A stretch of DNA of 46,731 nucleotides from Halioglobus sp. GTDB taxonomy: Bacteria > Pseudomonadota > Gammaproteobacteria > Pseudomonadales > Halieaceae. Numbering within the stretch: the stretch's first letter is position 1; every line of letters starts with the position of its first letter. Below are positions 1 through 46,731 of this stretch, one piece after another. A program made the position numbers and the translations under genes. The DNA lies in assembly GCA_002699145.1 (NCBI GenBank), contig PABK01000011.1:1-46731 (forward strand). Direction: 5' to 3'. A model generated the notes under the pieces. That model was not told where the DNA came from and searched no databases. It worked only from the letters and a program-made list of their open reading frames with translations.

Positions 1-374
<374 letters not shown>

Positions 375-777
375 ATATCCGAAGTTATTTGCAAGATGAC
401 GATGGATGTTGTGACAAGTCCAGTGTTGAACGTGTTGTTGTGGATGCAGTTGTGCGTACAGCCTGCGTAGTGGTAAACGCGGCTGGTCATGCACGGTTGT
501 AACGCAGCGCCAGAACAGACAGCTTGATTTACCACCCTATTTGAGGACGTGAAGCCGGCTTCGCACCGTCACCGTTCCCGCACCGCTCGTCATTCCCGCG
601 AAAGCGGGAATCCAGACGACCGCAAAGGAACGTCATTCCCGCACCGGAACGTCATTCCCGCACCGGAACGTCATTCCCGCGAAAGCGGGAATCCAGACCA
701 GCACAGTGCCCGAGTCAACCACCCCCGACAGAAACACCCGGGGGAAACCACTCGCCACTTCGCGCCTCAAGCCAGTT
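375..777 (+). other. 23S-5S internal transcribed spacer with inserted repeats
   Basis: This stretch of about 400 bases separates 23S from 5S rRNA and is much longer than the roughly 100 bases usual in E. coli. I see no tRNA and no credible protein gene. Its second half (588-699) carries several copies of a short inverted-repeat element, described separately. The first part (375-587) shows no recognisable feature; it presumably pairs with other parts of the transcript for RNase III processing, which cannot be judged from this partial operon. Confidence 0.8.
588..699. repeat. Cluster of dRS3/REP-like short inverted repeats
   Basis: Two full copies (588-618 and 669-698) of a unit starting CGTCATTCCCGCG, with a short AA centre, CGCGGGAAT-type return arm and TCCAGAC tail, flank a perfect 19-base tandem duplication (631-649 and 650-668) that holds only the left arm, CGTCATTCCCGCACCGGAA. 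The ATTCCC...GGGAAT palindrome resembles the dRS3/REP-type elements scattered through many proteobacterial genomes. A related copy sits at 17161-17214 in this window. Placement inside a transcribed rRNA spacer is unusual. Confidence 0.85.
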
Positions 778-897
778 TGCCTGGCGACCATAGAGTACTG
801 GAACCACCTGATTCCATCCCGAACTCAGAAGTGAAACGGTACATCGCCGATGGTAGTGTGGGGTTTCCCCATGTGAGAGTAGGTCATCGCCAGGCTC
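778..897 (+). rRNA. rrf: 5S rRNA
   Basis: The segment starts TGCCTGGCGACC, contains the conserved CCGAACTCAGAAGTGAAAC and GGTAGTGTGGGG blocks, and ends CGCCAGGCT. The first and last ~10 bases pair as helix I. It follows 23S in the same orientation and is followed at once by a terminator, so it is the last gene of the rRNA operon. Confidence 0.97.
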
Positions 898-903
898 CTA
901 ACC

Positions 904-935
904 AAAAAGGCCACCCCATCCGGGGTGGCCTTTTT
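904..935. terminator. Two-way terminator of the rRNA operon and the acyl-CoA ligase gene
   Basis: A hairpin with arms GGCCACCCC and GGGGTGGCC and a four-base loop (909-930) is followed by TTTTT on the plus strand and preceded by AAAAA (904-908), which reads TTTTT on the minus strand. It can stop transcription from 5S rRNA and also from the convergent ligase gene ending at 993. Confidence 0.85.
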
Positions 936-992
936 ATTTGGCATTGCGAAACTCACTGCCCCGGAAAGCAACCCGCAGCGCGGGTTGTCATG

Positions 993-2615
993 TCAAATCT
1001 CCAGCGCCCGCTGGCGTAACACAAACTTCTGGATCTTCCCCGTAGACGTTTTCGGCAGCTCGCCGAACACCACATACTTCGGCACCTTGAAATGCGCCAT
1101 GTTGTCGCGGCAGAACGCAATGAGTTCCTCCGCGCTCGCACTGTGCCCCTCCTTCAATTCGACGAATGCGCAGGGCGTCTCTCCCCATTTGTCATCCGGC
1201 CTGGCTACCACCGCGGCCAGCATCACCGCCTCGTGCTTGAACAGTGCACCCTCGACCTCGATAGAGGAAATATTTTCCCCTCCGGAAATGATAATGTCCT
1301 TGGAGCGATCCTTGATCTCGATGTAGTTATTCGGGTGCTTGACCGCCAGGTCGCCGGAGTGAAACCAGCCGCCGCGGAATGCTTCCGCCGTGGCCTCGGG
1401 ATCCTTCAGGTAGCCTTTCATGACCACGGTGCCGCGAAACATCACCTCGCCGATGCTCTGCCCGTCCGCGGGTACTGGCTCCATGCTCTCGGGATCCAGC
1501 ACATCCAGGCCCGCGAGCACGGGGTAGGGCACGCCCTGCCGCGCTTTCAGCGCCGCCCGTTCGCCCGCGGGCAGATCATCCCAGGCGTCGTTCCAGGCGC
1601 AGTAGACACAGGGCCCGTAAACCTCGGTCAGTCCGTAGGACTGGGTCACGTTTACCTGCATTGCTTCCAGCGCCTCGATTATGGCCGCGGGCGGTGCGGC
1701 GCCGGCGGTCATGACCTGTAATCCCGGCGGGATTTTCGCGCGCTGCTCTGCCGGTGCGTTGACCAGCATCGCCAGTACGATCGGCGCACCGCACAGGTGG
1801 GTCACGCCATGCTGTTCGATAGCGTCGAGGATTGGGTCGGCGGCCACCTCACGCAGGCACACATGGACGCCGGCCTGCAGCGTGATCGCCCAGGGGAAGC
1901 ACCAGCCGTTGCAGTGAAACATCGGCAGCGTCCACAGGTAAACCGGGTGTCGCTGCATATCCCAGGCCAGCGTGTCGCCGATAGCATTCTGGTAGGCTCC
2001 GAGATGATGATAGACCACGCCCTTGGGTCTTCCGGTAGTGCCCGACGTGTAATTCAGCGCCAGCGACTGCCAGTTATCGTCGATGCGCCAATCTACCGGC
2101 GACGGGTCGCCTTCATCCAGCAGGGCCTCGTAGGTCGATTCACCGATGCGTTTGTCCTGTGGCCCCAGGGGATCGACCAGGTCGATGACGGCGGGGCTGC
2201 GCTCGCTGCGGGCGAGAGCGTTGGCCGCCACATCGGCGAACTGGCCGTCCACCAGCAGCAGGTCGCATTCGCCGTGATCCAGGATGTAAGCGATCGTGTC
2301 CGCATCCAGGCGGATGTTGATGCTGTTGAGCACCGCGCCGCACATGGGTACGCCGAAGTGCGCCTCCAGGTGCGCCGGGACGTTCGGCGCGATGATGGAA
2401 ACGGTACTGCCCGGACCGATGCCGCGCTGCTGTAAAGCCGAGGCCAGGCGGTTGCAGCGCGCATACAGTTGCGCGTAGTCACAGCGATAGTCGCCGTGTA
2501 CAACCGCGGGTTTCTCGGGGTAGACACTGGCGGTGTGGCGCAGGAACTGCACCGGCGTTTGTACCCCGGCATTGGCCGCCGTCTGCCCGAGGTTTTCTTC
2601 GAAAGGATTGGACAC
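993..2615 (-). CDS. Acyl-CoA synthetase (AMP-binding, DmdB-like)
   Basis: A 540-residue ANL-superfamily enzyme that activates a carboxylic acid through an acyl-adenylate and then forms the CoA thioester. The phosphate-binding loop YTSGTTGRPKG, the FHCNGW segment, the YGLTEVYGP adenine motif, the GWFHSGDLAVKHP hinge region, the KDRSKDIIISGGENIS block and the C-terminal TSTGKIQK with the adenylation lysine are all intact. Length and the MFHCNGWCFPW and YLWTLP segments recall the short/medium-chain and methylmercaptopropionate ligases (DmdB type). It lies 37 bases after glsA in the same direction and probably shares its transcript. The exact acid substrate cannot be read from sequence. Confidence 0.88.
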   Translation of the reverse strand: MSNPFEENLGQTAANAGVQTPVQFLRHTASVYPEKPAVVHGDYRCDYAQLYARCNRLASALQQRGIGPGSTVSIIAPNVPAHLEAHFGVPMCGAVLNSINIRLDADTIAYILDHGECDLLLVDGQFADVAANALARSERSPAVIDLVDPLGPQDKRIGESTYEALLDEGDPSPVDWRIDDNWQSLALNYTSGTTGRPKGVVYHHLGAYQNAIGDTLAWDMQRHPVYLWTLPMFHCNGWCFPWAITLQAGVHVCLREVAADPILDAIEQHGVTHLCGAPIVLAMLVNAPAEQRAKIPPGLQVMTAGAAPPAAIIEALEAMQVNVTQSYGLTEVYGPCVYCAWNDAWDDLPAGERAALKARQGVPYPVLAGLDVLDPESMEPVPADGQSIGEVMFRGTVVMKGYLKDPEATAEAFRGGWFHSGDLAVKHPNNYIEIKDRSKDIIISGGENISSIEVEGALFKHEAVMLAAVVARPDDKWGETPCAFVELKEGHSASAEELIAFCRDNMAHFKVPKYVVFGELPKTSTGKIQKFVLRQRALEI

Positions 2616-2652
2616 GTTTCATCAGGCCCTGCTGTTGGTCAATTCCTCCGGG

Positions 2653-3672
2653 CTAGTGCTTGCCCGACTTGAACAGGCTCAGGTTCAGCTCTTCGGAGAT
2701 ATGCTGGATGGCGAGCATGGCGCGAATGCTGTTGCCCGCCTCGTTGACCCGTGGCGAGAATGCAGCGATCGCCATTTGCCCCGGCACTACCGCGACAATG
2801 CCACCGCCCACGCCGGTCTTGGCGGGCAGTCCCGCATCGTAGGCCCACACGCCCACCTCGTCGTAGAACCCCGCCATCATCATGATGGCCAGCAATTCAT
2901 CCACGTACTCCTTGCGCATCACTTTCCTGCCCGTGGCGGGGTTGGTGCCCCAGTTCGCCAGGGTCGCACCCATCATGCCCAGTTGCCTGGCCGAAACGCC
3001 CAGCGAACACTGTTTGGTATAGACGTCAGTGGCCTCCAGCGGCTCGCTGTAAAGCCTGCCGTAGTTGTACAGCAGGTGCGCGATGGCGCGATTGCGGTAA
3101 TTGGTTTCCGCCTCGGAAACGTAGACGTCCTCCAGCAGGCTGAGTTTTTCGCCGGCGAACTCGCTGTAGCCGTCGACGATGTACTGCCAGCGCTGCCGGG
3201 CGTCCTTTGCCTTGATCATGCTCACCGCCGCGATGGCGCCGGCATTCACCAGGGGGTTGCGCGAGCGGGCCTCGTCCTGCTCGATGGCGATGATGGAGTT
3301 GAACGGCATGCCCGTGGGCTCCACGCCGATCTTGTCGCGGATCGCATCGATACCCTGGTCCTCCATGACCAGGCCCGCGGTGAAGGGTTTGGAGACGGAC
3401 TGGATGGAAAACCGGTGATCGGCGTCGCCGGCCGCGTACACCTGGCCGCCTCGGGTGACGATGACCACCGCGAACAGGTCGGGATCGACCTCGTCCAGGG
3501 CCGGGATGTAGTCCGCGTTGGCGCCCTCGTTGTTGTCCTTGAACTTCGCGTGCGCCCGGTCGACCACCGCCTGGTAGTCGACGGACTGTGCGTGTGCGCC
3601 GGCCAGTGGCAGCGCCAGCCCGGCGAGCAGCGCGGCCACAGCCGCGGCGCGCTGTTTCCATCCTTTTCTCAT
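2653..3672 (-). CDS. glsA: Exported glutaminase A
   Basis: A serine-dependent glutaminase of the beta-lactamase-like fold that hydrolyses glutamine to glutamate and ammonia. Diagnostic segments are the catalytic SVSKPF (Ser-x-x-Lys), NPLVNAGAI, YNYGRLYS and KTGVGGGI near the C-terminus. I chose the ATG at 3672 because AGGAG lies eight bases upstream and because it opens a clear signal peptide (KR-type start, Ala/Leu core, AHAQ cleavage site near residue 29). The longer open frame overlaps the upstream region without homology. Well-known E. coli relatives lack a signal peptide, so periplasmic location here is a notable difference. The mature protein is about 310 residues, normal for the family. 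Confidence 0.92.
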   Translation of the reverse strand: MRKGWKQRAAAVAALLAGLALPLAGAHAQSVDYQAVVDRAHAKFKDNNEGANADYIPALDEVDPDLFAVVIVTRGGQVYAAGDADHRFSIQSVSKPFTAGLVMEDQGIDAIRDKIGVEPTGMPFNSIIAIEQDEARSRNPLVNAGAIAAVSMIKAKDARQRWQYIVDGYSEFAGEKLSLLEDVYVSEAETNYRNRAIAHLLYNYGRLYSEPLEATDVYTKQCSLGVSARQLGMMGATLANWGTNPATGRKVMRKEYVDELLAIMMMAGFYDEVGVWAYDAGLPAKTGVGGGIVAVVPGQMAIAAFSPRVNEAGNSIRAMLAIQHISEELNLSLFKSGKH

Positions 3673-3738
3673 GGTTTGCACTCCTGTGCGGAACGGCATT
3701 CGTCGTTGGCGCGGCGAGCAAGTCGCCACGCCGCCTAA

Positions 3739-3766
3739 AAGGTAGCACAGGTGCAGGCTTTGCCAA
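3739..3766 (-). promoter_or_regulatory. Predicted sigma70 promoter of glsA
   Basis: On the minus strand TTGGCA (3766-3761) and TACCTT (3744-3739) are separated by 16 bases. The inferred start near 3731 leaves a leader of about 60 bases before the glsA ATG at 3672. The rest of the 311-base gap to 3983 holds the oppositely directed promoter below and nothing else recognisable. Confidence 0.4.
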
Positions 3767-3839
3767 GTGCCGCCAGGAGCCGGGCGACCGGATGCAGGCG
3801 GGCGCCGCGGCGCCGCCTGCATTATTGCCAGCATGGCGG

Positions 3840-3868
3840 CTGACTGCGCTGGTCAAACATTATATATT
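3840..3868 (+). promoter_or_regulatory. Predicted promoter of the GGDEF/EAL gene
   Basis: CTGACT (3840-3845) and TATATT (3863-3868) are spaced by 17 bases. Transcription would begin near 3875, about 110 bases before the GTG start at 3984. The AT-rich TATATATT stands out against the GC-rich surroundings. Confidence 0.42.
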
Positions 3869-3983
3869 GGCTTCATTCAGGGGCTTCCGGACCAGACGTC
3901 ATGAGCGCAATCCTGCCAGGAAACGCCAGCGGCGAGCGACCGCCGCGTCGACTCGGCACGGTACCGGCGAGGGGCCGACGATC

Positions 3984-6293
3984 GTGAACCTGGCCACGCG
4001 CATGATCGCGTTGTTCCTGGTCCTGGTCGCGGCCTGCGGCGTACTGCTGGCGTCGGTCATGCTCGGCCAGGCCTACCAGTCGCGGCTGGTGCAGTTGGCG
4101 GACGACGTGCGGGTGGAAGTGGCCCGGCGCGGCTCGCTACAGGTCGAGATTTACCAGCGCGACAGCGCAGCGCTGGAGGCGTCGCTGCACGCGCTGCTGC
4201 CCGCCGGGGAAGGCGCTGTGGCTGCCGCGCACGACGCACAGGGCGCCTTGCAGGCCAGTATCGGGGCTGACGGGGCACTGCCCGCCCTGCAGGTCATACG
4301 CGGCGCGGCCTCCCCGGGCGAGGTGGTGCGGCGCGCCGTCAGTGCCGACGGCGAGGCGGGCGAGGCCGGCTTCCTGTCCGCGTTCGCCGGTAATGACGTG
4401 GTGTATTTCAGTGTGCCGGTGTTCACCGCGGTCGACCCGAGCCGGCGGCAGTTACAGGCGGAGGATTTCGTGCGCCGGGCGCTGCAGTCCGGAAACGGCG
4501 CGAGCGACGTCGTCATCGGCTATGCCACCGTGGGCGTGGCCGCCGGCGTCCTGGCCGGGGCGACGGTGTCGGCGGTGTTGCCGGCGCTCGGTATCTTCTG
4601 CCTGCTGGCGATTCTCAGCTGTGGCGTCGTGGTGGTCTGGTCGCGGCAGATATCCGGGCCGCTGGGAGCCTTGCGCTCGCTGGCGGAGCAGATTCGCGCG
4701 GGCAAGGTGCCGGACGGTGACGCGTTTCGCCTCGACGGCGAATTCCGTGATATCGCCGAGGCCATCAAGGAGGTCATGGGTGGCCTGGAGCGGCGGGTGC
4801 AGGAAATCACCGCGGGCGAAAAAATGCTCAACATGAAAGCGGACCAGAGCGCGTCGCAGCTAGTTGATCGGGAGGAGGAACTGCGGCGAGCGACCGCGGA
4901 AATCAGCGAGACCCGCGACCGCCTGCACCGGGCGGCGTACTACGACAGCCTCACCTCGCTGCCCAACCGGGCGCTGTTTACCGAGCAGTTTCGCCAGTTG
5001 CTGCGGCTGCGTGAGCGCGACCAGCGCCCCCTGGCGCTGTTATTGATCAACCTGAGGAATTTCCGCCGTATCAACGAGTCCCTGGGGCATGTCTGTGGCG
5101 ACCTCGTGCTGGCGGGCGTCGCCTCGCGCCTGAGCCAGTGTGTGCGCGACAGTGACGTGCTCGCCGCCAGCGCGGATGCCGCCGACGGGCGTGTCGAGGT
5201 GTCGCGCCTGGGCGGTGACGAGTTCGCCCTGGTGCTCAACCAGCTCGACGGTGTCGAGGCCGCGGGCGTCGTGGCGCAGCGGCTCGTCGACAGCCTGGCG
5301 GAGCCGATACAGGTCGAGCAGCGCGAAATCGTGGTCTCCGTCGCCGTGGGGATAGCGCTCGCGCCCAAGGATGGCGAATCGGTGGAGGAACTGCTGCGCG
5401 CCGCCGCCACCGCGGCCTATCACGGGCAGGACGGGCCGGGTAAAGACGTCGTCTATTTCAACCGCGACATGGAAAACGCCGATACCGACCGTTTCCGGCT
5501 GGAGGCGGACCTGCGCCGGGCGCGGGAGGAGGGCCAGCTGTTGCTGCATTACCAGCCGCAGGTGGACACGTTCGACGGCAGTATCGTCGGCGCGGAGGCG
5601 TTGCTGCGCTGGGAGCACCCCGCCCTGGGCCTGGTGCCGCCCTACCAGTTCATTCCCCTGGCCGAGGAAATGGGCCTGATCGACGAACTCGGCGAGTGGG
5701 TGGTCTGGGAGGCCTGCCGGCAACTGAGCGCCTGGCGCGCCGAGGGCCTGGAGCTGCCGCGGGTGGCCATCAACGTCTCCGCCGGCGAGTACTCCGCACA
5801 GTTCAACACGCGCCTGCACAGGGTGCTGCAGGAGACCGGCCTGAGCCCGCGCTCGCTGGAACTGGGCCTGTCCGAGGGTATTCTCGCCGACGGCAGGCCG
5901 GATATAGACCGCGGCCTGCGTGAACTGGCCGACCTCGGCGTGTACCTCTCCCTGGACGGCTTCGGCACCTCCGGCGCACCGCTGGCCTGCCTCGGCCAGT
6001 ACGCCCTGGACGAAATCAAGATCGACCGCGGCTTCGTCGCCGATTGCGACCGTCGCGAGGGTACGGGGCGGGTGGTCAAGGGCATCGTGGCCATGGCCCA
6101 GAGCCTGGAATTGCGCCTGCTGGCCGAGGGGGTCGAATCCCCCGGTGAGTACCAGTTTCTCGCCGCCAGCGGCGTGCGCGCCATGCAGGGCTATCTGTTC
6201 TCCCGGCCGGTCAGCGCTCAGGAGCTGGGGCGGCAACTGGCGGAGCCCTGGTACTACTCATCGCAGATCCAGCGCATGGCGCTGCAAGGCTAG
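3984..6293 (+). CDS. Membrane GGDEF-EAL protein with degenerate catalytic motifs
   Basis: A 769-residue c-di-GMP family protein: membrane segment at about 8-28, periplasmic region 30-178, second hydrophobic stretch 179-219, HAMP-like linker and coiled coil 222-315, GGDEF domain 318-490 and EAL domain 505-755. GGDEF itself is intact (410-414), but the metal-binding Asp region usually read as IDLDxF is INLRNF (355-360), and about a dozen extra residues separate the RDSD inhibitory-site-like motif (388-391) from RLGGDEF. In EAL, E538, N597, E631, K679, E715 and Q735 remain, but the paired metal aspartates (DDFG) read DGFG (658-661). Both activities may be impaired, suggesting a sensor or receptor. 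GTG at 3984 precedes the first membrane helix by seven codons with GAGGGG upstream; ATG 4002 is the alternative. Confidence 0.85.
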   Translation: MNLATRMIALFLVLVAACGVLLASVMLGQAYQSRLVQLADDVRVEVARRGSLQVEIYQRDSAALEASLHALLPAGEGAVAAAHDAQGALQASIGADGALPALQVIRGAASPGEVVRRAVSADGEAGEAGFLSAFAGNDVVYFSVPVFTAVDPSRRQLQAEDFVRRALQSGNGASDVVIGYATVGVAAGVLAGATVSAVLPALGIFCLLAILSCGVVVVWSRQISGPLGALRSLAEQIRAGKVPDGDAFRLDGEFRDIAEAIKEVMGGLERRVQEITAGEKMLNMKADQSASQLVDREEELRRATAEISETRDRLHRAAYYDSLTSLPNRALFTEQFRQLLRLRERDQRPLALLLINLRNFRRINESLGHVCGDLVLAGVASRLSQCVRDSDVLAASADAADGRVEVSRLGGDEFALVLNQLDGVEAAGVVAQRLVDSLAEPIQVEQREIVVSVAVGIALAPKDGESVEELLRAAATAAYHGQDGPGKDVVYFNRDMENADTDRFRLEADLRRAREEGQLLLHYQPQVDTFDGSIVGAEALLRWEHPALGLVPPYQFIPLAEEMGLIDELGEWVVWEACRQLSAWRAEGLELPRVAINVSAGEYSAQFNTRLHRVLQETGLSPRSLELGLSEGILADGRPDIDRGLRELADLGVYLSLDGFGTSGAPLACLGQYALDEIKIDRGFVADCDRREGTGRVVKGIVAMAQSLELRLLAEGVESPGEYQFLAASGVRAMQGYLFSRPVSAQELGRQLAEPWYYSSQIQRMALQG

Positions 6294-6353
6294 GCCCGTC
6301 GGCCGCCTGGCCGGCCCCCCTCGCCGCCCCTGGTGTTGGGAATTTTCACCAAA

Positions 6354-6382
6354 TTCACGCTTAAGCCTCGAGGTGCTATGCT
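6354..6382 (+). promoter_or_regulatory. Predicted promoter of the TonB-dependent receptor
   Basis: TTCACG (6354-6359) and TATGCT (6377-6382) are separated by 17 bases. The start would lie near 6389, giving a leader of about 80 bases to the ATG at 6468. No Fur-like inverted repeat was recognised by eye around it. Confidence 0.42.
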
Positions 6383-6467
6383 CCATAGTACCGAATAGGT
6401 GTAACGGGGGAGTCATACCCCTGTCATAAGAATTCATTCATCACCGGCATAAAAAGGTAGCGTTCGC

Positions 6468-8768
6468 ATGAAATTCGATACCCGCAACAAGCAATTTGCC
6501 AGGACTCCCCTGGTGGCACTCTGCACTTCCGTGGTCCTGACCGGCATTTCCACAGCCGCGCAGGCCCAGGGCAATACCGCGGCCCTCCTGGAAGAGGTGG
6601 TCGTCACCGCACGGAAACGCGAGGAAGGGTCGCAGGAAGTGCCGCTGTCCGTCACCGCCTACAATTCCGAACAGATCGAGGCGCTGAAGGTGCGCGACCT
6701 GTTCAGCCTGTCCACGGGCCTGCCCAACGTCGTGATGGATGACGTGGGGACCTCCCGCGGTACCGCGAACTTCTCCATCCGCGGCCTTGGCATCAACAGC
6801 TCCATCCCCGGTATCGACCCCACGGTGGGCGTCTTCATCGACGGCGTCTACCTGGGTAACAATGTCGGCGTGATCTTCGATTCCTTCGACCTGGAGAGCA
6901 TCGAGGTGCTGCGCGGTCCCCAGGGCATCCTGTTCGGCCGCAACGTGACCGGCGGCGCGGTGCTGCTCAACTCCAAGAAGCCTGGCGACGAACTGGATGC
7001 GACCATCAAGGTCGCCGCAGACACTACCGATGACGGCGGCTACAACACCTATTACATGGGCGCCATCGGCGGGCCGATCACCGACACCTTCGGCGCGCGG
7101 CTGACCCTGTACTACAACGACGACGAGGGCTGGCTGGAGAACAAGTTCGACGGCGACGACGTCGGCGCGATCGAGCAGACCATGGTGCGGCCGACCCTGC
7201 AGTGGACGCCCACCGACCGGCTCGAGTTCATCCTGCGCTACCAGTACACGGATATCGAGGGCGACGGACCGGTCTCGCAGAGCCACCGCAACGGTTCCGG
7301 TGTCGACCCTGCCTATTTCGACGGTCAGTCGCCGCTGCAACCGATCGACTTCGGCGGACCGCCCAAGCGTGACAGCTTCGACGTCGCCTACGACGAGGTG
7401 GGTTTCCAGGACAACGACGCGCATTTCGTCGCCTTCGAGACCAACTGGGACGTGGATTTCGGCGACGGCACGGTGACCAATATCTTCGGCTGGCGCGACG
7501 GCAGCGGCGACTCCCTCGCCGATATCGACGGCCAGCCGGTGTGGATTTTCCACGCCCCGGCCTCGCTGGAGACCGAGCAGTACAGCAACGAACTGCGCTA
7601 CAACGGCTTGTTCGCGGAGAAGGCCAATGTGACTACCGGCCTGTACTACTTCACCAACGATATCTCCTACGACGAAAACCGCCTGCTCGGCGGCTACCTT
7701 GTCGGCAATGTGGCGCCGTTGGCCACCTTCCACGGCGGCGGCGATCTCGACATCGACACCTACGGGATATTCACCGCGGTCGACTACGATATCAATGAAG
7801 CCTGGACGCTCAACCTGGGTATCCGCTACACCTACGAGGAAAAGGACGCGCGCATCGCGACCCTGCCGCCCAGTCGCGACAATCCCTGTAGCGTGATCGA
7901 TGGCACCTGTAATATCGATTTCGTCGACGACGATGACTGGGACAGCTGGTCGCCCAAGGTGGGCGCCACCTACAATCTCAACGACGATTCCAGGATCTAC
8001 GGCCACTGGACACGCGGCTTCCGCTCCGGCGGTTACAACCTGCGCAACACCTCGCTGGACCCGGACGACGTGCCGGGGCCCTTCGACCAGGAGCAGGTGG
8101 ACAGTTTCGAGATCGGTTACAAGTCCACCCATCCCTGGGGCCGTTTGAACGCCGCGGTGTTCTACAACGAAGTCAGCGATATGCAGCGTGAGATCAACAA
8201 AGCAGGGCCGATCGGCGTGATCCAGTTGATCCGCAACACCGCCGACGCCACCCTCATGGGCTTCGAGGTCGACGCCACCTTCCCCATCACCGAGAACCTT
8301 GTGGCCATCGCCACGGTGGGTTACACGGACGCCGAGTACGACTCTGTCCAGGATGACCTCAACGAGGACGGCGTGGTCGACGGCAAGGACGAGGACCTGG
8401 ACCTGCCGCGGGCGCCCGAGTGGACCTACAGCTTCGGTCTGAACCACGACCTGGAGCTGGGTAGCTGGGGTTACATGAGTTCGCGTGTGAACTACGCCTA
8501 CCGCGACGAATCGATGTTCACCGACAGCAACCTCGGCTACATCCTGGAACAGGAGATTCTCGATGCGGGCCTGGATTTCTACTCCAACGACGGACACTGG
8601 GTCTTCTCCATCTACGGCCGCAACCTGCTGGACGAGGTCAAGCACGGTGGCGATACCCAGCTGCCGGACGAGTTCTCCACCACGGGCGTGGCCTGGGGCG
8701 GCACCTTCTCGCCGCTCGCCAAGGGCCGCCACTACGGTGTGGAAGTGCGCTACAACTGGTTCGAATAA
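6468..8768 (+). CDS. TonB-dependent outer-membrane receptor
   Basis: A 766-residue receptor with a signal peptide (residues 1-33, ending AQAQ), a TonB-box-like segment EEVVVTARK (42-50), a plug domain (about 55-165, with FSIRGLG and VLRGPQGILFGRN) and a 22-strand-type beta barrel with many acidic loops. The C-terminus YNWFE carries the aromatic barrel-closing signature one residue from the end. Architecture matches the iron-complex/outer-membrane receptor group common in marine gammaproteobacteria. The substrate cannot be assigned: no ABC transporter, siderophore genes or sigma/anti-sigma pair lie nearby. It is flanked by two c-di-GMP proteins. The start follows AAGG at 6454-6457 and heads the signal peptide. 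Confidence 0.93.
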   Translation: MKFDTRNKQFARTPLVALCTSVVLTGISTAAQAQGNTAALLEEVVVTARKREEGSQEVPLSVTAYNSEQIEALKVRDLFSLSTGLPNVVMDDVGTSRGTANFSIRGLGINSSIPGIDPTVGVFIDGVYLGNNVGVIFDSFDLESIEVLRGPQGILFGRNVTGGAVLLNSKKPGDELDATIKVAADTTDDGGYNTYYMGAIGGPITDTFGARLTLYYNDDEGWLENKFDGDDVGAIEQTMVRPTLQWTPTDRLEFILRYQYTDIEGDGPVSQSHRNGSGVDPAYFDGQSPLQPIDFGGPPKRDSFDVAYDEVGFQDNDAHFVAFETNWDVDFGDGTVTNIFGWRDGSGDSLADIDGQPVWIFHAPASLETEQYSNELRYNGLFAEKANVTTGLYYFTNDISYDENRLLGGYLVGNVAPLATFHGGGDLDIDTYGIFTAVDYDINEAWTLNLGIRYTYEEKDARIATLPPSRDNPCSVIDGTCNIDFVDDDDWDSWSPKVGATYNLNDDSRIYGHWTRGFRSGGYNLRNTSLDPDDVPGPFDQEQVDSFEIGYKSTHPWGRLNAAVFYNEVSDMQREINKAGPIGVIQLIRNTADATLMGFEVDATFPITENLVAIATVGYTDAEYDSVQDDLNEDGVVDGKDEDLDLPRAPEWTYSFGLNHDLELGSWGYMSSRVNYAYRDESMFTDSNLGYILEQEILDAGLDFYSNDGHWVFSIYGRNLLDEVKHGGDTQLPDEFSTTGVAWGGTFSPLAKGRHYGVEVRYNWFE

Positions 8769-8788
8769 GCGCGCCAGCCAAACGGAAA

Positions 8789-8815
8789 ACGCCGGGTCGC
8801 CCCGGCGTTTTTTTT
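8789..8815 (+). terminator. Rho-independent terminator after the TonB receptor
   Basis: Arms ACGCCGGG (8789-8796) and CCCGGCGT (8801-8808) enclose the tetraloop TCGC and run into an eight-base T tract. It sits between two convergent genes. The minus-strand side has only a short T run, so it mainly serves the receptor gene. Confidence 0.88.
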
Positions 8816-8843
8816 GTCCGTTGATAGCCCGTGGGCGGCGTGT

Positions 8844-11800
8844 CTAGGCGGGATTCCCGCCGGAGAGGTAGCGCGACTCGTCCACATGGTCGACCTGCTC
8901 CGGCGGCAGGAAGGCCTGCGCGTAGTGCAGGTAGACCTTGTCGCGAATGAACAGCTCGAAGCAGTCCCGGTCGATGTGGTTGTCCTGCACCATCCTGTGG
9001 AGGATATCCACGGCCTCCGACACGCGCTTGGCTTTCTTGTAGGGGCGGTCGCCGGCGGTAAGCGCCTCGAAGACGTCCGCCACGGCGAGGATGCGCTCGG
9101 GAACACTTAGCGCCGCGCCGGGCAGGCGGCGGGGGTAGCCCGTGCCTTTCATCGTCTCGTGATGGGTGGAGGCGTAGCGCGGCACGTTTTTCAGCTCCTC
9201 GGGAAAGGGCAGGCTTTCCAGCATCTTGATGGTGCTGATCATGTGCTCGTTGATGCGGAAGCGGTCCTCCGTGGTCAGCGTGCCGCGCGACACGGACAGG
9301 TTGTAGACCTCGCCGAGATTCGCCTCGAAGGTCGGCACGTCCATGTCGATACCCAGCTCCGGCGGGTAATCAGTGGATTTCTCGCGCTGTACCAGGTGGT
9401 TTGGCTTGTCGCTCAGCAGGTTCTCGGTCGCGGGCAGGGCCGGCGCCACATTCGGCAGGCGCAGCTCCTCCACCGGTGACAGACCGATGCGGTCGTCGAA
9501 ATGGCGTTGCCAGGTGGTCGCGGCGATGGCGCGCAGGCGCTCCCGGCTCTGCTCGTCGAGGAATTCGCCGCCGACATTGCAGTGCGCGACGAAGGCGAAG
9601 TCCGCCTGCAGCTGTTGCCGCCGCCGGTCGCGCTGTGCCGCCAGTTCGCCGGGGTCTGCGTCGTCCTGCGCGAGACCGCGCCAGTAGTCGACATCCGCAT
9701 CGCGCCACAGCACCTCGAAGCGCGTGCGCACCTCGTGGATGCGGTTGTAGATGGTCTCCAGCTTGCTGCCCTTGTCCACGATATGCTCGGGCGTGGTGAT
9801 CTTGCCGCAATCGTGCAGCCAGGCGGCGATGCGGAACTCGCGCCACTGGTCCTCCGTGGCCAGGTGAAAATCTGTGAACGCCGGGTGGTCGCTGGCCGAG
9901 GCTTGCTGCGCCAGCATCAACGCCAGCTCCGGCACACGCTCGCAATGCGCGCCTGTATACGAGGACTTGTCATCGATCGCCCCGGCGATCAGCTCGATGA
10001 ACGAGTCCATCAGGCGGCGCTGGGCGAGTTCATGGGCCTTGATGGCGTTGACCATGTTGACCATGGAATCGGACAATTCGTCGAGTTCCCTGACATGGGA
10101 GGGAACGCGCTGCACCGCGTCGTACTCGCGCCGCATGACCTTGTCGTTCTCCCGCGCCAGCTGTTTCACCGGGCGCACGATGGGATTGGCGAAAAACCAG
10201 GACAGCGGCAGCAGGCACAACAGGATCGCGGTGGTGATCGCGCTGGACAGCTTGACCTTGTCCAGTACCGGGTCGAATACTGCGGACGGCGACGACAGGA
10301 TACCCATGTAGATGGGGCGCTCGGCGTTGCCCACCGGCGTGGCATAGGCCAGGTAGGGCTCGCCGTCGAGCTCGGTTGGCACCAGCTGCGCGTGGCGTGA
10401 CGGGTCGGCGGCCAGCGCCAGCAGTTCGCGGCTGGGCACCTGACCGGCGAGGGGATCGGCCCGGTCGGTCTCGAAACTCAGCCAGCGCTGGCGCAGGAAG
10501 GCGTGCTGCTCCTCGCCGATGGCGGCGATAGCGCGGTCCAGCAGCGCCCGCAGTTGCGCCTGCTCCGGTTTGACCATGATGTGCAGGCGGTCGGGTACCG
10601 GCCCGGCGCCGAAGTTCACGTCGCCGTGGTATTTCAGGCCCGCCAGGAAATGCTTGCCGGCGATGTAACGAATGACGATCTCGTTGTCCAGGGCCGCGTC
10701 CGCCTCCCCGGCGAGCACCATTTGCAGGGCGTGCAGGGTGGAGCGCGCCGGCAGTAACTCGATGCCCGGAAAACGTTCGCGCACGGTGGCGGCCACCGAC
10801 CAGCCCTGCGGTATGGCGATGGCGCGGCCGTGGAAAGCGCCCAGGTCGCTGTAGGTTTTGTCCTGCGACGTCGTCACCAGGGCGTAGGGCAGGCGCAGGT
10901 AGCTTTCGCCGGGCAGCCCCCAGGCGGCGTTCTCGCCGGTGAGCACCACCGATTGCAGCAGGTCGATCTTGCCCGCCTGGTACAGCGCCACCAGTTCCGG
11001 CCAGCTGTGGCCGTTGACGAACTTCAGGCGCAGCCCGGTCATCTCGGCGATCAGGCGCAGCAGGTCCACGGAGTAGCCGCTGGGGCGCCCGGTCTGGGCG
11101 TAATCCACCGGCGGCCAGTTCAGTTCGTTGGAGACGGTCAGTTCGCCCAGTTCGCCCACCAGGCGCCGCTCCGCCGCAGTCAGCTCGAAGGGCACTCCGG
11201 GCAGTTCCGCGCGATCCGCTTCGTCCTGGCGGCTGGAGGCGAGGATGTCGCCGTCGGCGGTGTACAGGTAGACATCGCCGTGTTCGGCGATTTTTTGTTC
11301 CCGCAGAAAGCGCGACGAGGCCGACAGCGTGATATCGATGGCCACCACGGTGTCTGTGCCCTCGATACGCCGGGACACCGTGCGCCCCGGATCGCCGGAC
11401 TGGGCGAACAGGTAGGGATCGGTGAACACCGCGCCATCGCTCTGCATCGCCGACGCGTACCAGGGGCGGGCGCTGACGTCGAAGCTGGTCGGCTCGGAGC
11501 GGGAAAAACGCCGCTGCATGTTCGCGTCGAGGTAGTGGTAGTGACGCACGGTGTCCGCGCCGTCGGCATCGACCTCCAGCACCAGCCAGCGGTCGGTCGG
11601 CAGGGCGCGCAGCACGGCGCGTGCGCGCGGGCTGGAATCGAGGTTGATGACCTCGTAGAAGCTGCCGTCCCCGCTACCCAGGTAGATGCCGTAGTACAGG
11701 GGGGTTTTTTCCAGTACGCCGGCGAACACCCGCAGTATATCCTGCGCCTGTTCCATGTTCTGCAGTACCGGGTTGTGGGCGAGCAGGTCGATGACGTTGG

Positions 11801-12008
11801 CGTTCACCCGGCCCACGTTCGCCACCTCCACGGCGATGCTGGAAGAGGCGGTTGCATAGAGGTCCGAGGCGGTCTGCCTGGCCAGGGCCTGGCCGAAGTA
11901 GTACTGCAGGCCGCTCGCCAGGGCGACGGTAAGCAGGGTGGCGAGTATGAAGACACTCACCACGGTGACGCGGATGGTGGTGCGGAGGGGGCCGCTGAAT
12001 CTGGTCAT
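8844..12008 (-). CDS. HD-GYP phosphodiesterase with dCache and solute-binding sensor domains
   Basis: A 1054-residue membrane protein: helix 13-33; dCache-like periplasmic sensor about 40-275 (YYGIYLGSGDG, SARPWYASA, VFTDPY); SBP_bac_3-type binding domain about 288-512 (GYSVDLLRLIAEMTG, IDLLQSVVLTGE); helix 588-608; HAMP 608-660; HD-GYP domain 665-1030. The signature residues are present as HDCGK (732-736), H922, HHE (949-951), GTGYP (955-959) and VADVFEALTAGDRPYK. About 170 residues between HDCGK and HHE exceed the usual spacing because of an extra helical segment around 755-900. It should hydrolyse c-di-GMP in response to periplasmic ligands. ATG 12008 is preferred because ATG 12050 falls inside a TATGCT box. 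Confidence 0.88.
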   Translation of the reverse strand: MTRFSGPLRTTIRVTVVSVFILATLLTVALASGLQYYFGQALARQTASDLYATASSSIAVEVANVGRVNANVIDLLAHNPVLQNMEQAQDILRVFAGVLEKTPLYYGIYLGSGDGSFYEVINLDSSPRARAVLRALPTDRWLVLEVDADGADTVRHYHYLDANMQRRFSRSEPTSFDVSARPWYASAMQSDGAVFTDPYLFAQSGDPGRTVSRRIEGTDTVVAIDITLSASSRFLREQKIAEHGDVYLYTADGDILASSRQDEADRAELPGVPFELTAAERRLVGELGELTVSNELNWPPVDYAQTGRPSGYSVDLLRLIAEMTGLRLKFVNGHSWPELVALYQAGKIDLLQSVVLTGENAAWGLPGESYLRLPYALVTTSQDKTYSDLGAFHGRAIAIPQGWSVAATVRERFPGIELLPARSTLHALQMVLAGEADAALDNEIVIRYIAGKHFLAGLKYHGDVNFGAGPVPDRLHIMVKPEQAQLRALLDRAIAAIGEEQHAFLRQRWLSFETDRADPLAGQVPSRELLALAADPSRHAQLVPTELDGEPYLAYATPVGNAERPIYMGILSSPSAVFDPVLDKVKLSSAITTAILLCLLPLSWFFANPIVRPVKQLARENDKVMRREYDAVQRVPSHVRELDELSDSMVNMVNAIKAHELAQRRLMDSFIELIAGAIDDKSSYTGAHCERVPELALMLAQQASASDHPAFTDFHLATEDQWREFRIAAWLHDCGKITTPEHIVDKGSKLETIYNRIHEVRTRFEVLWRDADVDYWRGLAQDDADPGELAAQRDRRRQQLQADFAFVAHCNVGGEFLDEQSRERLRAIAATTWQRHFDDRIGLSPVEELRLPNVAPALPATENLLSDKPNHLVQREKSTDYPPELGIDMDVPTFEANLGEVYNLSVSRGTLTTEDRFRINEHMISTIKMLESLPFPEELKNVPRYASTHHETMKGTGYPRRLPGAALSVPERILAVADVFEALTAGDRPYKKAKRVSEAVDILHRMVQDNHIDRDCFELFIRDKVYLHYAQAFLPPEQVDHVDESRYLSGGNPA

Positions 12009-12040
12009 TGCGGGAGTCGTCCCGGTGGCTTCCTTGTCTG

Positions 12041-12051
12041 CCGCTAGCATA
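12041..12051 (-). promoter_or_regulatory. Predicted -10 region of the HD-GYP gene
   Basis: On the minus strand CTATGCTAGCGG contains TATGCT (12051-12046) followed by AGCGG. It resembles the -10/discriminator blocks before rsxA, metG and purM in this window. No good -35 was seen. A start near 12039 gives a leader of about 30 bases. Confidence 0.35.
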
Positions 12052-12111
12052 GCACGGCGCCAGCGGCGGCAAATGGGCGCAAAACCCCGCCGCATTCATC
12101 ATTGTCCTGGC

Positions 12112-12144
12112 AAAAAAAAGCCGCGATCGACGATCGCGGCTTTT
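12112..12144 (-). terminator. Strong terminator after the Ig-like lipoprotein gene
   Basis: A nine-base-pair stem (GCCGCGATC at 12120-12128 and GATCGCGGC at 12132-12140) is flanked by A8 on one side and T4 on the other. Read on the minus strand it ends in eight T residues, 15 bases after the stop of the lipoprotein gene at 12160. It also insulates the downstream HD-GYP promoter. Confidence 0.88.
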
Positions 12145-12159
12145 CTGGCCTGGCCCCGC

Positions 12160-14361
12160 TCAGGGAGTCGGGTTGTTGGGATCGCAATCGGGAGGCTCAG
12201 GGCTGAACCCGTCGCACACGATCTGTTCGCAGTTGAAGAACTCGGTGTACGAGGAGTCCCCGACCGGATCCAGGGTAATGCGCAGGAAGCCCGGATCGCC
12301 GCTGGGGTTTTCCGGCGGTACCGTCAGTACCGGGATGGCGTAGGCGCCCTGGTTGTAGAAGTTGGGCACCTCGAAAGACGAATCCGACAGCAGTTCACAG
12401 TCGCCCTCGGCGGACACGGACACTTCAGAGCCTCCGGGGGGCGGGGAGTTGAACAGGTCGGAGATCAGCGCCGTGTGCGTCTCGCCAAACTCTGTCGTGC
12501 CGATGGGCGTTCTGCCGTCCAGCAGCAGGATATCCCAGACCGGCGCGGCGGACAGGGTGACCACGATATCGTCGCGCACGTGCACCAGTTCGCGGCTACA
12601 CCAGACGCCGTCGCCCTCCGGCGGGCAGAGCAGACCGTTGTAGACGGCGGGCGAGTCGTTCAGGTCGTAGGCCTGGTTGGAGTTGAAGTCGATGAAAATC
12701 TCTTCCTGGCCGGCGATACACTGCGACGAGCCCATGGGGGCGGCGATACACTCCGGCAGCGCCGGCGTGTAGACCCCATCCTCGTTGTGGTCGGTAAACG
12801 CCTCGGGCAGGTTCTCGAACAGCGCGGCCTCGTCCTGGTCGATGATGCCGTTGCCGTTGCGGTCCACGAAGGACTCCTCGCCGATAGCGTGCACGGTGAT
12901 GGTGGAGCGGCCGCCGCGGGTGTAGCCCAGGTCGTCGGGGCAGGGGCCGGCGGAGGCGTCGTGGCTGGGGCAGTTGTAGTCGGGATCGAAAATCGTCCGT
13001 ATGAAATCGTCGCCCGTCAGTGTCGGGTAGCGCGGCTCCTGGCTGCGCCAGGTCACACTGCAAACGCCGTCGACGGTGAAGCAGGAGCCGACGATCGCGC
13101 CGTACTCGGTGGTAAACACCGCGGCGGTGCCGTCGACCACGGGGTTGTTGAACTTGTCCGCCATGGAAACGGTGAGCTCGCGCTCCACGCCGTCCACGCG
13201 CATACCGTTCTCCACTACGAAGGTATCGCTAACCGCGAGGCTGATGGAGTTCTGGTCGGGCAGGCCTGTGGTAATGGTCAGCAGGTCGGATACGGTGCCC
13301 ACTTCCTCGCCATTGCTGAAAATGGTCGCGATGACGCGGACCGTGGTGGCGACGTCACCGGAGGAAACCGTTACCTGTACCTGCCCGTCGCCGTCGCTAA
13401 ACGCCGAGGGGGTCGACAGCGTTATGCCGCCCACGTTGGTGTCCAGTGAGAAATTGACCGTGACGCCCTGCAGCGGCTGGCCGATACCGTCCACCACGCG
13501 GAAGACGACATCGGAAGTTTCGTCGCGGTTCTGGCCGCCAGTACCCTTGAGTACGATCAGTTGCGGCTCGGCGCTGACGAATTGCACCGCGTTGGCGGAA
13601 GGCGCTGCAACGGTGAGGGAACCGGTCGCCTGTGCGCTGGTGCCGACAAGGCTGGCGGTGATTTCATCCAGGCCAGTGCAGCCCAGCACGGAGTACAGGG
13701 TGGAGGCCTCGCCATTGACGGTTGAAACCGGGTTTTCGGGGTTGATGGTGGCCAGTCCACCGGCGATGCAGCCGCTGCTGAAGTTGACGGTCTCGACCGT
13801 GGTCAGCCGGTTGCCGTCGCCATCAATGGCCACCACGGAAAGTTCCGCGTTACCGCCGGCCGCGAGCGATGTGCCGGGGTCGATCTTGATCTGCCCCTCG
13901 ACAAACATGCCGTCGTCGTCAAAGTAGCCGATGGTCAGTCCCTGTTCGCCGATCTGGTAACCCAGTGAGGCGGTCACGTTGCCGTTCTCTGTCGCGGCGG
14001 ACACGTTGACGGTGCCGGCGCCGCGCTCGGGTCCGGCCTCGATCTGGAAGGTGGCGATACCGCTGCTGTCGGTCAGGGCCGTGCCGGTGGTGGGTATCAG
14101 TGTGCCCAGGGTCACGTCGGCGGTGATGACCACGTCGCGCTTGTTGCTGCCGGACAGTTTGACCTGCAGGGTGCCGGGCCGGTTGGAGGTGATGACGGCG
14201 GTCTCGTTGCCATCGGGGTCGAGTAGCGTGAGCCGCAGCTCGTTCTCGGGGTCCCCGAGGAAACTGTCGCCGCCACCCCCGCCGCCGCAGGCGGTGATCG
14301 TAAACAGCATGACAAAAAACGCAGCCGCACGGCTGAATAGAGTGGCGCCCCTGATGATCAT
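12160..14361 (-). CDS. Large Ig-like lipoprotein with EF-hand-like calcium loops
   Basis: A 733-residue putative surface lipoprotein. The N-terminus has an Arg-containing start, a hydrophobic core and TACGGGGGG, where Cys25 is a plausible lipidation site followed by a flexible glycine linker. Residues from about 40 to 470 form repeated beta-rich Big_1/invasin-like segments (for example TLIPTTGTALTDSSGIATF, and ATINPENPVSTVNGEASTL). From about 500, acidic loops DRNGNGIIDQDE, DHNEDGVY and DFNSNQAYDLND look like EF-hand/dockerin-type calcium sites. About a dozen cysteines are concentrated in the C-terminal half. It stands alone between a terminator and its own promoter. Function unknown; an adhesin or surface-exposed binding protein is an inference from fold. 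Confidence 0.75.
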   Translation of the reverse strand: MIIRGATLFSRAAAFFVMLFTITACGGGGGGDSFLGDPENELRLTLLDPDGNETAVITSNRPGTLQVKLSGSNKRDVVITADVTLGTLIPTTGTALTDSSGIATFQIEAGPERGAGTVNVSAATENGNVTASLGYQIGEQGLTIGYFDDDGMFVEGQIKIDPGTSLAAGGNAELSVVAIDGDGNRLTTVETVNFSSGCIAGGLATINPENPVSTVNGEASTLYSVLGCTGLDEITASLVGTSAQATGSLTVAAPSANAVQFVSAEPQLIVLKGTGGQNRDETSDVVFRVVDGIGQPLQGVTVNFSLDTNVGGITLSTPSAFSDGDGQVQVTVSSGDVATTVRVIATIFSNGEEVGTVSDLLTITTGLPDQNSISLAVSDTFVVENGMRVDGVERELTVSMADKFNNPVVDGTAAVFTTEYGAIVGSCFTVDGVCSVTWRSQEPRYPTLTGDDFIRTIFDPDYNCPSHDASAGPCPDDLGYTRGGRSTITVHAIGEESFVDRNGNGIIDQDEAALFENLPEAFTDHNEDGVYTPALPECIAAPMGSSQCIAGQEEIFIDFNSNQAYDLNDSPAVYNGLLCPPEGDGVWCSRELVHVRDDIVVTLSAAPVWDILLLDGRTPIGTTEFGETHTALISDLFNSPPPGGSEVSVSAEGDCELLSDSSFEVPNFYNQGAYAIPVLTVPPENPSGDPGFLRITLDPVGDSSYTEFFNCEQIVCDGFSPEPPDCDPNNPTP

Positions 14362-14421
14362 CGTCGTCCCCTGTTGCCCACTGGAATAGCGGGTCTTGAT
14401 ATTTTAACGGTCCCTTGGCCG

Positions 14422-14449
14422 ATTCTGCGGCGTTTGCCTACAGAGTCAA
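14422..14449 (-). promoter_or_regulatory. Predicted promoter of the Ig-like lipoprotein
   Basis: On the minus strand TTGACT (14449-14444) and CAGAAT (14427-14422) are separated by 16 bases. The start near 14415 leaves about 54 bases before the ATG at 14361, which has AGGGGAC upstream. The remaining bases up to 14648 contain no other recognised element. Confidence 0.38.
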
Positions 14450-14648
14450 CCTTTGAATTATGTGCCCGCTGACAGCTTACCATGGCCTCCTTTGGAAACT
14501 CTATGGATTACAGGGCTCTAGGCCGTTTTTGTGATTTTTCACAATAGGTGTTTTTGCGCCCGCGCGCGCTCTTGCCGGGCCGCCGGGTGGCCGCGAAAGC
14601 GCGCGCCGCGCGTGGTCTGGATGCCCCGGCACCTGCTACCATCGGCCG

Positions 14649-15494
14649 ATGCCTGCAAGCCCCCACAAGGTGGTCAACCTGTCTGTCGCCATCGTGCTGT
14701 TCAACAGCGCGCTGCCGCTGTTGCAGCGCGTGCTGGACAGCCTCGCGGTCGCGGCGGCAGCGGCGCGCGAGGCGGGCCTGCTGGGGGAGTTGTGCGTGCA
14801 CCTGGTGGACAATGCCTCCGCCGCGGCCTACCGCGGCGCGCTGCGCGACGAGCTGCCGCGCTGGCGCGCACAGGGTCTGCCCGTGACCCTGCACGAACTA
14901 CCTGACAACCGGGGTTTCGGCGCCGGCCACAACGCCCTGCTGGGCGAGCTGGACAGCGAGGTGCACCTGGTGCTGAACCCGGACGCCGAGCTGCACGAAC
15001 AGGCCCTGGCGCGCGGCCTGGCGGCGCTGGCGGCGGACCCGGGCATCGCCCTGCTCAGTCCCTTCGTGGTGGGGCCTGCGGGCGCGCAGGAGTTCCTCTG
15101 CAAGCGCTATCCCAGCGTGCTCGTCCTGCTGCTGCGCGGCTTCGCGCCGGCGGCGCTGCGTCGCGCCTGCGCCGGGCGCCTGGCGCTCTACGAGATGCGC
15201 GACGTCTGCGCGCGTGGGGAGCCGGCGGAGGTGGACCTGGCCAGCGGCTGCTTCATGCTGGTGCGCAGCGCCGCACTGCGCCAGGTGGGGGGCTTCGACG
15301 AGGATTTCTTCCTCTATTTCGAGGATTTCGACCTGTCCCTGCGGCTGCGCGCGACGGGCCGGCTGGTGTTTGATCCCGCGATGCGCATCGTGCACCACGG
15401 CGGCTACGCCGCACGCAAGGGTTGGCGCCACCAGGTGCTGTTTCTGCGTTCGGCGTGGCGATTTTTCCGCAAGCACGGTTGGCGCTGGATGTAG
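14649..15494 (+). CDS. Family 2 glycosyltransferase (rhamnosyltransferase-like)
   Basis: A 281-residue GT-A fold sugar transferase. Visible signatures are LVDNAS (donor-site Asp, residue 58 region), NRGFGAGHN, the LNPDAEL motif in the place of DxD, the SGCFMLVRS segment and FLYFEDFDLSLR, all typical of WbbL/rhamnosyltransferase-type GT2 enzymes that extend surface polysaccharides. There is no membrane segment. No other polysaccharide genes are nearby, so the acceptor is unknown. The ATG at 14649 follows a GC-rich leader without a strong ribosome-binding site. Confidence 0.85.
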   Translation: MPASPHKVVNLSVAIVLFNSALPLLQRVLDSLAVAAAAAREAGLLGELCVHLVDNASAAAYRGALRDELPRWRAQGLPVTLHELPDNRGFGAGHNALLGELDSEVHLVLNPDAELHEQALARGLAALAADPGIALLSPFVVGPAGAQEFLCKRYPSVLVLLLRGFAPAALRRACAGRLALYEMRDVCARGEPAEVDLASGCFMLVRSAALRQVGGFDEDFFLYFEDFDLSLRLRATGRLVFDPAMRIVHHGGYAARKGWRHQVLFLRSAWRFFRKHGWRWM

Positions 15495-15552
15495 GCGGCG
15501 GGGCAAAACTGGTAGACTCGTGGCACGATCTTATCGGGGTACGGGGCCACAG

Positions 15553-16275
15553 TTGCACGAACTTTCCCGCATGGCTTACCTGCAGGCGCTGGGCATCGAC
15601 AGCTACGTGTCGCGTGGCCAGCTTCCCGGCGCGGCCCCCAGTCGCCGCCTGGCGCTGGTCCCCCGGGCGCCCGCTGTGGCGACGCCATCAGCCGCCGTAG
15701 CGCCATCAGCCCCCGCAGAGCCATCAGCCCCTTCAGAGCCGCCGGCCCCCGCGGCAGCTGCGCGGCAGCCCCTGCCGGACCTGGAGCCCGCCCGCCGCCC
15801 GCCGCCGGTGACTCCGGCGCCGCGCCCTGAAGCGGCGCCCGCCGTGCGTTTCAGTCTCGCCGCGATACTCGCCGGGCCCTGGTTGTGGCTGGAGGACCTG
15901 GGCGGTCAGCCGCTGGCGGCGGAGCAGGCCGCGCTGGTCGGCGCCATGGCCGGCGCCCTGCTGCTCAGCGCCGGTGACAGCCGGCAGGCGCTCCCGGTCA
16001 AGGCGCAGTTCGCGCAGTTCGACTGGCCCCTGCACAACAACCGGCAGCTGGACAACGGCGAGGACGCGGCGCGGGCCGGCCTGGCCGCCTTTGTCGAGCG
16101 CCGCCTGCAGGATAGCGGTTGCAGCGGCCTGGTGGTGCTCGGTGAGAGCGCCGCGCACTGGCTGGACGCCGCACAACACATGGTGCGCGTCGTGCAGGTG
16201 CCCGCCACCCGTGACATGCTGTCCAGGCCTGCGCTGAAACGCGGCGCCTGGGACGCGCTGTTGGCCCTGCTCTAG
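15553..16275 (+). CDS. HolD-like protein (DNA polymerase III psi family, tentative)
   Basis: A 240-residue protein directly before rimI. The N-terminal segment YLQALGIDSYVSR...LPGA resembles the start of E. coli HolD (LQQLGI..W..R.PGAL), and the C-terminal stretch from about 215 (ATRDMLSRPALKRGAWDAL) resembles the HolD end. E. coli also places holD before rimI. Between them lies a Pro/Ala/Ser-rich linker (about 38-85) and a domain with FDWPLHNNRQLD near 160. If the assignment holds it links the chi-psi part of the clamp loader to the core. I chose TTG at 15553, with ATG 15571 as alternative. A hypothetical-protein label would also be fair. Confidence 0.5.
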   Translation: MHELSRMAYLQALGIDSYVSRGQLPGAAPSRRLALVPRAPAVATPSAAVAPSAPAEPSAPSEPPAPAAAARQPLPDLEPARRPPPVTPAPRPEAAPAVRFSLAAILAGPWLWLEDLGGQPLAAEQAALVGAMAGALLLSAGDSRQALPVKAQFAQFDWPLHNNRQLDNGEDAARAGLAAFVERRLQDSGCSGLVVLGESAAHWLDAAQHMVRVVQVPATRDMLSRPALKRGAWDALLALL

Positions 16276-16292
16276 CGTCGCGGAAAGGCGCC

Positions 16293-16757
16293 GTGCCACC
16301 CCGTCCCCGTGCAGCCCAGCCGTGTGACGCCGCCGCGCTGGAGGCACTGGACGCGGCGGTTAACCCAAGCCCCTGGGGCCGCAGGCGTTTCGACACTGCC
16401 CTGGATGGCGAGCGCGGCCTGGACGAGGAAGTGCTGGTGCTGGAGGAACGGGGGCAACTGGTGGGCTATATCGTCTTCGCCCGTGTGCTGGACGAGTGCA
16501 GTATCTACAACGTCGGCGTCAGCGGCCTGTGCCGCCGGCGCGGCTTCGGCGCCTGCCTGGTGGATGAGGCCCTGGCCAGGCTGCGCGAGCGCGGCTGCCG
16601 CCGTTGCCTGCTGGAGGTGCGTGTCTCCAACCGCGCGGCGCGTGAATTGTATGCCTCGCGGGGCTTCAGGCCGGACGGCGTGCGCAAGAACTACTACCCG
16701 GGCGCGGACGGGCGCGAGGACGCCCTGCTCATGTCCCGGGAACTGCGGAACGAATGA
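16293..16757 (+). CDS. rimI: Ribosomal protein S18 alanine N-acetyltransferase
   Basis: A 154-residue GNAT enzyme. The acetyl-CoA loop reads CRRRGFGACLVDEAL, followed by LEVRVSNRAARELYASRGF and the RimI-typical tail RKNYYPGADGREDALLM. RimI acetylates the N-terminal alanine of ribosomal protein S18. The GTG start at 16293 has GGAAAG a few bases upstream. It follows the HolD-like gene by 17 bases and overlaps the next gene by ATGA, so the three are probably co-translated. Confidence 0.9.
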   Translation: MPPRPRAAQPCDAAALEALDAAVNPSPWGRRRFDTALDGERGLDEEVLVLEERGQLVGYIVFARVLDECSIYNVGVSGLCRRRGFGACLVDEALARLRERGCRRCLLEVRVSNRAARELYASRGFRPDGVRKNYYPGADGREDALLMSRELRNE

Positions 16758-17146
16758 TGAACGTACTGGAAACCGAGTGGTGGACCCTGGCCCTGCCCCC
16801 CGAGTGGTGGGCCGAGGCGGAAGAGGACAGCATCCTGGTGGGCGACCGCGACGGGGTCGGCTGCATCGAGATCAGCACCCTGCACCGCGAGGCGGGAGCC
16901 TTCAGCCCGCAGGACGTGGAGGAACTGGCGCGCCAGGAGGCGGGTGCAGGAGCGCTGGACAGCGTCACCCTGGGCGACTTCAGCGGCCTGCGCGGCAGCC
17001 GGGAGGAGGAGGGCGCGGCCATGCGCGAGTGGTACGTCGCCGCCGGCGCCATGCTGCTGTACATCACCTACAGCTGTGAGCTGGAGAACCGCGGCATGGA
17101 CGACGCCGCAGTGGACGAATTGCTCGACACCCTGGCCCTGGCCTGA
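16754..17146 (+). CDS. Conserved-looking small acidic protein of unknown function
   Basis: A 130-residue protein whose ATG overlaps the rimI stop codon (ATGA), indicating translational coupling. It has two Trp pairs (EWWTLALPPEWWAE), is strongly acidic and ends with an alpha-helical AAVDELLDTLALA. There is no signal peptide, membrane helix or metal motif. I do not recognise the family. An alternating beta pattern in the middle (MLLYITYSCEL) suggests a small alpha/beta fold. Coupling to rimI suggests it is expressed at ribosome-linked levels but does not define a function. Confidence 0.65.
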   Translation: MMNVLETEWWTLALPPEWWAEAEEDSILVGDRDGVGCIEISTLHREAGAFSPQDVEELARQEAGAGALDSVTLGDFSGLRGSREEEGAAMREWYVAAGAMLLYITYSCELENRGMDDAAVDELLDTLALA

Positions 17147-17150
17147 CTCA

Positions 17151-17214
17151 CCCCCCCCCCGTCATTCCCGCGCACTCCCCCGTCATTCCCGCGCAAGCGG
17201 GAATCCAGCGACCT
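17151..17214. repeat. Poly-C tract and second copy of the ATTCCC...GGGAAT repeat
   Basis: Ten consecutive C residues (17151-17160) precede a left half-copy GTCATTCCCGCG and then a full copy beginning CGTCATTCCCGCG with the return arm GCGGGAATCCAG. It is the same family as the cluster at 588-699, with a one-base change in the centre. It occupies the gap between two convergent genes, the usual location for such elements. Confidence 0.85.
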
Positions 17215-17261
17215 ATCACCAAACCCCGCGCCAGCGCAGAAAGAGGGCAGAAAAAAAGAGG

Positions 17262-17293
17262 TAAACAAGCAACCGCGGGACGACCGCCCGCGG
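17262..17293 (-). terminator. Probable terminator of the rsx operon
   Basis: Arms CCGCGGG (17273-17279) and CCCGCGG (17287-17293) form a seven-base-pair stem five bases after the rsxE stop. On the minus strand it continues TTGCTTGTTT, a discontinuous T-rich run, so termination may be partial. Confidence 0.55.
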
Positions 17294-17298
17294 ATACT

Positions 17299-18012
17299 CT
17301 AGGAAATGGTTCCCGTAACCCGCACGCGCTTGGAACCTTTCACCGGTTTTTCCCTGAGCGCATCCTGGTATTTCTTGATACGGTCATCGATGAGATTCTT
17401 CAGCACGATCAGCAGGCCGGTGAAAATAAACGCGCCGGGAGGCAGTATGGCCAGCAAAAAGGGCTGGTAGTTGTCGAACACCACGACCTTCCACGCCGCG
17501 GCGCCGGGGCCGAACAGCAGGTCCATGTTGGCAAACAGCACGCCGGTGCCGAACAGCTCGCGCAGGCCGCCCAGCACGACCAGCACGGCGGTAAACCCCA
17601 CGCCCATGATCAGCCCGTCGTACATGGCCGGTGCCAGGCTGTTTTTCGCCGCAAAGCCGTCGGCGCGCCCGAGGATGACGCAGTTGGTGGTGATCAGCGG
17701 CAGGAATATGCCCAGGATCTGGTACAGCTCATAGGCGAAGGCCTGCATCAGCAGTTCGATGCAGGTAACCGCCGCCGCGATAATCATCACGAAGGCGGGC
17801 AGGCGCACCGCGTCGGAGACGATATTGCGAATGATGGAGACCGCGGTGTTCGAGCAAATCAGCACCAGGATCGTCGCCAGGCCCAGGCCGATGGCGTTGA
17901 CGACCGTGCCGGTGACCGCCAGCAATGGGCACAGGCCGAGCAGCTGGACGATGGCCGGGTTGTTCTTCCACAGGCCGTTGAGGGACAGCTCCCCGTAACT
18001 GGGTGTGGCCAC
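17299..18012 (-). CDS. rsxE: Electron transport complex subunit RsxE
   Basis: A 237-residue integral membrane subunit of the Rsx/Rnf ferredoxin:NAD-type ion-pumping complex, homologous to RsxA. The two cysteines that share an iron-sulfur centre with RsxA are visible in LLGLCPLL and [13 protein letters not shown]. Six hydrophobic helices alternate in orientation, and the C-terminus is basic ([11 protein letters not shown]). It starts with GTG, sharing one base with the rsxG stop (TAGTG). It is the last gene of the operon. In E. coli nth follows here, but in this window repeats and a convergent gene follow instead. Confidence 0.95.
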
Positions 18013-18659
18013 TATGACTTACCTCCTGCCGGTTGCTGCTCCGGCTGTGCGAACAGGGCGCCCCGGTTCGCCTGGGCGTATTGTAAGGTGCGCAAAACCG
18101 CCGCGACAACCGCGCGCGGGGTGATGGTGGCACCGGTGAACTGGTCGAATTCACCCCTGTCCTTCCTGACTGCCCAGCGTTCCACTGTCGGATTTTGCAG
18201 GGAGCGCCCGGCGAAGCCGAGTATCCAGTCGGATTTGCGCAGGTCCACCTTGTCGCCCAGGCCCGGCGTTTCCCGGTGCGCGAGCACCCGTACGCCGGCG
18301 AGGCTGCCGTCGCGGTTGACGCCGACGATCAGGTCGATGTCACCGGTGTAACCGTCCGGCGCCACCGCGGGGATGATCGCCGTGACGACCTTGCCATTGC
18401 GCCGCGCCAGGTGAATCTGCTTGTCCTGGCGCAGCCCCAGGCCGCTCGCCTCCGGGCCCACGGGCAGGGTGTCGTCGAGCATGGAATTGTCGTGGCGGTC
18501 ACGCGGTACGATCTCCAGCAGCGCCTTTTCCTCGGCCATGCGCACCTGCCGGGCGATATCGTCCTCGGTGAGCAGTTGCGTGCCGACGATGAGCACCGTG
18601 GTGCACACGGCGAACAGGCCCAGCAGGACGCTGTTGCGGGTGATGGACTGTCCGAGCAT
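18012..18659 (-). CDS. rsxG: Electron transport complex subunit RsxG
   Basis: A 215-residue subunit with one N-terminal membrane helix (about 8-27) and a periplasmic flavin domain. [12 protein letters not shown] holds the threonine to which FMN is covalently attached in the family (S/TGATxTS/P). [13 protein letters not shown] is the other family hallmark. It starts two bases after the rsxD stop and overlaps rsxE by one base. Confidence 0.95.
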
Positions 18660-18660
18660 G

Positions 18661-19689
18661 TCAGTCCTCCTTGCCGCCGCGGGCGTGCCCGTAGGTGCGC
18701 GGTTGCGTGTAGTGGTCGATGAAGGGCGCGGCGAAGTTCATGATCAGGACCGCGAACGCCACCGCGTCCGGATAATTGCCGCGCACGCGTATCGTGTAGA
18801 CCAGCACGCCGATGAGGGCGCCGTATACCAGTCGCCCGCGCACCGACACCGCTGAACTCACCGGGTCGGTAATGATAAAGAAGGCGCCGAACATGGTGGC
18901 CCCGGACAGCAGGTGGAACAGCGGCGAGCCGCCGCTGGCGGAACTGCCGCCGTCGTAGAACAGCGCGGCGAGCAGGGCGATGCTGGCGAGCATGGCCAGC
19001 GGCGCGTGCCAGGTGAAGATGCGCCGGTACAGTAACCAGCAGCCGCCGGCGAGAAAGGCGAGGTTGGCCCACTCCCAGCCGATGCCGGCCCAGCGACCGA
19101 ACTGCGGCGTGCGTTGCCACAGGTCTTCCACCAGCAGGCTGTTGTTCTGGCGCATCACGTCCAGTGGCGTCGCCGCGGTGACGGCGTCAAAGGAGGCCGG
19201 ATTGAAACAGGCCTGCAGTGCTTCGAGCAGGCCGGGGAGTTCGCCCACGCCGCGCGGCGCCGCCCACGTGGTCATCTGCACCGGGAAAGAGATGAGCAGT
19301 ACGACGTAACCGACCATGGCAGGGTTGAAGGGGTTGTAGCCCAGTCCGCCGTAGAAATGCTTGCCCAGGAACAGCGCGCTGGCGATGCCGATGGCGATCA
19401 GCCACCACGGAGAGTAGGGCGGCAGCGCGATGCACAGCAGGAAGGCGGTGACCAGCGCGCTGCAGTCGCGCAGGTAAAAGCCCGGCGGGCGGCCGCGCAG
19501 CTTCAGTGCGAGGCTTTCGCAGGCCACGGCTACCACGCATCCCCAGGCGATATTCACCAGCGTGCCAAAGCCGAAAAAATGCGTCAGCACGATGATTCCC
19601 GGCACGGTCGCCAACAGCACGTTCTGCATGACGCGCGCGGTGCTCATGGGGCCGTGGGCGTGGGGAGAGGACAGGCGCAACAGGGCCAC
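18661..19689 (-). CDS. rsxD: Electron transport complex subunit RsxD
   Basis: A 342-residue polytopic membrane subunit related to NqrB. It carries the FMN-threonine segment DAVTAATPLDVMR, the conserved LGYNPFNPAM loop and LSGATMFGAFFIITDPVS near the C-terminal helices. It begins with GTG immediately next to the rsxC TAA, with no gap, which suggests coupled translation. Confidence 0.95.
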   Translation of the reverse strand: MALLRLSSPHAHGPMSTARVMQNVLLATVPGIIVLTHFFGFGTLVNIAWGCVVAVACESLALKLRGRPPGFYLRDCSALVTAFLLCIALPPYSPWWLIAIGIASALFLGKHFYGGLGYNPFNPAMVGYVVLLISFPVQMTTWAAPRGVGELPGLLEALQACFNPASFDAVTAATPLDVMRQNNSLLVEDLWQRTPQFGRWAGIGWEWANLAFLAGGCWLLYRRIFTWHAPLAMLASIALLAALFYDGGSSASGGSPLFHLLSGATMFGAFFIITDPVSSAVSVRGRLVYGALIGVLVYTIRVRGNYPDAVAFAVLIMNFAAPFIDHYTQPRTYGHARGGKED

Positions 19690-21705
19690 TTATGCTTCCT
19701 CCGCGTCCTGCACGGCGATACGTGCTTCCTCGACCTTGTCCTGCAGGCGGGTCACGGTGGCTTCCAGTGCCTCGATGATTTTTTCCTCCTCCCCTGACTC
19801 GCGGCTGGCGGCGAGTTTGTCGCGCGATTTTTGCAGGCGCTGTTCAAGTTTTTTCAGGTCCTTGCGCGCCTTTTCCTGCGGGCTCAGGCTCGCCTCGGCG
19901 GCGCGCGCGGCCATCGCTTTCTCGATGGCGGCCTGGGCGGCATCGCCCGGCTGCGCGGCGTCCTGCGCCGCGGCGCTATCGCTGGCCTGGTAGTCCTGCA
20001 GGGCTTTTTCCGCCGCTTCGAGCTTGCCGCGCGTTTTGTCCACGCCGGTCTGCAGGGCATCCACCAGGTCCGAGCCCTGGGCCTGCGCCTCGGCCAGTTT
20101 CGCGCTCGCCGTCTCCAGGCGCTTGCGCGCGGAGACCACGGCTTTTTCCAGTTTCTCCAGTTCGCTCTCGCCGCCGCCGGCCTGCTGTACGGCCTTCTTC
20201 GCCCTGGCGCGCTCTATCGCCGCCTGTATCGGGTCTTCCTCGCCGTCGCCGCCAGCCTGACGGGCCTTTTCCTCGGCGGCGCGCTTGCGAGCGGCGCGCT
20301 TCTCCTCCTTTTCCCGCTCAGCGCGTTCCAGTCGTTCCTGGCGCGCCTCGAAACGCTGCCGCGAGTGTTCGGCTTTTTCGTGGTCGCGGCGCTGCTGCTG
20401 GATCTCCGCCTTGGAGGCGCGGTAATACTGCACCAGGGGAATATTGCTGGGGCAGACGTAGGAGCAGGCGCCACACTCGATGCAGTCGAACAGGTTGTGT
20501 TGTTCGAGCTTTTCATGCTCCTTGCCCTGGGCGAACCAGAACAGCTGCTGCGGCAACAGGCTCACCGGGCAGGCCTCGGCGCACATGCCGCAGCGGATAC
20601 AGGCCTGGGCCGGCGGCGGCGTGGGCAGTTCCTCCTCGGTGGGGGCCAGCAGGCAGTTCGTCGTTTTCACCACGGGCACGCGGTCGTCGGGCACGGTAAA
20701 GCCCATCATCGGGCCGCCCATGATGAGGCGGTTGCCCCTCGCGGGCTCGTAACCGGCCCTGTCGAGCAGGTAGCGCATCGGCGTGCCGATCAATACCTGG
20801 AAGTTCTGCGGCTCGCGCACGCTGTTACCGGTCACCGTGGTGACCCGCGAGATCAGCGGGCGTCCCTCCACGATGGCGTCGTGGATGGCCACCGTGCTGC
20901 CCAGGTTCTGGCACACCACGCCGACATCCGCGGGCAGGCCGCCGCTGGGCACCTGCTTGCCGGTGAGGATTTCGATAAGCTGCTTCTCGCCCCCTGAGGG
21001 GTACTTGGTGGGAAATTCCACGACCTCGATGTCGGTACCGCTGGCGGCGGCGCGCAGTGCGGCGATACCCTCGGGCTTGTTGTCCTCGACCCCGATCAGC
21101 GTCTCCCCGGGTTCGATCAGGTGCGCGAGGATCTGCGCGCCGGCGATGATTTGCTGTGCGCGCTCGCGCATGAGAATGTCGTCAGCCGTGATGTAGGGCT
21201 CGCACTCGGTGCCGTTGATGATCAGGGTCTGGATCGTGTGGTGCGGCTGGATAGACAGCTTCACCGCGCTGGGAAAGCCGGCGCCGCCCATGCCCGCGAT
21301 ACCCGCACAGCGAATTTTTTCCAGCAGCGCGGCCTTGTCCAGCTGCCGGTAGTCGGGGGTGCCGCTGTGCGCTATCCACTCGTCCTGGCCGTCGGTGGCG
21401 ATGACGATGCACGGCGCGCTGTGCCCGGAGGGGTGCGGGATGAGGCGGTCCTCGATAGCGCTGACCGTGCCGGAACTGGGCGCGTGCTTGGGTACGCTGA
21501 CGAAACCCCGGGGCTGGGCGATTACCTGGCCTTTCAGGACGCGTTCGCCGACCGCGACGCTGGGTACCGCCGGCGCGCCGATGTGCTGCGACAGTGGAAT
21601 GACCAGCTCCGGGGGTATGCCGGCGTCGGCGATCGGCGTGCGCACGGACTGGTGTTTGTTTTCCGGCGGGTGAATGCCGCCGTGGAAATCGAAAATTTTT
21701 CTCAT
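19690..21705 (-). CDS. rsxC: Electron transport complex subunit RsxC
   Basis: A 671-residue peripheral subunit with NADH/FMN-binding core ([13 protein letters not shown] at about 138-150, [12 protein letters not shown] at about 165-176) and two [4Fe-4S] motifs: C369/C372/C375/C379 and C408/C411/C414/C418. From about 430 to the end is a charged Ala/Glu/Lys/Arg-rich coiled-coil tail of some 240 residues with no enzymatic motif; variable tails of this kind are known in gammaproteobacterial RsxC. The ATG at 21705 overlaps the rsxB stop (ATGA). The upstream in-frame extension to 21960 is only an antisense-like reading of rsxB. Confidence 0.95.
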
Positions 21706-22322
21706 GCGGCGCGATCCCGGGCGTCGGGATTGTCCGTGGCGATGATCTCCACCTTGCGGCTGACCGGGTCGGGCAACTGCCAGTGCCAGTTCTGCAGTGA
21801 CTCCTCCTCGCGGATCATGTCGATGCAGTCGACGGGGCAGGGCTCCACGCACAGGTCGCAGCCGGTGCACTCGCTGGCGATCACTGTGTGCATCTGCTTG
21901 GCCGCGCCCAGTATCGCGTCCACCGGGCAGGCCTGGATGCACTTGGTGCAGCCGATGCACTCATCCTCACGGATAAACGCCATCGCCGGGCGCGGGTCTT
22001 CTTCACCGTGTTCCTCGTCCAGCGGTACGAACTCCTGGTCGAGCAGGTCCGCCAGCGCCTGGATGCCGGCCTCGCCGCCGGGCGGGCACTTGTTGATCGC
22101 CTCGCCATTGGCGATCGCCTCGGCGTAGGGCTTGCAGCCGGGGTAACCGCACTGGCCGCACTGGGTTTGCGGCAGTATGTCGTTGATCTGGTCGACAATC
22201 GGGTTGCCCTCGGTGCGGAAGCGAATGGCCGCGAAACCGAGCACGGCGCCGAACACGGCGGCCATGCCGACCAGGGCCAGCAGTGCGGCGAGCAACGGGT
22301 ACTGTGTGAGCGTCTCGATCAT
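21702..22322 (-). CDS. rsxB: Electron transport complex subunit RsxB
   Basis: A 206-residue multi-cluster ferredoxin-like subunit anchored by an N-terminal helix (about 8-28). The first cluster domain reads CGQCGYPGC with a later Cys in NKCPPGG. Two ferredoxin motifs follow, [12 protein letters not shown] and [12 protein letters not shown]. The arrangement is canonical and complete. It starts seven bases after the rsxA stop. Confidence 0.95.
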
Positions 22323-22329
22323 CGTGTGG

Positions 22330-22908
22330 CTATACCAGTCCGGCGAAGCCCATGAAGCCCAGCGACATCAGGCCCGCGGTGATCATGCCGATTGCTGCGC
22401 CCTGGAACGGCACGGGCACATCGGCCACGGCCAGGCGCTCGCGCATGGCCGCGAACAGCACCAGCACCAGGGAGAACCCCACGGCGGCGCCGAAGCCGTA
22501 GAACAACGCCTGCATGAAGCTGTGGTCCTTGCTGATATTGATCAGGGCGACGCCCAGCACGGCGCAGTTGGTGGTGATCAGCGGCAGGTAGACGCCGAGT
22601 ACGCGGTACAGCAGCGGGCTGGACTTGCGCACCACCATCTCCGTGAACTGCACCACCACGGCGATGACCAGGATGAAGGCGATGGTCTTCAGGTAGGCCA
22701 GGCCCAGCGGCAGCAGGATGAAATGGTAGGTCAGGTTGCTCACCGCGGAGGCGAGAGTGAGTACGAAGGTCGTGGCCATGGACATGCCCATGGCGGTCTC
22801 CAGCTTGTTGGACACGCCCATGAACGGGCACAGGCCCAGAAACTGGACCAGTACGAAGTTGTTGACCAGGATCGCGCCGATCAACAGTACGGAGTAGTCT
22901 GCAAACAT
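22330..22908 (-). CDS. rsxA: Electron transport complex subunit RsxA
   Basis: A 192-residue six-helix membrane subunit. The Fe-S cysteines shared with RsxE occur in FLGLCPFMG and ITTNCAVLG. Start ATG 22908 gives [19 protein letters not shown], the standard family N-terminus; the longer open frame adds 14 unrelated residues. It is the first gene of rsxABCDGE, with a -10-like element and a dyad upstream. In E. coli the complex keeps SoxR reduced; whether that holds here is unknown. Confidence 0.95.
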
Positions 22909-22962
22909 GCGTGTTCTCTCGTTGCGCCGCTGGGGGACCGCCCGGCGCAATGTCGCGTCAGG

Positions 22963-22977
22963 GCGCTATTCTAGCGC
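22963..22977 (-). promoter_or_regulatory. Predicted -10 region of the rsx operon
   Basis: The minus strand reads GCGCTAGAATAGCGCCC, with TAGAAT at 22973-22968. It is a near-palindrome and matches the block before purM over 14 bases. The -35 hexamer would fall near 22991-22996, where the sequence is poor, at the edge of the dyad at 22995-23012. Confidence 0.45.
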
Positions 22978-22994
22978 TTACCTTTCCCCAGCGC

Positions 22995-23012
22995 AGTTTG
23001 ATTTAACAAACT
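22995..23012. promoter_or_regulatory. Perfect dyad upstream of rsxA, candidate operator
   Basis: AGTTTG (22995-23000) and CAAACT (23007-23012) are perfect inverted repeats around ATTTAA. The element covers or abuts the expected -35 of the rsx promoter and is AT-rich in a GC-rich setting. It does not match the known SoxR box. It could also be a weak hairpin downstream of metG, though no T tract follows. Confidence 0.45.
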
Positions 23013-23071
23013 AACGACCATTAGTCTAGTGCTGTCTTGCCAATCTGTTACCCGGGTCGCAAAGCCCCGCC

Positions 23072-25102
23072 CTACTTGACCTGCATGCCGGGCCGTGCGC
23101 CGGGGTCGGGTTGCAGCAGGAAGATGTCCTCGCCACCGGGCCCTGCCGCCAGCACCATGCCCTCCGAGACGCCGAAGCGCATCTTGCGCGGCGCCAGGTT
23201 GGCCACCACCACGGTCAGCCGCCCGACCAGGTCCTGTGGCGCGTAGGCGGCCTTGATGCCGGCGAACACCTGGCGCTGCGCCTGCCCGTCGCCCAGCGAC
23301 AGGGTCAGGCGCAGCAGCTTGTCGGCGCCCTCCACGTGTTCGGCGGCGACGATTTCGGCCACGCGCAGGTCCACCCTGGCGAAGTCGTCGAACCCGATGG
23401 TATCGTCCTGCACTGTCTCCTCCTGCGCGCTCGCCTCCTGCGCGCTCGCCGGTGCGGCCTCCCGGCTCGCCTCGATCATCGCCTCCACCCGCTCCGGGTC
23501 GACTCGGGTGAGCAGTGGTTTGAACTTGTTCAGCCTGTGACCGACCAGGGGCCCCTGCAATTCCGTCCAGTCCAGGGACACGTTGAGGAAGGTTTCCGCT
23601 TTCTCCGCCATCGCCGGCAGCACCGGCTTGAGGTAGGTCATCAGCACGCGGAACAGGTTGATACCGACGCTGCAGGCGTCGTGCACCGCCTTTTCGTTGC
23701 CCGGCTCCTTCGCCAGTACCCAGGGCTTGCGCTCGTCGATGTACTGGTTGGCGCGGTCGGCGAGCGCGACGATCTCGCGTATCGCCTTGTTGAATTCGCG
23801 CGCCTCGTACAGCGCGGCGATTTCTTCGCCGGCGTCGATGAACGCCTGCACCTGCTCATGCCCGGCGCAGTCTGGCGCCAGTGTGTTGTCGAAACCCTTG
23901 CGTAAAAAGCCGGCGCAGCGGCTGGCGATGTTCACCACCTTGCCGACCACGTCCGAGTTCACGCGCTGCACGAAATCGTCCAGGTTGAGGTCGATATCGT
24001 CCACGCTCGCGTTCAGCTTGGCGGCGAAGTAGTAGCGCAGGTACTCCGGGTCCAGGTGGTCCAGGTAGGTGCGCGCATTGATGAAGGTGCCGCGGCTCTT
24101 GGACATCTTGGTGCCGTTCACCGTGAGGAAACCGTGCACGAAAATGGATGTCGGGGCGCGCAGTCCCGCCGAGTCCAGCATCGCGGGCCAGAACAGGCCG
24201 TGGAAGTTGACGATGTCCTTGCCGATGAAGTGGTACAACTCGGTGTCGTGGCCGCGCTCCCAATAGGGCTCGAAGGGGTGGCCGGTGCGTTCGCAGTAGT
24301 TCTGGAAGCTGGCGATGTAGCCGATGGGTGCGTCCAGCCAGACATAGAAATACTTGCCCGGCTCTCCGGGGATTTCGAAACCGAAGTAGGGCGCGTCGCG
24401 GCTGATGTCCCACTCCTGCAGGCCCGCCTGCAGCCATTCGCGCAGCTTGTTTGCCACCTGGCTCTGCAGGGTGTCCGAATCGAGCCAGCGCTCGAGCAGG
24501 GACTGGAACTCGGGCAGGCGGAAAAAGAAATGCGTGGATGCCTTCTCCACCGGCCGGGCCCCGGACAGGGCCGACACCGGGTCGATCAACTCCAGCGGGC
24601 TGTAGGTCGCGCCGCAGGCCTCGCAGTTATCGCCGTACTGGCCCGGTGTCTTGCAGCGTGGACAGCTGCCCTTGATGAAGCGGTCGGAGAGAAACAGGTT
24701 TTTCTCCGGGTCGTAGGCCTGCGTGATTTCGCGGGTGGCGATATGCCCGTTGTCGCGCAGCCGCCCGTAGATGCGCTCGCACCACTGGCGGTTTTCCTCG
24801 GAATGCGTGGTGTGGAAATTGTCGAAACCGATGAGGAAGCCGGCGCTGTCGCGTTCGTGCTCTTGCTTGACGCGGTCGATCTGTTCCTCCGCGCTGATAC
24901 CGAGTTTCTCCGCGGTGAGCATGATGGCGGTGCCGTGGGCGTCGTCCGCGCAGACATAGGTGCAATCGTGCCCGCGCGATTTCTGGAAACGCACCCAGAT
25001 ATCGGTCTGCACCTGCTCCAGCAGGTGGCCGAGGTGCAGCGAGCCGTTCGCATAGGGTAGCGCGCTGGTCACCAGTATCTTGCGGGGCGGTTGTCCTGCC
25101 AT
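23072..25102 (-). CDS. metG: Methionyl-tRNA synthetase
   Basis: A 676-residue class I synthetase that charges tRNA-Met. HLGH (23-26) and KMSKS (332-336) are the ATP-binding motifs. A zinc knuckle uses C147, C150, C160 and C163, as in the E. coli-type long form. The C-terminal ~100 residues form the tRNA-binding OB domain used for dimerisation ([34 protein letters not shown]). Before it is a short Ala/Glu-rich linker with a duplicated [10 protein letters not shown]. It is divergent from apbC, the order also known in Pseudomonas. Confidence 0.97.
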
Positions 25103-25134
25103 GGCTCGTGGGTAGGCTCGAAAAAAGGGGCGCT

Positions 25135-25163
25135 ACTATAGCCTGTTTGCGCGGTGTTTTCAC
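25135..25163 (-). promoter_or_regulatory. Predicted metG promoter
   Basis: On the minus strand GTGAAA (25163-25158) and TATAGT (25140-25135) are separated by 17 bases, followed by AGCGCCCC. The start near 25128 gives a leader of about 25 bases before the ATG at 25102. The rest of the 236-base gap to apbC holds no clear plus-strand promoter. Confidence 0.48.
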
Positions 25164-25338
25164 GCGGCGGCATTGCACTGGCATTGTTGTGCGACAGCCT
25201 TGTCCCTATACTAGCGGGCCTCGCCGCTGCGCGTTTGGCGTGGCGGTCGCGCGCGGCGACGAGTTGCAACGATCCGTGCCGATCCCGGAGAGGGGGTCGA
25301 CGCGGCGCGCTTTTCTCGCCAACGGATTCGGGGTACGC

Positions 25339-26154
25339 ATGGAAAACATCAAACACATCATCGCCGTCGCGTCCGGCAAGGGCGGGGTGGGCAAATCCAC
25401 CACCTCGGTCAACCTGGCGCTCGCGCTGCAGGCGCGCGGCGCCCGCGTGGGCCTGCTGGACGCCGATATCTACGGTCCCAGCCAGCAGCTGATGCTGGGC
25501 ATAGCCGAGAGTGTGCGCCCGGAGCAGAAGGACGGGCAGTGGTTGTTGCCGGTGCCGGCCCACGGCCTGCAGACGATGTCCATGGGCTACCTGGTCACCG
25601 AGCGCACGCCGATGGTCTGGCGCGGGCCCATGGCCGGCGGCGCCCTGACGCAGATGCTGGAGCAGACCCTGTGGGGCGAACTGGACTACCTGGTGATCGA
25701 TATGCCGCCGGGTACCGGAGATATCCAGCTCACCCTGTCGCAGAAGGCCAGGGTGTCCGGCGCGGTCATCGTGACCACGCCGCAGGACATCGCGCTGCTG
25801 GACGCGCAGAAGGGGATCGAGATGTTCCGCAAGGTCGACGTGCCGGTGCTGGGCATCGTGGAGAACATGGCGGTGCACGTGTGCAGCCAGTGTGGGCACG
25901 CGGAACACATATTCGGCAGCGCCGGCGGGCAGCGTATCGCCGACGATTACGGTGTGCCCCTGCTCGCCAGCCTGCCGCTGGCGCTGTCCATTCGTGAACA
26001 GACCGACGCGGGAACGCCCACCGTGGTGGCCGCGCCGGATTCGACGGAGGCTGGCTTGTACCTCGAAGCCGCCGCTGCGGTGGAGGCCGCGCTGGCGCAG
26101 AAAACCGACGCGGTGGTGCGGCAGTTCCCGGAAATCCGCATCTCCGAAGATTGA
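25339..26154 (+). CDS. apbC: Iron-sulfur cluster carrier ApbC/Mrp, short form
   Basis: A 271-residue P-loop ATPase of the Mrp/NBP35 family that binds and hands over Fe-S clusters. The deviant Walker A motif GKGGVGKST (13-21), the DADIYGPSQ segment, VIDMPPGTGD (119-128) and the cluster-binding C182-x-x-C185 pair are intact. E. coli Mrp has about 370 residues with an N-terminal MIP18/DUF59 domain, which is absent: the in-frame sequence upstream of this ATG (25108-25338) has no similarity to it. It is followed 43 bases later by dcd, matching the Pseudomonas order. Confidence 0.92.
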   Translation: MENIKHIIAVASGKGGVGKSTTSVNLALALQARGARVGLLDADIYGPSQQLMLGIAESVRPEQKDGQWLLPVPAHGLQTMSMGYLVTERTPMVWRGPMAGGALTQMLEQTLWGELDYLVIDMPPGTGDIQLTLSQKARVSGAVIVTTPQDIALLDAQKGIEMFRKVDVPVLGIVENMAVHVCSQCGHAEHIFGSAGGQRIADDYGVPLLASLPLALSIREQTDAGTPTVVAAPDSTEAGLYLEAAAAVEAALAQKTDAVVRQFPEIRISED

Positions 26155-26197
26155 CAACGGCAGCGGGCGTGCGCCCGGGTGACAGGACGAGTGTGAC

Positions 26198-26764
26198 GTG
26201 AGTATCAAGGCAGACCGCTGGATTCGCCGCATGGCGGAGCAGCACGGCATGATCGAACCCTTCGAACCGGGGCAGGTGCGCGAGCGCGACGGCGAGCGGC
26301 TGATCTCCTACGGCACATCCAGCTACGGCTACGATGTGCGCTGCTCAAACCAGTTCAAGGTCTTCACCAATATCAATTCCGCCACCGTCGACCCCAAGGG
26401 CTTTGACCAGGACAGCTTCGTCGACGTGGTCGGCGACGTCTGTGTGATCCCGCCCAACTCCTTTGCGCTGGCCGCCACCGTGGAGTATTTCCGCATCCCG
26501 CGCAACGTGCTGACCATCTGCCTGGGCAAGTCCACCTACGCGCGTTGCGGCATCATCGTCAACGTGACGCCGCTGGAGCCGGAGTGGGAGGGTCACGTCA
26601 CCCTGGAGTTCTCCAATACCACGACGCTGCCGGCGAAGATCTACGCCAACGAGGGCGTGGCGCAGATGCTGTTCTTCGAGTCGGACGAGGTCTGCGAGGT
26701 CAGCTACAAGGACCGTGGCGGCAAGTACCAGGGCCAGGTCGGCGTCACCCTGCCGAAAGCCTGA
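26198..26764 (+). CDS. dcd: dCTP deaminase
   Basis: A 188-residue homotrimeric enzyme that deaminates dCTP to dUTP, feeding dTMP synthesis. The recognisable blocks are [10 protein letters not shown], the [10 protein letters not shown] loop, the [13 protein letters not shown] segment containing the catalytic Glu, and the C-terminal [12 protein letters not shown]. The GTG start at 26198 has AGGAC upstream. Its stop is five bases from the stop of convergent purN, with no terminator visible in between. Confidence 0.96.
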
Positions 26765-26769
26765 TCCGC

Positions 26770-27426
26770 TCAGCGCGGCTGCGCGCAGAAATCTATCCCC
26801 GTCGGCGGCAGCGGTTCGCCGTCCAGGCAGGCGCCGTCGCCGCGCAGCTGCAGGCGTCCCTCAAGGAACCAGCGAATGGCCAGCGGGTAGATCAGGTGCT
26901 CCTGCTCCAGCACCCGCGCGGCCAGGGTCTCCGCGCTGTCGCCGGCGAGCACCGGGACGCGCGCCTGCAGCACCGGCGGCCCGCCGTCCAGTTCCGGGGT
27001 GACGAAGTGCACGGTGACGCCGGCTTCGGCGTCGCCCGCGTCGAGGGCGCGCTGGTGGGTGTTCAGCCCCGGGTACTTCGGCAGCAGTGACGGGTGGATG
27101 TTGAACAGGCGGCCGTAGAACGGCTCGATGAACACCGGCGTCAGGATGCGCATAAAGCCGGCCAGCACCACCGCGTCGATGTCGTGGCGCTCCAGTTCGC
27201 CCACCAGCGCGGCGTCGAAGGCCTCGCGCGAAGCGTAGTCGCGGTGATCGATACAGGCTGTGGGAATGCCCGCCGCCGCGGCTTTCTCCAGCCCGCCGGC
27301 GCCGGGTTTGTTGCTCAGGACCACGGCGATGTCCGCGTCCAACTCGCCGCGTGCGCAGGCGTCGATGAAGGCGAGCATGTTGGAGCCGCGGCCCGAGATG
27401 AGAATGCCCAGCCGGGGCCGCTTCAT
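26770..27426 (-). CDS. purN: Phosphoribosylglycinamide formyltransferase
   Basis: A 218-residue enzyme that transfers a formyl group from 10-formyl-THF to GAR in purine synthesis. It shows SGRGSNM, the catalytic [12 protein letters not shown] and the [15 protein letters not shown] block with the catalytic Asp. Start ATG 27426 overlaps the purM stop by four bases (ATGA), so purM-purN is one coupled operon. The upstream open extension to 27633 is a shadow of purM. Confidence 0.96.
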
Positions 27427-28460
27427 GGGGTGAGTTCGACCCGGTTCTCGCCCTGCGTTACGCGGCCTATCAGGCGCGCCTCGTGTCCCGCCGCGGCCAG
27501 GCCGGCCAGGGCCGCGTCGACGTCCTGCTGTGCCACGCACACCACCATGCCGATGCCGCAGTTGAAGGTGCGGTACATCTCGTCGCTGGCCACGTTGCCC
27601 TGCTCCTGCAGCCAGCTGAAAATCGCCGGCCATTGCCAGCTGCCGGTGTCGATGACGGCGCCGCAGTCGGCGGGCAGTACGCGCGGCAGGTTCTCGCTGA
27701 GCCCGCCGCCGGTGATATGGGACAATGCGCGGATTTCCACCTGCTCGCGCAGCGCCAGCAGCGCCTTCACGTAGATGGTGGTCGGCGCCAGCAGGGTCGC
27801 GCCCAGGGTGGAGTCGCCGAAGGGCTGGCCCAGGTCGGCGCCGCTCACCTGGATGATCTTGCGGATCAGCGAGTAACCGTTGGAATGCGGGCCGCTGCTG
27901 GCGACGCCCAGCAGCGCGTCGCCGGCGCGCACCTTGCTGCCATCGATGATCGCCGACTTCTCCACCACACCGACGCAGAAGCCGGCCAGGTCGTAGTCCT
28001 CGCCCTCGTACATGCCGGGCATTTCAGCGGTCTCGCCGCCGACCAGCGCGCAGCCGGCCTGTTCGCAGCCGGCGCCGATGCCCGTTACCACGGCGGCGGC
28101 CGTGTCCACGTTGAGGGCGCCGGTGGCGTAGTAATCGAGGAAGAACAGCGGCTCCGCGCCCGCCACCACCAGGTCGTTGACGCACATCGCCACCAGGTCG
28201 ATACCGATACTGTCGTGGACTCCCAGGTCCATGGCCAGGCGCAGCTTGGTGCCGACGCCGTCGGTGCCCGAGACCAGCACGGGTTCACGGTAGCCGGCGG
28301 GAATCTCGCACAGGGCGCCGAAACCGCCCAGGCCGCCCAGCACCTCGGGTCGGCTGGTGCGCCTGGATACACCGCGAATGCGCTCGACCAGCGCATTGCC
28401 CGCATCGATATCCACGCCGGCGTCCTTGTAACTCAGGCTGGATTTTTTTTCATCGCTCAT
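27423..28460 (-). CDS. purM: Phosphoribosylformylglycinamidine cyclo-ligase
   Basis: A 345-residue AIR synthetase (FGAM plus ATP to AIR). [30 protein letters not shown] and [14 protein letters not shown] are family signatures. ATG 28460 gives [18 protein letters not shown], the expected N-terminus. It overlaps purN by ATGA and is divergent from the DUF2066-hda pair, an arrangement I recall from Pseudomonas. Confidence 0.96.
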
Positions 28461-28504
28461 GGGGGTCGGGTCCGCTGGAGGGTCGGGGATGAGTGGTTCG
28501 GCGG

Positions 28505-28518
28505 GCGCTATTCTAGCG
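28505..28518 (-). promoter_or_regulatory. Predicted -10 region of purMN
   Basis: The minus strand carries CTAGAATAGCGCCC with TAGAAT at 28515-28510, the same block as before rsxA. The -35 is poor. No PurR-like palindrome was recognised. Opposite it, TACAAT at 28577-28582 may serve the divergent DUF2066 gene. Confidence 0.4.
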
Positions 28519-28618
28519 TGCCTCTTGCCGGCGCGCATCCTCGGCGCGCCGGTGTGCCGGGCCCGGTGCGCCCTGTTACAATGCCCCTCCCACGCCCAGC
28601 GGTCAACGGAGAAGGTTT

Positions 28619-29677
28619 TTGGCCAAGCGATTTGTGGCGGCTGTCACGGCCGCCCTGGTGTACCTGCTAGCGGCTGCCGCGGTGGCGCAGACCACGCGCG
28701 ACCTCTACACGGCCAGTGTGCCGGTGGCGGACCAGGGCAGCCGGGCATTGCAGGTGGGGGCCCGGGAGGCCCTCTCGGAGGTGCTGGTCAAGGTGTCCGG
28801 CTCCCACGAGGTGCTGCAGATGGCGCCGGTCGTCGAGGCTTTGGGCGAGGCGCGCCAGCATGTGCAACAGTACGCCTACCAGCGTCGCGAGGGCGAGGGC
28901 GAGGACGACACCCTGTGGGCGCGCTACGAGTTCGACCCCGGGTATGTCACTGCGCTGGTGGTGGATGCCGGCGCGCCCCTGTGGACCGCAAACCGCCCGC
29001 CGGTGCTCGCCTGGGTCGTGGCCGAGGGCCCCTCGGGACGCTACTTCATCGCCGACGATCGTACACCGCAGCAGGCGCGCCTGTTGCGCGAGGCCTTTGC
29101 GCGGCGCGGTGTGACGCTGCAGTTCCCGCTGTTCGACCTGGCCGACACCGCGGCGCTGCCGCCCGACACCGCCTGGCGCCTGGACGGCCTGGCCCTGCGC
29201 GCCGCCTCCGACCGCTACGCGGCGCAGCACATAGTCGCCGGCCGCCTGGCCGCGGTCAGTGCCGGCGGCGTGGTCGGCGACTGGAGCTATTTCAGTCCCG
29301 ACGACCGGCTCGACCGCGCCGTGTCCGCCACCGATGCCGAGGATTTTGCGCGCCAGGGCGCGGCTATCGTCGCCGCCACCATGGCGGCGCGCTACGCGGT
29401 GGCGCCGTCGCTGGGGGGCGACCAGGGCCTGCGCATGTCGGTTAGCGGGGTGACGGCGTACGCCGACTACGCCGCCATCGTCAGCTGGCTGGAAAGCCTG
29501 GAACTGGTGGATCGCGCCAACGTGGAACACGTCGCCGGCGAGCGCGTGGAGTTGCGCCTGTGGGCGCGCGCCGAGGCGGCGCAACTGGCCACCCTGATCG
29601 AGCTCAACGAGCGGTTGCAACCCGTGCCCGCCGCAGCCGGCGGCGCGCTGCTGAGCTACCGGTGGCTGCACCAGTGA
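28619..29677 (+). CDS. DUF2066 family exported protein
   Basis: A 352-residue protein with a signal peptide (residues 1-24, ending VAQ) and no other membrane segment, so probably periplasmic. The start ([33 protein letters not shown]) is the hallmark of DUF2066 proteins, which sit between purMN and hda in many gammaproteobacteria. Their function is not established. The TTG start at 28619 is set by GGAGAAGG immediately upstream and by the signal peptide. It overlaps hda by GTGA, which suggests co-translation, though a functional link to replication control is not implied. Confidence 0.88.
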
Positions 29678-30366
29678 CCGCGCATCAGATGCCGCTGGAG
29701 GTGCGCCTGCGCGACGAGGCCACGCTGGACAACTATTTCGTGCTGCCGCAGCTGCAACCCCTGATAGACGCCCTGCAGGGGCAGCTGGCCGACGGCGGGG
29801 AACCCTCCCTCTACCTGCACGGGCCGCCCGGCAGCGGCAAGTCCCACCTGTTGCAGTCCTGCTGCCAGCTGCCGGACGAGCAGGCGCTGTACCTGCCCCT
29901 GGCGGACCTGCGGACCTATGCCCCCGCGGAGGTGCTGCAGGGGGTGGAGCGGCTAGCGCGCATCTGTCTCGACGACCTGGACGCGGTGGCCGGGGACGCC
30001 GCCTGGGAGCTGGAATTGTTCAACCTGTGCAACCGCGCCCGGCAGTCCGGTTGCCGCCTGGTGTTCTCCGCTGCCGCCGCGCCGCGTGCCCTGGGAGTGG
30101 GCCTGCCCGACCTGTTGTCGCGGCTCACCTGGGGCCCGGTGTTCGCCCTGCCGCGGGCCGCGGACGAGGACAAGGCGGAAATACTGCGTTTCCGCGCCGC
30201 CCGCCGCGGCCTCGGCCTGTCGCCCGGCGTGGCCAGCTATATTGTCAGTCGCGCCCCGCGGGAGATGGCGCGCCTGCTCGCGCTGCTGGACGAACTGGAC
30301 CGGGCCTCGCTGGCGCAGCAGCGTGCCCTGTCCATTCCTTTCGTCAAGCAGGCCCTGGGCTGGTGA
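29674..30366 (+). CDS. hda: DnaA regulatory inactivator Hda
   Basis: A 230-residue AAA+ protein that, bound to the DNA-loaded beta clamp, stimulates hydrolysis of DnaA-ATP and prevents re-initiation. Walker A GPPGSGKSH, Walker B ICLDDLDA and the C-terminal LDRASLAQQRALSIPFVKQ match E. coli Hda. I chose GTG 29674, overlapping the preceding stop, over ATG 29689: only the longer form keeps QMPL (residues 5-8), the clamp-binding QLxL-type motif. Confidence 0.93.
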   Translation: MTAHQMPLEVRLRDEATLDNYFVLPQLQPLIDALQGQLADGGEPSLYLHGPPGSGKSHLLQSCCQLPDEQALYLPLADLRTYAPAEVLQGVERLARICLDDLDAVAGDAAWELELFNLCNRARQSGCRLVFSAAAAPRALGVGLPDLLSRLTWGPVFALPRAADEDKAEILRFRAARRGLGLSPGVASYIVSRAPREMARLLALLDELDRASLAQQRALSIPFVKQALGW

Positions 30367-30401
30367 GCCCGTGGCAATGGGAAATTTCACACAAATCGAT
30401 G

Positions 30402-30429
30402 TTGGAGCATTCTAAATGAGTGCTATCCT
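30402..30429 (+). promoter_or_regulatory. Predicted promoter of the OmpA-like porin
   Basis: TTGGAG (30402-30407) and TATCCT (30424-30429) are spaced by 16 bases, in an AT-rich interval. The start near 30436 leaves about 33 bases to the ATG at 30469. Confidence 0.42.
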
Positions 30430-30468
30430 TTGCGTTTACACGCACGCCCTCAACGGAGTATGAGAAGA

Positions 30469-31494
30469 ATGAAAAAACATCTGATCGCCGCTTCTGCCGC
30501 AACCAGCATGGCGCTCGCAGGCTTGAGCCAGCCCGCGGCCGCTGAAATTCCCATCACCCTGAACGCCGGTGGCGGCTACTGGTTCTTCGACCGCGACCTG
30601 AAGGGCCAGGACCTGGACGATACCGCCACGCCCGTGGTGGGCGCGGAATGGGCGTTCAATGACAACTGGGCCGCCGAGGTGATGTTCGCCGACGACGAGG
30701 CCGACCTGGACGGCGGCGGCGACGCTGACGTGACCACCTGGCAGGTGGGCATGCTGTACTACGGCGGCAGCTATATCGGCGCGCCGTTCCGCCTGCGCCC
30801 CTACGCCGCCTTCGGTGCCGGTGAAATCGATGTCGATGCCGACAGCTACGACTCCGTGGAAACCACGGTCAACGGCGGCCTCGGTGTGCGCTGGATGCTC
30901 GGCCGCCGCGTCGGTGTACGCCTTGAAGCGCGCGCGCTGTACAGCCTGGACGAGAGCGACACCGATATTCTCACCACCGCCGGCCTGAATATCTACCTCG
31001 GCAAGGTCGATCCCGACCCGGTCGTGCAGGAAATCGGCGACGAGGACGGCGACGGTGTGCCGGACGATCGCGACCGCTGCCCGGGCACCGCCCCCGGCAC
31101 GCGCGTGGACGCGGACGGTTGCCCGCTGCCGGTGGCGAAGGTTGCCTCCGTCAAGCTCAAGGTCAACTTCGGTTTCGACTCTACCGAGGTGCAGGAGCAG
31201 TACTTCTCCGACCTCTCCGAGCTGGCTGACTTCCTCAAGCGCTTCTCCGACCTGCAGGTCGATGTCGAGGGTCACACGGACAGCACCGGCCCGGCCGATT
31301 ACAACATGGGCCTGTCCCAGCGCCGCGCCGAGGCCGTGGTCGACGTGCTGGTCAACCAGTACGGTATCGAGCGCAGCCGCCTGGAGCCGAAAGGTTACGG
31401 TGAGACGCAACCGGTCGCCAGCAACGACACCAAGGAAGGCCGCGCCGAGAACCGCCGCGTGATGGCCACCCTGGAAGTTGAATACGAGGAGTAA
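30469..31494 (+). CDS. OmpA/OprF-family outer-membrane protein
   Basis: A 341-residue protein: signal peptide 1-25 (ending AAAE), eight-stranded OmpA-type barrel about 28-185, a thrombospondin-type-3-like linker (DEDGDGVPDDRDRCPG and VDADGCP, with a Cys pair likely forming a disulfide as in OprF), and a C-terminal peptidoglycan-binding OmpA domain (about 220-330). The domain has VEGHTDSTGPADYN and LSQRRAEAVVDVL, including the Asp and Arg that hold diaminopimelate. It tethers the outer membrane to the wall. ATG 30469 is chosen over ATG 30460 because GGAG lies ten bases upstream and the latter would crowd it. Confidence 0.93.
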   Translation: MKKHLIAASAATSMALAGLSQPAAAEIPITLNAGGGYWFFDRDLKGQDLDDTATPVVGAEWAFNDNWAAEVMFADDEADLDGGGDADVTTWQVGMLYYGGSYIGAPFRLRPYAAFGAGEIDVDADSYDSVETTVNGGLGVRWMLGRRVGVRLEARALYSLDESDTDILTTAGLNIYLGKVDPDPVVQEIGDEDGDGVPDDRDRCPGTAPGTRVDADGCPLPVAKVASVKLKVNFGFDSTEVQEQYFSDLSELADFLKRFSDLQVDVEGHTDSTGPADYNMGLSQRRAEAVVDVLVNQYGIERSRLEPKGYGETQPVASNDTKEGRAENRRVMATLEVEYEE

Positions 31495-31500
31495 AACCCG

Positions 31501-32271
31501 CTAGCCCAGCTGGAAGCCGTCGGCATCCAGGTGGCAGGGAAAGGCCTCCCGGTAGGCCTGTAGAGCGGCGCCGTCCAGGACAACCCTGACGGCGCCGTTT
31601 TCGTTTCCGGCATCCGCCAGCTTCGCGCCATCCGCGGCGAAGGCCAGGCTGTCCCCGCTGTAGTCCAGGCCGTTGGCGTCGCTGCCGATACGGTTGACGC
31701 CGACCACGCAGGCCTGGTTCTCGATCGCCCTGGCCGCCAGCAGCGCGCGCCAGTGCGAGCGTCGCAGCGCCGGCCAGTTGGCCACGTAGACCAGCAGGTC
31801 GTAGTCCTGGCGATTACGGCTGAATACCGGGAAGCGCAGGTCGTAGCAGACCTGCAGGTTGATGCGCCAGTCGCGCCAGGGCACCACGACGCGCTGTGTG
31901 CCCGCCGCGTAACGTCGGTGCTCCCCGCCCATGCGAAACAGGTGGCGCTTGTCGTAGTGGTGTATGCCGTCGGGCGTGGCCAGGAGCATGCGGTTGAACA
32001 CCTGCTCGCCCTCGCGCACCGCGATGCTGCCGCACACCGCGCAGTCGTGCCGGCGCGCGGTGTCCTGCAGCCATGCGTGCGTCGCGCCGCCGGGTTGTTC
32101 CGCGTTGGCCAGTGCGTTCATGGAAAAGCCGGTGGTGAACATCTCCGGCAGCACAACCAGGTCCGTCGGTTGTTGCAGCGCGGCGATCGCCTGCTCGAAC
32201 TGGGCGCGGTTGTCCGCCGGGCTTTCCCAGGCCAGTTCACACTGTAGCAGTGTCACGGCTAGATCGCGCAT
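31501..32271 (-). CDS. Omega-amidase (nitrilase superfamily, YafV-like)
   Basis: A 256-residue carbon-nitrogen hydrolase. The catalytic triad is E43 (LPEMFTTGF), K108 (YDKRHLFRMGGE) and C142 (QVCYDLRFP), and the GGEH and SRN segments match the YafV/Nit2 type that hydrolyses 2-oxoglutaramate or 2-oxosuccinamate. It overlaps the upstream aminotransferase by 13 bases. Together they reproduce the transaminase/omega-amidase pathway: the transaminase uses glutamine to re-aminate a keto acid such as the methionine keto acid, and the amidase removes the resulting oxoglutaramate, pulling the reaction forward. Confidence 0.9.
   Translation of the reverse strand: MRDLAVTLLQCELAWESPADNRAQFEQAIAALQQPTDLVVLPEMFTTGFSMNALANAEQPGGATHAWLQDTARRHDCAVCGSIAVREGEQVFNRMLLATPDGIHHYDKRHLFRMGGEHRRYAAGTQRVVVPWRDWRINLQVCYDLRFPVFSRNRQDYDLLVYVANWPALRRSHWRALLAARAIENQACVVGVNRIGSDANGLDYSGDSLAFAADGAKLADAGNENGAVRVVLDGAALQAYREAFPCHLDADGFQLG
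31566..31604 (+). terminator. Terminator of the porin gene located inside the convergent gene
   Basis: A perfect ten-base-pair stem (CGGCGCCGTC at 31566-31575 and GACGGCGCCG at 31588-31597, 12-base loop) is followed by TTTTCGTTT. It lies about 70 bases after the porin stop, within the 3' coding part of the omega-amidase gene on the other strand. The gap between the two genes is only six bases, leaving no room for a separate terminator. Confidence 0.55.
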
Positions 32272-33401
32272 AGTGTCCTCGCTGCTTCGCGCAGTATGTC
32301 ATCGCCTTTGGCAAAACAGAACCTCAGGTAGCGTTGCTCCGGCGGGTCCCGGTAGAACACCGACACCGGGATGGCGGCGATGCCATGCTCGCGTGTCCAG
32401 GCCTGCGCCAGCGCCACGTCGGCGGTATCGGCGATGTCGCTGTAGTCCAGCAGCTGGAAGTAGGTGCCGGCACTGGGGATGACGCCAAAGCCGGACCCGG
32501 CCAGGGCGTCACAGAACAGGTCGCGCTTGGCCTGATAAAACGCGGCCAGCGAGGCGGGGAAATCCGGTTGGGCCGCCATGAACTCCTGCAGCGCCGCCTG
32601 TACCGGCGTCACCGCCACGAAACTCACGAACTGGTGCACCTTGCGCAGCTCCTCAGTGAGGGCGGGCGGGGCGACGCAGTAACCGGTTTTCCAGCCGGTC
32701 ACGCTGAAGGTCTTGCCGAAGGAAAACACGGCAAAGCTGCGCTTCCGCAGCGCCGGGTACTGCAGCACGCTGTGATGGGGCCGGCCATCGAATACCAGGT
32801 GTTCGTACACCTCGTCGCTCACCACCAGCAGGTCGTGCTGCTCGGCCAGGCGCTGCAACTCCTGCAGGTCCGCGGCATCGAGGATGCTGCCGCTGGGATT
32901 GTGCGGCGAGTTGACGATGATCATGCGGGTGCGCTGTCCCACCGCGGCAGCCACGCGCTCCCAGTCGACGCGAAAGTCCGGGGCCAGCAGGGGCACGTGC
33001 ACGGCGCGGCCACCCGCCAGGTCTATCGCCGGCTCGTAACTGTCGTAACACGGGTCCAGCAGGATGACCTCGTCGCCGCGCTGGATCACGGCGGTGATGG
33101 CGCAGAAGATGCCCTCGGTCGCACCGGGGACCACGGTGACCTCCGTGTCCGGGTCGCAAGACACGCCCCGGTAGAGTTGCAGCTGGGCGGCGATCTGCTC
33201 GCGCAGGCCGGGCAGGCCCGTCATCGGCGCGTACTGGTTGTCGCCGTCGCACACCTGCCGCGCCATCGCCTCGAGCAGGGCCCGTGGCGGGTCGAAGTCC
33301 GGGAATCCCTGGGACAGGTTGAGTGCGCCGTGGCGGGCGGCCAGCGCCGACATGCGGGTGAAGATCGTCGTCCCCACCCCGGGCAGCTTACTGTGCAGCA
33401 T
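32259..33401 (-). CDS. PLP-dependent aminotransferase (methionine/glutamine type, YbdL-like)
   Basis: A 380-residue class I/II fold-type I enzyme. It shows LSQGFPDFDPP near the start, NSPHNPSG (164-171), DEVYEHLVF and SFGKTFSVTGWKTGY, where K230 forms the Schiff base with PLP. The NLSQGFPDF and ATEGIFCAI pattern fits methionine aminotransferases (YbdL, glutamine transaminase K-like). Start ATG 33401 lies inside the end of the transporter gene (14-base overlap). The longer open frame is only a shadow of that gene. Together with the omega-amidase it probably recycles the methionine keto acid. Confidence 0.9.
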   Translation of the reverse strand: MLHSKLPGVGTTIFTRMSALAARHGALNLSQGFPDFDPPRALLEAMARQVCDGDNQYAPMTGLPGLREQIAAQLQLYRGVSCDPDTEVTVVPGATEGIFCAITAVIQRGDEVILLDPCYDSYEPAIDLAGGRAVHVPLLAPDFRVDWERVAAAVGQRTRMIIVNSPHNPSGSILDAADLQELQRLAEQHDLLVVSDEVYEHLVFDGRPHHSVLQYPALRKRSFAVFSFGKTFSVTGWKTGYCVAPPALTEELRKVHQFVSFVAVTPVQAALQEFMAAQPDFPASLAAFYQAKRDLFCDALAGSGFGVIPSAGTYFQLLDYSDIADTADVALAQAWTREHGIAAIPVSVFYRDPPEQRYLRFCFAKGDDILREAARTLCAI

Positions 33402-34176
33402 AATCCGCGTAGTTGTCGCCGGGACCCACGGTCTCGCCGGGCTTGAGTTGCAGGAAGGGGCGCAAGTAATGCACCGCCAGGTACAGCGGCCCGGTATCGA
33501 GCAGGGCAATCGTGGCCTTGAACAGGTAGTTGGAGCCGACCAGCACCAGCAGGGTCTGGAAGGCCATCTCCCCGCGCAGGAAGGCCGCGCCGAAGGTGAC
33601 GCCAATGACCATGACGGAGTCCACCATCTGGCTCATCAGCGTGCTGAAGTTGTTGCGGATCCACAGGTGGCGCCCCCGGGTCACCCGTTTCCAGAAGTGG
33701 AACAGCTGCACGTCGCAGTACTGGGCAGCGATGTAGGCCATCATGGAGGCGAACACCGCCCCCGAGGTCGTGGCGTAGATGAGCTGGTACAGGCCCACGC
33801 TCTGCTCCACCACCTCACCGTTGGGCAGTGCGACCGGCGCCGCCAGTTGCAGGATCTGCCACGGCGGCATGTTCTCCGCCGGTACCGACGGCATGGCGTT
33901 GCCCAGCACCAGCACCAGCAGGATGAAAAAGTTCAGTCCCAGCCCGACGGTGACCAGGAAGTTGGCGCGGGACTTGCCGTACAGCTCGCAGATCAGGTCG
34001 GTGCAGAGAAAGGTCAGCGGGTAGGGCAGCACGCCGACCGCCAGCGCCATGGGGCCCAGTTGTACGAAGCGCGTGATGCCGATGACATTGAGCAGCGTCA
34101 TGGCGCAGAGAAAGATGCCCGCCAGTACCAGGAAGGTGCGCTCGCGCCGCTCCGCCAGGGCCGCCGTCGTCAGCAC
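33388..34176 (-). CDS. yhhQ: Queuosine precursor transporter (YhhQ/QPTR family)
   Basis: A 262-residue inner-membrane protein with about six helices. VLPYPLTFLCTDLICELYGK is the family signature, and MSQMVDSVMVIGVTFGAAF matches the C-terminal conserved part. Family members import preQ0/preQ1 for tRNA queuosine. The start is GTG, three bases after the SDR stop. Its position in a four-gene transcript with an SDR and amino-acid enzymes, opposite a PTPS/QueD-family gene, is consistent with deazapurine or pterin metabolism. This linkage is inference. Confidence 0.88.
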   Translation of the reverse strand: MLTTAALAERRERTFLVLAGIFLCAMTLLNVIGITRFVQLGPMALAVGVLPYPLTFLCTDLICELYGKSRANFLVTVGLGLNFFILLVLVLGNAMPSVPAENMPPWQILQLAAPVALPNGEVVEQSVGLYQLIYATTSGAVFASMMAYIAAQYCDVQLFHFWKRVTRGRHLWIRNNFSTLMSQMVDSVMVIGVTFGAAFLRGEMAFQTLLVLVGSNYLFKATIALLDTGPLYLAVHYLRPFLQLKPGETVGPGDNYADYAAQ

Positions 34177-34179
34177 CGC

Positions 34180-34881
34180 TCAGCTCTCCCGCTGACCCAG
34201 GTTGCCGTGCAGCACGGCGCCGTTGATCACCGGGTTGTGGTGCGCCCAGCGGATCAGCTCGGCAATTTCCTGCGGCTCTATCAGGCGGTTGAAACTGTTC
34301 ATGGAGGCGATGCCCGCCTCCACCTCGGGCGCCGTGCCGATATGCGTGCGCAGCATCTCGGTATCGGTGAAGCCGGGGCAGATCAGCGCCGTGTGCACCT
34401 CGCGACCGAACAGGTCCTGGCAGGTGGCGCGCATCATGCCGAGCTGGGCGTGTTTGCTCACGACGTAACTGAAGGTGCCCCCCACGGCCTTCTCCGCCAG
34501 GGTCGATCCCACGTAGAGGACGCTGGAACCTGGCGGCAGCAGTGGCAGCAGGCGCTGGTTGAGGCTGTTGATGCCCACCACATTGCTCTCCAGCACCTCG
34601 CGCAGGCTGTCGCTGCTGCAGTCGTCGGCGCTGTCCTTGCGCATCTGGCTGGCGTTGTAGACCAGCGCCACACGCCCGGCCTGCTGCACATGCGGGGCGA
34701 GCTCGTCGCAGGCGGCCTCGATCGCCGCCGGCACTGTGAGGTCGCAGGTGATATTGGTGACATCCTGCAGCGGGCACTCGCGCCGGGACAGGTTGAAGAC
34801 CCTGAATCCCTCGGCGCTGAACGCGGCGGCCGCTGCGCGCCCGATGCCGACACTGGCGCCGGTAATGATCGCTGCATCCAT
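34180..34881 (-). CDS. Short-chain dehydrogenase/reductase
   Basis: A 233-residue classical SDR with the NADP-type TGASVGIG loop (7-14), NAS at 76-78, and catalytic S126, Y139 and K143 (YVVSK). An Arg pair after the second strand (LSRRE) favours NADPH. The overall shape recalls sepiapterin-reductase-like SDRs, which would suit the divergent PTPS-family neighbour, but substrate-specific residues cannot be judged by eye. ATG 34881 has AGGA upstream and a TATACT box at 34921-34916. The gene heads the operon SDR-yhhQ-aminotransferase-amidase. Confidence 0.85.
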   Translation of the reverse strand: MDAAIITGASVGIGRAAAAAFSAEGFRVFNLSRRECPLQDVTNITCDLTVPAAIEAACDELAPHVQQAGRVALVYNASQMRKDSADDCSSDSLREVLESNVVGINSLNQRLLPLLPPGSSVLYVGSTLAEKAVGGTFSYVVSKHAQLGMMRATCQDLFGREVHTALICPGFTDTEMLRTHIGTAPEVEAGIASMNSFNRLIEPQEIAELIRWAHHNPVINGAVLHGNLGQRES

Positions 34882-34955
34882 GACGAATCCTGTGGCGTGA
34901 ATAATGGCTGCGCACAGTATACCCGGCGCCGCCTGCCAGCCCAGCCATTTCTGCG

Positions 34956-34985
34956 GTGACGGCGAGCGCGAGGGTCGGCTACACT
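34956..34985 (+). promoter_or_regulatory. Predicted promoter of the PTPS-family gene, possibly leaderless
   Basis: GTGACG (34956-34961) and TACACT (34980-34985) are spaced by 18 bases. The -10 ends seven bases before the ATG at 34992, so transcription would begin at or next to the start codon, and no Shine-Dalgarno sequence is visible. Confidence 0.4.
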
Positions 34986-34991
34986 GTGGCG

Positions 34992-35471
34992 ATGGAAGCG
35001 TTGACGACACTGTATATCGATAAGGAGAGCCACAAGTTCTCCGCTGCCCATTTCACGATTTTCTCCGCCGCGGAGCGCGAGCGCCTGCACGGCCACAACT
35101 ACTCCGTGTCCGCGCGTATCGTCGCGCCCATGGGCGACAACGGCTTCGCCGCCGATTACAACGTGTACAAATCCCTGCTGGCGAAACTCTGCGCGGCGCT
35201 GGACGAGTACATGTTGCTGCCCGCCGCGTCTCCCTACCTGGAGATCGCGGAGCAGGGCGAGGAGTACCTGGTCACCTTCGATGGCCGGCAGATGCGCTTC
35301 CTGCGCAGCGACACGCAAGTGTTGCCACTGCGCAACATCACCGTGGAAGAGCTGTCACGCTACCTGCTGGACGGCTTGCTGCGCGACAGCGCCGGCCAGG
35401 ACCTGCGCGAGGTGGAACTGTGCGTCGCCTCCGGACCGGGACAGCGCGGCTGCACCACCTGGCGCGCCTGA
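34992..35471 (+). CDS. Atypical PTPS/QueD-family protein
   Basis: A 159-residue T-fold protein of the 6-pyruvoyl-tetrahydropterin synthase / 6-carboxytetrahydropterin synthase family. The zinc ligands H20 (SAAH), H33 and H35 (LHGH) are present. The catalytic Cys that normally stands four residues before HGH is R29, and the catalytic Asp-His pair reads D71-E72 (LDEYMLLP). It is about 40 residues longer than E. coli QueD, with an extra beta segment around 83-110. So it may bind a pterin or act by a different chemistry. It is divergent from the SDR and convergent with prlC. Confidence 0.78.
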   Translation: MEALTTLYIDKESHKFSAAHFTIFSAAERERLHGHNYSVSARIVAPMGDNGFAADYNVYKSLLAKLCAALDEYMLLPAASPYLEIAEQGEEYLVTFDGRQMRFLRSDTQVLPLRNITVEELSRYLLDGLLRDSAGQDLREVELCVASGPGQRGCTTWRA

Positions 35472-35484
35472 GTCCCCGGCCGGC

Positions 35485-37518
35485 TCAGCCGGCGATGCCG
35501 CTGTGGCGCAGTAGTGGCTCGATATCCGGCTCGCGGCCGCGAAACGCCACGAACAGCTCCATCGGGTCTGCGCTGCCGCCCTGTTCCAGCACGGTTGCGC
35601 GAAACGCGGCGCCGGTATCCGCGTTGAAAATACCCTCTTCCTCGAAACGCGAGTAGGCGTCCGCCGACAGCACTTCCGCCCATTTGTAGCTGTAGTACCC
35701 GGCGGCGTAGCCACCGGCGAATATGTGCGTAAAGCCGTGCTGGAAGCGGTTGAAGCGCGGCGCGGGCGCGACCGCGACCTGCTCGCGCACCTCGTCCAGC
35801 AACGCCTGCACGGACGCGTAACTGCCGCTGCCCAATTCCAGGTGCAGGCGGAAGTCGAACAGGGCGAACTCCAGCTGGCGCCGCAGGGCCATGGCCGCCT
35901 GGAAGTTGCGCGCTGCCAGCAGGCGGTCGAGCAGCTCGGCCGGCAGTGGCTCACCGGTCTCGTGGTGCGCCGAGATAAACGACAGTGCCTCGCGCTCCCA
36001 GCACCAGTTTTCCAGGAACTGGCTGGGCAGCTCCACCGCGTCCCAGGCCACGCCGTTGATGCCGGACACCGCGGCGACGGTCTGCCGGGTCAGCATGTGG
36101 TGCAGCCCGTGACCGAACTCGTGGAACAGGGTGGTCAGTTCCGTGTGCGTGAGCAGGGCGGGCGCATCCCCGACCGGCGGGGTGAAGTTGCAGACCAGGT
36201 AGGCCACGGGCAGTTGCAGCGCCTGGCCGGACTGGCGCCTCACGCGGCAGTCGTCCATCCATGCGCCGCCACGCTTGTTTGGCCTGGCGTAGAGGTCCAG
36301 GTAAAAGCGCGCGATGACATCCCCGTCCTGCAGTACTTCGAACAGCCTGGCGTCCTCGTGATAGCGATCGAAGTCGGCGACCTCCTTGACCTGCAGCCCG
36401 TAGAGCCGCCGCACCACCTCGAACAGTCCCGCCAGTACGCGATCCGCGGGCAGGTAGGGGCGGATATCCTCCTGCGACACCTGGTAGCGCTGCTGGCGCA
36501 GCTGTTCGGCGTAGTAGGCCATGTCCCAGGCCTCGAGCCTGTCGGGCCCGCCGGCCTCGCGCGCGAAGGCCTGCAGTTCGCGCCATTCGGCGCGCGCCTG
36601 CTCGCCCGATTTCTCCGCCAGCCCGTGCAGGAACTCCATGACGCGCGCGGGACTGTCCGCCATCTTGGTCGCCAGCGACAGCTCGGCGTAGTTGTCGAAG
36701 CCCAGCAGGCGCGCCAGTTCGTGGCGCAGCCCGAGTGTTTCCTCGATGAGCGCACTGTTGTCCCAGGTGCCCGCGTGGGGGCCCTGGTCCGAGGCCCGGG
36801 TGCAGTTGGCCGTGTACACCTCGCGGCGCAGGTCGCGGTCGTGGCAGTAGGTCAGCACCGGCATGTACGAGGGGTACTCGAGGTTGACCAGGTAACCCTC
36901 GACCTCGGCCCGCTGCGCCGCCTGGCGGGCGCTGGCCAGCGCCGTCTCGGGCAGGCCGTCGAGTTGTTCCCGGGTCACCTGGCGCGACCAGGCATTGGTG
37001 GCATCGAGTACGTTCTCGGCAAATTTGCTGCCCAGCTCCGACAGGCGCTGGCGCAGCTCACCGTAGCGCGCCTTGTCCGCGGGCGGCAGTGACACGCCGG
37101 CCAGGCGGAAATCACGCAGGGCGTTGTCCACGGCCTTGCGCCGGTCTGCGCCCAACCGCGCGTATTGCTCGCTGTCGGCGATAGCCTGGTAGGCGCGGCA
37201 CAGCGGCTCGTGCTGGCTTATCCAGGTGCCGTACTCTGACAACAGGGGCAGGCAGGCGTTGTAGGCCGCGCGCAGTGCTTCGCTGTTGCACACGCTGTTG
37301 AGGTGGGAGACCGGCGACCAGGCCTGTGCCAGTTCGTCCTCCAGCGATTCTATGGGCGCCAGCAGGTTGTCCCAGGAGTAGTCCTGTGTGGCGTCCAGCA
37401 GTGCCTGCACGCGTTGCTTGTTGCGCTCGATCAGTTTGCGCACGGCGGGTTCGACGTGCGCGGGTTCGATGCGGGAAAAGGGCGGCAGGTCGTGTGATTC
37501 CAGGAGTGGGTTGGTCAT
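35485..37518 (-). CDS. prlC: Oligopeptidase A
   Basis: A 677-residue M3-family zinc metallopeptidase that degrades short peptides, including cleaved signal peptides, in the cytoplasm. The zinc site HEFGH is at 466-470, with the third ligand expected in the following NGVAWDAVELPSQFLE segment. The length and N-terminal NPLLESHDLPPFSRIEP match E. coli PrlC closely. It overlaps thpR by four bases (ATGA), making it the third gene of the helicase-thpR-prlC unit. Confidence 0.96.
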   Translation of the reverse strand: MTNPLLESHDLPPFSRIEPAHVEPAVRKLIERNKQRVQALLDATQDYSWDNLLAPIESLEDELAQAWSPVSHLNSVCNSEALRAAYNACLPLLSEYGTWISQHEPLCRAYQAIADSEQYARLGADRRKAVDNALRDFRLAGVSLPPADKARYGELRQRLSELGSKFAENVLDATNAWSRQVTREQLDGLPETALASARQAAQRAEVEGYLVNLEYPSYMPVLTYCHDRDLRREVYTANCTRASDQGPHAGTWDNSALIEETLGLRHELARLLGFDNYAELSLATKMADSPARVMEFLHGLAEKSGEQARAEWRELQAFAREAGGPDRLEAWDMAYYAEQLRQQRYQVSQEDIRPYLPADRVLAGLFEVVRRLYGLQVKEVADFDRYHEDARLFEVLQDGDVIARFYLDLYARPNKRGGAWMDDCRVRRQSGQALQLPVAYLVCNFTPPVGDAPALLTHTELTTLFHEFGHGLHHMLTRQTVAAVSGINGVAWDAVELPSQFLENWCWEREALSFISAHHETGEPLPAELLDRLLAARNFQAAMALRRQLEFALFDFRLHLELGSGSYASVQALLDEVREQVAVAPAPRFNRFQHGFTHIFAGGYAAGYYSYKWAEVLSADAYSRFEEEGIFNADTGAAFRATVLEQGGSADPMELFVAFRGREPDIEPLLRHSGIAG

Positions 37519-38093
37519 CGTGTATCGTTATCTCCATTGTTGTCGCCTGGCGTGGCAGCGATATGCGCGGGGGCAACACCCGGCGGCCACTCGCACAGGG
37601 GGTGGTAGCTGACGCCGTGTCGGCCGCGGCGCGACTCGTACAGGCACAGTGTCTGGCAGCGGAACTCGATGTGCGGCGGTCGTTGCGGCGCTGGCGGCGG
37701 CTGGCGGCAGTTGCGGTAGAGCGTGATATGCGGGGTGAAGCGCTTGCGCTCGCGCCTCGCCCCGGCGGTCACGGCGAGTTGCCGCAGGGTCGCGGCCAGG
37801 GCGTCCAGTTCCGCCGGCCAGCAAGCCGGCCCCAGCCAGTAGATGCCGGGCCGTGGCCAGTAGCCCACCCGGTTCAGGGTCAGACCGGTCGCCGCCCAGC
37901 CCGGCGCACGGCGGTCGACCGCGGCGCACAGTTCCTCCAGGGCGCGCTCCTCGAGCTCGCCGACAAAGGCCAGGGTGAGATGGAAGTTGGCCGCGGGCAC
38001 CGCCCGGCCGTCGCAGGCGGCATGCCGGTCGCGCCAGTCGGCGATGCGCAGCGCGCAGTCCGGCTCAGGGCCGAAGGCGAAAAATACGCGCAT
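37515..38093 (-). CDS. thpR: RNA 2',3'-cyclic phosphodiesterase
   Basis: A 192-residue 2H phosphoesterase (LigT/ThpR). Two HxT motifs appear as FHLTLAF and PHITLYR, with the expected spacing of about 80 residues, and FVGELEE follows the first. Family members open 2',3'-cyclic phosphates on RNA. Its ATG shares an A with the helicase stop (TGATG) and its own stop overlaps the prlC start, so all three genes are coupled. The C-terminal tail after residue 165 is low-complexity. Confidence 0.9.
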   Translation of the reverse strand: MRVFFAFGPEPDCALRIADWRDRHAACDGRAVPAANFHLTLAFVGELEERALEELCAAVDRRAPGWAATGLTLNRVGYWPRPGIYWLGPACWPAELDALAATLRQLAVTAGARRERKRFTPHITLYRNCRQPPPAPQRPPHIEFRCQTLCLYESRRGRHGVSYHPLCEWPPGVAPAHIAATPGDNNGDNDTR

Positions 38094-39415
38094 CAGCTGG
38101 CGGGTTTTTTCCGCTTCAGCGGGGCGAAGCCGTCATTCTCACTGCCGGCGCGGCGCGGTGTGGCGCCGGGCTTACGCGCCTTCTTGCCAGCGCGGGTCTT
38201 GCCACTGGCCGTGCGCTCCTTGCGGCCTTTTTTCTTGCCCACCGCCTTGCCCGAGCCCTTGGTCTTCTTCGGGCCGTGGTAGCGCGCCTTGAGGCCGGGC
38301 AGTGCGCGCCGTTCGAAGTCCAGGCCGAGGTAGCGCGAGATGCTGATCATCAGGTTCCACTCGGGCGCGCTGACAAAAGATACGGCCAGGCCGCTCTCGC
38401 CGGCGCGCGCCGAGCGCCCGGTGCGGTGTACGTAGTCGTCGCCCGAATGCGGCATGTCGTAGTTGATCACCAGGTCTATGCCGGGCACGTCCAGGCCGCG
38501 CGCGGCGACATCACTGGCGCACAGGACGGCCGTGCGCCCCTCGCGAAACGCGTCCATCACCCGCTTGCGCTCCTCGCTGCTCATCTCGCCGTGCAGGCAT
38601 TCGCTGCGCAGCTCCAGGCCTTGCAGCAAGCGCGCCAGCCGCGCAGCCGCGCTGCGCTTGTTGGCGAACACCAGGGCGCGGCGGAAGTCGGTGGCGCGCA
38701 ACAGCGCCGGCAGCAGCTGGTCCTTGTGTTCCTGGCCGTCGGCGAGCACCAGCTGGTGATGGATATTGCCGTGGGCCTGCCGCGACTCGCCCACCTGTAT
38801 GGTCTCGGGCGCCTGCAGCAGTTCCTGCGCCACCGCCGCGACGCCGCGGTGGCGCAGCGTCGCCGACAGCATAATGACCTGCCGTCCTGGGGCGCAGCGC
38901 GCGCAGATGGCCAGTACGTCCTCGCGCAGCCCCATATCGAGCATGCGGTCGGCCTCGTCCAGCACCAGCGTCTGCAGCGCCCCGAGCTGCGCGCTGCCGC
39001 GCTCGCAGTGCTCGCGCAACCTGCCCGGTGTGGCGACCAGTATTTCCGGGTCCTTGCGCAGCAGGGAGCTCTGGTACCTGAAATCCGCGCCCCCGGTTAT
39101 CGCCTGTACTGTCAACGGCGAGCGCTGCAGCAGCTTGCGGCATTCGCGCAGTACCTGCCGCGCCAGTTCGCGCGTCGGCACCAGCACCAGGGCCAGAGTG
39201 CCGCCCTCGCCGCGGTAATCCGCGCGCAGGATATTCTGTACCGCGGGGAGCAGGTAGGCCAGGGTCTTGCCGCTGCCGGTCTCGGCGCTGACGCACAGGT
39301 CCACGCCCTGCAGCGCGCGCGGTACGACACGCGCCTGCACCTCTGTCGGCGCGGACAATTGCAGGGCCTCGAGCCCCAGTTGCAGGCGGCGGTCCAGTTG
39401 CAGATCTTCGAACAC
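38093..39415 (-). CDS. DEAD-box ATP-dependent RNA helicase
   Basis: A 440-residue superfamily 2 helicase. Motifs in order: Q motif around TEVQ (24-27), AETGSGKT (44-51), PTRELARQ, GGAD, ATPGRL, VLDEADRMLD, LSATLRHRG, VFANKRSAA, SDVAARGLD and HRTGRSARAG. The C-terminal ~70 residues are Lys/Arg/Gly-rich (KKTKGSGKAVGKKKGRKER), a typical RNA-binding tail. I chose GTG 39415 (MFEDLQLD) because it puts the Q motif at the normal distance. The frame stays open to 41233 only as an antisense reading of the next gene. Confidence 0.9.
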   Translation of the reverse strand: MFEDLQLDRRLQLGLEALQLSAPTEVQARVVPRALQGVDLCVSAETGSGKTLAYLLPAVQNILRADYRGEGGTLALVLVPTRELARQVLRECRKLLQRSPLTVQAITGGADFRYQSSLLRKDPEILVATPGRLREHCERGSAQLGALQTLVLDEADRMLDMGLREDVLAICARCAPGRQVIMLSATLRHRGVAAVAQELLQAPETIQVGESRQAHGNIHHQLVLADGQEHKDQLLPALLRATDFRRALVFANKRSAAARLARLLQGLELRSECLHGEMSSEERKRVMDAFREGRTAVLCASDVAARGLDVPGIDLVINYDMPHSGDDYVHRTGRSARAGESGLAVSFVSAPEWNLMISISRYLGLDFERRALPGLKARYHGPKKTKGSGKAVGKKKGRKERTASGKTRAGKKARKPGATPRRAGSENDGFAPLKRKKPAS

Positions 39416-39476
39416 TTGCCAGTTCCGAGGAGTGTGCCAAATGGCGGGAGACCAGTGTAACGGAAGTGGCGGGGAA

Positions 39477-39505
39477 TTGGGCGGCCTGCCCCGGGCTGGT
39501 ATATT
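39477..39505 (+). promoter_or_regulatory. Predicted promoter of the symporter-binding-protein fusion
   Basis: TTGGGC (39477-39482) and TATATT (39500-39505) are spaced by 17 bases. The start near 39512 leaves about 30 bases to the ATG at 39542, which has AGGAAA upstream. TACACT on the opposite strand (39459-39454) may be the helicase -10. Confidence 0.45.
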
Positions 39506-39541
39506 GCGATTACCCCGGCGCGAACAGGAAACAGCTACAGG

Positions 39542-41686
39542 ATGGGCCTCTCCGCGAGAATTTTCATCGGTCTTGCCGCCGGCGTCGCCACCGGTCTCTT
39601 CTTCGGCGAGATGGTGGCCGGGCTGAAGGTATTTGGCGATATTTTTGTCAAGCTGCTGCAGGTCACGGTGCTGCCCTATATCGTCGCCTCGCTGATCGCC
39701 GGGTTCGGGCGTATGCAGCTGTCCCAGGCCAGGCGCCTGGCGCTGCGCGTCAGCGCTATCCTGTTGCTCATCTGGGGGCTGGCGCTGGCGTTGATATTCG
39801 CCGCTGCGATGGCCTTCCCCGACCTGGAGATCGCCTCCTTTTTCGGCAGCCCGGCCCCCGCCGAGCAGGCGCCGCCGGACCTGCTGGAGCTGTACCTGCC
39901 GGCGAACATTTTCTATTCCCTGTCCAACAACCTGGTGCCCGCGGTGGTGCTGTTCAGTATCCTCGTGGGCGTGGCGCTGATCTCCGTCGACGGCAACGAG
40001 AGTGTGCTGCTGTTCTTCGACGGCCTGGCCGGCGCCATGAGCCGTATCAACGCCGCAGTGGTGCGCCTGACCCCCTACGGCATTTTCGCCATCGCCGCGG
40101 CTGCGGCGGGCACCATGACCATCGAGGAGGTGAGCCGGGTGCAGGTTTACCTGGTCACCTACATCGCGCTGGCGATGTTGATCACCTTCTGGGTATTTCC
40201 CGGCCTGATCGCCGCCCTGAGCGGGATTCCTTTCCGGGAAGTCCTGCGCTCTTTCCAGGATTCCCTGGTGACGGCCTTCGCCACGGGCAACCAGTTCGTG
40301 GTCCTGCCGCAGATAGCCGAGAGCTGCAAGCAACTGCTGCGGCGTCATCGCCTGGGCAGCGCAGAGGCCGATTCCTCCATCGACATCATCGTGCCGGTGT
40401 CCTTCAATTTCCCCTCGCTGGGCAAGCTGCTGGTGCTGCTGTTCGTGCTGTTCGCCGCCTGGTTCACCGACACCGAGGTGAGCGTCGGTGAACAGTTCGC
40501 GCTGGCGGTCAACGGCCTGTTCAGCCTGTTCGGCAGTATCAATGTCGCCGTGCCGTACATGCTGGATACGCTGCACGTTCCCGCGGACATGTTCCAGCTC
40601 TTCCTCGTGACCGGCATCGTGGTGGGGCGTTTTGGCGCGATGCTCGCCGCCCTGCATATCGTGGTGCTCAGTGTGCTGGGCACGCTGGCCCTGTGCGGCG
40701 GCCTGCGCCTGGGCTGGGCCGCGGTGTTGCGCTACCTCCTGCTCAGCGCCCTCGCCATGGTGCTGCTGGTCACCGCCCTGCGCGCGTATTTTGCCCTGTT
40801 CGTGCCGCAGCCCCCGGACCGCGAACAGGTGCTGTCGAATATTACGCTGATGGAGCCGCGCGTGCCGGCGCGGGTCTCGGCGACAGTGCCGGAGGCCAGC
40901 GCGACGCAACTCGCGGGCACACGGCTTGACCACATTCTGCGTAGCGGGGTGCTGCAGGTCGGCTACCGACCCGACAACCTGCCCTGCAGTTTTCTCGGCG
41001 CGGATGGTGAACTGGTGGGCTTTGACGTGGAGATGGCGCACATACTCGCCCAGGACCTGGATGTGGCCCTGGAGTTCGTGCCCTTCGAGTTTGACAGCCT
41101 GGGCCGCATGCTGTCCTCGGGGCAGATAGACCTGGCCATGTCCTGTATCGCCAGCCTGCCCGACAGGTTTGCCTATGTCTCCTTTTCGCGTCCCTACCTG
41201 GACCTTTCGCTGGCCTATATCGTGCGCGACCACGAGCGCAAGCTGTACAGCAATCCCGGCGCATTACGCGAGCGTCAGGACCTGAGCGTCGCCATGGTCA
41301 GTACCCATTATTTCAGGAACCGCGTGCGGCAGTTGCTGCCCGGGGCCAGGCTGGTGGAACTGGAAGCGGCGGAGGACTTTTTTCGCGGCCAGGCGCCGCC
41401 GGCGGACGCCCTGTTGCTTTCCGCCGAAGAGGGGGCCGCCTACACCTATCGCTATCCGCATTACGCTGTGGTGCGCGTGCAGGACCCGCCGGTGCGCCTG
41501 CCCGCCGCCTACCCGGTGCCCAAGGGCGACGTGGAGATGATGGAATTCGTCAGTAACTGGATCTACCTGAAACAGCATGACGGCACCGTGGACAGGTTGT
41601 ACCGCTACTGGATGCTGGGCGGGGCTGCGCGCACGCGGCAGGTGCGCTGGTCGGTGATCCGCGACGTGCTGGGCTGGGTGGAGTGA
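39542..41686 (+). CDS. SDF (Glt-type) symporter fused to a solute-binding domain
   Basis: A 714-residue fusion. Residues 1-420 follow the dicarboxylate/amino acid:cation symporter (SDF) pattern: GLAAGVATGLFFGE, then FGDIFVKLLQVTVLPYIVASL and eight or more helices. Residues 460-690 form an SBP_bac_3-type domain (GVLQVGYRPDNLPCSFLGADG, GFDVEMAHILAQDL, IDLAMSCIASLPDR). The core SDF signatures are lost: the Ser-rich hairpin reads AFATGNQFVV (245-254), the NMDGT position reads NFPSLGK (289-295), and the DRxRTxxNVxGD helix begins GRFGAM (362-367). The membrane domain may therefore not transport classical substrates by the known mechanism. The binding domain would be on the periplasmic side. Confidence 0.82.
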   Translation: MGLSARIFIGLAAGVATGLFFGEMVAGLKVFGDIFVKLLQVTVLPYIVASLIAGFGRMQLSQARRLALRVSAILLLIWGLALALIFAAAMAFPDLEIASFFGSPAPAEQAPPDLLELYLPANIFYSLSNNLVPAVVLFSILVGVALISVDGNESVLLFFDGLAGAMSRINAAVVRLTPYGIFAIAAAAAGTMTIEEVSRVQVYLVTYIALAMLITFWVFPGLIAALSGIPFREVLRSFQDSLVTAFATGNQFVVLPQIAESCKQLLRRHRLGSAEADSSIDIIVPVSFNFPSLGKLLVLLFVLFAAWFTDTEVSVGEQFALAVNGLFSLFGSINVAVPYMLDTLHVPADMFQLFLVTGIVVGRFGAMLAALHIVVLSVLGTLALCGGLRLGWAAVLRYLLLSALAMVLLVTALRAYFALFVPQPPDREQVLSNITLMEPRVPARVSATVPEASATQLAGTRLDHILRSGVLQVGYRPDNLPCSFLGADGELVGFDVEMAHILAQDLDVALEFVPFEFDSLGRMLSSGQIDLAMSCIASLPDRFAYVSFSRPYLDLSLAYIVRDHERKLYSNPGALRERQDLSVAMVSTHYFRNRVRQLLPGARLVELEAAEDFFRGQAPPADALLLSAEEGAAYTYRYPHYAVVRVQDPPVRLPAAYPVPKGDVEMMEFVSNWIYLKQHDGTVDRLYRYWMLGGAARTRQVRWSVIRDVLGWVE

Positions 41687-41714
41687 TGGCAGGTAGCGGC
41701 ACAGGCGCTACACT
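41686..41714 (+). promoter_or_regulatory. Possible promoter of the phosphatase-kinase fusion
   Basis: ATGGCA (41686-41691) overlaps the last base of the preceding gene, and TACACT (41709-41714) follows at 17 bases. The start near 41721 lies about 30 bases before the ATG at 41752. Readthrough from the upstream gene is also possible. Confidence 0.33.
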
Positions 41715-41751
41715 GGCGTCGAACTCGCCGACACTGACCGGAGGTTGTCGT

Positions 41752-43647
41752 ATGCGCCGTATCGCACTGTTACTCGCCGTTGGCCTGGCTTTCTGCAGCG
41801 CCGTGGCGCGGGCCGCCGGAGACTGGGAGGTCGCCACGCCGGAGCGGGTCGTCGCCTTCGGCGACGTGCACGGGGCGTTCGAGGACTGGACCGGCCTGCT
41901 GCGGGAACTGGGCGTCATCGACGCCGACAACAACTGGAGCGGCGGGCGCACGCACCTGGTATCCCTGGGCGATCTCATCGACCGCGGTCCCGGCTCGCGC
42001 CAGGTGGTCGAGTTGATGATGCAGCTGGAAGAGCAGGCCGCCGCCGTCGGCGGAGCGGTGCACATGGTCCTGGGCAATCACGAGGTGATGGTCATGACCG
42101 GCGACCTGCGCTACGTGTCCGCGCAGGAATTCCAGGCTTTCGCCGCGGACGAGTCGCCCGCCGAGCGCGAGGCCCTGTACGCGCAGTATCGCCGGTTCAA
42201 TCCCGCGGGTGAGGAGGCGGCGGCGCGCAGCGCGTTCGAGGCGCGCTACCCGCCCGGATTTCTCGCCCTGCGCAAGGCCTATTCCCCCGGTGGCAGGCTG
42301 GGTGACTGGCTGCTGCGCCAGCCCTTCGCCATCAAGGTGAATGACAAGGTCTACCTGCACGGTGGCATTTCGGCGCAGCTCAGTGGCGAGTCCCTGGACA
42401 GCATCAACGCCAAGCTGCGGGGCGAGCTGCGCGATTTCCTGGCCAACATGGCGGCGCTGCGCGACGCCGGGGTGATGCCCTGGCATGTGGGCTACCAGGA
42501 CAGGCTGAGCTTTCTCAATGCGCGCGCCGAGGAATTCGCCGCGGCCCACCCCGGCGAGGGGGCGCAGTGGTTCGAGCCACTCACCAGGGTGTTTGAGGCG
42601 CAACAGGCAGTATTGTTCAGCCAGGACAGTCCCAACTGGTACCGCGGTACGGCACTGTGCCATCCCTATGCCGAATCCTTCAATACCGAGCGCTTTCTCA
42701 AGCGCCTGGGCGCGCGGCAACTGGTTGTAGGCCATCCCCCGACCCGGGGCATGGCGCGCCAGCGTATGGACGGCCTGGTCATCCGCCTGGACACCGGCAT
42801 GCTCAGCAGCGTCTACCACGGACGCGCCGCGGCCCTGGTTGTCGAGGGCGGACGCGACCGTATCCACTATCTCGGGGACCCGGAGCCGTCCGTCCCGCTC
42901 GCCCAGGAGCGCAGCCTCGCGCGGCAGCTCTCGGACATGAGCGACGCACAGCTGGAAGAATTCATGCGCAGCGCGCCGGTGGTCGATATCCAGGATATCG
43001 GTACCGGGGTCACCCGGCCGAAACGGGTCACCCAGGCGCGCGGCGAGGTGCGGAACGACGCGGTGTTCAAGTACACGGATACCCACGCCGGCCTGCAGGA
43101 CAGCGCCAGGTATGTCCCGCGGCGCGCTGACGACGCGGACCGCTACGTCTATGATGTCGCTGCCTACAAGCTGGATCGCATGCTGGATTGGCAGATGGTG
43201 CCGACCGCGGTGCTCGCCAGCGTCGACGGTGACGACGGCGCGCTGTCGGACTGGGTCGAGGGCGCAATCAACGAGCGCGACCGGCTGCAGCAGGAAATAC
43301 CCTTCGGCGGTTATTGCAAACAGTGGGAGCAGTACCGCCTGCGTTTTATCTTCGACATCCTCATCTACAACGAGGACCGCAATCTCACCAATATCCTGTG
43401 GACGAAAGATGATTTCATGCTGCGTTTCATAGATCACAGCCTGGCCTTTCGCTCCCGGGAGAAGCGGCCCGGCCAGTACCGCAAGGTGGATCTCGAACTG
43501 TCCGACCTGCTGCGCAGGCGACTGGAGTCGCTGGACGAGGCCGGGCTGCAGCGCGAGCTCGGCGCCTACCTGCACCCGCGACAGATCAAGGCGATACTGG
43601 CGCGGCGCGATCTCATACTCGAGGAGGCGCAGGGCACGGACCCCTGA
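41752..43647 (+). CDS. Exported PPP-family phosphatase fused to an atypical kinase-like domain
   Basis: A 631-residue protein with a signal peptide (1-22, ARAA). Residues 33-375 carry all PPP metallophosphatase motifs: GDVHG (37-41), GDLIDRG (73-79), GNHE (108-111), HGG (203-205) and VGHPPT (326-331), most like bacterial Shewanella-like phosphatases. Residues 405-625 form a second domain resembling HipA/PI4K/FAM20-type kinases: FKYTD with K440, YDVAAYKLDRMLDWQMVPT (467-485), YNEDRNLTNIL (539-549) as catalytic-loop candidate with D542 and N547, and FIDHSLAF (559-566) as metal-binding motif. No helix separates the domains, so both would be periplasmic. ATG 41752 follows GGAGG by eight bases. 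The kinase call is inference from spacing and motifs. Confidence 0.8.
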   Translation: MRRIALLLAVGLAFCSAVARAAGDWEVATPERVVAFGDVHGAFEDWTGLLRELGVIDADNNWSGGRTHLVSLGDLIDRGPGSRQVVELMMQLEEQAAAVGGAVHMVLGNHEVMVMTGDLRYVSAQEFQAFAADESPAEREALYAQYRRFNPAGEEAAARSAFEARYPPGFLALRKAYSPGGRLGDWLLRQPFAIKVNDKVYLHGGISAQLSGESLDSINAKLRGELRDFLANMAALRDAGVMPWHVGYQDRLSFLNARAEEFAAAHPGEGAQWFEPLTRVFEAQQAVLFSQDSPNWYRGTALCHPYAESFNTERFLKRLGARQLVVGHPPTRGMARQRMDGLVIRLDTGMLSSVYHGRAAALVVEGGRDRIHYLGDPEPSVPLAQERSLARQLSDMSDAQLEEFMRSAPVVDIQDIGTGVTRPKRVTQARGEVRNDAVFKYTDTHAGLQDSARYVPRRADDADRYVYDVAAYKLDRMLDWQMVPTAVLASVDGDDGALSDWVEGAINERDRLQQEIPFGGYCKQWEQYRLRFIFDILIYNEDRNLTNILWTKDDFMLRFIDHSLAFRSREKRPGQYRKVDLELSDLLRRRLESLDEAGLQRELGAYLHPRQIKAILARRDLILEEAQGTDP

Positions 43648-43735
43648 GACATACGCTGCTGTCGTTGCGCGGGATCGCCCCCCTGGGGCACACTGTCGCC
43701 TGCCTGAAAACAGCCGGTAAAAAAGGAGGCGCGCG

Positions 43736-44707
43736 ATGGTCAAGGCGGTGGTGCTGCGTGAGACGGGTGGTCCTGAGGTCCTGCAGTTCGAGGAGGTAAG
43801 CCTGGAGGCACCGGGACCGGGTATGGTCACGGTGTCGCACCGCGCGATCGGCCTGAATTTCATCGACACCTACCACCGCAGCGGCCTGTACCCGCTGCCG
43901 CTGCCCACGGGCATCGGCATGGAAGCGGCCGGCGTGGTGCAGGCGGTGGGCGCGGGCGTGGACCTCGCCGAGGGGGACCGGGTGGCCTACTGCTCTGCAG
44001 GGTTCGGCGCCTATGCCGAGGCGATCAACCTGCCCGCCGAACGCCTGGTGCGGATACCCCAGGGCATCGACTTCGAGCAGGCGGCGGCAGCGCTGCTCAA
44101 GGGACAGACCGTGGAGTACCTGCTGCAGCGCACCTACCCGCTAAAGGCAGGGGAGACCTGTCTGTTTCACGCCGCGGCGGGCGGGGTGGGGCTGTTGTTC
44201 GGCCAGTGGGCCAGCGCCCTGGGCGCCACGGTGATCGGTACGGTCGGCTCCGCGGAGAAGGCCGAGCTGGCGTCCGCACACGGCTATCACCACGTGATCA
44301 ACTACCGGGAACAGGATGTGGCGGCCGCCGTGCTGGAGATTACCGGTGGGGAGAAGTTGCCCGTGGTCTACGACGGCGTGGGCCGCGATACTTTCGCCGC
44401 CTCGCTGGACTGCCTGCGGCCGCGCGGGCTCATGGTCAGCTTCGGCAACGTCTCCGGCGCTCCCGAACCCCTGGACCTGCAGTTGTTGTCCACCAAGGGC
44501 TCTTTGTACATCACCCGGCCGACGCTGTTCAGTTACACCGCCGACGCGGCGGCGTTGCAACAGTCCTCGCGCGATGTCTTCTCCCGGGTCGCCGACGGCA
44601 CCCTGCGGGTCGAAATCAACCAGCGTTATAGCCTGGATCAGGTGCAGCAGGCGCACCGCGACCTGGAGGGGCGTGCCACCAGTGGTTCCTCGGTGTTGAT
44701 ACCGTGA
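43736..44707 (+). CDS. qor: NADPH:quinone oxidoreductase (zeta-crystallin type)
   Basis: A 323-residue zinc-free medium-chain dehydrogenase/reductase. It shows IGLNFIDTYHRSGLYP, GIGMEAAGVV, the QTVEYLL segment and the nucleotide-binding AAGGVGLLFGQWA, all matching Qor. It reduces quinones with NADPH in the cytoplasm. GGAGG at 43725-43729 fixes the ATG at 43736. The stop overlaps the next gene start (GTGA). Confidence 0.92.
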   Translation: MVKAVVLRETGGPEVLQFEEVSLEAPGPGMVTVSHRAIGLNFIDTYHRSGLYPLPLPTGIGMEAAGVVQAVGAGVDLAEGDRVAYCSAGFGAYAEAINLPAERLVRIPQGIDFEQAAAALLKGQTVEYLLQRTYPLKAGETCLFHAAAGGVGLLFGQWASALGATVIGTVGSAEKAELASAHGYHHVINYREQDVAAAVLEITGGEKLPVVYDGVGRDTFAASLDCLRPRGLMVSFGNVSGAPEPLDLQLLSTKGSLYITRPTLFSYTADAAALQQSSRDVFSRVADGTLRVEINQRYSLDQVQQAHRDLEGRATSGSSVLIP

Positions 44708-45306
44708 GCCTGCTGGCCAGGCCCGTGGTGCTCAAGGGACAGCTGGTGCGGTTGGAACCGCTGTCACAGGACCACGCCCAGGGTCTGTACAACCGCGGCC
44801 GCGCGCGCGATGACTGGGCCTACCTGCCGCGGGCCTGTTTTATCGACCTGGCCGATACGCGGCAATGGATAGACGAGGCGCTGGCCACCCCGGGTCAGCT
44901 GCCTTTCGCCATCGTCGAGACGGGCAAGGGCAAGGTCGTCGGCAGCACGCGTTACCTGAACATCCGGCCGGAGCACCGCGGGCTGGAGATCGGCTGGACG
45001 TGGCTGGGCCAGGAGTGGCAGCGTACCGGTGTCAATACGGAGACCAAGCTGCTGCTGCTCACCCACGCCTTCGAACGCCTGGGCTGCGTGCGCGTGGAAT
45101 TCAAGACCGATGCGCGCAACGAGCGCTCCCAGCGCGCCCTCGAGCGTATCGGCGCGACGCGCGAAGGCGTGTTGCGCAAACACATGATCGTACAGGGTGA
45201 GTACGCCCGCGACTCGGTCTTTTTCAGTATCGTCGACAGCGAGTGGGTCACCGTGCGGCAGCACCTGCAGGCACTGGCGGCGGAGCCGGCGCCCGGCCGG
45301 GGCTAG
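44704..45306 (+). CDS. GNAT-family N-acetyltransferase (RimL-like)
   Basis: A 200-residue acetyltransferase. RLEPLSQDHAQGLY near the N-terminus, GSTRYLNI, and the GVNTETKLLLLTHAFERLGC and FKTDARNERSQRALERIGA blocks follow the RimJ/RimL subgroup that acetylates N-terminal amines or small molecules. The consensus acetyl-CoA loop (Q/RxxGxG) reads WQRTGVN, so it is slightly atypical. GTG 44704 overlaps the qor stop by four bases. The substrate is unknown. Confidence 0.85.
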   Translation: MSLLARPVVLKGQLVRLEPLSQDHAQGLYNRGRARDDWAYLPRACFIDLADTRQWIDEALATPGQLPFAIVETGKGKVVGSTRYLNIRPEHRGLEIGWTWLGQEWQRTGVNTETKLLLLTHAFERLGCVRVEFKTDARNERSQRALERIGATREGVLRKHMIVQGEYARDSVFFSIVDSEWVTVRQHLQALAAEPAPGRG

Positions 45307-45339
45307 GCGGGGCGCAGGCGCCCCGGGATACGCGCGCGA

Positions 45340-46320
<981 letters not shown>

Positions 46321-46375
46321 TGTCCTGTCCTGGGTTGGCTGTCTGTGCTCGGGAGAGTGGAAATTGCGCAGTGTT

Positions 46376-46404
46376 AGATTAGTCGCCCGCCACGGTGCTG
46401 TCCA
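46376..46404 (-). promoter_or_regulatory. Predicted cysK promoter
   Basis: On the minus strand TGGACA (46404-46399) and TAATCT (46381-46376) are spaced by 17 bases. The start near 46369 gives a leader of about 50 bases to the ATG at 46320. No CysB-site call can be made by eye. Confidence 0.42.
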
Positions 46405-46431
46405 TCCGCGCCCGGCGCGCAAATTTTTTTT

Positions 46432-46632
46432 GCCGGGTGGGGAACCCGGCGCGCAGGGGGTGGTCATAAGTTTCACGCAGCGTCGTCGCCTGGACGAACG
46501 GCCTGGCACCGGCTCCCTACGGAGCGTGCCGCCGGGGCGGTGGCGCTGCAGCAACTCTGGATTCCATCCAGGTCTACTACTCTCTTGTGGTGCACTTTGC
46601 GTGCTAGCCGGCCCTCGGGCCGGCTTTTTTTT
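46432..46632 (+). ncRNA. Candidate structured small RNA ending in a terminator
   Basis: Three hairpins precede a strong plus-strand terminator with no protein gene feeding it: GCCGGGT/ACCCGGC (46432-46450), GGCAC...GCTCC/GGAGC...GTGCC (about 46507-46532, two-base bulge) and CTGGAT/ATCCAG (about 46555-46570). The nearest plus-strand gene ends at 45306 and cysK runs the other way. I see no match to 6S, 4.5S or tmRNA. The 5' end is a guess, and no convincing promoter was found. Confidence 0.3.
46606..46632 (+). terminator. Strong rho-independent terminator upstream of cysK
   Basis: AGCCGGCCC (46606-46614) and GGGCCGGCT (46617-46625) form a nine-base-pair stem closed by two bases and run into eight T residues. 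It terminates plus-strand transcription only; the minus-strand side has no T tract. Confidence 0.85.
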
Positions 46633-46731
46633 GGTTCTTCGCACATTAGCGGGGAGCCAGAAATAGAAAAGCGGTGAATTGAGTTAAGGTTGGAGATGCG
46701 ACCCTTCAACCAATAACACCGAATCCACCGC
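46633..46731. mobile_element. Possible left end of an insertion sequence (ISL3-like), cut by the window edge
   Basis: Right after the T8 tract the composition falls from GC-rich to about half AT. The first bases GGTTCTTCGCACATTAGC resemble the GG-starting terminal repeats of ISL3-family elements, which duplicate eight-base, often AT-rich targets; the eight T residues at 46625-46632 would be such a target. The last 60 bases also form an imperfect inverted pair (GCGGTGAATT near 46671 and AATCCACCGC at the very end). No transposase sequence is in the window, so this is tentative. Confidence 0.35.

Follow-up and report, generated by a model that had tools for sequence, protein, structure and literature searches.

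The window, by which we mean the whole 46,731-nucleotide stretch of Halioglobus sp. DNA analysed here, contains on its forward strand an intact open reading frame, at the position given by the original prediction, that encodes a 631-residue protein (P0001) in which family HMMs recognise both a phosphatase (6.5e-188) and a kinase domain (1e-123; Table 1). By a hydropathy heuristic the N terminus of this protein, MRRIALLLAVGLAFCSAVARA-AG, is signal-peptide-like, and 72 of 78 family rows pass the same heuristic while six miss it (the truncated row L064 was left out of this count); the fusion protein is probably exported, judging by these N termini. The observations from which the original prediction set out, namely the intact frame, the signal-peptide-like start (as judged by the heuristic), the motifs of a PPP phosphatase and a kinase-like C terminus, were thus confirmed. 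Located 65 bases upstream of the fusion gene is another fusion (39542-41686, + strand), in which a sodium:dicarboxylate symporter (PF00375, 2.5e-49) and a solute-binding domain of family 3 (PF00497, 3.4e-25) share one chain. Homologues of the symporter are present at 14 of the 23 loci of close relatives, but the 46 loci L053-L098 showed none (the flanks of L053-L072 are short), and we therefore rejected it as an operon partner and do not count it as part of the system.

Table 1. Features of the phosphatase-kinase fusion gene in the window, with residue counts among fusions that keep (intact) or have lost (degenerate) the candidate kinase residues.
Feature	Position	Strand	Basis or occurrence
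PPP phosphatase - kinase-fold fusion gene, putatively exported product	41752..43647	+	ORF; family HMMs
Signal-peptide-like N terminus, residues 1-21, AxA before residue 22	41752..41814	+	sequence and hydropathy heuristic
Shelph-type PPP metallophosphatase domain, about residues 31-380	41842..42891	+	Pfam, PDB matches, Foldseek, conservation
C303 in phosphatase, predicted partner of C522	42658..42660	+	71/71 fusions, 0/8 kinase-less phosphatases
FAM20/SCO1664/HipA_2-like kinase-fold domain, residues 396-631	42937..43644	+	profile searches, domain model, Foldseek
K440, candidate beta-3 lysine (FKYTD)	43069..43071	+	41/41 intact, 1/30 degenerate fusions
C522 in kinase domain, predicted partner of C303	43315..43317	+	71/71 fusions
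D542, candidate catalytic Asp	43375..43377	+	41/41 intact, 1/30 degenerate
N547, candidate metal-binding Asn	43390..43392	+	41/41 intact, 5/30 degenerate
D561, candidate metal-binding Asp (IDHS)	43432..43434	+	41/41 intact, 8/30 degenerate

Pfam Metallophos matches residues 32-209 of the window protein (2e-11), and the nearest solved relatives of the phosphatase are the PDB entries 2z72, 1v73 and 2zbm (E 6.5e-31 to 3e-30), all structures of the cold-active tyrosine phosphatase of Shewanella. A Foldseek search with the full-length model likewise placed a Shelph-type phosphatase first, and the best 50 matches were all phosphatases. The Shelph group of Shewanella-like PPP phosphatases is defined in PMC535813; the window family shares its phosphatase domain but adds a kinase, a fusion that the accessible part of that paper does not mention. 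The PPP motifs GDxHG, GDxxDRG, GNHE, HGG and GH, on which the original prediction relied, are all present together with the metal residues and are kept in 77-79 rows: D38, D74, R78, N109, H110 and H203 in all 78 rows with a letter there, H40 in 77 of 78 (one change) and H328 in 79 of 79. The phosphatase also matches dinucleoside tetraphosphatase models, at 2.2e-10 and below their cut-off.

For the C-terminal part, the motifs YNEDRNLTNIL, FIDHSLAF and FKYTD had been taken to denote an atypical kinase, and they are present and above chance. The best family-profile matches of the C-terminal 251 residues are to the SCO1664 family (TIGR03843, 9.8e-9) and HipA_2 (PF20613, 6e-6), both below the curated cut-offs (34.9 versus 172.4 bits and 26.1 versus 27 bits, respectively), and Pfam Fam20C gave no match in the window protein at E up to 10. 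We also scanned the C-terminal domains of nine distant relatives, five intact and four degenerate. The five intact domains matched TIGR03843 at 5.2e-6 to 2.6e-13 (the best match among relatives, 49.9 bits), HipA_2 at 2.3e-5 to 0.0026 and Fam20C at 0.013 to 0.094, and three of them also matched PI3/PI4 kinase (8.3e-5 to 0.043); the four degenerate domains matched TIGR03843 at 5.8e-8 to 6.5e-4 and HipA_2 weakly (two of four, about 0.2). For FAM20 (PF06702), the best score among the nine was 15.6 bits (E 0.013), under the curated 26.8.

When a profile of 21 intact kinase domains was searched against all PDB sequences up to E 10, it returned seven matches, of which six, the only entries below E 0.001, are FAM20 proteins (6.5e-8 to 2.5e-4) and the seventh stands at 0.84. 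FAM20A was the best match (6.5e-8), ahead of hydra Fam20 (8.1e-7), deposited as a glycosaminoglycan xylosylkinase, and FAM20C (2.7e-5), the alignments covering the FK...E/D-AAY-LDR and DR...D-F regions. Confidence in the full-length model is mostly good for the phosphatase but weak for the kinase part (ten-residue means 34-91), and since the best Foldseek matches of that model were all phosphatases, we folded the kinase domain alone. The resulting model of residues 396-631, built from an alignment limited to the window protein and the 23 close relatives, has a pLDDT of 72.8 and a pTM of 0.74, and FAM20 chains occupy Foldseek ranks 1-16 (E 1.8e-5 to 1.5e-3), followed by PI4KIIalpha (rank 17), CtkA (rank 19) and HopBF1 (rank 23); the FAM20 superposition is loose (TM 0.54, rmsd 9.6 A). 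FAM20 is therefore the nearest solved family by sequence and by fold, and both checks that had been proposed, the fold search and the count of candidate residues in homologues (below), came out in favour of a kinase. What stands of the original interpretation is its architecture, one probably exported polypeptide that joins a PPP phosphatase and a FAM20/HipA-type kinase fold.

A tblastn search of phage and plasmid collections with 231 C-terminal residues gave no match at 1e-5, and we rejected an origin of the kinase domain from phages or plasmids as represented there. The domain profile did find six loci on IMG/VR viral contigs (L110-L115), which encode HipA_2-type kinases with a YNKDRN...IDH(S/T)HVF pattern, 23-29% identical over 100-150 residues (two of the six were Pfam-scanned). 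These proteins have the DxxxxN loop and IDH site of the fused kinase domain, but their frames of 265-278 residues are too short for an added phosphatase.

A scan of genome contigs recovered 23 full fusions that are close relatives of the window protein (L006-L028), 17 from Halieaceae, including Parahaliea, Seongchinamella, Pseudohalioglobus and Halioglobus, and six without a family name; Haliea, a genus that also occurs in the fusion records, presumably belongs to Halieaceae as well. Within the family sample a full fusion is present in 30 of 100 genomes, the window's own included, and one further genome (G023) holds a contig-edge fragment. The genus group of the window's genome has the fusion in only one of 18 sampled genomes, and the genes next to it in the window correspond to those of other genera, a pattern that loss in the genus relatives or transfer of the block would explain. 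The fusion also occurs in 40 of 117 genomes of a second gammaproteobacterial order. All kinase-domain matches in the class sample (four in 369 genomes) and in the order sample (45 in 117 genomes) lie in frames that also hold the phosphatase, so that a free-standing kinase domain was rejected for these samples; the phylum sample (398 genomes) yielded two weak, short matches lacking the phosphatase (L051 and L052).

Conservation was assessed in 71 non-duplicate fusions, the window's included, and eight kinase-less phosphatases, after dropping the duplicates L046, L050, L056, L071, L073, L108 and L109 and leaving out L051 and L052 (no phosphatase) and L107 (the G023 fragment); the truncated L064 counts among the 71 and was left out of the tree and the rate test. 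The window protein and all 23 of its close relatives share K440, D542, N547 and D561 (24/24), and with 17 fusions of the second order 41 of the 71 keep all four, across several branches and at phosphatase identities down to the 0.3-0.4 bin. Of the other 30, 16 have none of the four, 13 have one and a single fusion has two; among these degenerate fusions, L098 belongs to the window's own family. D535, R543, F566 and D475 are nevertheless kept in 29-30 of the 30 degenerate fusions. Among pairs matched for phosphatase identity, conservation of the kinase domain roughly equals that of the phosphatase in intact fusions (difference -0.03 to +0.08) and falls behind it in degenerate ones (-0.06 to -0.09), the pairs being non-independent in both classes. 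A quick tree needs as few as five changes of kinase state, with 24 of its 75 inner branches open.

The original prediction had named free variation of the candidate D and N as evidence against a kinase, and this check gave a divided answer: 41 of the 71 fusions, including the window's clade, retain all four residues, but D and N are lost in the remaining 30. Because this loss is nearly all-or-none, part of the family looks like a pseudokinase, while the window's own clade, by its residues, does not. In our reading, the intact site would be selected for catalysis and the degenerate members would be pseudokinases.

The two domains may also be physically tied, by a cysteine pair that, like the CotH-like neighbour gene and the carrier described below, was no part of the original prediction. 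C303 and C522 are both present in all 71 fusions, those with dead kinases included, and are the sole cysteines after residue 26 in 63 of them, whereas position 303 is G, N, Y or D in the eight kinase-less phosphatases. This distribution predicts an interdomain disulfide, which may clamp the two domains together and would fit an oxidising, extracytoplasmic site.

Clustering of neighbouring genes revealed a family of about 350 residues, CotH-like and putatively exported, which we call COTHL. It adjoins all eight kinase-less phosphatases, 22 of the 30 degenerate fusions (18 within 0.8 kb, four more at 2.4-2.6 kb) and none of the 41 intact fusions, with flanks that are unequal and in some cases cut by contig ends. 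Counted per genome, COTHL is found in 8/8 genomes with kinase-less phosphatases, 22/27 with degenerate fusions and 7/44 with intact fusions (28 of these 44 were classed as intact from their overall identity to the window protein and not from the single residues); in those seven it lies far from the fusion or on another contig. Aligned with 20 CotH domains, the COTHL profile gave an hhalign P of 2.9e-5 and a probability of 73.6; Pfam CotH (PF08757) was matched by four of 14 members (best 0.0057), and a search of PDB sequences gave no match. E137, D223, H237, N238, D257 and D259 are invariant in 14 of 14 members, the F of DFD being L or Y in single rows. COTHL is thus probably a distant CotH relative, as far as profiles can tell. 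A direct profile link between COTHL and the fused kinase domain was rejected, as their alignment was not significant (P 0.05, probability 1.1), and the fused kinase domain gave no significant alignment with CotH either (P 0.14).

Fisher values for the COTHL association are small, but they overstate the independence of the sequences because kinase state needs so few changes and because a test of independent contrasts between kinase loss and COTHL (two pairs on supported branches, five on all) has no power. We therefore regard the association of COTHL with kinase state as a strong pattern, not as a proven replacement. By the same neighbour rule, DUF4956 membrane proteins adjoin 19 of 30 degenerate fusions, three of eight kinase-less phosphatases and none of the 41 intact fusions. 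Five degenerate fusions (L073:3916-6501, L084, L085, L086 and L090) are preceded at 62-126 bases by a same-strand gene for a TonB-dependent receptor and show no COTHL within the flank (one of these five loci was Pfam-scanned). A few degenerate fusions have none of COTHL, DUF4956 or TonB receptor as a neighbour.

Another recurrent neighbour is a TLC-family carrier, which lies downstream of the fusion at 13 of the 23 loci of close relatives (on the same strand in 12), beside seven of 17 distant intact fusions and beside two of 30 degenerate ones (L081 and L098); none is encoded within the window. All five carriers scanned exceed the PF03219 cut-off (28.1-74.4 versus 21 bits), and all five fall far below that of the NCBI model TIGR00769 for NTP/NDP exchange transporters (21-75.7 versus 387.2 bits). 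A profile built from the carriers beside fusions found the ADP,ATP carriers 9j3n (1.2e-24) and 9j3j (3.5e-19) in the PDB. In a longer form of the carrier, a C-terminal He_PIG-like domain matches dystroglycan chains in the PDB, and ATP/ADP-carrier-like proteins with such a He_PIG/dystroglycan-like domain are encoded at L010:5005-6630, L079:2561-4243 and L098:77-1690. At locus L080 (3863-9218) two kinase-intact fusions stand in tandem, and behind each lies a carrier gene in the opposite orientation.

Co-occurrence extends beyond adjacency, although the query profile was itself derived from fusion-adjacent carriers and shared ancestry inflates all of the following counts. In the family sample a close carrier (E up to 1e-80) is present in 28 of 30 fusion genomes versus two of 70 others, or 28 of 31 versus two of 69 if G023, which has no close carrier, is taken as a fusion genome; in several genomes it sits on another contig than the fusion. 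In the second order the figures for E under 1e-150 are 13 of 40 versus 0 of 77, with the carrier commoner in genomes with intact (9/15) than with degenerate fusions (4/25); at E up to 1e-80 they are 15 of 40 versus four of 77. Two of the 30 fusion genomes of the family sample are devoid of a close carrier, and one of them is the window's own, which holds a weaker paralogue only (199.5 bits) and gave no match to PF03219 in a search whose control likewise gave none.

Among known systems, FAM20A/B/C of animals share with the fused domain the kinase fold and the K / alpha-C acidic / DR / D-F pattern, as well as the extracytoplasmic site predicted for the window protein, and the accessible part of PMC7948968 describes both active and pseudokinase members (FAM20A), a division that the fusion family would share. 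By comparison with FAM20, the fused kinase domain is bacterial, 236 residues long and placed behind a phosphatase; it has N in place of the E that the aligned FAM20 chains carry five residues beyond the catalytic D, and a single conserved cysteine with its predicted partner in the phosphatase. CotH spore-coat kinases (PF08757), described in the part of PMC12189002 at hand as bacterial kinases similar to Fam20C, have in COTHL a probable distant relative near the kinase-dead relatives of the window protein, but none of 24 CotH frames (cut at locus ends) contains a phosphatase. The opposed activities on one polypeptide that we propose have their parallel inside the cell. AceK, HprK/P and PFK-2/FBPase-2 are bifunctional kinase/phosphatases, which are cytoplasmic and built on other folds.

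The reading we prefer, and to which we give an even chance on the sequence evidence, is that of a periplasmic bifunctional enzyme with an active kinase, in which the FAM20-like domain would write and the Shelph domain would erase phosphate. The kinase domain would put phosphate on an envelope protein, glycan or lipid, the Shelph-type PPP domain would strip it, and the C303-C522 bond would hold the two active sites in a fixed relation. In sister lineages the fused kinase would be dead and retained as a regulatory or docking pseudokinase, with a separate CotH-like exported kinase, encoded nearby, taking over the writing, and the ATP/ADP-carrier-like transporter could possibly feed the periplasm with cytosolic ATP in exchange for ADP from the kinase. 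Domain homology, conservation with the nearly all-or-none loss of the kinase residues, the cysteine pair and the gene associations are observed, whereas we infer export, the disulfide, that either domain is active, that both act on one substrate, that COTHL replaces the fused kinase and that the carrier supplies ATP. A larger scheme, in which a disulfide-locked kinase and phosphatase (or the phosphatase and a CotH-like kinase gene) would form a self-contained system of periplasmic reversible phosphorylation powered by an outward ATP/ADP carrier, seems to us unlikely, given that no close carrier is present in the genome from which the window comes.

If the kinase fold were a sensor or docking module in all members, the protein would be a periplasmic phosphatase and nothing would be written. 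This would account for phosphatase residues being kept in practically all rows when kinase residues are lost in 30 of 71, and for a cysteine pair retained even with a dead kinase. It would also suit the situation in E. coli, where, according to the accessible part of PMC7432876, no ATP/ADP translocase of the inner membrane is known, the route of ATP across that membrane is unknown and periplasmic ATP is rapidly hydrolysed. Pure docking, however, does not predict that K, D, N and D should be invariant in 41 sequences of several branches, nor that conservation of the domain should be lower where the kinase residues are lost, and we consider it somewhat unlikely.

The kinase fold might instead transfer a non-phosphate group such as AMP or glutamate, or use another donor, with the PPP domain removing what was added. 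SelO and SidJ are pseudokinases with such altered chemistry (AMPylation, polyglutamylation), and the match of the phosphatase to dinucleoside tetraphosphatase models points in the same direction. Protein AMPylation and polyglutamylation by pseudokinases are documented in references cited in the part of PMC7948968 that we draw on, but the same part reports that FAM20, the nearest solved family, phosphorylates, and the intact motif set is the phosphotransfer set; we therefore hold a different chemistry to be improbable. Equally slim is the chance that the target is a glycan, with the kinase domain phosphorylating an envelope sugar and the phosphatase reversing this step, by analogy with the animal xylose kinase Fam20B on proteoglycans: hydra Fam20 is about as close as FAM20A/C in sequence and fold, but the relative of known structure on the phosphatase side is a protein tyrosine phosphatase.

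We found no description of a fused exported kinase-phosphatase or of its family among the best-matching titles and abstract openings of the open-access literature, a scope that leaves most subscription papers outside; in that literature the parts are of known kinds, and we found no account of their combination, of the compartment or of the partner genes. Should the fused kinase prove active, bacteria would have their own equivalent of the phosphorylation in the animal secretory pathway, one that unites writer and eraser on a single polypeptide, and FAM20-like and CotH-like kinases would be tied to one recurrent phosphatase partner. The supply of ATP to periplasmic enzymes would then become directly testable through the co-occurring carrier. 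An active kinase could also suggest a role in free-living bacteria for NTT-type carriers, whose characterised members stem from parasites and organelles according to the accessible part of PMC5381601. On this view, bacteria may place and remove phosphate marks beyond the cytoplasm.
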